35,992 bases of DNA from a virus (IMGVR_UViG_3300006754_000058:1-35992), one strand, 5' to 3'. Shown: positions 1 to 35,992, numbered from the stretch's first letter. Program-made: numbers and translations. The notes: generated from the sequence alone by a model not told the origin.

Positions 1-1187
1 ATCTTTAGCGTTCTGAGATAATCTTCGTAATCGTCGTGCTTCGCGGGGAACGTCTCCACTAGGCAGCACAACTCCGCATCCTCTAACTGCTGTTCAACGC
101 AAGGGTTAAAGCCAGCCACATTGATATCGTCAAAGCGCGGACCATCTTTAAAGCGACCGCGTGTGCGAGCATTGTCTAGCCAGATATATCCTGGTTCTCC
201 GTTCTTCTGTGACTGCTCTGCGTGCCACGTATAGTCCATACCCACCACAGCGTTGAAGGAGTTATTGGAACCCCAGCGGTGGTGGTAAAGCTTCTCCTGA
301 TCGTTCTTCATCTCAAGATACTGGCGATCATCGTAAGCGCCCATTGCTAGTGCTGCCGATCGGCGCACGTTGCCAGCTACCACGCAGCGACCAATCAAGT
401 TTTCCGTATCTACAATATCTACGGATGTAATAGGTTCGCCAACTTTAGCTGTGTATAGCTCTGTCAGATTGTCGTGCAGTTCTTTAAGTGGTCCGTGTCC
501 GCTTGATGTGCCACCGAAGCCTCGGATGGGCGCGCCTTCTGGGCGAATTGCTGAGTAGTCAAACTTAGGGACGCGAGAACCAAAAAAGAATCCATCAAGG
601 AGAGTGTGAACTGAATCTACCCAGCCTTCGCGAGAGTCATCAATGACCAGCGTATCGTTGGTGAACTGCGGCTCTTTGATGGTGACCGAATTATCTCCCT
701 CCGTATCAAAACCAACGCCGATACCAACCATCAGCGCATCCATCATCCATGCGAAAAGATAGCCGCCCTTGGTGGCAAGGTCACGTGTTGAGCGAAAAGC
801 GCAATTGAATAGCCCTGCGGCGGTGCGCTCCTCTACGAACTTGGTTCCCATCATCCACAGCCCTCTACCGGGGGGTGTCCACTTGAGGGTAAATAAGCGA
901 TCATACGCCTCCTTAGCGGTGCGCTGAGCCTTGTTGTCGTTCCATTCCAAGCCAAGCATGAACACATGCTGCTTCTGCATGTTGAACATTCCTTCAATGA
1001 CGCGTCGGCACGTCTGCCACCACTCTTCAGAGCCTGAAGCTTCTGGGTCAAACTCATTCAATCGTCTAGCATATGTACGTTTAAAGGTCACATACCCCAA
1101 TGGACCCCATGGTACTTCTTGCTGCTTATAAGGCTCAATAAAGGTATCTGATAGTCTAAATCTGCGGATATTTTCCAGTGTTCTCAT
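1..1187 (-). CDS. nrdJ: Adenosylcobalamin-dependent (class II) ribonucleoside-triphosphate reductase, N-terminal part
   Basis: The 5' 395 codons are present and the rest lies beyond the left edge. The enzyme reduces ribonucleotides to deoxyribonucleotides with coenzyme B12, supplying dNTPs for phage replication. My translation from the ATG at 1187 shows FNCAF with Cys129, matching the first redox cysteine of the Lactobacillus-type monomeric enzyme. It also shows FAWMMDALMVGIGVGFD at 145-161 and NPCVEQ at 361-366, the active-site Cys/Glu motif, followed by ELCCLVETFP. About 740 residues are usual in this family, so roughly half is missing. The ATG overlaps the helicase stop as ATGA (1187-1184), so the two genes are translationally coupled. 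Both probably depend on the promoter at 2599-2626. No cobalamin riboswitch is visible upstream. Confidence 0.9.
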   Translation of the reverse strand, partial: MRTLENIRRFRLSDTFIEPYKQQEVPWGPLGYVTFKRTYARRLNEFDPEASGSEEWWQTCRRVIEGMFNMQKQHVFMLGLEWNDNKAQRTAKEAYDRLFTLKWTPPGRGLWMMGTKFVEERTAAGLFNCAFRSTRDLATKGGYLFAWMMDALMVGIGVGFDTEGDNSVTIKEPQFTNDTLVIDDSREGWVDSVHTLLDGFFFGSRVPKFDYSAIRPEGAPIRGFGGTSSGHGPLKELHDNLTELYTAKVGEPITSVDIVDTENLIGRCVVAGNVRRSAALAMGAYDDRQYLEMKNDQEKLYHHRWGSNNSFNAVVGMDYTWHAEQSQKNGEPGYIWLDNARTRGRFKDGPRFDDINVAGFNPCVEQQLEDAELCCLVETFPAKHDDYEDYLRTLK

Positions 1188-2575
1188 TTGCGTTTTCCTT
1201 TTCGTAATTTGGTATATTTTGCTGATAGTAGCTGCTGTTGAGCCTTGGGGTCTAATGCGACTGGCGCGGTGACCACTTGGTTTTGTGGTTGCCCTTGCGG
1301 TGCTGTGGGCTTCGGCAAGATCTTAATGTTGACGTTTGACGTATCCATAAATATAGGATAGATCATTCCATCAGGTCCATTTCTATTCTTGGCAATAAAG
1401 ATTTTGCCTTGGTTGTTTTGTTTGTCCTCGATTGTGCGAGAGACAGAGAAGATGAAATCAGCCACGAAGCACTTATTGAATGCCTCGGAGATCTGCTCCA
1501 TCGTAATAACTTCTGCGCTCAATCCTGAGCGATTTGTTTGTGATGCTGTCCAGATAGGACATTGGAACTCCGTTGAAAGGGCCCGCAGCTCTTCGTAAAT
1601 AGACTCCAGTTCGTTTCGCTTCTCTTTTCTCACCAGAACAGGCTTAAGAAGGTCCGCATAGTCCACGATAATCATTCCCGGCTTTATGCCTCGCTTTATG
1701 AGACGAGACAGGTGCGCACGGATTGTGTTAGTAGATGCCGACTTCGTAGGATACTCCTTGATAATCAGATTGCCTTCAAAGTCTTTGATCTCTTCATATA
1801 TCTCATCTTTGAAATTCTTGATGTCCGAGAGCGGATATCCTGTGATACAGCTATCGTAACGATTGGCGATCACTGTGTCCTGTAGCTCTAGAGTATACTG
1901 AACTACAGTCTTACCCTCTCGCAGCGCGGCGGCACCAAGGTGAACCAGCACCATACTCTTGCCTGCACCAGTCGGAGCAATCACAACTCCCAACTCGCTC
2001 TTGCCAAGCCCACCGCCAACAATCGCATCGATGTCTTTCCATCCAGTCGACACAGGGCTCCTGTGCTTTGGCTTGAAGCGCTCCTCAAAGTCTGCCATAT
2101 AATCATAGCCGAAGTTATTCTCCGATCCAAGTTTAAGCGAGTCATTGATGACCTTAGAGATCTCATCGAACGAACAGGTCTGGAGCAAGCCTACCGACTT
2201 CATCATCGCTTCTTTAAGGTTTTGCTTGCGACAGAAGTCTAGTGATGTCTCCTTGATATAGTCATTGTCTTGAAGCTCTCGGGTATGAATCCGCGCGAAG
2301 TATTCGCGGACTTGCTTCTGTGTTACCTCATCTTCACTCTCAAGCTCTGCGCGCACGATCGTCAGCATAGCATCTAAAGACGGATGAGTATTGTACTTTG
2401 TTCTATAGGTAACAATCTTTCGTAGAAAAACCTGAAGATACTCAAGCTCTATAAAGTTTATATCCAGCACCTCTGTGATCTGATCCGCGAACGGTCTATC
2501 CTCAAAGATTAGCTGAACGAGCCCTTCTTGGAAGGTCTTTCCATACCTTCCGAAGTTTGCTTTTTCTGCGATCAT
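1184..2575 (-). CDS. DnaB/gp41-type replicative DNA helicase
   Basis: This 463-residue RecA-fold hexameric helicase would unwind DNA ahead of the fork. A long helical N-terminal region (about 1-170) precedes the motor domain. Walker A is APTGAGKS at about 200-207 and Walker B is MIIVDYADLL at about 301-310. The sensor-like segment WTASQTNRSG follows at about 342-351. The length fits T4 gp41 and DnaB proteins. The ATG at 2575 has a GAGGG Shine-Dalgarno sequence and lies about 17 bases below the predicted start site of the promoter at 2599-2626. It is the first gene of a two-gene unit with the reductase. No separate primase is seen in the window. Confidence 0.88.
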   Translation of the reverse strand: MIAEKANFGRYGKTFQEGLVQLIFEDRPFADQITEVLDINFIELEYLQVFLRKIVTYRTKYNTHPSLDAMLTIVRAELESEDEVTQKQVREYFARIHTRELQDNDYIKETSLDFCRKQNLKEAMMKSVGLLQTCSFDEISKVINDSLKLGSENNFGYDYMADFEERFKPKHRSPVSTGWKDIDAIVGGGLGKSELGVVIAPTGAGKSMVLVHLGAAALREGKTVVQYTLELQDTVIANRYDSCITGYPLSDIKNFKDEIYEEIKDFEGNLIIKEYPTKSASTNTIRAHLSRLIKRGIKPGMIIVDYADLLKPVLVRKEKRNELESIYEELRALSTEFQCPIWTASQTNRSGLSAEVITMEQISEAFNKCFVADFIFSVSRTIEDKQNNQGKIFIAKNRNGPDGMIYPIFMDTSNVNIKILPKPTAPQGQPQNQVVTAPVALDPKAQQQLLSAKYTKLRKGKRK

Positions 2576-2598
2576 TAATGCCCTCTGTATGTCTTGTA

Positions 2599-2626
2599 AT
2601 TATAGCCGATCCTGCCCGAATGTCAA
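2599..2626 (-). promoter_or_regulatory. Sigma70-type promoter for the helicase-reductase unit
   Basis: Read on the minus strand, TTGACA (2626-2621) and TATAAT (2604-2599) are separated by 16 bases. Both hexamers match the host consensus perfectly. The site fills the 65-base gap between the exonuclease stop and the helicase ATG, giving a short leader. Confidence 0.8.
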
Positions 2627-2640
2627 GGTAAGATCAAATT

Positions 2641-3621
2641 TTATTCACTTGCGCCGTCAACGCATTCGTAGTTGATCTTGTTTAACTGTGACTTAAGATC
2701 TTCCCAATTTAACTCACCAAATCCGTCTTCACGCATCATGCGAATTAGCTCTGTCCTGTTGAAATCACACTCGAAATTCTCCACCGCTTCTTGTGTAAAC
2801 TGCTTTGCCTGAACAGACATTTGGGGCGCGTAAAGTTGCATCATTTTATAGTTATGCTCCACCAATTTTTTATTTTCAATTACGTTGTTATAAAACTGCA
2901 CACGCGATCCTTTTGTGCTCTTGACGCAGTAGTCTAGAACTTCTGGGATGGTGCAATCTCTATCCTCGCTTAAAAACGGCAGGCGCTTTTGGATCGTCTT
3001 CAGTCCCGCGCCCTTGATGCCGGGCAAGTTGTCGGATGCATCACCTGCCATTGCGCGCGCCAGTGCCATATTGCGGGGGTGTACCCCGATAGTCTCTACA
3101 ATGCGATTGGCGTTCAGCATCTCATTTACAGTAGGCCGCCACAAGACTGTCTCATCGTCGCACAACTGCATGAAATCCCTATCGTTTGATACGATAATCT
3201 TCTGCCAGCCTTTGTAGTGCTCCATCTGGGTTACGTAGGAGATAATATCATCCGCCTCAATCTGTGCGATCAGCACTTGGATGATTGGCATCTCATTCAT
3301 ATACTCGATGATACGCTTCTGCTGCCACATCTTGTTGGCTAGCTCCTCGTCTTCCGTCAGGTTGCGGATGGCGCGGTTAAGGCGAATGGGCTTTCTGCCT
3401 GCCTTGTAGTTCTTGTCCATGGTCTTGCGCTTGCGGGAGCCATCAGGGCCATCCCACGCAATGATAATGTTGTCTGGCTTTGTCTCTCGGACAAGCTTCT
3501 GCAGGATCTTGATGAATCCTTTAAGTCCGCCGATGGGTTGCCCGTTGGTGGATAGTGACGGGTCAACAATGTATGCCCGCAGGTATGCGTTCAACGCATC
3601 GATAATCAATACTCGTTTCAA
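2641..3621 (-). CDS. 5'-3' exonuclease / RNase H (FEN-like, T4 rnh or T5 exonuclease type)
   Basis: This 326-residue structure-specific nuclease probably removes RNA primers and 5' flaps during lagging-strand synthesis. The metal-binding acidic residues of the FEN/PIN-like fold are visible: D8 (IIDALNAY), D57 (AWDGPDGSRKRK), E122/D124/D125 (EADD), D147/D149 (SNDRDFMQL) and D194/D197 (GDASDNLPGIKGAGLKT). The last stretch leads into the helix-hairpin-helix that grips DNA. The start is a TTG at 3621-3619 with a strong GAGGGGG Shine-Dalgarno sequence (3636-3630) eight bases upstream, and no ATG competes. This ribosome site forms one arm of a hairpin, and the gene's promoter lies in and around that hairpin (see separate entries). 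Confidence 0.88.
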   Translation of the reverse strand: MKRVLIIDALNAYLRAYIVDPSLSTNGQPIGGLKGFIKILQKLVRETKPDNIIIAWDGPDGSRKRKTMDKNYKAGRKPIRLNRAIRNLTEDEELANKMWQQKRIIEYMNEMPIIQVLIAQIEADDIISYVTQMEHYKGWQKIIVSNDRDFMQLCDDETVLWRPTVNEMLNANRIVETIGVHPRNMALARAMAGDASDNLPGIKGAGLKTIQKRLPFLSEDRDCTIPEVLDYCVKSTKGSRVQFYNNVIENKKLVEHNYKMMQLYAPQMSVQAKQFTQEAVENFECDFNRTELIRMMREDGFGELNWEDLKSQLNKINYECVDGASE

Positions 3622-3627
3622 AATAAT

Positions 3628-3670
3628 AACCCCCTCAAGTCATAATACATTATAACTTATTGAGGGGGTT
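3628..3670 (-). promoter_or_regulatory. Perfect 11-bp inverted repeat that can mask the exonuclease ribosome site
   Basis: AACCCCCTCAA on the plus strand (3628-3638) pairs with TTGAGGGGGTT (3660-3670) across a 21-base loop. In RNA from upstream genes, the downstream arm holds the GAGGGGG Shine-Dalgarno sequence of the exonuclease and would be sequestered. The arm is followed by TTATTATTTT, so it may also act as a weak terminator after the His-rich gene. Confidence 0.7.
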
Positions 3671-3677
3671 AGGTCAA
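3649..3677 (-). promoter_or_regulatory. Sigma70-type promoter of the exonuclease gene, interleaved with a hairpin
   Basis: Read on the minus strand, TTGACC (3677-3672) and TATAAT (3654-3649) are separated by exactly 17 bases. The spacer contains the 5' arm of the inverted repeat at 3628-3670, and the -10 box lies in its loop. Transcripts starting here (about 3643-3640) would lack the 5' arm. Confidence 0.8.
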
Positions 3678-3686
3678 GTGTTTTTT

Positions 3687-3974
3687 TCAGAATCTGATGA
3701 CAATAACCCACTTACTGCGCAGATGATTCCACTTCCACATCAAGTGTGGCTTATGGTGCACCATTACCCAGTGGCCACGATAAAAATATACGGAATGGGC
3801 AGTGCGAGCCTTCGGTGGGCGATGGGGCTTAGCCACATTATAATGGTGGTGCTTGTGCGTGACATGAACGTGATGTCTCTTAGGGGCATGATGCTTGTGC
3901 GGCACTGCCCTTTTCTTTGCCTCAGCTACGTTAAGCTGTGTTGCCAATAGCAGGGTGGTAATTAATGAAGTCAT
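3687..3974 (-). CDS. Small histidine-rich protein with signal-peptide-like N-terminus
   Basis: I do not recognise a family for this 95-residue protein. Residues 1-19 look like a signal peptide with a hydrophobic core (LITTLLLATQL) and a possible VAEA cleavage site. The mature part is very basic and histidine-rich, with clusters such as KHHAPKRHHVH and THKHHHY. The C-terminal 35 residues are rich in W, H and Y. This suggests export and metal binding, or polyanion binding, but neither is shown. The start overlaps the UvsX stop as ATGA (3974-3971) and has an AAGGAG site. It is the last gene of the methylase-to-UvsX unit, just before the hairpin and promoter of the exonuclease gene. Confidence 0.65.
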   Translation of the reverse strand: MTSLITTLLLATQLNVAEAKKRAVPHKHHAPKRHHVHVTHKHHHYNVAKPHRPPKARTAHSVYFYRGHWVMVHHKPHLMWKWNHLRSKWVIVIRF

Positions 3975-5119
3975 GACTTCTCCTTGTGTGGAACGGTGAG
4001 ATCCTCTGGCTCTGCGTAGTAAGCATCTGCGCTTCCTTCACGTTTATCGAACTTTTGGATTATCTCTTCGTCCATTAGACGCAGAACCCTACTCTTAAAT
4101 TCATCATCAGTTGAAATTAATTGTGTCCACTTGGATGGTTGAAACTTTTTCTCGTAGTCGTCCAACTTTAACGTATACCACGCACCAGCCGAAGTCAGAT
4201 GCTCAGATGACTTAATCGCATCAAACCAGCTTTCTTCATCTCGGATACCAATCTCGTTACCCCAAAGGATACGGAAGGCACAGGATCTGCCCTGAGTACC
4301 AAAGCGAGACTTCTCAAGTTTGATCTTAACCTCCGATCCAATACGGAACCCCTTCTCGTCTACGACGAACGAAGACTTAGCCTTGCGTCCTGTGAGCCAG
4401 ATGCGCAAAGAATAAGCATAGTGCATAGCCTTGCCGCCTGGAGTAATATAGGGTGTAGTCATCGCAACAATGCGAGCTGTCGGGCCCTGTGGGATGTTTG
4501 TCTTCAGCTGGTTAAGCACGATGAAAGTCGCCTGCTTGTCTGCGATAGGGATCGTCAGCTTTGACATTCCCTTCGCGAGGATACGAGCCTTCATTGCCAT
4601 CGAGGATTGTGGATTAAAATCGCCCTCAACATCAGACACAGCCGGCGTAAATGCTAGCGAATCCCAAATTAAAACAAGCTTTTCATCAGTGGCTCCGAGC
4701 AATTCCTCGATCGTCTCCAAGACAAACTCCACTGACGCCGCTTGAACATACATTAAACGGCTCAAATCGCAGCCTGCCTGCTCTAGAAAAGTTGGGTCGA
4801 TTGCTGATTCAGAATCAAAATATACAACCAATTTTCCTTGTTTCTGGGCGTTTGCTGCGATTTGTGCAGCCATGTAAGATTTGCCTGTGGACTCTAATCC
4901 TGCAATCTCAGTTACCTTCCCGACAGGAATGCCGGCGCGTCGACCCTTACAAATAATAGAGTCAAGCCAGCGCGAGCCAGTTGGAATCCAATCTTTAACG
5001 GAGGTTGGATTGTCTCCGGTCAAATCGTGTGCGACATTTCTGCCGGCTTTCTTATTTACCAGGGTCATTAAGTCTTGTAGACCAACACGCCCCGCCTTTG
5101 TTTTTGCTTTCTTTGCCAT
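3971..5119 (-). CDS. uvsX: UvsX/RecA-type recombinase
   Basis: This 382-residue ATP-dependent strand-exchange protein serves recombination-dependent replication and repair. Walker A is GLESTGKS at 74-81, preceded by PVGKVTEIA. Walker B is LVLIWDS at about 148-154. The region IVLNQLKTNI followed by TPGGKAMHYAYSLRIWL matches the L2 loop and core of RecA/UvsX proteins. The length is close to T4 UvsX (about 390 residues). The ATG at 5119 has a GGAGGG Shine-Dalgarno sequence inside the 10-base gap after the preceding gene, so it belongs to the same operon. The symbol is given by analogy to T4. Confidence 0.9.
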   Translation of the reverse strand: MAKKAKTKAGRVGLQDLMTLVNKKAGRNVAHDLTGDNPTSVKDWIPTGSRWLDSIICKGRRAGIPVGKVTEIAGLESTGKSYMAAQIAANAQKQGKLVVYFDSESAIDPTFLEQAGCDLSRLMYVQAASVEFVLETIEELLGATDEKLVLIWDSLAFTPAVSDVEGDFNPQSSMAMKARILAKGMSKLTIPIADKQATFIVLNQLKTNIPQGPTARIVAMTTPYITPGGKAMHYAYSLRIWLTGRKAKSSFVVDEKGFRIGSEVKIKLEKSRFGTQGRSCAFRILWGNEIGIRDEESWFDAIKSSEHLTSAGAWYTLKLDDYEKKFQPSKWTQLISTDDEFKSRVLRLMDEEIIQKFDKREGSADAYYAEPEDLTVPHKEKS

Positions 5120-5129
5120 TTACCCTCCT

Positions 5130-5870
5130 TTAGGCTTCAGAATCAAATCTCACAACGGCAGCTGTAATGCCGCCACGAGATTTTCCCCTTACATCTATTC
5201 TAACACAATCAGCTATCTTTTGCACGTACTTTTCGTCAATATACCCACAATAATCTGGAGTTAAAATATACTCAGCTATTCCAATTGTGTTGGCGAATTG
5301 TAAACGACCTGTAAGCATCTCTTCAACAACAGCTAGCTTAAACTGAGGAATTTCATCGAACACTTGTGTCATGTATGCGTTTATTACTGGGCGCACATCT
5401 CTAAACCACATATCATAATTTAATGCGACAGCGAAATCTTTAGGCTTTCTTCGAAAAGCTTTTAAAAGATTGTTAGCGCTCACCATCTTGGTGGGAAGCT
5501 CCCCAATCATGTCAATCAAGCTTTCGATAGCCTCGCATTCAAGATCTGTAAGATCTTCCTTAGTGCTCTCGTAACATAACTGCAGCGCTTTTGCTGTATT
5601 TGCACCTTGCGCAGAAGAAAGCTGAATAGCTCCATCAAGCTTGGTTGAAGTGCCATAAGTGCCCACCTTATCAAGCCACATATCAGCCTTAATTTCTGGC
5701 GGTAATCCCATTCCTTTTAAGGATACAGATTTACGATGAATTGCTTTCTTTTTGCCGAAAAAACTTGTCAAAACTTTAACGGCGCTAAGCACCTTGAGTT
5801 CAAACTTAAGATTTGGCTTATTGTTACATTCTACAATCTGCTCTTCAAATTTTACACCATTGTTAGTCAT
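5130..5870 (-). CDS. Unknown 246-residue protein, possible PD-(D/E)XK-type nuclease
   Basis: I do not recognise a firm family. The segment PPEIKADMWL, with D63, is followed after 13 residues by STK (75-77), and then by GAIQLSSAQG. An acidic residue followed by a Ser-x-Lys and a small-residue helix resembles the active-site order of some restriction-type nucleases, for example the S-x-K variant of the Cfr10I/Bse634I group. That is inference from a short motif. The N-terminal 50 residues are Lys-rich. The gene sits between an SF2 helicase and UvsX with gaps of 9 and 10 bases and an AAGGAG site. Its partner may therefore be the helicase and the methylase upstream. Confidence 0.6.
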   Translation of the reverse strand: MTNNGVKFEEQIVECNNKPNLKFELKVLSAVKVLTSFFGKKKAIHRKSVSLKGMGLPPEIKADMWLDKVGTYGTSTKLDGAIQLSSAQGANTAKALQLCYESTKEDLTDLECEAIESLIDMIGELPTKMVSANNLLKAFRRKPKDFAVALNYDMWFRDVRPVINAYMTQVFDEIPQFKLAVVEEMLTGRLQFANTIGIAEYILTPDYCGYIDEKYVQKIADCVRIDVRGKSRGGITAAVVRFDSEA

Positions 5871-5879
5871 AATTGCTCC

Positions 5880-7481
5880 TTACTTAGATGCCAATGCTTC
5901 TGGCTCTGCTGAAAAATATGATTTGTCCACGGTCGTCACTTCCGAAACAGTCTGGGGTGTATCAATAACTACGCAATATAAACCGTGATACGCAAACGCC
6001 TTAGTCCATGATTCTCGATGATTTCGGTTTGGCTTATCCATGTGTCTAATGTTGTATCTTCGAAATCCATTCTTGGATGATTGTCTAGCTGAAAGATTAA
6101 GCAATTCAGCAGCCACATCGGCTGAGTTGTTTGTTGAGCACTTAGAGCTATATATGTGACTGTCTGGGATGCCCATCTTATGCAGGCGGGCCCTTACACC
6201 ATCTTCAAAATAGTCCTTAATTACTTTTCGAACCGGTACTGTTTTTTCATGGCGCTTTGTGTGTGTGCTATCCATTGGCAGGGCGCGCTTTTTGCCAAAA
6301 TCGTTTACAGCGCATGCCTCATAATATTCAATAGCATCATCAATAGTTTCTAAATCACAAAATATAGGATATGCTGCTTCTTTAAATGAATAACCACAGT
6401 ACCTACCTCCTGACTGAATAATATCAGCCGAATTGCGTCCAGAGCGTGTATCATTTTCATAAGCAAAACAAATGTGTTGCTGATTGATAGTTTTTCCCTG
6501 CTTATAAGACTGCACAATTATTAAAACTTTAAAGCCTTCTGGCTTTTTATGTAATGTGAGTTCAAATTCTTTGATATTCTTAGCGCTTGAGTTATATTCC
6601 TGATAATCTACATCAGCTGCAGCGCAACAATCAATAACTTCTTTGCGATCCGCTTTAACAGTGGCTCTTATAATCCCATATCCAGAGGTTCCCTTATAAG
6701 ACTGTAAAAGATCTGTAAGCCCTTTCTTGAATATTAAGGCGTTTTCTTTTTTAATTCTATCTTTTTCTGTCTTTGGGATGCCTTTTGGAATTCTTCTGCT
6801 AAAGTGGGGGAAGAGCCTACCATCATCACGCATTTTTCTTAAGCTAACATAACCTTCCCCAGGAGGAAGATAAACTTCGGCAATAGCCACCTCATTTTTT
6901 TTTGAAACTTCATCATGTATGTATGCATCAACAGAAAAAGGAGTGGCCGATACTGATATTGTTTTTACATTGGATTGTTCGCTATATCCCGGCAAACATC
7001 TGATAATTGTATTAAAAAATTCTGGTAATTTTTGGAGTTTCTGTTTCTTGTTGGTAGTCCCGTTTCCAATATGACTCTCGTCCCAGATTATATAAAGAGG
7101 CTCGTTGCATTCAACAATAGCTCTTAAGTGGGTATTAAGCAGTTCACGATCTCTTGAAGCATATGCATCGGGTGCGTGCCATACCTTACCGCCAACTAAG
7201 CAATGGAACACCTGCGGACACTGCATAAATCTAGTAAAAGTCTGCTCTTTTAAAACTTTATCGGATGGACCTATCACCAAAAAATTTGGTTTTTTAGATC
7301 TATTATTTTGATAAGCGTGATACATCTGCAAGCACGCGTAAATAAGCATACCAGTTTTTCCGGCTTGCGGTTGCGCTGAAATTTGTATGTGTACTGTCTT
7401 TATGCCAGAGCGAGACAGTATTTCAAAGACTTGATTGCCAGTTTTTATTTGATTCTCATAGAATAAAGGTTTTGTTAGCAT
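5880..7481 (-). CDS. SF2 DExH-box helicase
   Basis: This 533-residue superfamily 2 nucleic-acid motor has its motifs in order: Walker A QPQAGKTG (37-44), DESH (134-137), SAT in SVSATPF (178-180), and the motif VI-like QSGGRYCGY (356-364) with the arginine finger. The C-terminal 150 residues carry extra Cys, His and Arg and may be an accessory domain. Candidates are a UvsW-like branch-migration helicase or the motor subunit of a restriction-type complex. The methylase immediately upstream (one-base gap) and the nuclease-like gene downstream favour considering the second. The ATG at 7481 has an AGGA site inside the methylase's last codons. Confidence 0.82.
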   Translation of the reverse strand: MLTKPLFYENQIKTGNQVFEILSRSGIKTVHIQISAQPQAGKTGMLIYACLQMYHAYQNNRSKKPNFLVIGPSDKVLKEQTFTRFMQCPQVFHCLVGGKVWHAPDAYASRDRELLNTHLRAIVECNEPLYIIWDESHIGNGTTNKKQKLQKLPEFFNTIIRCLPGYSEQSNVKTISVSATPFSVDAYIHDEVSKKNEVAIAEVYLPPGEGYVSLRKMRDDGRLFPHFSRRIPKGIPKTEKDRIKKENALIFKKGLTDLLQSYKGTSGYGIIRATVKADRKEVIDCCAAADVDYQEYNSSAKNIKEFELTLHKKPEGFKVLIIVQSYKQGKTINQQHICFAYENDTRSGRNSADIIQSGGRYCGYSFKEAAYPIFCDLETIDDAIEYYEACAVNDFGKKRALPMDSTHTKRHEKTVPVRKVIKDYFEDGVRARLHKMGIPDSHIYSSKCSTNNSADVAAELLNLSARQSSKNGFRRYNIRHMDKPNRNHRESWTKAFAYHGLYCVVIDTPQTVSEVTTVDKSYFSAEPEALASK

Positions 7482-7482
7482 T

Positions 7483-8319
7483 TTATTTTCCTATAATAAT
7501 AATTTCGGACGATTCGCCCATTTTCTCGCTATTAACATTTTTCATGCCATATGCCCATTTTGCATCAATAATTTTATGTTCACAATACATGTCGCGAATC
7601 TCTGGGCAGTCGTTGTACGAGAGAACCCAGTCTCCTCTTTGACTTAATAAATTATACAATGATTCATGATCAAAGTCAACATGTAATTTTCCATTTATTC
7701 CATAAAGTGCATTATTGCTACCCTCCAACATATATGGAGGGTCTAAGTATAAGAACGCTCTCGGATGCCACGGAATCGACGTTTTGAAATCCGCGTAATC
7801 TACTCTAAAATTACGCGCTTTAAAATCTCTAAGTCTTTTTACTGAAGATTCAGTAAATCTAGCGTATGAGGCTCTTGCCGACCATCCTCCTGAAAACGTA
7901 GCGCCGGAAAAGCTACTACGATTAATGGCGTAGTATTTAGCCGCTTTTTCGTAGGAAAACATCAAAGAGCCCTTTAGTTGTTCTCTAAAAGATTCAAAGT
8001 CTGACTTGCTGCAGCCTATAACCTTCTTATGCCCAATGATCACTCTCTTCTCTTTTATCGGCACTTCGTATTCTGTTCGCAATGACTCAACACAATCGGC
8101 CAAACGATCGTTGTCGCCACAAAGAGCTTGCCAAAACCACACTAATGGAGCCATCTTATCATAGCCTACGACATCAGTTCCACGAGCGGCAACAGCTAGC
8201 TCTAGAGAGCCTCCACCAAAAAATGGAGAACATAGACGTGGAATATCCTCTGGAATGTGTGGAAGTATGTGCTTTACCCCGCGGGTCTTTCCGCCGGGAT
8301 ATCTAAGCGGTGTTTTCAT
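7483..8319 (-). CDS. dam: DNA N6-adenine methyltransferase (D12/Dam class)
   Basis: This 278-residue enzyme transfers a methyl group from S-adenosylmethionine to adenine in DNA. It shows YPGGK (7-11), the AdoMet-binding SPFFGGGS (31-38), and the catalytic YLDPPY (191-196). The order fits the D12 class that includes Dam and T4 Dam. I chose the ATG at 8319 because it has a GAGGG site and begins exactly at the conserved TPLRYPGGK. The open frame extends to 8433, but that extension reads through a terminator hairpin and overlaps a lipoprotein gene in another frame. The gene heads a tight operon with the SF2 helicase, the nuclease-like gene, uvsX and the His-rich gene. Target sequence is not predictable here. 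Confidence 0.88.
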   Translation of the reverse strand: MKTPLRYPGGKTRGVKHILPHIPEDIPRLCSPFFGGGSLELAVAARGTDVVGYDKMAPLVWFWQALCGDNDRLADCVESLRTEYEVPIKEKRVIIGHKKVIGCSKSDFESFREQLKGSLMFSYEKAAKYYAINRSSFSGATFSGGWSARASYARFTESSVKRLRDFKARNFRVDYADFKTSIPWHPRAFLYLDPPYMLEGSNNALYGINGKLHVDFDHESLYNLLSQRGDWVLSYNDCPEIRDMYCEHKIIDAKWAYGMKNVNSEKMGESSEIIIIGK

Positions 8320-8328
8320 GTTGCCCTC

Positions 8329-8360
8329 AAAAAATGCGGCAGACTTTTCACCGGTCTGCC
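8329..8360 (-). terminator. Intrinsic terminator after the lipoprotein gene
   Basis: The minus strand reads GGCAGAC, nine loop bases, GTCTGCC, then GCATTTTTT. The 7-bp stem is at 8338-8344 and 8354-8360 and the T-run at 8329-8334. It ends just 10 bases before the methylase ATG, so methylase transcription must read through or be regulated here. Confidence 0.75.
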
Positions 8361-8374
8361 AGCGGCTTTTTGTT

Positions 8375-8473
8375 TTACTCAACGGCGACAGCGGTGTCTT
8401 CGCCAGTGTCTTCATCAGCGTCTCCGCAACCACTCATAAGAGCGCATGCGGCGATTAGTACAACGTACTTCAT
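8375..8473 (-). CDS. Tiny lipoprotein (32 residues)
   Basis: The translation begins MKYVVLIAACALMSGCGDAD and ends GEDTAVAVE. It has a Lys-positive N-terminus, a hydrophobic core, and a lipobox LMSGC that would give a lipid-modified Cys16. Only 16 mostly acidic residues would follow the modified cysteine. The ATG at 8473 has a near-perfect AAGGAGGG Shine-Dalgarno sequence. The gene is bracketed by two similar hairpins (8495-8523 and 8338-8360), like a self-contained expression cassette. Small phage lipoproteins are known in superinfection exclusion and in lysis (spanin outer subunits). No spanin partner is visible, so exclusion or envelope modification is only a suggestion. Confidence 0.75.
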   Translation of the reverse strand: MKYVVLIAACALMSGCGDADEDTGEDTAVAVE

Positions 8474-8494
8474 AATCCCTCCTTTTGGAAAATG

Positions 8495-8523
8495 TGGCAG
8501 AGTATTTTAACCCCGCTCTGCCA
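8495..8523 (-). terminator. Hairpin downstream of the single-stranded DNA-binding protein gene
   Basis: An 8-bp perfect stem, TGGCAGAG with CTCTGCCA (8495-8502 and 8516-8523), encloses a 13-base loop. The 3' flank CATTTTCC is only weakly T-rich, so termination may be partial. The stem closely resembles the one at 8338-8360. Confidence 0.55.
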
Positions 8524-8549
8524 TCGGTACTAGACTTGCCTATTTACTA

Positions 8550-9320
8550 CTAGCCTGTCATCAATTCATCAAACGCACGGTCTACATCACTCTTACCATT
8601 GGTGGCGCCGTACTTGGCTGTCTCAGAAGAGCGACTTTCTGCGGAAGTATTTCCCGAAAGCTGCTCATCGAGGATTGCGTCGACCTGGGCTGGACTAAGA
8701 CGATCAAATAGATTTTCAAAGTCAGGCATGCGATCGAGGAGGGCGGGGATCGCTTCGCTGTCTGCCAGGAGGGTGGACGTGTTTCGACGCATCTTTAGGT
8801 TTGTCTGTGGATACGCTCCAGGCTTAGTGGGCTTGGTGTAAGTAAGGGTAATGTCCGTCCCTTCCTTGATATCGGTGATATCACCATACTCGGGATCCAA
8901 GATGTATCCCAAGAGTAGCTCGTAAGCCTGCTTTCCGTAGCCATAGACCTTGATTCCCTCGTCTTCGCGGCCACGGATAACAACGGGCGAGAAATAGCGA
9001 GTGCGTACAAAGAGTGACTTTGCAAGCTTCTTGCTCTCCTCATCGTTGTTGTCAACTCCTTCGCGCCAAAGCGAAGAAGCAAATTCACATACGGGGCAGT
9101 GCTCGCCAAAGTTGCGCTTTGGACAGAGGATACCTCCGCGGTGCTCGCCCACGTTATAGTGGAAGAACATTTCCTTTAGTGGATCGCCATCATTTGTCGG
9201 CACGATCCGAATATCTGTATCGCCCTCATCTGGCTTAAACCAGGGTGAGTTTGCGTCCTTGTTTCCTTCGCCGCGAAGGGATGCGAGCTTTCGTCGCATC
9301 AGTTCCATATCAATTCCCAT
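8550..9320 (-). CDS. gp32-type single-stranded DNA-binding protein
   Basis: This 256-residue protein would coat single-stranded DNA and help UvsX and the polymerase. The N-terminal basic segment MELMRRKLASLRGEG resembles the cooperative-binding region of T4 gp32. A zinc-site pattern of a His (54 or 60) with C66, C75 and C78 (CPKRNFGEHCPVC) matches the gp32 core. The C-terminus is acidic (DVDRAFDELMTG), where gp32 contacts partner proteins. I chose the ATG at 9320 because AGGAGAAATAAA precedes it. The frame stays open to 9383, but that longer start has no ribosome site and lies within the promoter leader. It is slightly shorter than T4 gp32 (301 residues). Confidence 0.87.
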   Translation of the reverse strand: MGIDMELMRRKLASLRGEGNKDANSPWFKPDEGDTDIRIVPTNDGDPLKEMFFHYNVGEHRGGILCPKRNFGEHCPVCEFASSLWREGVDNNDEESKKLAKSLFVRTRYFSPVVIRGREDEGIKVYGYGKQAYELLLGYILDPEYGDITDIKEGTDITLTYTKPTKPGAYPQTNLKMRRNTSTLLADSEAIPALLDRMPDFENLFDRLSPAQVDAILDEQLSGNTSAESRSSETAKYGATNGKSDVDRAFDELMTG

Positions 9321-9371
9321 TTTATTTCTCCTATTTGTTGGGTAAAGTAAATCAAGCTTTCCTTGATTCCT

Positions 9372-9400
9372 ATTGTATAACACTCAACGTAGCTTGTCAA
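9372..9400 (-). promoter_or_regulatory. Sigma70-type promoter of the single-stranded DNA-binding protein gene
   Basis: Read on the minus strand, TTGACA (9400-9395) and TACAAT (9377-9372) are 17 bases apart. The -35 box overlaps the stop codon of the preceding gene. The predicted leader is about 45 bases and ends in AGGAG. Confidence 0.78.
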
Positions 9401-10236
9401 GTGTATTCTTGTATTGCGTTAGTGTGGGCAACGCAGAGCCCAAAATCTTTGTGTTCTGTTTCATAGATTGCATAGGAGATACGACGAAATGCGTTTTTAG
9501 GCTTTTCCTTCAGCATATCAACTATTTTCTTATGCAATCCTCCTTCGTTTTCTAATTTTTCCTTATTGATACATAAATAGTAACATATATCTCGTTCCAT
9601 GTCAAGCTCGTAAAGCCATTTTTCTTGAAGATCTTTTACATCTATACCACCAAACGTTCTAATGCGATTGATGTCCAATGGCTTGGAGACAACCCCTATC
9701 TCAGGTTCTGCGTGAGTAAAGTAATTAATATAATGAACGGTGGTAAAAAAATATTCATTTAATTTTTCGTAATAGCTTTTAATGGGAACATCTCCAAGAT
9801 GATTTTCTGCCATAACATTCGATAATATTGTAAACGAATTAAGCAGTCCAGATCTTGCGTATTGCTGCAATACACTGAAAACAACCTTATCTATTAGTTT
9901 GGGGACACCTGTCAATAGTTCTGAATCTGGCAGTATGTAGAATAAGTCAACCTTTTTGTCTTTAATCTGCTCAAGAATCCCTAAAGAATAATTTGAACTA
10001 AAAGAAGAACCAACAATAAAAAATTGAACCTGCTCGTCTATGTTGGCAAAAAATTTTTGCACGTTTGGGATATTCTCTTCGTACTCTTCTGGCTTCTCAT
10101 AACTTTTTAATTTAAATTTGTATTTTGAATTTCTTTCAACACTATCATTTAAAACATAAACATTATAGTTCTTTGTTTGTTTAAATTTTTCAGCAATTTT
10201 TGATGCGGCGTTGCCTAGGCCAACAATCGAAATCAT
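9397..10236 (-). CDS. Unknown 279-residue protein, possibly a divergent tubulin/FtsZ-like protein
   Basis: The N-terminus MISIVGLGNAASKIAEKF is a nucleotide-binding-like beta-Gly-helix start, as in FtsZ/TubZ or Rossmann folds. Further on, FFIVGSSFSSNYSLGIL stands where the FtsZ glycine-rich loop would be, but the GGGTGSG signature is absent. It is followed by a beta strand DLFYILPD and then an asparagine- and aromatic-rich helical region. The layout suggests a degenerate tubulin-superfamily protein. A Rossmann-type protein is the alternative. The start overlaps the polymerase stop as ATGA (10236-10233), so it is co-expressed with DNA polymerase. The next promoter lies over its stop codon. The A/T-rich codons resemble the polymerase gene. 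Confidence 0.5.
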   Translation of the reverse strand: MISIVGLGNAASKIAEKFKQTKNYNVYVLNDSVERNSKYKFKLKSYEKPEEYEENIPNVQKFFANIDEQVQFFIVGSSFSSNYSLGILEQIKDKKVDLFYILPDSELLTGVPKLIDKVVFSVLQQYARSGLLNSFTILSNVMAENHLGDVPIKSYYEKLNEYFFTTVHYINYFTHAEPEIGVVSKPLDINRIRTFGGIDVKDLQEKWLYELDMERDICYYLCINKEKLENEGGLHKKIVDMLKEKPKNAFRRISYAIYETEHKDFGLCVAHTNAIQEYT

Positions 10237-11408
10237 AATTTAATCTCGTTCAGGTTATAATAATCTTTTCCAGCTCGTAAGTTTGCCACATATCCATCTT
10301 CAAAAATATCACGGACCCCAATCACAATATCGCGATCCTCATCAGCATAATCAATCACAATCTCATCGTGAACCACGTGAGAGATAAACGACTTCTTGCC
10401 CTCAAGCATCTTGTCGATTAAGACAGCTTTCTCCAACACGCGGTCTGCTGTGGTGCTCTGAATTAGATAGTTCAATGCCTTTCGTTGTTCCACTTTGATT
10501 TTTCGTCCGTATGGTGTATGAATATAGCCGTCTTTATAATACTTGTCAAGAACTTTTTCGCGATCATAATATTCGGAATCAATATCGTTCGATTCGGGAT
10601 TATACAACCACGCAAAAAAGTACAACTTGGCTTCTTCTCGCGTCATCTCTAAATCATTGATAATATTCTGAATATTCCATTCATGAATATCGTATTCTGG
10701 CTGCTCCTGACTGCACAGATCCAATAGTGTTCGGATCTCGGCGCCATTATAATCAAGACTCATCATCAAGTCATTGTGAGGCTTGATTATGCGGCGCAAG
10801 TCTTTCTTTAGTGTAAGGATCGGAAATGATTCTGGGTGCGTTGTTAGGCGACCTGTGACTGTTCCAAACATATTGTAATCAATGCGCGTATAGTTCTTCA
10901 TAAGCTCCTGGATCTTTTGACGATTCATCGAAGAATAAAATAGATGCTTACAATCTTCACTATTAAGATTAAGTTTCTGATAGCGAATCTTATGAAGCAG
11001 TTTATATACAGCATCTAAATGCTCGTAGTTGTCTGGCTTGTCGTATGTCTCAAATACGTGCTCGGTAATTTTATTTTTGATCTCGCAGAACTGTACAAGG
11101 AAGTCGTGAGGAATCAAATCAAACACACAATGATCCGCCATATTAACCTTGGCAATCTTGAAGGACTTTAAATAAGCCTTCATTTTTCTTATCGTAGCCT
11201 GAAGTTCATTGCACAAATCTTCTGGGCAGCAATCGGTGATATTGCGCCCTCCAGCCCTTATCCAGGCATACTCCACCGATGGGTCAGTAATAGATGCGCT
11301 ATAGCGCCACGTCTTTGTTAGGTTCTCTGGAAAATCTTCAAACGACAGTTTGCCGTCTGTGTAAATTCCAATACATTCTGACTTATCGTCAAGTGCTTGA
11401 AATATCAA
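10233..11408 (-). CDS. Family A DNA polymerase, short form without a visible 3'-5' exonuclease domain
   Basis: This 391-residue polymerase carries the PolA core. The sequence FGTVTGRLTTHPESFPIL (181-198) corresponds to the T/GRL region. Motif A is DYNGAEIRTLLDL (219-231). The O-helix is R257-K261-F265-Y269 with the RxxxKxxxFxxxY spacing. IQSTTADR (317-324) follows, and motif C is HDEIVID (347-353). The position equivalent to E. coli Phe762 is F265. The first 150 residues show no proofreading-exonuclease motifs, and the protein is shorter than T7 (704) or Klenow-type (about 600) enzymes. The start is TTG at 11408 with GGAG seven bases upstream, three bases after the preceding stop. It overlaps the next gene by four bases. 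Confidence 0.88.
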   Translation of the reverse strand: MIFQALDDKSECIGIYTDGKLSFEDFPENLTKTWRYSASITDPSVEYAWIRAGGRNITDCCPEDLCNELQATIRKMKAYLKSFKIAKVNMADHCVFDLIPHDFLVQFCEIKNKITEHVFETYDKPDNYEHLDAVYKLLHKIRYQKLNLNSEDCKHLFYSSMNRQKIQELMKNYTRIDYNMFGTVTGRLTTHPESFPILTLKKDLRRIIKPHNDLMMSLDYNGAEIRTLLDLCSQEQPEYDIHEWNIQNIINDLEMTREEAKLYFFAWLYNPESNDIDSEYYDREKVLDKYYKDGYIHTPYGRKIKVEQRKALNYLIQSTTADRVLEKAVLIDKMLEGKKSFISHVVHDEIVIDYADEDRDIVIGVRDIFEDGYVANLRAGKDYYNLNEIKL

Positions 11409-11411
11409 TAT

Positions 11412-12827
11412 TTACTCCTCAGTGGTGTCGGCTGACGAGCCTTTATAACCCAACGGAGGGTGCCAGGGTGTTCGAACGGCTGGTTCTCCCCACCAATCTG
11501 TTTCTGGTTCACCAATTGTCTCTCCATCTTTTGTAGCGGTCAGCATTTCTTCACTATCCCGCTGTTTTTGCTCTATTGTGTTCGGCGAAATACGTCCTCT
11601 TTCAAGATCATCAGCTCGACGGGCTTGTATTGCTGTATTAATATAACTTACAGAGCCAACATAGTCAACCGTTTTGTTCAAAATAAACTCAAAATAAAAT
11701 AAACAAGTATTAAGCCTACTATTATCGGCATTATATATTCTTATCACATCGTTAACGATTTGTTGCTGTTTCTCATCCGTAAATTCAGACTCTTCCTCCA
11801 TAAATCTAATCTTAAAATAAATTCTTAAAAAATATTCTTCCGAAATCTCCTTTTTAAGGCTATCAAGATCATATGTAAGTCTGCTCATTAAAGTGCGCAA
11901 TTGCTTTCCGGATGTTTGACAGAATTCAGTCTTAGAAGTGAGACGAGGAGTTGATAAGTTATATAGTTTTAGCAAATATTGTTTAAATACTAAATAATAG
12001 TTTTCGTGCGCTCGTGTATAATACATGTTAAATAAAGTTTGTTTCTCATAAATTCCATAGCGCGGCCCAACAAACTGATCCAAGTAGTCTTGGTTTCCTA
12101 TATCTGCTACTATTCTCCAAGGAATGTCTTTATCTATCATAAATCCATAAGCACTACACGCATTTACATAAAAATCCCAGTTTTCGCTGTTCACGAATTT
12201 TTCCATTTTTTCGTCGTCGTTAGCATAGGACAAATCGGCAATTTCGATTGCCAAGCCGCTACAGGTAATTGGGCACAGGCGACTTTTAATAAATCCCGGC
12301 TTTGTAAAAGGCTGCAAGCGAGCAGACTTTTTGATCGTTGGCAGTAGTTTGTTTATAAACTCTTCAAAGTATTTTGCAGGATTTGAGTCTTTTAAAAGAG
12401 TAGAGGCAATTAAGCTAGAATACATTTTAAAATATTCGGCATATGCTATGTTCGGGTCTTTATATGCTTTATATGCTCTTAAATTAGATAAATAAGGATC
12501 ATCCGCAGATATTTTTCCAGTGGTAACGGCTTTTTCAAATTCCAAAGAAAGTTCTCTGAAAGCATCGATCACGAAATTTACTGCCGCAATTCGAGGCTCC
12601 CCAGGAGCTGTATTGGGAAGATGTCTTACATTGCGTTGTTGCAATATGATCGGAAGATAATACATATCTACACGTCCAAAAAGAATTCTCTCGCCAAAAG
12701 TAAAATCTATTAAACTTGGATGCTGAGTCTTTTTTATGTTTCTTAACTCCCCATCGTACACTACGCGCTGTAAATAAACATCCGCGGAACTATCAGCTCC
12801 GTTAAATTTTCTATAATAATCAGCCAT
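11412..12827 (-). CDS. Unknown 471-residue protein, probably virion or tail associated
   Basis: I do not recognise a family. The protein is rich in Tyr, Phe and Asn and appears all-helical in the middle and C-terminal part. There are no membrane segments or signal peptide. Residues near 185-200 contain two cysteines (SRLCPITCSG). The C-terminus is Pro/Trp-rich (EPETDWWGEPAVRTPWHPPLGYKG). It starts 11 bases after the 1387-residue hub protein ends, with an AGGA site. It ends three bases before the polymerase start, so it bridges the virion and replication modules. The neighbours suggest a baseplate or fibre-attachment role, but a replication role cannot be excluded. Confidence 0.6.
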   Translation of the reverse strand: MADYYRKFNGADSSADVYLQRVVYDGELRNIKKTQHPSLIDFTFGERILFGRVDMYYLPIILQQRNVRHLPNTAPGEPRIAAVNFVIDAFRELSLEFEKAVTTGKISADDPYLSNLRAYKAYKDPNIAYAEYFKMYSSLIASTLLKDSNPAKYFEEFINKLLPTIKKSARLQPFTKPGFIKSRLCPITCSGLAIEIADLSYANDDEKMEKFVNSENWDFYVNACSAYGFMIDKDIPWRIVADIGNQDYLDQFVGPRYGIYEKQTLFNMYYTRAHENYYLVFKQYLLKLYNLSTPRLTSKTEFCQTSGKQLRTLMSRLTYDLDSLKKEISEEYFLRIYFKIRFMEEESEFTDEKQQQIVNDVIRIYNADNSRLNTCLFYFEFILNKTVDYVGSVSYINTAIQARRADDLERGRISPNTIEQKQRDSEEMLTATKDGETIGEPETDWWGEPAVRTPWHPPLGYKGSSADTTEE

Positions 12828-12838
12828 TTGTTTTTGTC

Positions 12839-15800
12839 CTATAAGATTTCAGTTGGTGTTGATAAAGACACCCCTGATCGAGTAGTCCCCCCCAGCCCTC
12901 CGGAGTCTTCTTTTCTTTGCGCGCGCCATGTTGCGCATGCTGTTGATTCTGTGGCACCTGCCCCTATTTCCTCTACAGAGTTTACTGTAGCACATTTTGA
13001 ATGCTTCTCGTCCTTGGCGTCATGGCCTATCTTGTTAACCCATTTTGCAACAATTTTGGTTGATGGTGCGGAATCAGCTGAGATGGTGTGTTCCGAGGTA
13101 ATAATCATATAGTATCCGCCTATTCCATATTCGGTTAGATTGTTGTTGGAGCATGGAGTTAAATTACTAGCCGGATCAAAACCGCGAGGATCAACAAATA
13201 AATACGTTCCTGGAAATGCCTTAACATTCAGATAAGTGTCGATATTAACATCATATTGCACCAACAATTGCTTAAGCCCGTCATAGCCAGATTGTTCAAA
13301 TCTTACCTCCTGAAGTCCCGGAGTTTGTGTTTTCTGAAGATCTATGTTCCTAATGATGCCTTTATCTCTTCCAAGAATATAGTGAAAGATTCCTCTTTTT
13401 TCATCAAACGTTTTGTTGCCCTTCATGTATTCGGCTGGCTGGGTTCTTCCAACGGAATAAACCATATAATTAACCTCTTTGTCAACTCCAGGATTGCCTT
13501 TATCAGGACGTTTGCGCCTTCCGCCCACTTGTATTAGCGGCTGATATTTTTTTACACTAACGTCCGCTAAAGAAAGTCTGCCATCATATTTGTCCTTATC
13601 CGGTGCGAGTTTGGTCCCGAAGTCCGTCGCTTTTGTGCAGCTCTTGCACCAGTCGCCCTTAACGTCAATAATGTGATTAGTTACTTCGTCGCGACCATGG
13701 CCATTTGTTCCTTTGCCAGAGCCCTCTCTATATCCTGATACCGCAGCTTGTTGTAGCGACACTCTTTGGTTAACTTTTATGTCCCAGCAAGTATCATCAT
13801 TGAGAAATGTGCGGACCAATCCATTCAGCATGTCATTCAGAAACCTTGACAAGAGATATACCCCCTCTTCCTTGCTTGATAATTTTTCTGTTAAAAATTC
13901 CACAAAATATTTTACAGAAATAGGAACATCGCCCAAGTTAACAAACTTTGTTTTTCCAGTCCGACTAAGCTGCTCAATCTCTAGGGGTCCCAATACCACT
14001 CTGTAGTTCTGAAAATTTGTTTTGAACTCGGCGAGATTTCTCTGCGCGATTCGGCGATCGCACTCGCTCATTTTAAATCCATATCTACCGTCTTCACTTG
14101 TCCATTTATGAGCCGGATTGTCCAGTTCATTATGAACATGACTAAAGCCACTCTCTATTCCTTCTAAAATATTATCTATTAAATCGCTAAGGTAAAAGTA
14201 TGAGACAAATTCTTCATTAGGATTAGTGACCGTTAAGGCAAAAGCCACAGAACCTTGATCTTCTTCGCCATATTTCTTAAGAGCGGCTTTAATATTTCTC
14301 TCCAAATCTTTCGGAAAAGTGTCGTTTGATGGAATGAGACTAATGGGCGGTTTCGCGCTGAACGGGTCTTTAAAAGGTCCTCCAAGCATATATGACTCCA
14401 TCCCTTCCGAGTTGACTCTAATATTAAAAATTTGTTTTTTCTCAATCAATCTTTTAATCAAGTGGGAAACACTTAATCTTTTTTCTTCAAGTATTATTGA
14501 TCCATAGCTATCTTTAATATTGGTCATCTGCTCACTATCACACAAGGCGTCCCAATATTTGTAAGTTAATTTCCTCATGCTTTGAGCTGTTAAAACATCC
14601 GGATTTGTAAAAATACTAAATTGCTGCTGATCATAAAAATCTTCCACATATGCCAGATAATTGATGTTCATTACAACGCGACCTAACTCATCAATCTCGA
14701 AATTATGGACGGTGGGGGTTAAATTTATGGTCACAAAAGAATCGTATAAAGATTCTAAAACTTTTGGACTACTGAAGTGCTTCGTGGAGCCGGCGAGTGC
14801 CGCCCAGCCTATCACAGCTTTTAGTCTAAAATTTAATTTTGATCTTGTTGTGTTTTCATCATGAACACTAACAGCGCAAGTCACACCTTTGGTGGTGGCG
14901 CCTGTATATTTCCACTTATCTTTCGCGTCCCCACCGGTTTTTAATGCCAAATCAACATATCTATAGCCTCCTGGTTGAGGTGTTAATAGTTCTGTAAAAT
15001 TAGCCGCGAAAATCTTTAAATTAGCCTTAATGCTTTTTTTGACGGCAAACGGATTGCTACCATCGTATTTAATATTAAAGCTTTTTATTCCAACTCCAAA
15101 CATTCGAGGTCCGCGCGCTTCGGACATTCCCGCAACATCATTCGGATTAGCAAACTGATCAAATGAAAACTCTTGTTCGCTCAGGGAGCCCAGGCCGGCA
15201 ACAGAGGAGTCCATCGTAACTTTAAACAGCCTAACCATGGGCTGCAACGAAGAAAGATCTTGCGTTTGAGCTTCGAAAAGATGTTTTTGGCTAGGTGATT
15301 GGGTTAGTCTATTGATAAAAGCATATGGTTCGCCATCTATTAAAAGACTAGCATTGGAAGGCTTGTAATTTCTTAGATATGGCAAATCGATCTCGCCCGC
15401 CGTGGAATCGGGCTTTGCTTCATATGGAAGCTTTTTAGGGCGCCACATGGCTTTTGTTGTAAAACCAGTTCCGCACTCTTTACACTTTCGCTCCAACGTG
15501 CGCTTTTTCCAATTAGATATTTGATGCATACCACTAAGCAAAAAACATTGTTCTCTATACAATTCTTTTTTCTTATAGTCGGACGTTAACTCAATGGCGG
15601 TGGCGTCTTTAATAGAATCTCTCATGTCCTTCAGTCTCTCGGCTTCTGCTAAATCGGCTTGGGTTCCGGAATCTTCGAGATCCTTAATTTTATCGTCTAT
15701 CTTGGCTACAGTTTCTTTTTTGCTGCAGTAGAGCTGTTTCGCTTTGTCGTGTGCCTCTTGCAGCAGCTGCATGTGGTGATCATATGCTTTTCTTGCAGCG

Positions 15801-17002
15801 TTAAAATTTGGACGAAGCTTGCCCATATCAGTGCGAGTAATGGGTCCGCCGTTTTTGGTCAGGTTCGACGAGATGGCTGTGATCTTCTTCTCCTTGTCGA
15901 TGGTGCCCGTTTTGTATGTGAAATCTTGAGTGTATACGTCCTGTCCTTTTGATTCTTTTCCGGCGCCGGTGGCTAGACCGCCAACGGGAAAATTCCAATG
16001 GTAATGCGTTGTGACTTCTTTTTTAGTGCTATTGGGGTACTGTACCCACTCCTCTTGCTTCGTATATGCATATGAGTCATCTCGGTTGTCCATATAGCAC
16101 TCGTTAATACTCCAGAACTTCAACCTGTCTCTAATGGACCAGCTGGTACCGGATGTCTTGGCACTTCCGTACTCCTTCCCGCCGGAGCCTTGCACGACTT
16201 CATAGGTATTTGGTTTGCGGGTCCCGCAGTTGATATACACTATTCTAAAAAGACTGTATTGCCCGGCGCCGGCGCGCTGGGCGCTGGCGTCACCGGGGAG
16301 ATTATTTTTCAAAGCCTTCCACTGTCCAAGATGATCGCATATCCAATCATCTTTATTCCCTATTGCAAAGTTGTAAGCCGTTTCAACTGCAAGATCTTGT
16401 TTCGTCTTTCCACCGCTTGCAGGGGACATGTCTCCAAGGGTGTTGTACACAGCCTTGGAGGTCAATCCATAGGAATCTGGATAGCAATTGTTTGTCCACT
16501 TTGTAGAAGACATGGAGAACCAAGAATATTGGAATTCTCCCCAGATTCCTGATATTGGTGCTGTCCAGCCGTCTCTTGACCATGCCGAATAGTCAAAATT
16601 ATCGCCCTCGGGCGCCCAGATGTATGACGCAGCAACACCGTTTTTGGTTGCAAAAAACGGTTTGTTTACGAGGGGTTCGACCGAGGCTTCGTACCATCGC
16701 CATCGCCAACCTTTGTAATTCTCTGCATCGCACCCGAAGGCGCCGGGATTGAGCCTGACAGCTTTGGACTGCGGCTTGTAGCATCCCCAAATATGTTGGC
16801 TATAGTTGGTCCCGTGGTGAGCCACAGTGGTAGCGAGGAGAGTAGACATTGCCTTCTGGACCGCTTCCGCTCTCGTCTTTAAGTTGTTGCCGTTTTTAAC
16901 CATCCAATTCTTCCACTCATCGGCATCTTTGTTCATTGCATTGGCGGCTTCGGCTATAGTCTTATACTTATTTAACGGTCCGCATTCGATATCACATCCC
17001 AT
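12839..17002 (-). CDS. Very large baseplate/hub protein (1387 residues)
   Basis: This is the largest gene in the window. It lies after the tube-cap-like and LysM genes, where the hub and central spike are normally encoded. The first 340 residues are Trp/Tyr/Gly-rich and resemble an extracellular or enzymatic module with several cysteines (C3, C7, C74, C91). A coiled coil lies at about 400-470, followed by a CKEC motif (507-510) that may bind zinc with other cysteines. The later part contains GPRMFGVGIKSFNIKYDG and long beta-rich stretches typical of hub proteins. A second CxxC (WCKSC) occurs in the C-terminal third. The ATG at 17002 has a GGAG site. T4 splits hub functions among gp27, gp5 and others, so this may be a fusion. 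No catalytic residues are assigned. Confidence 0.65.
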   Translation of the reverse strand: MGCDIECGPLNKYKTIAEAANAMNKDADEWKNWMVKNGNNLKTRAEAVQKAMSTLLATTVAHHGTNYSQHIWGCYKPQSKAVRLNPGAFGCDAENYKGWRWRWYEASVEPLVNKPFFATKNGVAASYIWAPEGDNFDYSAWSRDGWTAPISGIWGEFQYSWFSMSSTKWTNNCYPDSYGLTSKAVYNTLGDMSPASGGKTKQDLAVETAYNFAIGNKDDWICDHLGQWKALKNNLPGDASAQRAGAGQYSLFRIVYINCGTRKPNTYEVVQGSGGKEYGSAKTSGTSWSIRDRLKFWSINECYMDNRDDSYAYTKQEEWVQYPNSTKKEVTTHYHWNFPVGGLATGAGKESKGQDVYTQDFTYKTGTIDKEKKITAISSNLTKNGGPITRTDMGKLRPNFNAARKAYDHHMQLLQEAHDKAKQLYCSKKETVAKIDDKIKDLEDSGTQADLAEAERLKDMRDSIKDATAIELTSDYKKKELYREQCFLLSGMHQISNWKKRTLERKCKECGTGFTTKAMWRPKKLPYEAKPDSTAGEIDLPYLRNYKPSNASLLIDGEPYAFINRLTQSPSQKHLFEAQTQDLSSLQPMVRLFKVTMDSSVAGLGSLSEQEFSFDQFANPNDVAGMSEARGPRMFGVGIKSFNIKYDGSNPFAVKKSIKANLKIFAANFTELLTPQPGGYRYVDLALKTGGDAKDKWKYTGATTKGVTCAVSVHDENTTRSKLNFRLKAVIGWAALAGSTKHFSSPKVLESLYDSFVTINLTPTVHNFEIDELGRVVMNINYLAYVEDFYDQQQFSIFTNPDVLTAQSMRKLTYKYWDALCDSEQMTNIKDSYGSIILEEKRLSVSHLIKRLIEKKQIFNIRVNSEGMESYMLGGPFKDPFSAKPPISLIPSNDTFPKDLERNIKAALKKYGEEDQGSVAFALTVTNPNEEFVSYFYLSDLIDNILEGIESGFSHVHNELDNPAHKWTSEDGRYGFKMSECDRRIAQRNLAEFKTNFQNYRVVLGPLEIEQLSRTGKTKFVNLGDVPISVKYFVEFLTEKLSSKEEGVYLLSRFLNDMLNGLVRTFLNDDTCWDIKVNQRVSLQQAAVSGYREGSGKGTNGHGRDEVTNHIIDVKGDWCKSCTKATDFGTKLAPDKDKYDGRLSLADVSVKKYQPLIQVGGRRKRPDKGNPGVDKEVNYMVYSVGRTQPAEYMKGNKTFDEKRGIFHYILGRDKGIIRNIDLQKTQTPGLQEVRFEQSGYDGLKQLLVQYDVNIDTYLNVKAFPGTYLFVDPRGFDPASNLTPCSNNNLTEYGIGGYYMIITSEHTISADSAPSTKIVAKWVNKIGHDAKDEKHSKCATVNSVEEIGAGATESTACATWRAQRKEDSGGLGGTTRSGVSLSTPTEIL

Positions 17003-17006
17003 AGCT

Positions 17007-17342
17007 TTATGCTCCTAAAATTTCCAAAGCTTCTGAAATATCGAGTGGAATTCTTATAACATCTCCTGGAAAGATGTCTGCTTCGGTGGGATATCCATTC
17101 CACCATGCTATAACCCACCAATATCTAACATCGCTGTAATACTGCTGTGCCAGCTGGTAAAATCTGTCTCCATAGCTCCATATAAGTGTCGTTGTTCTAG
17201 CCCTAGCTCTATCTGACACCGAAGGATGCCTCATAACAGGTGTTCCATAGTGGAGGGCGTTTTTTATCCCTCTCTTTTTTTTAAGGAACCGGTAGTGTTC
17301 CGTGTCGTTGAAAAATAATTTAGTATCTATGTATCTAGGCAT
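17007..17342 (-). CDS. LysM-domain baseplate protein (gp53-like)
   Basis: This is a 111-residue protein. Residues 51-98 form a LysM-like fold: TTLIWSYGDRFYQLAQQYYS, then DVRYWWVIAWWNG and DIFPGDVIRIP. This is the pattern of T4 gp53-type wedge proteins and of small tail proteins that join tube and baseplate in contractile injection systems. The first 50 residues are basic and lack a signal peptide, so the protein acts in assembly rather than in the periplasm. It sits four bases before the hub gene and 20 bases after the tube-cap-like gene. Confidence 0.78.
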   Translation of the reverse strand: MPRYIDTKLFFNDTEHYRFLKKKRGIKNALHYGTPVMRHPSVSDRARARTTTLIWSYGDRFYQLAQQYYSDVRYWWVIAWWNGYPTEADIFPGDVIRIPLDISEALEILGA

Positions 17343-17362
17343 TTTGAATTCCTTTTATAATT

Positions 17363-18613
17363 TTAATCAACCCAATCGATCCAGGCGATGTTTCGGACCA
17401 GCCACTCTTGCGAAGAACCGTGCGCGCTGTCCAGCTTTTCTTCAAAATTGGCGGTGCGCTCTTCCATCCGCTGCCCAAATGTGGTCTCTTTGCGGTTTTC
17501 TTTCCTGTCGGCGCGTCTTGTTCCCATTCGACCAAGAAGTGTTTGTGCCTTCGCGGCCGCTTCGTCCTCGGCTTGTTGATCAGAAAGGGCTTTAACGCGG
17601 CCCTTTTCCGCGGCTTCTTGGGTGGCAGCGAGGCGTCGATGCGCCTTGCTGTTATAAGTTACCGTTTCTGAAAAATCTCGATCAGGGGCTGCATATTTTA
17701 GGTCGCCAGGATGGGATATCCCGTAAGGACCCGACATATTTTGCTGCCAGTAATTATCCCAGCCGCGCGGTGTCTCGTGGATTACGTCAAACGATAATGA
17801 AACTTCTATAACTTTAGGCAAAATAGTGCCTTTCGAAAATTCTATAACGCCGGCGTCTGGTTTTTCTAAATTATGATTAATAGTTAAACTGGTGATAATT
17901 CCTAGGGCGCCACTGCCGGCATTATTGGTGGTGCCTGATTCTTTAAGTTCTTCAAATGTACGTCCGGACGATGCGGCGCGCTCTCTACCGGAGAGCTTTT
18001 CGAATTCCTCCTTGTTCTCTTTTTGGTACTTTAAAAAGCCAGAATATAGTGCTTTTTGGCTCATTAAAAGGTTCACAACTTTAAGACGAATTAGCGGCGA
18101 TTGCGCAATCGTTTGCGCTGCTCCGACTTGTGTATAATTTGGATACAGCATGTCGCTTAAAAGCCCAACTTTATATAAGTTCTCATATGCTTCGCTTTCT
18201 GAAGCTGCCGGTATATTAAAGTTTAACGTAATCGATCTGCCTGTGGATTTGAAGGAGTGGATGGGATCCACTCTACCAAACACATGCTCAGAGGCCCAAT
18301 CAGACTTATAGGTCTCATTAAAAGAGGTTACAAACGCTTTGAAGTATACTTGCATTTTAGACGGCACATGTTGAATCGACAATACATATCTAGTTTTATT
18401 AGCATATGCATCACTTGCATCTGCATATTGTGGTCGGAATCCAGTTATTCTATTGTGTGCGGTTTGCGACTTTATCTCGGTGCCGTTAACTTCGTCAAAA
18501 GTTTTAACGTCTTCAAGATAGCCGATCGATTCAATCTTTCTAAATTTGTTTGCGTCGAAGTCCGTCGCGAGTACTCCCGCCACCGAGCCGGGTATTTCAT
18601 CGCTATATCCCAT
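17363..18613 (-). CDS. Tail tube cap / baseplate protein (gp48/gp54-like by position)
   Basis: This 416-residue structural protein is encoded between the tape measure and the LysM protein, the usual place of the tube initiator. The N-terminal half contains YFKAFVTSFNETYKSDWASE, then VFGRVDPIHSFKSTGRSITLNFNIPAAS and KVGLLSDMLYPNY. This is a pattern I associate with tail-tube-fold proteins of large phages. The C-terminal 100 residues are charged and probably coiled coil (EAAEKGRVKALSDQQAEDEA). The assignment to gp48 or gp54 is inference from position and fold pattern. The ATG at 18613 has GGAGAAAACAAAC upstream, and the gene follows the tape measure by about 20 bases. Confidence 0.65.
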   Translation of the reverse strand: MGYSDEIPGSVAGVLATDFDANKFRKIESIGYLEDVKTFDEVNGTEIKSQTAHNRITGFRPQYADASDAYANKTRYVLSIQHVPSKMQVYFKAFVTSFNETYKSDWASEHVFGRVDPIHSFKSTGRSITLNFNIPAASESEAYENLYKVGLLSDMLYPNYTQVGAAQTIAQSPLIRLKVVNLLMSQKALYSGFLKYQKENKEEFEKLSGRERAASSGRTFEELKESGTTNNAGSGALGIITSLTINHNLEKPDAGVIEFSKGTILPKVIEVSLSFDVIHETPRGWDNYWQQNMSGPYGISHPGDLKYAAPDRDFSETVTYNSKAHRRLAATQEAAEKGRVKALSDQQAEDEAAAKAQTLLGRMGTRRADRKENRKETTFGQRMEERTANFEEKLDSAHGSSQEWLVRNIAWIDWVD

Positions 18614-18632
18614 TGTTTGTTTTCTCCTTCAT

Positions 18633-21248
18633 TTATGTCTCTCCATAAAGCATTTGTCTTCCCTTATTGCCTTGGACCTCAATTACCGCCTCTCCAAACT
18701 TTTCTTTGTCTAATTTTAGTTCTATGGGAATTGTAATTTTTCTAGCTTTTTCTGGGCGCGCGTCTCTCGGTCCACCGCCTCCGGGTCCACCACCACCACC
18801 TCCAGGGCTAGCTCTAAAGCCGACTGCTTCTGCCGCTTTAAGTGCTTTGGTTGAAGTGTTTAACAGTGCCTTCATAGCTACAAGTTTTACAAGGTTTATC
18901 GAATTAATACTTGTAGCAATATTTTTAAAGGAAGTCTCGATTGGTCCTAGTCCGTATTTATCTATCTCTTTAACTTGTCCAAGAATTTCGCCAAGAGCAA
19001 TTGCTGCTGGACCCATGTTAACTGCCGAAGTTTCTAATTTCTCAAAAACTCTTCCCAAGTTCCAGACACCCATTAACGCCAATGGGTTACCCATTAAGGT
19101 AAGCGCCGCGGCTAAAGATATAACTCCTAGCGCAAAAACCTGAAGTGCGCCGGCGAATGTAACAAATGCGGCGGCGCTTCCTGGGTTTACAGCTTTGACT
19201 AACTCTGCCATACCTAACGCGGCGATACCAACGCCGGCGCCCATCAAGAATAAGGCGGCGCCGAGAGCAAGAATAATCGGATAAGTTACTGCTGCTGCAG
19301 GTGCCATTGTCAGCATCATATACGTAAAGCCTAACATGGCGGCGCCGATTAACACAAGAGCAACACTTACTCCAATCATCTGATCGACACTTAAAAGAGC
19401 AAACGATTCAGCTAATTTTGAAACTCCCCAAGCAGCCAAGCCCAAGCCAGCGCCCATCATTAATACTGCAGCTCCAACTGCTAAAATTACCGGCACTGAT
19501 TTTGACATTGCTGCTAAGTTTCTCATTCCAGCGTTACCCATTAAATTGGCGGAAAGTGCTGCGCTTCTTTCAACTGCAGCTTTGGCTGATATGACACCTG
19601 TGAGAAGTATAGTCAAAGTCTTGTACGCAACCCAGCCAGCAAGAAAGGCTGGCCAATTTGCTAGCATGTAGCCAATATAGCCCATTACTGTTTTTATTGG
19701 ATCTATGAAGCCCTTAACCGAAGTCTCAAGCTCTTTAAATGCGTTATCGTTGCTGAGAACTGCATCTGCCCATTCGTGAAATTTATCTAAAACCGGCAGC
19801 AAGAGAGGCGTTAATTTAGCTATAATAGTTTGAAACTTTTCTTGTAATGTCGCCATTTGCTGCTGTTTCTTTGCCATCTCTTCATAGTCTGCGGATGTTT
19901 TTCCTATTTCTCCACCAAGGGTACTCATATCGCCCGACATCATCATAGCTAATTCACTGACGTCACTTAGACCTAAAGAATCGGCATAGAACTTGCGCTG
20001 GTAGTACGACATGTCGTCAAAAGATAATCCAGCATTTAAGAGAGAGTCTCGGAGCATTTCAAAACGCTCTACTGGATCGGTTGCTGTCATCAGATCCATT
20101 GCATTTACAAAGTTTCCACCCAAAGCAGCGTTAAGTTTACCAGCTTGAGTTGCGGCGCCTTCAAATGTATCAAACTTATCGGTCATTTGCAACAATTTGC
20201 CCATTTCCAAACCAGTGATTTTAGAAACTCTTGCCAGATCTTTGAAAGCCTTTTCTCCATCTTTGCCTAGCTTAGCTAAACTGCCGCCAAACTTGGCATA
20301 GTCAGAAGCCAACTGCTTAGGAGGTACCCCTAAATCAATCGCTGTCGCTGTCAGTTCTCTCATTGTTTCAGCTGCTTCTCTGGGACCCTGACCCATTACC
20401 TTTGTAGCAAGTTCCATTCCTTTAGCGGCATCCTGAACAGCAACTCCATATTTGCTCAGCATTGTTACAGTGTCACCTATCTCGGCGCGCTGTTCAGCGC
20501 TGAGCATAGTGAAAGTGCTCATGCCCGAATATAGCCCTTCCCAGGCGGCAGAGGTTTCCTTTATGCTTGCAGTAAATTCTCTAGTTCGTGTATAAGAACG
20601 AGCTACTTCGTTTCCAAATTCACGGTTAGCGCCCGTTGCTCTTTGAAACGCAGTGCGCATTCCATCAATCTCAAACATAAGACCGATTATATTATTGATA
20701 AATCCAGTAATAATTCCACCAGCCAAAGCACCAAGAAACGGCATCACGCCCTTTGCGCCGGCTTCTTTAAAAGTCTTGCCAATGGCTGCTATTTTTTTAA
20801 CGTTAAAAAGAGGGTGTGTTTTATAAACAGACATGCTGCCAGAAATGCTGTCGTTCATTCCTTCAATTTTCTTAATTGCCGCATCGCGCGCGGCGTTTGA
20901 TCTTTTTAGAGCATTTGCTTCTTGCTCAGCAATTCGGACTTTCTCTCTGAGAGCTGCGAGTTCTTCTTCAGTGGCATCAGCTTCTGACTGTCTTAAAGTC
21001 AGCTTCATTTGTGCGACACGAACCTCTTGATCTGCAATTTGTTGTCGCGAGCGATCGCTCTTTTCCATGCTTTGAAGGCGCGCAAGATATTCTTCGGCAT
21101 TCGACACGTCTTCGGCTGTAATCACTCTGGCGCCAGCAGGCGCAAAACCACCACCGCCGCCGCCTGCTCCACCAGGAGCGGCCGCAAAACCATCGACAAT
21201 TCCCTGCGCTACCGCAGCTTGTATTTCTTCTAATGAAAATTCAGCCAT
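18633..21248 (-). CDS. Tail tape measure protein
   Basis: This 871-residue protein sets tail length and is ejected with DNA. The N-terminal third has a coiled coil (about 50-115, with EELAALREKVRIAEQEANALK). Several long Ala/Gly/Met hydrophobic helices follow (near 165-190, 515-545, 575-605, 620-690 and 705-740), typical of the membrane-active part of tape measures. A Gly/Pro-rich linker (SPGGGGGGPGGGGP) precedes a charged C-terminus. At roughly 1.5 Å per residue the tail would be about 130 nm, a rule-of-thumb estimate. The ATG at 21248 has a TAGGTG-like weak site. A terminator lies just upstream at 21293-21323, so expression probably starts from the CTATTTATT element at 21278-21286 or by read-through. 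Confidence 0.85.
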   Translation of the reverse strand: MAEFSLEEIQAAVAQGIVDGFAAAPGGAGGGGGGFAPAGARVITAEDVSNAEEYLARLQSMEKSDRSRQQIADQEVRVAQMKLTLRQSEADATEEELAALREKVRIAEQEANALKRSNAARDAAIKKIEGMNDSISGSMSVYKTHPLFNVKKIAAIGKTFKEAGAKGVMPFLGALAGGIITGFINNIIGLMFEIDGMRTAFQRATGANREFGNEVARSYTRTREFTASIKETSAAWEGLYSGMSTFTMLSAEQRAEIGDTVTMLSKYGVAVQDAAKGMELATKVMGQGPREAAETMRELTATAIDLGVPPKQLASDYAKFGGSLAKLGKDGEKAFKDLARVSKITGLEMGKLLQMTDKFDTFEGAATQAGKLNAALGGNFVNAMDLMTATDPVERFEMLRDSLLNAGLSFDDMSYYQRKFYADSLGLSDVSELAMMMSGDMSTLGGEIGKTSADYEEMAKKQQQMATLQEKFQTIIAKLTPLLLPVLDKFHEWADAVLSNDNAFKELETSVKGFIDPIKTVMGYIGYMLANWPAFLAGWVAYKTLTILLTGVISAKAAVERSAALSANLMGNAGMRNLAAMSKSVPVILAVGAAVLMMGAGLGLAAWGVSKLAESFALLSVDQMIGVSVALVLIGAAMLGFTYMMLTMAPAAAVTYPIILALGAALFLMGAGVGIAALGMAELVKAVNPGSAAAFVTFAGALQVFALGVISLAAALTLMGNPLALMGVWNLGRVFEKLETSAVNMGPAAIALGEILGQVKEIDKYGLGPIETSFKNIATSINSINLVKLVAMKALLNTSTKALKAAEAVGFRASPGGGGGGPGGGGPRDARPEKARKITIPIELKLDKEKFGEAVIEVQGNKGRQMLYGET

Positions 21249-21277
21249 TGATCGTAAACACCTATACTAGTACTAAA

Positions 21278-21286
21278 AATAAATAG
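21278..21286 (-). promoter_or_regulatory. CTATTTATT element upstream of the tape measure gene
   Basis: CTATTTATT on the minus strand, preceded by A, lies 30 bases before the tape measure ATG and just below a terminator. The same element recurs at 30251-30259 and 33360-33368, and as CTATTTAAT at 26229-26237. It is a candidate phage-specific late promoter element. Function is inferred from recurrence and position. Confidence 0.4.
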
Positions 21287-21292
21287 TTTCAT

Positions 21293-21323
21293 AAAAAAAA
21301 GCAAGACAGAATCATCTTGCTTT
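21293..21323 (-). terminator. Intrinsic terminator after the tail chaperone genes
   Basis: The minus strand reads AAAGCAAGA, eight loop bases, TCTTGCTTT, then five more Ts. The 9-bp stem is at 21298-21306 and 21315-21323. The stop codon of the frameshift extension (21312-21314) lies in the loop. Confidence 0.75.
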
Positions 21324-21584
21324 ATTGCTGGTGCTATATGGCGCATTTGGAGGGAGCGATGGCTGATTTTGAGCGGTTAAAGTTTGAGATTTTGAGGAAC
21401 CGGAACCTTTGCTTGCATTCTCTATGGCTTCCCTTTCTTCATCTAGTTGTTTAACGAGCCTTAGAACAAACCACTTTCTTAGCCCAATTGGCAAGCTATA
21501 TGCTTCACTAAAGCTCCATCCGCCAGCATATTTTAAATAGAAGAATTGTTCATATACATCTTCCATATATTCATCGGTCAGGCC
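21312..21584 (-). CDS. Tail assembly chaperone extension, probably made by frameshift from the gp26-like gene
   Basis: This reading frame continues past the end of the gp26-like gene (open from 21647). It encodes 90 residues from the proposed slip site to the stop, beginning GLTDEYMEDVYEQFF. The segment AGGWSFSEAYSLPIGLRKWFVLRLVKQ looks like a conserved structured domain, followed by a Ser/Gln/Pro-rich tail. The only in-frame ATG near the start (MEDVY) has no Shine-Dalgarno sequence. Placement between the tube and tape measure genes matches the lambda G/GT-type chaperone pair, in which the second product appears only as a fusion. Here the fusion would be about 370 residues. Independent translation is the alternative. 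Confidence 0.6.
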   Translation of the reverse strand, partial: GLTDEYMEDVYEQFFYLKYAGGWSFSEAYSLPIGLRKWFVLRLVKQLDEEREAIENASKGSGSSKSQTLTAQNQPSLPPNAPYSTSNKAR

Positions 21585-22425
21585 AAAAAAAGTCCGCCGT
21601 AAGCGGCACCTCCATTTGCTCTTCGTGATCACAACTTTCACAAGCAAAATGCTGTGTTAAGTCAATATCTGGAGCCACCTGCTTATATGCTAATCTAACG
21701 TGTCTAGCGTCCATAGAAGGAATGTTCTCAATAGTGTAGTTAATCGCCTCTGGAGTACTATTTCCATTAACGGAAACCAGTGTGCTTCTTAAATGTCTTG
21801 TCACTGCGCGTTCGTGCTGGTTTCTGTTTTTTCGATCTGCTTCAACGCCTGCAAGAAAAGACTTTTCTGATTTTCCAGTTAGTAGGCGAAAAGTTATGTT
21901 TAACTTAGTCTTGGGTAACTGAGTGGTAAAAGTGCCGTCTTGATTATTAGTAACCTCAAGCCCCTCTTCAAACTCTCCATGATATACATGCGCATGATTT
22001 AAGTCGAATTTATATTTCTGCACAGCATTGCAGCTTGGACAAGCAACTGATGTATCATATTCGTTACCATATCCAGAAACTCTAGCTGCAATAATGATCG
22101 CATTTCTATCACCAACCAGCAAGTTATCTGTCGTAATTCTTTTATCAACAATTACATTTGATAATACTCTATCTAGCGCTACTCCTTTCTTAAGCAAGGT
22201 TCTGGAAGTTAGAATATCCTCTTCCTTAGCGGTCATTTGTCTGACTTCAATGCTATCTTCTCCGCGAAGCGGATGATCTTCGGGATAAAATTTACCCTGC
22301 GAGGGCAACTCTACAAATTCAGTAGGCACCACAAATGAAAAACCGCCCCCATCGTCGTGATGCTTTTGAGGGGGTGCGTCCGTGTTAGGATGTTGTGACC
22401 CTACACGATTCTTATTTCTTGACAA
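21571..22425 (-). CDS. gp26-like baseplate/tail assembly protein (upstream chaperone partner)
   Basis: This 284-residue protein has a disordered polar N-terminus (about 1-35). Then follows ELPSQGKFYPEDHPL, EVRQMTAKEEDILTSR, and DRNAIIIAARVSGYG, a pattern I recall from the T4 gp26 baseplate family. Two CxxC pairs (CPSC and CESC) suggest a zinc ribbon. The start is TTG at 22425-22423, with AGAGGTG four bases upstream. No in-frame ATG lies nearby. The 3' end contains a run of seven Ts (21585-21591) at which ribosomes could change frame into the overlapping extension. The position between tube and tape measure supports a tail-assembly chaperone role. Confidence 0.75.
   Translation of the reverse strand: MSRNKNRVGSQHPNTDAPPQKHHDDGGGFSFVVPTEFVELPSQGKFYPEDHPLRGEDSIEVRQMTAKEEDILTSRTLLKKGVALDRVLSNVIVDKRITTDNLLVGDRNAIIIAARVSGYGNEYDTSVACPSCNAVQKYKFDLNHAHVYHGEFEEGLEVTNNQDGTFTTQLPKTKLNITFRLLTGKSEKSFLAGVEADRKNRNQHERAVTRHLRSTLVSVNGNSTPEAINYTIENIPSMDARHVRLAYKQVAPDIDLTQHFACESCDHEEQMEVPLTADFFWPDR
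21585..21591 (-). other. Seven-T slippery run, candidate programmed frameshift site
   Basis: The zero-frame codons are GAC TTT TTT TGG. A +1 slip of Phe-tRNA on the T-run (or a -2 slip) enters the open extension frame at GGC. A -1 slip meets a stop within a few codons. A GGAGGT sequence lies 16 bases upstream and might stimulate slippage. Confidence 0.5.
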
Positions 22426-22463
22426 TATACACCTCTTGTTATGTTATATTATAGTATAAATTT

Positions 22464-22491
22464 AGCTTTCTGTTAAGAGCTTTCTGTTAAG
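22464..22491 (-). repeat. Perfect 14-bp tandem duplication at the end of the tube gene
   Basis: Two adjacent copies of CTTAACAGAAAGCT (minus strand) occupy 22491-22478 and 22477-22464. The tube stop codon (22475-22473) lies in the second copy. With a single copy the gene would end one codon earlier at TAA. Confidence 0.85.
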
Positions 22492-23072
22492 CCGAAAAAT
22501 TCTGTTCCGCCTGCGCCGGCAACGGCGACGGAAGGATTAGCGGTCTCTACGCGAGCCCAATCGTACCTAAGCCCAATCGTCATCTCGGTAATATCATCGC
22601 TTCCATATTCCAGATCGCCATACTTAACTTCTGTAATAAAGGCATTCCAAAGAGTCCATGTTTCAAGTTTGGCTCCGTTAGAGTCCAGCTGTGAAATTGT
22701 TACTGTGCCCAGAGCACTGGTGGCTTTTGCTTTTGAGATTGTCGAAAGCTGATTTGGGTTTGCAGGAGGAGCATAGCCAGACTGAACAATAATATCAGAA
22801 AGAGTAGCAGACATGTCTGGCGAGACAGGATCAACCAAAGTTATAGAGACCTCTTCCCATGTTACGGCGCCAGGATAATGAAATTTGTGATTTAAATATG
22901 AATGCTCAGTGCTTTCAACTTTAAACGAAGGCTTCCCGGCTGTTTTTGCGTACCAAAGCTGGGCGCCGCCCTGTGCAGCTTGAATGCCTTGAAATTCTAC
23001 TATAAATCTAAATTTCCTTTTAGGATCTTTAAGTGTTGTGTCTTCACCAAAATTTGTTGACCAGAATGCCAT
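22473..23072 (-). CDS. Tail tube protein (gp19-like)
   Basis: This 199-residue protein forms the inner tube through which DNA passes. It shows the usual features: FRFIVEFQGI near residue 21, then KTAGKPSFKVESTEHSYLNHKFHYPG, and VTWEEVSITLVDP. The late segment WTLWNAFITEVKYGDLEYGSDDITEMTIGLRYDWA matches the C-terminal strand of gp19-type tubes. Its length is near T4 gp19 (163 residues), slightly longer. It follows the sheath gene and precedes the assembly chaperones, the standard order. The ATG at 23072 has GAGGAG upstream. The final residues GLTESS derive from a small tandem duplication. Confidence 0.88.
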   Translation of the reverse strand: MAFWSTNFGEDTTLKDPKRKFRFIVEFQGIQAAQGGAQLWYAKTAGKPSFKVESTEHSYLNHKFHYPGAVTWEEVSITLVDPVSPDMSATLSDIIVQSGYAPPANPNQLSTISKAKATSALGTVTISQLDSNGAKLETWTLWNAFITEVKYGDLEYGSDDITEMTIGLRYDWARVETANPSVAVAGAGGTEFFGLTESS

Positions 23073-23109
23073 AATTTATAACTCCTCTTATATATTTAAT
23101 TAGTGTTGT

Positions 23110-23129
23110 GGGACAAAAAAGCTTGTCCC
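23110..23129. repeat. Hairpin between the sheath and tube genes
   Basis: GGGACAA (23110-23116) pairs with TTGTCCC (23123-23129) around a six-base loop. On the minus strand no T-run follows, so it may be a processing or stability element that raises tube expression. On the plus strand it is followed by TTGCTTTTTTT and would look like a terminator for antisense RNA. Confidence 0.5.
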
Positions 23130-23138
23130 TTGCTTTTT

Positions 23139-26100
23139 TTAATCATCGAAAGAAGCACCCGAAGAAGCAATCACAAAGTCAATAGCAATGAACTCAATCG
23201 CCCTTGCTGGCTTAACCATGATCTTTGCATACAGAATGTTCTGATCAATCAAATCTGGGGTTGTAGTGGAATCATCGAGAATTAACTTGTATTCAGTGAT
23301 ACCAAATCTTGTTTGAACATTCGCAAGGAATGGCTCAACTAATCCCTTAAAGCGAGTCCAAGTTGCATCGACATTCTGCTCAAAGAGAACCTGAGTAGAA
23401 AGAATGGAAATCTGCTTCTTCATGAAGATAACCAACCTTCTAACATTAATTCTATCTAGAGCGCTCTGGCGATCTTGAAGTGTCTTTTGTCCGAATACCA
23501 CAATCCCTGTTGAAGGAAAAGAGGCGATTGGATTAATGTTATACTCATAAAGAGTATCTCTCTGCTTGGAAGTTAATCTTTCTGTAATTCCAGTAACTGG
23601 GATTCCTGCGGCTCCTTCAGTTAGTCCACCACGATTGAAGCCAGCCGGTGCAAACCAAACTTCAGAAGCAGCCTGCGAACTTGCCATAACGCCAAGCATC
23701 GCAACACTAGGCGGTACCCAGATAAGCTGTCCGGAAGGATTATCGCGGGTTTGGACCCATGGATAGAAAGTGCACCCATAGCTTGAATCAATTCTTCTAT
23801 CTCGGAGAGCCGTTGAGGCGTTTTGCGGAGTTGTGCCGATTCTATCTGCTTTAGTGCTCTTATAAGCTTCATGACTTGGAATATATACATCAGCAAGGTC
23901 AATAACAGCTAGTGCATCTGCACGATCCTCGCAAACATCAACCATGTGACCGGTTAAAGCATCGAGAGTAAGCCCTGGAGCAGCTAAAACATTCATGTCC
24001 AGCAGTTCAGGATCTGCAACGGTGTCAATTGCACGAAGCCATGTCGCATATGCATAGTTTGTCGTCTCGGTTGCGCCGGCCATTCCAGCGTTGTAATAGG
24101 GGTCTGGTGCCTTAATATTTTCTCCATCGTGTCCACCAAAGAATGGGGCGACAAAGCTATCCATTCCAGCATTTAGCAGGGTTGTGTAGCTTCCGCCAGC
24201 ACTAACAGAAGCCTCACGTGCACGGGAACCAGAAGCGTAATAATATCCGTTGGTAACATCGGCATTTAGCTGAATATCATCCATTGTGAACACATAAGAC
24301 CAAGGATCAATGCCGGCGCCCCAAGAAACTGAAGTTGGATCGTCAGAAATATCGGCAGTCAATCTTCTATGGAAGTCTTCAATTCCTAAGCGACCTCCCC
24401 TTGTGCTAGTTTCTGTTCTTCTGCTAGCCATACCAAACGATGCCTTTGTAGCATCAGAAAGCCCGCCATCAGAAGCCGAAACTCTAAGCGGAGCGTATGG
24501 AAATGATAAAGAAGCTGTCAAGTTCCAGGCTGCAGCTGTCGCAGACCATGGTCCATGACCGCCCATATCCTTAGCGCCAAAGAGAATGGAGCCAGAAGAG
24601 CCGATTGCTGAGGAGTCTGGGTACAAAAAGGATCCACCGCTAACATAAGCCTGATTAAAGGCAACCCGACCGGAGCCGGCGGAAGACTCGCTATCGGAGT
24701 CTGTAACGTAGATAGCTGTTGTAGAATTGAAGGTATCTGATATGTGCTCCGTTGTAAGACTAGCCAGACCAGAAAGGCGTGGAGGACCAAAATATCCGAA
24801 TGGAAGTGTCTTTGCGGGAGTACCTCCAGCAGCAACCTTTTCGTTCATCTCAATACGAACATACTTCGACATATTATCATATTCGCCGTAGCTCTTAACG
24901 CGCCTGTTCGTGTTGTCCCATTTTGTATATTTATCACCAATTTTACGCTCAATATAATTTGGAGAAGTTGGATCTAAACTTAAATTGTCAAATCTCTCTA
25001 GAACTTGTGGGTTTGAATCAGTGTCGGTAAGCTTTCTAATAACCACCGAGAAAGTTCCATAGTCATCCACCAAGGAGGTCGACTGACGGATTCTTTCAAC
25101 ACCCACCTTGCAGTTCTTGTGCAGCCATTCTCCATGCCCGCGACCAATAAGACGGAAAAGCTTCTGCTTGTTGAAGGGGACGTTATCAGCTGCAGAGCCA
25201 AAATCTTGTCCAATAAACCAGCCTGCAACTGCATCCTGAAATCCTGCCACAGTGCCCACTTGCTGCATTTTAGCAGGACCAACAGTGAAAGACGAACTAC
25301 CAAGAGGCAAGACAAAACCCAGCTTGGCTTGTGTGTCAAGACTGTTCCATCTTAAGTGTTGTTCAAATGTTTCGCCAAGCCAGTAGCTCTTATAAGAAGC
25401 AGATGGATAAAAATCGCCTCTTGTAGAAGCTAACTGAGGATTTGTATTAAACTTGTTTCTGATGAACGTATCAGCGCCATCGTCAAATCCAAACCTAATG
25501 TTTTCAGTGGTCTCAGCCCCATCTGTTTGTGTAATAAGCGAAACAGTAAACAGGTTGTCTGAGTCTGTTCCAATCACAGCGCCGTAAGAAGCCGTAGCAC
25601 TACGACCAGTATCGCCGCGCGTCTCGGTGGCGGTGTCGTGGGTATTGCCGGGTCCACCATAAAGCGCGCCACTCAACTTAACGTGAGAGCCAGAGTCTAC
25701 ATACCAAACAGCAGCTAAGCTGGCTGTTCCCAAAAGGGATGTCGCTGCTGAACTCGATGCAATAACGAATAGACCATAAGCGCCGCCATTTGCATGGGTT
25801 GCCTCTGCGGGAGTATTAGTTGTGACCCACCCAGAATAGCCCGAAGTTGCGTCGGGACTTTCAGTACCTAGTAATCGGATATATGTAAGAGGAGCGACAT
25901 TTGCATTTAGGAAAGCTTTTGCAGCATATGTTCCGTACATGGGGGACTGATAGTTACCATAACGGTATACGTCTCCTCCTCCGTTACCGGGGACTGTGCC
26001 ACCAAATACTTCTACAAACTCTTCATAAGACTGTACTTTAATCGGCGTTAAAGCCATTCCTTGGGGTGCACGACCTACTACTACAGGACCGATAGCGTCT

Positions 26101-26180
26101 GCAGACTTGGGCAGAAATGAATTATCAATCTCGTTGATAAACACTCCAGGAGATACAAATTTAAAACTCTGTGATGACAT
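23139..26180 (-). CDS. Tail sheath protein (gp18-like), unusually long
   Basis: This 1013-residue protein forms the contractile outer layer of the tail. The N-terminus SPGVFINEIDNSFLPKSADAIGPVVVGRAPQG is typical of sheath domain IV. The C-terminal 110 residues carry the hallmark INVRRLVIFMKKQI, then TWTRFKGLVEPFL, GITEYKLILDDSTTTPD, and AKIMVKPARAIEFIAIDFVI. T4 gp18 has 659 residues, so about 350 are extra. The surplus lies in the Ser/Gly/Thr-rich middle (about 150-640) and probably forms surface-exposed insertion domains. The ATG at 26180 has AGAGG upstream. A CTATTTAAT element lies about 50 bases before the start. Confidence 0.9.
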   Translation of the reverse strand: MSSQSFKFVSPGVFINEIDNSFLPKSADAIGPVVVGRAPQGMALTPIKVQSYEEFVEVFGGTVPGNGGGDVYRYGNYQSPMYGTYAAKAFLNANVAPLTYIRLLGTESPDATSGYSGWVTTNTPAEATHANGGAYGLFVIASSSAATSLLGTASLAAVWYVDSGSHVKLSGALYGGPGNTHDTATETRGDTGRSATASYGAVIGTDSDNLFTVSLITQTDGAETTENIRFGFDDGADTFIRNKFNTNPQLASTRGDFYPSASYKSYWLGETFEQHLRWNSLDTQAKLGFVLPLGSSSFTVGPAKMQQVGTVAGFQDAVAGWFIGQDFGSAADNVPFNKQKLFRLIGRGHGEWLHKNCKVGVERIRQSTSLVDDYGTFSVVIRKLTDTDSNPQVLERFDNLSLDPTSPNYIERKIGDKYTKWDNTNRRVKSYGEYDNMSKYVRIEMNEKVAAGGTPAKTLPFGYFGPPRLSGLASLTTEHISDTFNSTTAIYVTDSDSESSAGSGRVAFNQAYVSGGSFLYPDSSAIGSSGSILFGAKDMGGHGPWSATAAAWNLTASLSFPYAPLRVSASDGGLSDATKASFGMASRRTETSTRGGRLGIEDFHRRLTADISDDPTSVSWGAGIDPWSYVFTMDDIQLNADVTNGYYYASGSRAREASVSAGGSYTTLLNAGMDSFVAPFFGGHDGENIKAPDPYYNAGMAGATETTNYAYATWLRAIDTVADPELLDMNVLAAPGLTLDALTGHMVDVCEDRADALAVIDLADVYIPSHEAYKSTKADRIGTTPQNASTALRDRRIDSSYGCTFYPWVQTRDNPSGQLIWVPPSVAMLGVMASSQAASEVWFAPAGFNRGGLTEGAAGIPVTGITERLTSKQRDTLYEYNINPIASFPSTGIVVFGQKTLQDRQSALDRINVRRLVIFMKKQISILSTQVLFEQNVDATWTRFKGLVEPFLANVQTRFGITEYKLILDDSTTTPDLIDQNILYAKIMVKPARAIEFIAIDFVIASSGASFDD

Positions 26181-26228
26181 ATTGTTTTCCTCTTATTAAA
26201 ATTCACGCAAATGATGCTGCAATCATAC

Positions 26229-26237
26229 ATTAAATAG
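26229..26237 (-). promoter_or_regulatory. CTATTTAAT element upstream of the sheath gene
   Basis: ACTATTTAAT on the minus strand, about 50 bases before the sheath ATG, is a one-base variant of the CTATTTATT element found before three other virion genes. It is a candidate late promoter element only by recurrence. Confidence 0.3.
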
Positions 26238-26285
26238 TATTTTCAGTCTCAAAAAGCTGTTCAGGAACTATAAAAAACCCATCTT

Positions 26286-27170
26286 TCACTTCAGGATGTC
26301 ATTAAATATATTTGGGACACCGGGAGGAGCTATAGATTCCTGCGGAAAAGTTACCTCCACAACATTCTCATCTAAACGAACTATTGGTCGATCGTCGCTT
26401 TCTCCCTCTCCAATTAGGTACCCTAATATCTTAATGGTTATCTCACTTGTAAATAGTCTTGTCTCTTCGCCCATGGAACTAACATTGTTGCTGTGTGTAA
26501 AACCCTGTTCAATAAAGCCCTCATATATATGGCCGTTTCTACGCATGGTAAACGCATTAATCTGCCCAGTGCGTGTTATAAATGGCTGCATTAATTCGTT
26601 AATTTGCTGCTGATACTCTGTTCTTATGGTGATTTTATATTCGAGATCAACATACACCGGAATTGGAATTGATAAAAATTGAATTACTACTTTCTTATTA
26701 ATTCTTGGATAGTGCCTTTGTAACTTCTGTCCAACATTATTTCTAGTGCCAGTCGCAACAGCAAAATTTTTAGTTTTATCTTGCACTATCCTTTTTGCAA
26801 TTGTAAAACGTCCGGAGCGTCCGTTTTTGTCTTTAGAAAATAGATTGGCTTGAAATGTGCCTTTTCTGGCAGGATCCTTGGTGATGCCTGTTCGCTCAAC
26901 ACTAATAAGGGGCAGAATTAAGGAGCCGGCGCCGTCTCTTAAATCCTTGTCGTGCTTAAGTTGATATGCCCTTTCTGGTGCTTGCCACAAAACGGGCGCT
27001 TTTTTAAAACCCGAACTGGTTGTGGTAGTTAAGTTTAAGTCTTCTTTTATCCACGACATCAGCGCATAATCAATACTCTCAATTGATGAGCCCAGCATTC
27101 CAATTTCTTGTAAAGTAAAATTTGTACTTCCAGAAGGAAGCATAGCAAAATCAAAATTATCAGGTAGCAT
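26286..27170 (-). CDS. Tail completion / sheath stabiliser protein (gp15-like)
   Basis: This 294-residue protein probably caps the tail and joins it to the head. The region VVIQFLSIPIPVYVDLEYKI, then ITIRTEYQQQINELMQPFI and NAFTMRRNGHIYEGFIEQGF, resembles T4 gp15-type terminators. It lies between the gp14-like gene and the sheath, as gp15 does in T4. I chose the ATG at 27170, which has AGGGA upstream and overlaps the previous gene by 11 bases. A TTG at 27236 would add 22 residues but needs a 77-base overlap and a poorer ribosome site. The assignment is from motif resemblance and order. Confidence 0.75.
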   Translation of the reverse strand: MLPDNFDFAMLPSGSTNFTLQEIGMLGSSIESIDYALMSWIKEDLNLTTTTSSGFKKAPVLWQAPERAYQLKHDKDLRDGAGSLILPLISVERTGITKDPARKGTFQANLFSKDKNGRSGRFTIAKRIVQDKTKNFAVATGTRNNVGQKLQRHYPRINKKVVIQFLSIPIPVYVDLEYKITIRTEYQQQINELMQPFITRTGQINAFTMRRNGHIYEGFIEQGFTHSNNVSSMGEETRLFTSEITIKILGYLIGEGESDDRPIVRLDENVVEVTFPQESIAPPGVPNIFNDILK

Positions 27171-27648
27171 CGAATAGTCCCTTTCTTGCCCTCTTGCAAG
27201 TTGCTGAGATCTCAAGTTCCTTCTTGGCTTGTCCAAAGAGAAGCTTTGGCTCGCTTAACTTGATTATCTCATAATAATGGTCCCCATACAAAATAAAATC
27301 GCCTTCTCTCACAAATAGATCCTGATCTTCTGTCAATCTACGTCTGTGAAAATGAACTTGAATCTCCCAAGTTCTGTCAACGCCGAAGCCATCCATATAT
27401 GCTGTTTCATCGAGCATCCACTCTATTAGCGCGTAAACTCTAACTGGAGGTAAGTATGTTTTTTCAATTGCTTCCCCGTATAGTTCGTGAAATTGCGTTG
27501 TTTTCAAATCAATAGAATAATAGAGAATTTGCTGTCCGATGACTTTTTCAATAAGCTCATCATTAACTTGTTTTACTAAATCTCGTTCTTTTTTGCCAAG
27601 AAATAGTGGAGGAGGAGGCAGTTCTGGTTGTTTCCATTCGTTTCCCAT
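27160..27648 (-). CDS. Neck protein (gp14-like)
   Basis: This 162-residue protein probably belongs to the head-tail neck. Features shared with T4 gp14 are an N-terminal helix LVKQVNDELIEKVIGQQILYY, FHELYGEA, and a DGFGVDRTWEIQVHF strand. A late REGDFILYGDHYYEI segment follows, also as in gp14. T4 gp14 is larger (256 residues). The gene starts seven bases after the gp13-like gene with a GGGG ribosome site, and its end overlaps the gp15-like start. This 13-14-15 order is as in T4. Confidence 0.75.
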   Translation of the reverse strand: MGNEWKQPELPPPPLFLGKKERDLVKQVNDELIEKVIGQQILYYSIDLKTTQFHELYGEAIEKTYLPPVRVYALIEWMLDETAYMDGFGVDRTWEIQVHFHRRRLTEDQDLFVREGDFILYGDHYYEIIKLSEPKLLFGQAKKELEISATCKRARKGLFDAT

Positions 27649-27655
27649 ATCTTAT

Positions 27656-28954
27656 TTACCCCACAAATATCGGCAATGGAGTAATCTTTATCACATTTGC
27701 AGATGCATCGGCGATCTCCTGATCCTGTTTAGCAAGAGCAACGTATTCGGTCTCTTTCAAGATTTCCATAAGCTTGTCCCTCAATTGTGTTTGCTCCTCT
27801 TTTGCTTGAGAAAGCAACTCAGAGTGGTTTAAAGTTACACTTTCTCCTGGGATCGGAATTGTTGTAAACTTACCGCGAATTTGCCCAAGCATCTCTTTAC
27901 AAAGCGCTAGTGCATATTTTCGGATCCATTGTTTGCCTATTGCGTTAATTCGATCATATGGAATGTTGTCGAACGGCAATGTATTTAAATTATTGATTCC
28001 TTTTACTCCAGACCTATAGTCATCATTCTCTTCCCAGGGATCAGTATCAATATAGAACCTAAACCAAACACGATCTAAGCCACCATAATCCCAGTAACTT
28101 GGATCGGGATAAAGCCTTAGCCTATTGTTAATTATTTCAAATGAATAATGCGATGTGCGAGTAAATAACGAATCTTCATACATAATTGCTTGCATTTTAT
28201 TCTGCCAAGCTGGCACTACTTCAAATGTTGAATCGTCCGCATACTGTCCATAAGTTGAGTAGTTTCCAACCGTTCCTATGCCGCCATAATACCCATAGAA
28301 GCGCCATATCGAGGCAGGAGACTTATAAAAAACTTGCGTCACAAAAATACGGCTATCTGAGACTTTTCCAGCGTAATCAACCGCATTTCCGGCAGTATCC
28401 ACGCCGCTATCACTGGCTGTCTCGACAATACTTTGCAAATCATAATCCTGTTTAGCCGTGCTGGGGGCAAACGAGGCCGAATACTGCCTTAGAGTGCCGC
28501 CAAATCCGCCAACTTCGGCTGCAGCATCGCCAACACGACGAGAATAGCCTAATGTGTGCCTAGGATAGCGTAATTGTACGTAAGAGCCACTTAATCCGTC
28601 GCCGCCTACAAATTGACCATTATGGTCAAAGGCGCCAGTTGTCTCGCCTAAGACATTTGACAAAACATTCTTGCCTTGGTGCAAATTAAAGATATATGAG
28701 TATTCCAGCACAGCCTCTTCATAGGCAGCATAAACATTGGAAACCGTTAACTCAATATCAACGACATCTCCGCCAAGTTTTCTATAAACATAAGATACTT
28801 GATCAGATGCGCCGCTAATGAAGTCATATGAGCCGGTATACATACCGAAAACAACACCATCTTTAACGTCATCTCCGCTACCATCTGCAAGGTTTCCGGT
28901 TGCTGGTAGTATAATGGCGCTAGTTGTCGATTTTGGGGTCAAATCAGTGGGCAT
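27656..28954 (-). CDS. Neck protein (gp13-like)
   Basis: This 432-residue protein is larger than T4 gp13 (309 residues). The N-terminal region has VSYVYRKLGGDVVDIELTVSNVYAAYEEAVLEYSYIF. The C-terminal region has KYALALCKEMLGQIRGKF, TTIPIPGESVTLNHSELLSQAKEEQ, and QLRDKLMEILK, both typical of gp13. The central Tyr/Gly/Ser-rich part is extra. The protein helps complete the head and joins it to the tail. The ATG at 28954 has TAGGAGG upstream. The gene begins after a strong terminator (29078-29106), but no sigma70-like promoter is visible in the 120-base gap. Confidence 0.82.
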   Translation of the reverse strand: MPTDLTPKSTTSAIILPATGNLADGSGDDVKDGVVFGMYTGSYDFISGASDQVSYVYRKLGGDVVDIELTVSNVYAAYEEAVLEYSYIFNLHQGKNVLSNVLGETTGAFDHNGQFVGGDGLSGSYVQLRYPRHTLGYSRRVGDAAAEVGGFGGTLRQYSASFAPSTAKQDYDLQSIVETASDSGVDTAGNAVDYAGKVSDSRIFVTQVFYKSPASIWRFYGYYGGIGTVGNYSTYGQYADDSTFEVVPAWQNKMQAIMYEDSLFTRTSHYSFEIINNRLRLYPDPSYWDYGGLDRVWFRFYIDTDPWEENDDYRSGVKGINNLNTLPFDNIPYDRINAIGKQWIRKYALALCKEMLGQIRGKFTTIPIPGESVTLNHSELLSQAKEEQTQLRDKLMEILKETEYVALAKQDQEIADASANVIKITPLPIFVG

Positions 28955-29077
28955 AAATCATCCTCCTACGGTAATTAGTTTTGATTGCTATTGATCTCAT
29001 GATAAAACTAAAAATCTCAAAAATTTACCGGCGAAAAAATCTGGGAAACTATCATTTTTGATTATTAATTTCAAAAT

Positions 29078-29106
29078 AAAAAACCCCGCCCTTTTAAAGG
29101 CGAGGT
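29078..29106 (-). terminator. Strong intrinsic terminator after the basic-peptide gene
   Basis: The minus strand has an 8-bp GC-rich stem (ACCTCGCC with GGCGGGGT, one G-T pair) at 29099-29106 and 29083-29090. It is followed directly by six Ts (29078-29083). It separates the capsid group from the neck genes. Confidence 0.8.
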
Positions 29107-29126
29107 CTTATTATTAAAAAGAGCTT

Positions 29127-29249
29127 TTAGCTTTTGGCGCCCTTAGCTGCTCCCTTAGCTTTGGGTGCTGCCTTCTTGGCTGCTCCTTTTGCCTTGGGTG
29201 CTGCCTTTTTAGGGGCTTGTCTTACTTTGGCCCATGGAAATAATCTCAT
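29127..29249 (-). CDS. 40-residue Lys/Ala-rich histone-H1-like peptide
   Basis: The peptide starts MRLFPWAKVRQAPKKAA and ends KGAAKGAKS. It is built from repeats of about 12 residues around APKAKGAAKK, with no acidic residue and a strong positive charge. This composition resembles the C-terminal tails of histone H1 and bacterial H1-like proteins, so DNA binding is likely but inferred. The ATG at 29249 has an AAGGTG site. It lies between the capsid-associated gene and a strong terminator, so it is probably made in large amounts with capsid proteins. It might be packaged with DNA or act in condensation. It is too short for most gene finders. Confidence 0.75.
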   Translation of the reverse strand: MRLFPWAKVRQAPKKAAPKAKGAAKKAAPKAKGAAKGAKS

Positions 29250-29285
29250 TTTTTCACCTTATCCTTTTTTAGTTTGTTTTTTGTT

Positions 29286-30119
29286 TTATCTTTCCATACA
29301 ACATCTGATATAGTCAACGCTTACTGTGTTAGCAGCACCCTCTCGGGCTGCAACGCTGATGTAAGGAAAGACAATTGTTCCGTCAGGAAAGCCAGTAGTT
29401 CCTCTACCAACAGTAGCCTTTAAAGAGCCGTTGACATAAGCTTTTATATCAGGTCCGCTGAAGTAAAAACTAAGAGTCATGTATGTGTCATCTACTACTG
29501 TGTGGCTGAGCGATGTGGCGGTCTCGTTATCGTCCTCAGCTGTTAAAAGCGTGAGAACTTCGGAAGCGGCGCCATCGGCAACGTAAAATCCGCATGCATC
29601 TTCAATATCAGCACCGTCTGCATCAGTTTCTTCGGAGCCGGCGGCTGAACCAAGACCGATAAAGAAACCAGTACCAGAAATATCACTAGTTTTAATTCTA
29701 CATTCCCACCAAATATTTCTTGCCGTTGAAGAACTTGTATCGAACTTAAAGCAATGGTTGATTGCTGTCATAAATGTTGCCTCGTTATCACCCGTGCCAT
29801 GAAGAATTTCAAGAATACCGCCGGGGAGCGCGGCATCAATAGTGATTGTATCGCTCGTTCCGGTCGACACATTGGTACGCCAAACAATGTTATCGATGGC
29901 AGTTGCTTGCGCCAAAGACTCACCAGCACCTACTCCTGTTGAGCCGTTTGCAACCAGGAAGTCGTCCATAAATCCCCAGTACTTTGCGGGCTGTAGCTCC
30001 CATGCAGGCATATCAAAGCCTGTCTTTCCTGATCTATCGCCGGTAGTATCGGCTGAGAGTGCGTTCATTCTTTTAAGAACGGTCTCAAGGCGCTTAGCAC
30101 CTAATCTTCTATTTCCCAT
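29286..30119 (-). CDS. Possible capsid decoration protein with lectin-like fold
   Basis: This 277-residue protein starts with a basic helix, MGNRRLGAKRLETVLKRMNAL. It continues as a beta-rich Gly/Thr/Asp body that looks like a concanavalin/LamG-type jelly roll. Segments such as NIWWECRIKTSDISGTGFFIGL, then TYMTLSFYFSGPDIKAYVNG and SLKATV fit that fold. The position right after the major capsid protein suggests a head decoration protein or fibre that may bind glycans. The family is not recognised beyond the fold impression. The ATG at 30119 has AAGGAG upstream. Confidence 0.6.
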   Translation of the reverse strand: MGNRRLGAKRLETVLKRMNALSADTTGDRSGKTGFDMPAWELQPAKYWGFMDDFLVANGSTGVGAGESLAQATAIDNIVWRTNVSTGTSDTITIDAALPGGILEILHGTGDNEATFMTAINHCFKFDTSSSTARNIWWECRIKTSDISGTGFFIGLGSAAGSEETDADGADIEDACGFYVADGAASEVLTLLTAEDDNETATSLSHTVVDDTYMTLSFYFSGPDIKAYVNGSLKATVGRGTTGFPDGTIVFPYISVAAREGAANTVSVDYIRCCMER

Positions 30120-30250
30120 AATTTAATTTCTCCTTTTATTATGTTATTGCAATAACTTGATTTTACTCAATGATTCTATTCCAGCCACTTCGAAATAGGG
30201 TCTTTCTGTGGGCAGTGGCCTCGCCCAAAGGAGAATAATCTCAAGTCACT

Positions 30251-30259
30251 AATAAATAG
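30251..30259 (-). promoter_or_regulatory. CTATTTATT element downstream of the capsid terminator
   Basis: CTATTTATT on the minus strand lies 15 bases below the capsid terminator stem and about 130 bases above the decoration gene. The rest of the 30120-30273 gap shows no convincing gene. The element recurs before other virion genes and is a late-promoter candidate. Confidence 0.35.
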
Positions 30260-30273
30260 CACCAACAAATAGA

Positions 30274-30307
30274 AAACTCCCACCTAAGTTGCCCTAGGTG
30301 GGAGTTT
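30274..30307 (-). terminator. Strong terminator after the major capsid gene
   Basis: A perfect 13-bp stem (30274-30286 and 30295-30307; AAACTCCCACCTA) encloses an eight-base loop and is followed by TTTTC. It lies 29 bases below the capsid stop codon. Confidence 0.85.
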
Positions 30308-30335
30308 GAGTATCTAACTTAGTTAGACTTGTCTA

Positions 30336-32162
30336 TTATAGACCAGCCTCACCAATGAGTCCGCGAACGATAACGAGACCGTACATATCAGGACGAACCA
30401 TCTTCTTGGCATAACGAGTCATGACTCCCTTACGGGGCACGAAGTCCTCTGGTCCAAAGATGGTAGGTGTGGTCTGCAGTGGGACGTAAGGTGCGTACAC
30501 ATATCCGCTTTCAAGGAAAGAGGATCCGCGACGACCAACGAGAACCACGTTGCGCAGGAAGTAGGGGTCAACAATAACGTCATACTTCTTGCTCAAGGAA
30601 CCAGCCTTGACAGCACCAACAGAGCCCTTGGCATCATCCATTGCGACACTTGCACGGAAACCGGAAGTGAACTCAAGGATGTTAGCAACCTCTGGGGAAA
30701 CCACCAAGAAGTTAGCTCCACCACGAAGAGTCTTTCTGTGGATCTGGGCAGAAACATCGTTAATTGTCTCAACGAGAGTCTCATACCACTCGCTAACCGT
30801 ACCAGTGAAGTCGGGAGCAGCAGAGCTAGCACCGATTTCTGCACCAGTAACGCGGTTCACGAACAGACCTGGAGAACGAGACCAGTAGTAAGTAGCTGCT
30901 GTAGCACCATTCACAAGGTCAGCAAGGACCTCGCGATCGATTTCGAGAGCAATCTGCTCCGAAAGGATGCTTGTAAGCTCGACCTCCGCATCAAGGTTGT
31001 GGTAGGCATTAAGATCTTGTCCTAATTCCGGCGTCCACTTAGCCTTGAGCTTCTTGGTCTGAGCGGTAACAGCAATGCTATCCACCTTGATGTCGATCTC
31101 AGGGATGAATTCGTTGGATTCAAGTCCCCAGGATGTAGCACCAACAACCGCACCAAGGGCAGTTGCGTTTGTAAGCTTATCCTTGAGAGGATAGCTAAAC
31201 TCACCAGTAGCAATACCGGTAGCGCTGCTCTTGTCAGTATTACCAGCAGTTAAAGAACCACCAGCCATAGCTAAGACGACTCTGAGAGCCTTGTTAGTAA
31301 GAGTGGCATCAGCGGCAGCAATACGACTAGTCAAACGACGAATCTGCTTCTGAAAGTCGGCACCAGCCGCGTCAGCAACAGCATCCAACGTTGCCAAAGC
31401 TGTGTCGCTAATTACGAATGCTCCGAGATTGTCGAAGTCCATGTAATCAACACCACGTGCGTCAGCAAGATCAGCCTCATCTATATCCATAATAACAATA
31501 CCAATTGAAGAATCGGTGGACGAGAGAAGATCAGCATCATAGTCGATAAGCTTTTTGTTAGCTTCAGTGACAGCACCATCAAGCAAGAATGCACCCATAA
31601 CTGTGATGCTAGCCTGAGTAATATTAGCGTCGTTACTTCCGGTTGGGGACGAGTAGTTGTAACCCATGGCAGTACGAGGACCACCAAAGTCTTCGGCATA
31701 AGTGCCTCCGACAAGATCCACACCCGAAACGATTTCGCTACCAACCTGATTAGTACCATAGATCGACTTGTCGACTGTGTTACCAGTTCTGGCGGCTAGG
31801 GTTCCGGAAGCGCCAATATCAGGCGAGTACACGAAGTCCAGGAAGAAGATGAGCCCACTTGGCAGACTCATGGGCTGAACACTAACGAGATCGTTAGCAA
31901 CCAGACCGGCGAAAACACGACGGACGATGGGGAATGCGACGGCTGCGAAACCTTCAACATCTCCAGCAGCCATACTGCTACTCTCGCGAAGAAGCTCCTT
32001 AGCCTGATTCTCTAAGAGTCGAGCCATGGTGCCTTTCTTACGATCATCTCCAAGACCCTCTAAGAGTCCTGTGCGCTCCCACTTTGATAACAAAGCATGA
32101 CCTTCGGAGCGCATATTACGGTCAACAATACCTTCTGTCAACCTTTCAACAATACCAGACAT
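30336..32162 (-). CDS. Major capsid protein (gp23-like)
   Basis: This 608-residue protein is the main shell subunit. PIVRRVFAGLVANDLVSVQPMSLPSGLIFFLDF matches the start of the mature T4 gp23 fold. PEIDIKVDSIAVTAQTKKLKAKW with TPELGQDLNAYHNLDAE and LTSILSEQIALEIDREVL match the conserved gp23 core. T4 gp23 has 521 residues. The extra residues are in the Gly/Ala/Asp-rich middle (about 130-340), a probable insertion domain. The N-terminal 60 residues are a likely propeptide with LLEN and LLRE sites for a prohead protease, which is not in this window. The ATG at 32162 has a strong AAGGAGGTG site, and a strong terminator follows the gene. Confidence 0.92.
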   Translation of the reverse strand: MSGIVERLTEGIVDRNMRSEGHALLSKWERTGLLEGLGDDRKKGTMARLLENQAKELLRESSSMAAGDVEGFAAVAFPIVRRVFAGLVANDLVSVQPMSLPSGLIFFLDFVYSPDIGASGTLAARTGNTVDKSIYGTNQVGSEIVSGVDLVGGTYAEDFGGPRTAMGYNYSSPTGSNDANITQASITVMGAFLLDGAVTEANKKLIDYDADLLSSTDSSIGIVIMDIDEADLADARGVDYMDFDNLGAFVISDTALATLDAVADAAGADFQKQIRRLTSRIAAADATLTNKALRVVLAMAGGSLTAGNTDKSSATGIATGEFSYPLKDKLTNATALGAVVGATSWGLESNEFIPEIDIKVDSIAVTAQTKKLKAKWTPELGQDLNAYHNLDAEVELTSILSEQIALEIDREVLADLVNGATAATYYWSRSPGLFVNRVTGAEIGASSAAPDFTGTVSEWYETLVETINDVSAQIHRKTLRGGANFLVVSPEVANILEFTSGFRASVAMDDAKGSVGAVKAGSLSKKYDVIVDPYFLRNVVLVGRRGSSFLESGYVYAPYVPLQTTPTIFGPEDFVPRKGVMTRYAKKMVRPDMYGLVIVRGLIGEAGL

Positions 32163-32198
32163 TTTTAAATCACCTCCTTTTATATAATGATTTTTAGT

Positions 32199-33329
32199 TT
32201 ATTTTATTCCAGCTAGTCTCTTCATCCTTTCACTGAAAGGATCAGAGCTTGTGCTCTCATTATTACTATGCCGAGAAGCACGAATTACAGATGAACTAGA
32301 ACGACGATTAATTGCCTCGCTCAGCGATTGTGGTCCACGCTTGGGCGTTGACTCCGCTGTGCTTTGAAGCGTATCAAAAATTGTTCTTGCTTCCGTAACT
32401 GAACCGGCGCGTGAAATAGCTTCGACAATTCTATCTTTTTGTCGCTCATTTAAGGAGGTATTTCTCAATACACGGTTCGTGTAGAGCAAGCGAGCATTGG
32501 AAAGATTTACATCTTGTAAGCCTTCCTTCAGCTCATTAGTTGCTTGCTTATATTGTTTGTTTTGCTCTTTAAGTTGTTTATTTTCGAAAAACAACTCTTC
32601 TTGAGCTTTCTTTAAATCTTTTAATTCTTCTTCAACATCAGTTGAGCGGCGATGTGCCAGCTCTTTTTCCATTTGATGTTTCATATCTTCGTTAGAGCGT
32701 CCGGGCCAACCAGCTAAGTCGGCGCCCATGTCAACAGTAAGTTTTTCTGTGATGGCGTCTACGAGGCTGTCGAGGTCAAGACCCTCCTCATATGGCTCTT
32801 CTTCTGGATCACCAGCTTTTTCAGGATCGTCGGCGGGCATCTCTGGCTCATCTTCTTCTTTCTCTCGACTGTCGCCATCCTCAGTGACCGTAACAGTCTC
32901 AGCTTCCTCTTCTTCGCTCTCTGAAAGAAGGTTTACAAGCTCTGATTCATCGAACTCATACTCTTCCGATTCATTCAGTTCCTGCTCTAAATTGCTAATA
33001 GCTTCTTGCAATGCGTCTAGATCCACATTGAATTCTACAGACTCTCCCTGCTCTGGCAGTTTACTTAAATTTTGACCTTGCTCGTTAGACAGCCCATCAG
33101 TTGAAGCTAGGGGAATGTTCTTCGCGATCTCTTCCGGCTCTTCTTCGGGCTCGTCGCCCTCGTCGGCAGCGGGATCATCAGTAAAGATATCATCCTGCTC
33201 TAAAAGTTGATCTAGCGTCTTGCGAAATTCATCAGAATACTTCTCAACAATCGCAGCTTCTGCATTTTTTAAAGCTGTTTCGCGCAATGCTTTTGCGTCT
33301 ACGATCGCTTCTTGTAATAAACTAGACAT
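32199..33329 (-). CDS. Prohead core scaffold protein (gp22-like)
   Basis: This 376-residue protein probably forms the internal scaffold around which the capsid assembles. It is acidic in the middle (about 50-215), with long Glu/Asp runs. A coiled coil (about 220-265) follows with EEELKDLKKAQEELFFENKQLKEQ. The C-terminus is basic, ending FSERMKRLAGIK, as expected for a scaffold that grips the shell. The N-terminus MSSLLQEAIVDAKALRETALKNAEAAI is helical. The position just before the capsid gene matches gene 22 of T4. The ATG at 33329 has AGGAG upstream. Confidence 0.8.
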   Translation of the reverse strand: MSSLLQEAIVDAKALRETALKNAEAAIVEKYSDEFRKTLDQLLEQDDIFTDDPAADEGDEPEEEPEEIAKNIPLASTDGLSNEQGQNLSKLPEQGESVEFNVDLDALQEAISNLEQELNESEEYEFDESELVNLLSESEEEEAETVTVTEDGDSREKEEDEPEMPADDPEKAGDPEEEPYEEGLDLDSLVDAITEKLTVDMGADLAGWPGRSNEDMKHQMEKELAHRRSTDVEEELKDLKKAQEELFFENKQLKEQNKQYKQATNELKEGLQDVNLSNARLLYTNRVLRNTSLNERQKDRIVEAISRAGSVTEARTIFDTLQSTAESTPKRGPQSLSEAINRRSSSSVIRASRHSNNESTSSDPFSERMKRLAGIK

Positions 33330-33343
33330 ATAGTGGCTCCTAA

Positions 33344-33375
33344 AGAAATACTAATTCAAAATAAATAGTATTTCT
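33344..33375 (-). repeat. Inverted repeat enclosing a CTATTTATT element before the scaffold gene
   Basis: AGAAATACT (33344-33352) pairs with AGTATTTCT (33367-33375) as a 9-bp A/T-rich stem with a 14-base loop. The CTATTTATT element (33360-33368) spans the loop and one arm. It lies 15-46 bases above the scaffold ATG. It might be a regulatory hairpin, a weak terminator of the fibre gene, or both. Confidence 0.45.
33360..33368 (-). promoter_or_regulatory. CTATTTATT element upstream of the scaffold gene
   Basis: ACTATTTATTTT on the minus strand lies about 30 bases above the scaffold ATG, the same distance as at the tape measure gene. This spacing agreement at two sites is the best support for a promoter-like role. 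Confidence 0.4.
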
Positions 33376-33403
33376 ATGGCGAAAAAGCAATATATTATTA
33401 CTA

Positions 33404-35992
33404 TCAGATTCCTGAAGTATCATATTCTATAACTAAAGTTACATTCACGTTGCCGGGGTTGGAGTCGGGCTCTACAGCGAAAGCAATGGAATCCCCAGCA
33501 ACCCAGTGCGCGGAACCACTTGTGTTATAGACCCCCACGGCTGCAGCACCACCTTGGCTAACCACTACCTGCTCAATCTCAGTCGCAGTAGTCCAGTCGG
33601 ATGCTGCGGTACCAGCGGACATTTTATGGATGCCGAAGGTGACATTTGCATTTTGAGCATTTTCCGTTCTTATGAACGCTCTTACAAGTCGACCATCGAA
33701 GGGAGCTACAATAGAATGGGTAGCGTCCGCGCTGGTGAGGTTTGCAGCGGAGCCCAGATGCATCGGAATAGCTTTTTGCTGGTCACCGGACGTGTCATAC
33801 GAACAAAAGTGATTGTAGATAGATCCCGATGCTCTTAGCTTGCCGTTAACTTTTGTAACAGAAGCACCACCGGCACCAATAGTTACATCGATTTCGCCGT
33901 CTGCATTGCCGTCTTGCAGTTTAATACCGGTAGTAACTGTACCGTCATGCTCAGCGACTTTAAGCTCTAACGTACCGCCTTCTGAGCCAGCGGTCATATC
34001 AGAGATAGAGCCGACAATTGCACTATACATATGAACATTGCTGCCATCGTCTTCACTGACGAACGCTATATTACCGACAACATCGTTGTCTGCCACGCTA
34101 CTACCGTTCTTGGTGAACTGCAGTGCGGGACCATTAGCATCAGCGTTTGTATTCTTGATCTCGACATTGGGCTTTTCAGAAGTTGCACTCGTAATAACCA
34201 CAGAAGGTCCGTCAATCGTGACTGCGGTTGACGCATTTAGATCAATTGTGGGCGCCGTCATGTCTAAAGTTGTACCAGAGTTGATTTCAAGGTGACCATC
34301 GGCGGAGGCAACAATGTTTTCATCACCACCAGCATCGTTGAAGGAAATCTTAGCAGAAGAGCCTAAAACTAGCTCATCTCCAGACATGTCCCAATGTACG
34401 AATTTTCCAGCAGATTCGCCAAAGAACTTAAAGTCAACGCCATGATCATCAGCGCCACCAATTAACATTCCCTCTGTATTGCCGTCAGCATCCCACTGGA
34501 TACCAACATGAGCTGCTGTGCCAGCTGTATAAAGGAAGGCGTCTGCGCCGCTACCTGCGGAAGCTCCAACCTTAACCTCGCCGGTAGCGGTTAAAAGACC
34601 AGCAGTAGTGGTAACAGATGCTGCGCCATTTCCGATCGTAACATCAACTTCGTTGTCGGCGCTACCATCTGTAAGAACAAGACCGTGATTTAAGCCGCCG
34701 TCGTGTGAGGCAACTGAAAGGTGCATCTTTCCGCCTTCATCGCCATCAGTATGCACCGCAACTCGTGTTCTAATACGGCCGAATAATATTTGTTCCTGTG
34801 CGGCATTATCGCCGTAGAACTCAATTACTCCTACATTGTCATCGGCGGCACCTGCAGCTCCCTTATCTTTAACGAAGCGTAAAACACCAGCATTTGCGTC
34901 ATTTGTAGTGTTTTTAATCACAACTCTAGGTCTAGCAGAAGTGCTTGACTCGACGCTAACAATTGGACTATCAATAGTTGTCACAGTAGACGCATGAATC
35001 TCTGTTGTTGGCGCAGTCATATCAAGTGTTGTACCAGCGTTAACCTCTAAGTGTCCATTGGAAGAGGCAAGAATGTTTTCACCGCCGGCTGCATCGTGGA
35101 AAGAGAGCTTGGAGGATGAAGCGAGAACAAGCTCGTCACCAGACATGTCCCACTGGACATACTTTCCAGAAGTTTCTCCAAAGAACTTAAAGTCAACACC
35201 ATGGTCATCAGCACCACCGATTAATGTTCCCTCTGTATTGCCGTCAGCATCCCACTGGATACCTACGTGTGCGGCAGTTCCAGCTGTGTACGCAAAGAAG
35301 TCTTGACCGGAGCCTGCGCTTGCACCTACCTTCGTAACACCACTGACTGTCAACCCTTGATTGTTTGTGGTAAGAGTTGTGCCGGGTTCATCAATGGTTT
35401 TGTCGTCTCCGTCACACGCCATGATAACGCCGGCAGTAGTAAAGGTGCTTCCCGCTGATACGTCACCGGAGCCTCCACCGGATGCGGCTTCCCAACCGGG
35501 CACGGCGCCATTTAAAGTAAGCACATGATTATCGCTACCAACAGCAATCCGAGTTAACACACCGCTGGCGCTATTATAATACATATCACCAGAAGCATCG
35601 GACCCTAAAGCAAATCCACCATTTGGTATATCTAAGTCGCCTGCAATTGTAGTAAGGGAGTCGGCGCCTGCACCAACAGTTACATCGATTTCGCCGTCTG
35701 CATTACCGTCTTGCAGCTTGAGACCAGTGGTAACTGTGCCGTCATGCTCGGCAACTTTAAATTCTAATGTGCCGCCCTCAGAGCCGGCTGTCATATCCGA
35801 GATGGAACCGACAACCGCAGCATACACATGAACATTGTCGCCATCGTCTTCGCTAACAAACGCTATATTTCCAACGACATCGTTATCTGCCACGTTGGCG
35901 CCGTTTTTAGTGAACTGTAGTGCGGGTCCGTTGGCATCAGCATTTGTATTTTTAATCTCAACATTAGGCTTCTCAGAGGTTGCACTGGAAAT
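33404..35992 (-). CDS. Repeat-built fibre/structural protein, 5' end outside the window
   Basis: The frame is open to the right edge, so at least 862 residues are seen and the true start is outside. It is made of alternating modules. One is VEIKNTNADANGPALQFTKNG through DGEIDVTIGAG, present twice nearly identical and once diverged. The other is VKVGASAGSG through GTTLDMTAPT, present twice. The C-terminal 130 residues (from SIYNHFCSYDT) are different and beta-rich, like a receptor-binding or trimerisation tip. It is probably a tail or head fibre. An ATG at 35893 is internal and not the start. The gene ends 74 bases before the scaffold gene. Confidence 0.75.
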   Translation of the reverse strand: MSSATSEKPNVEIKNTNADANGPALQFTKNGANVADNDVVGNIAFVSEDDGDNVHVYAAVVGSISDMTAGSEGGTLEFKVAEHDGTVTTGLKLQDGNADGEIDVTVGAGADSLTTIAGDLDIPNGGFALGSDASGDMYYNSASGVLTRIAVGSDNHVLTLNGAVPGWEAASGGGSGDVSAGSTFTTAGVIMACDGDDKTIDEPGTTLTTNNQGLTVSGVTKVGASAGSGQDFFAYTAGTAAHVGIQWDADGNTEGTLIGGADDHGVDFKFFGETSGKYVQWDMSGDELVLASSSKLSFHDAAGGENILASSNGHLEVNAGTTLDMTAPTTEIHASTVTTIDSPIVSVESSTSARPRVVIKNTTNDANAGVLRFVKDKGAAGAADDNVGVIEFYGDNAAQEQILFGRIRTRVAVHTDGDEGGKMHLSVASHDGGLNHGLVLTDGSADNEVDVTIGNGAASVTTTAGLLTATGEVKVGASAGSGADAFLYTAGTAAHVGIQWDADGNTEGMLIGGADDHGVDFKFFGESAGKFVHWDMSGDELVLGSSAKISFNDAGGDENIVASADGHLEINSGTTLDMTAPTIDLNASTAVTIDGPSVVITSATSEKPNVEIKNTNADANGPALQFTKNGSSVADNDVVGNIAFVSEDDGSNVHMYSAIVGSISDMTAGSEGGTLELKVAEHDGTVTTGIKLQDGNADGEIDVTIGAGGASVTKVNGKLRASGSIYNHFCSYDTSGDQQKAIPMHLGSAANLTSADATHSIVAPFDGRLVRAFIRTENAQNANVTFGIHKMSAGTAASDWTTATEIEQVVVSQGGAAAVGVYNTSGSAHWVAGDSIAFAVEPDSNPGNVNVTLVIEYDTSGI

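What the first reader, a model, noticed from the sequence alone, without database searches (positions are those of the whole stretch)
5130..8319. Methylase, SF2 helicase and nuclease-like gene in one tight phage operon
An adenine methyltransferase, a complete SF2 DExH helicase and a 246-residue protein with a D63...S-x-K77 nuclease-like motif are separated by 1 and 9 bases. Methylase plus translocase plus nuclease is the part list of ATP-dependent restriction-modification. In a phage this could be a superinfection-exclusion or host-DNA-degrading system that spares methylated phage DNA. Alternatively the methylase is counter-restriction and the helicase is UvsW-like.
Basis: inference. Interest (0 to 1): 0.62.

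Follow-up and report, generated by a model that had tools for sequence, protein, structure and literature searches.

The report
Swappable restriction-like cassette in marine phage
Three adjacent genes of an uncultured marine virus of bacteria (a DNA-marking enzyme, a DNA motor and a probable DNA-cutting enzyme) form one of several interchangeable cassettes that related viruses swap in and out of a single spot in their genomes, most likely a weapon that destroys DNA lacking the virus's own mark.

Summary
They are not core replication genes. In 80 related far-T4-like marine contigs found through UvsX, the gap between gp32 and uvsX is a hotspot. Of 62 uvsX clusters, 31 are empty, 3 hold methylase+helicase+246-aa protein, 10 hold the same methylase with other partners, and 4 hold a restriction-enzyme-like gene with another D12 methylase (three MunI-like). 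Helicase and 246-aa protein occurred only together: both in 2 of 46 related records, neither in the other 44, including 195- and 146-kb contigs. Between window and nearest sister (UvsX 98% identical) the helicase is 36% and the nuclease-like protein 59% identical; divergence starts at the methylase stop codon. The 246-aa protein belongs to phrog_22045, with invariant E9, E59xK61xD63, S75xK77 and Q83 in all 37 aligned sequences. Two other D..[E/S]xK..Q families fill its place in this slot, and all three have cyanophage homologs at one equivalent locus. Best reading: an exchangeable restriction-modification-like cassette, directed at host or rival DNA. Not shown: nuclease fold (no PDB match), activity, methylation motif. 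Rivals: homing-type nuclease cassette; recombination/repair module.

The parts
7483..8319 (-). D12-class N6-adenine DNA methyltransferase, 278 aa (type A of the slot: MKTPLRYPGGK...DPPY)
   Evidence: PF02086 E 5e-24; 93% identical to the L123 enzyme, 68% to L161; 13 type-A enzymes in the slot tree
5880..7481 (-). SF2 DExH helicase/translocase, 533 aa, ResIII-like
   Evidence: motifs I, II, III, V, VI; DEAD E 0.0015 below cut-off; sister allele PF04851 over cut-off and phrog_16 DNA helicase E 7e-8; 36-40% identical to the two other known alleles
5130..5870 (-). 246-aa nuclease-like protein of family phrog_22045, with E9, E59xK61xD63, S75xK77, Q83
   Evidence: phrog_22045 E 1e-17; homologs in cyanophages and many IMG/VR contigs; conserved residues
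5319..5846 (-). stretch of p246 that holds E9 (5844-5846), E59 (5694-5696), K61 (5688-5690), D63 (5682-5684), S75 (5646-5648), K77 (5640-5642), Q83 (5622-5624) and E184 (5319-5321)
   Evidence: coordinates; conservation
8338..8360 (-). terminator-like hairpin GGCAGACCGGTGAAAAGTCTGCC + T-run; left boundary of the slot, recurrent in relatives
8495..8523 (-). first hairpin TGGCAGAGCGGGGTTAAAATACTCTGCCA after gp32
8375..8473 (-). small lipoprotein-like ORF (32 aa) between the two hairpins, present in empty and filled slots
   Evidence: alignment
5120..5129 (-). right junction of the cassette: 10 bases with AGGAGGG before the uvsX ATG
8550..9383 (-). gp32-like single-strand binding protein: conserved left flank
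   Evidence: PF08804 E 1e-14; 98% identical in L123
3971..5119 (-). UvsX recombinase: conserved right flank
   Evidence: phrog_97 E 1e-61; 98% identical in L123 and in the empty-slot relative L124

Best explanation
The methylase, SF2 translocase and p246 nuclease-like protein are one exchangeable, restriction-modification-like cassette in a gene-exchange slot between gp32 and uvsX of far-T4-like marine myophages. Inferred mechanism: the methylase marks the phage's replicating DNA at an adenine-containing motif; the helicase, an ATP-driven translocase, moves on DNA or senses its state and feeds it to p246, a PD-(D/E)XK-like nuclease with S in place of the first acidic residue of ExK; together they degrade DNA without the mark, meaning the host chromosome (a nucleotide source) or a rival phage. 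Shown by sequence: the parts, their co-inheritance, their dispensability, the alternation with MunI-like restriction pairs, and repeated gain, loss or replacement. Inferred: nuclease activity, ATP-dependent coupling, sparing of methylated DNA, and the target.
For: (1) Same slot, same logic: L131, L176 and L185 carry a MunI-like REase gene next to a D12 methylase (profile vs PDB 1d02 MunI E 3.6e-6; PADLOC REase_II E 4e-7 and 9e-6). (2) The window's methylase type is followed in other phages by different D..[E/S]xK..Q proteins: a 369/370/234-aa family (L143, L138, L178) and a 380-aa SLK family (L163). (3) These three families have cyanophage homologs at one equivalent locus, mazG-[X]-DUF6267 (S-RIM50/S-SM1/S-IOM18; S-RIM8/Syn19; P-TIM40); in ACG-2014f the X gene is directly followed by a D12 methylase. 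(4) Helicase and p246 co-occur strictly: 2 of 46 records have both, 44 neither; L161, in a distant part of the uvsX tree, has the same three-gene order with 68/37/46% identity to the window. (5) Dispensable: the empty-slot relative L124 has 98% identical UvsX. (6) Helicase and the p246 N-terminal part are replaced as one block between window and L123: nucleotide identity falls from about 97% to 45% at the methylase stop and recovers at about p246 codon 163.
Against: No activity data. The confident AF2 model of a p246 homolog (pLDDT 89) has no significant PDB match, and the window protein's own model is unsure in its core. The type-A methylase appears well conserved in its central region across very different partners, so partner-specific cognate methylation, the rule in type II systems, is not evident. 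p246 homologs in cyanophages have no adjacent methylase or helicase. No specificity subunit was seen.
Confidence: 0.5

Rival explanations
1. Homing or marker-exclusion cassette: the nuclease-bearing modules of this slot spread by cutting co-infecting relatives that lack the cassette, with conversion through the gp32/uvsX flanks; the methylase protects the carrier.
For: In T4, free-standing homing endonucleases sit beside gene 32 (segG) and uvsX (segA) and cut those genes (PMC2988022). The slot shows repeated gain and loss (15 changes of methylase presence on the uvsX tree). Hairpin copies flank some cargo on both sides (L125, L156, L160, L192) while the empty relative L164 has one. Nuclease genes sit at phage exchange boundaries (PMC10448857).
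Against: p246 shows no GIY-YIG or HNH family match; no cut site is known; homing enzymes do not need a helicase or a methylase; the three-gene architecture is conserved.
Confidence: 0.2
2. Recombination/repair module: a UvsW-like branch-migration helicase and a structure-specific endonuclease that work with UvsX and gp32, plus an unrelated counter-restriction methylase.
For: Neighbours are gp32, UvsX, 5'-3' exonuclease and DnaB-like helicase; the sister allele hits ResIII and phrog_16 DNA helicase; cyanophage homologs of p246 lie close to uvsX and gp41; some relatives carry UvdE next to the slot.
Against: Absent from most relatives whose UvsX and gp32 are near identical; no detectable similarity to T4 UvsW in a profile comparison, although one side was a single sequence; allele divergence far above that of the flanking recombination genes.
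Confidence: 0.15
3. Counter-defence set: the methylase protects against host restriction, and helicase plus p246 disarm a host defence or process damaged DNA; no self/non-self cutting.
For: Orphan Dam-like methylases are widespread in cyanophages (485 phage records match); alternating cargo, including ParB-like (by eye) and GmrSD_N-like genes, would fit host-defence-dependent selection.
Against: MunI-like restriction genes in the same slot are hard to read as counter-defence.
Confidence: 0.15

Closest known systems
Type II restriction-modification (MunI-like REase + D12 methylase), as found in the same slot of L131, L176, L185
   Same: methylase next to a D..[E/S]xK nuclease-like gene, same genomic slot
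   Different: window cassette has an SF2 helicase and a different, non-MunI nuclease-like family; its methylase is of another clade
Type III restriction-modification (e.g. EcoP1 of phage P1)
   Same: adenine methylase plus SF2 ResIII-type ATPase plus nuclease part list, in a phage
   Different: three separate polypeptides; helicase is 533 aa against 970 aa for P1 Res; methylase is D12 type; no similarity to P1 Res in a profile comparison against the single sequence
phrog_22045 proteins of T4-like cyanophages (S-RIM50 gp064 and relatives)
   Same: family membership and the same conserved residues
   Different: in cyanophages it stands upstream of DUF6267, with no adjacent methylase or helicase
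T4 free-standing homing endonucleases SegG (next to gene 32) and SegA (next to uvsX)
   Same: nuclease cargo beside gene 32 and uvsX, mobile between close relatives (PMC2988022)
   Different: not GIY-YIG; carried with methylase and helicase
T4 UvsW
   Same: SF2 helicase encoded in a T4-like phage with UvsX and gp32
   Different: not conserved in the lineage; no detectable profile similarity to T4 UvsW

Membership tests
D12-class N6-adenine methyltransferase (PF02086) | Pfam profile over cut-off and DPPY catalytic motif | tested here: met
   85.7 bits against 22; YLDPPY in the alignment
SF2 helicase / ResIII ATPase | motifs I, II (DExH), III, V, VI in order; profile match | tested here: met
   motifs located; sister allele over the PF04851 cut-off; window allele alone is below cut-off
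phrog_22045 | profile match and conserved residues | tested here: met
   E 1e-17; all 37 aligned members match it
PD-(D/E)XK nuclease | D..[E/D]xK active site with flanking conserved acidic residue and Q | tested here: inconclusive
   E9, D63, SxK77 and Q83 conserved, but S replaces the acidic residue of the second motif
PD-(D/E)XK nuclease | restriction-endonuclease-like fold | tested here: inconclusive
   model pLDDT 89, no significant PDB match; only weak low-probability hits such as I-Ssp6803I and viral restriction/VRR-NUC proteins
Type III restriction-modification | Res subunit with helicase and C-terminal nuclease in one chain, partner Mod | tested here: not met
   533-aa helicase, nuclease-like protein encoded separately; no profile similarity to P1 Res
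Type I restriction-modification | HsdS specificity subunit | tested here: not met
   only three main ORFs and a 32-aa ORF between gp32 and uvsX
Type II restriction-modification | cognate REase and methylase with one recognition site | not testable with these tools
   recognition sites unknown; tandem arrangement present
UvsW | conserved core helicase of the lineage | tested here: not met
   helicase profile absent from 44 of 46 related records, including 195-kb and 146-kb contigs; contigs may be incomplete
Free-standing homing endonuclease | known homing family motif (GIY-YIG, HNH, etc.) | tested here: not met
   no such Pfam match for p246 or its homologs
Known anti-phage defence protein (PADLOC) | PADLOC model match for helicase and p246 | tested here: not met
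   no match for either; only the methylase matches, mainly type II and orphan MTase models

The most novel reading that the evidence does not exclude
A lineage of lytic T4-like phages keeps a dedicated slot between gp32 and uvsX in which whole restriction-like systems (methylase plus interchangeable nuclease, here with a separate SF2 motor) are traded as inter-phage or host-DNA-degrading weapons. The window cassette would be a split, ATP-dependent system whose nuclease belongs to a so far unrecognised SxK nuclease family shared with cyanophages.
Probability: 0.4. Interest if true: 0.78.

Novelty: new variant of a known kind. Interest (0 to 1): 0.62.

Why it matters
If true, it shows a whole population of lytic marine phages exchanging restriction-like systems at one defined place in the replication region. 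It also gives a first testable function for phrog_22045 and for two more uncharacterised cyanophage families that occupy equivalent positions. Because empty, alternative and divergent forms exist in close relatives, natural comparison sets are already in hand. How often lytic phages carry restriction systems, and against whom, is an open question that this locus would make testable.

Tried and rejected
Pfam, NCBIfam, PADLOC and PDB sequence searches with p246 and its family gave only chance-level hits. tblastn with the window helicase found no real phage homolog (hits to tail sheath at E 4); GTDB contigs gave none. The first pattern search of the viral collection missed the sister helicases; a motif-weighted probe alignment (A5, second row made by me only to steer the peptide patterns; confirmation used the real sequence) found L123. 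A first AF2 model of window p246 was poor in the core and gave meaningless Foldseek hits. Profile comparison with single T4 UvsW and P1 Res sequences gave no similarity; with only three rows on one side this is weak evidence. Profile comparison of the p246 family with the 380- and 370-aa families was not significant, so their equivalence rests on location, motif and one Foldseek match to a 378-aa S-RIM8 protein, not on sequence homology. GATC is neither avoided nor enriched in the window, so no recognition site was inferred. A first grouping of slot genes put L133, L155 and L169 with the MunI-like genes; the alignment showed they differ, and they are not counted as REases. L136's 167-aa gene is called REase-like only from its motif and its pairing with a type-B methylase; it has no MunI match of its own.

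Full report
OBSERVATION. The window is a 35,992-base viral contig of a T4-like myophage. Its gp23-type capsid protein is nearest to far-T4-like phages (an uncultured phage, Flavobacterium phage immuto, Microcystis phage Mel-JY01, Rhodothermus phage RM378). The three ORFs are confirmed on the minus strand with 1- and 9-base gaps. The methylase is D12 class and starts at 8319. The helicase carries all the SF2 motifs listed. They lie between a gp32-like protein and UvsX.

THE 246-AA PROTEIN. It belongs to phrog_22045 (E 1e-17). The nearest named phage protein is S-RIM50 gp064 (33%), and scans of IMG/VR returned 28 and 24 loci for the S-RIM50-like branch and 80 kept of 126 for the S-SM1/S-IOM18-like branch. 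In the 37-sequence alignment E9, E59, K61, D63, S75, K77, Q83, E184, K230 and R232 are invariant. A model of a homolog (L079) is confident (pLDDT 89, pTM 0.85), with the D just before one strand and S-x-K in or at the end of the next, the order expected of a PD-(D/E)XK core. Foldseek finds no significant PDB match. In the viral structure library the best named match outside phrog_22045 is a 378-aa S-RIM8 protein (E 8.5e-4, probability 1.00). Nuclease is therefore likely, but not shown.

A SISTER WITH A SWAPPED BLOCK. L123 (6 kb) has the same gene order: gp32 98%, methylase 93%, UvsX 98%, but helicase 36% and p246 59% identical. Nucleotide identity is about 97% near the 3' end of the methylase, drops to about 45-55% at the helicase start, stays low to about codon 163 of p246, then climbs to 80-95%. 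By residues, p246 is 50% identical over 1-162 and 76% over 163-246. So helicase and the motif-bearing part of p246 were replaced together. A chimeric assembly cannot be fully excluded for one short contig, but all reading frames are intact across both junctions and L161 shows the same three-gene order independently.

A HOTSPOT. A scan with UvsX gave 80 loci with UvsX 81-98% identical. With both flanks present and the window added there are 78 loci in 62 uvsX clusters at 95% nucleotide identity: 31 empty, 5 with only small ORFs, 9 with other cargo, 10 with the window's methylase type and other partners, 4 with REase-like gene plus type-B methylase, 3 with methylase+helicase+p246. These are the best matches, not a random sample. 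Presence of a methylase changes at least 15 times on the uvsX tree, helicase+p246 3 times. The empty-slot relative L124 groups with L123, with the window just outside, on that tree. The insertion point of the window cassette is precise: it follows a hairpin of the form GGCAGACCGGTnAAAAGTCTGCC plus T-run, and ends just before the uvsX ribosome site; similar hairpins occur in most other slots. In L156/L160/L192 the same hairpin flanks the cargo on both sides, and the empty relative L164 has one copy, as expected for gain or loss by recombination between repeats. The window cassette has hairpins on its left side only.

WHAT ELSE FILLS THE SLOT. L131, L176 and L185 hold a gene whose profile matches the MunI restriction enzyme (PDB 1d02, E 3.6e-6; PADLOC REase_II; Pfam RestrictionMunI E 1.7e-4, below cut-off) followed by a type-B D12 methylase. 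L163 has a GmrSD_N-like gene (E 5e-4, below cut-off), a type-A methylase and a 380-aa protein. L138 and L143 have a type-A methylase followed by a 369/370-aa protein, and L178 by a 234-aa relative. The 380-aa family reads K-x-D...SLK...Q, the 370-aa family SD or AD...E-x-K...Q; p246 reads KxD...SxK...Q. Homologs of each family lie in cyanophages at one equivalent locus, mazG-[X]-DUF6267-cytidyltransferase: p246-like in S-RIM50, S-SM1, S-IOM18, WH25-B and DSL-LC02, 380-like in S-RIM8 and Syn19, 370-like in P-TIM40. In ACG-2014f the 380-like gene is followed at 35 bases by a D12 methylase with LRYPGGKSR and DPPY motifs. Interchange of three families without detectable sequence similarity at the same place in two distant phage groups argues that they do the same job.

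CO-OCCURRENCE. In 46 records of the lineage the helicase profile and the p246 profile each match the same two (L123, L161) and none of the other 44, including contigs of 195, 146, 115, 107 and 103 kb. Weak ResIII hits in the large contigs fall in 458-474-aa open frames, as long as the DnaB-like helicase, which is one of the frames hit in the window itself; no Helicase_C match was found in ten records. Hence the helicase is accessory and not the lineage's standing UvsW, within the limit that contigs may be incomplete.

MECHANISM. Most likely (0.5) a methylation-sparing DNA-degrading cassette: methylase marks phage DNA, SF2 ATPase translocates or remodels DNA, p246 cuts unmarked DNA. Shown: parts, linkage, mobility, alternation with restriction pairs. 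Inferred: activity and target. One point counts against simple cognate restriction: the type-A methylase looks similar in its central region with very different partners, so either the partners share a site or the methylase only protects. Rivals are a homing-type cassette (T4 has mobile nucleases beside gene 32 and uvsX, PMC2988022), a repair module, and a counter-defence set.

KNOWN OR NEW. The jumbo-phage overview PMC7824862 mentions R-M systems encoded in phage genomes, so the general kind is known. A far-T4 genome paper (PMC4360716) does not mention uvsX, gp32, restriction or methylases. I found no description of this slot or of phrog_22045's function in the searches made; the paper library is partial. 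I file it as a new variant of a known kind.

Noticed in passing
L123:5669-6097; also L124, L132, L134, L137, L138, L160 and others: A UvdE-type UV endonuclease (PF03851 E 1e-23) lies downstream of uvsX in many relatives (before the exonuclease wherever that gene is also on the contig); the window lacks it there and has the 5'-3' exonuclease directly after the 95-aa ORF.
   Followed up: partly
window 8338-8360, 8495-8523; L125, L156, L160, L192, L164: Near-identical terminator-like hairpins recur at the edges of genes in this slot and may be the recombination points for cargo exchange.
   Followed up: partly
window, whole: GGCC is strongly under-represented (27 seen, 95.8 expected from a Markov estimate); no other 4-base palindrome falls below 0.8 of expectation.
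   Followed up: no
L004:8703-9602 (S-RIM50 gp063): DUF6267, the neighbour of the p246 homolog in cyanophages, carries a KYDG motif like that of ATP-dependent ligases (own reading, not tested); no paper in the library names DUF6267.
   Followed up: no
L216:3018-5254 (cyanophage ACG-2014f): A 433-aa relative of the 380-aa slot protein is followed at 35 bases by a D12 methylase where other cyanophages have DUF6267.
   Followed up: partly
L138:6850-7977, L149:7752-8975, L167:7954-9132, L136:8741-9676, L195:6311-7459: Several slot genes look ParB-like by eye; those tested (L138 against Pfam and PHROGs; L136 and L195 against PHROGs) matched no family.
   Followed up: partly
window 3687-3974: 95-aa His-rich ORF overlapping the uvsX stop by 4 bases, fast-evolving (60-78% between relatives with 91-98% identical UvsX); no family match.
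   Followed up: no
window 10233-11408: Family A DNA polymerase ORF is only 391 aa, shorter than usual; a 279-aa ORF of unknown function follows it and is conserved in the lineage.
   Followed up: no
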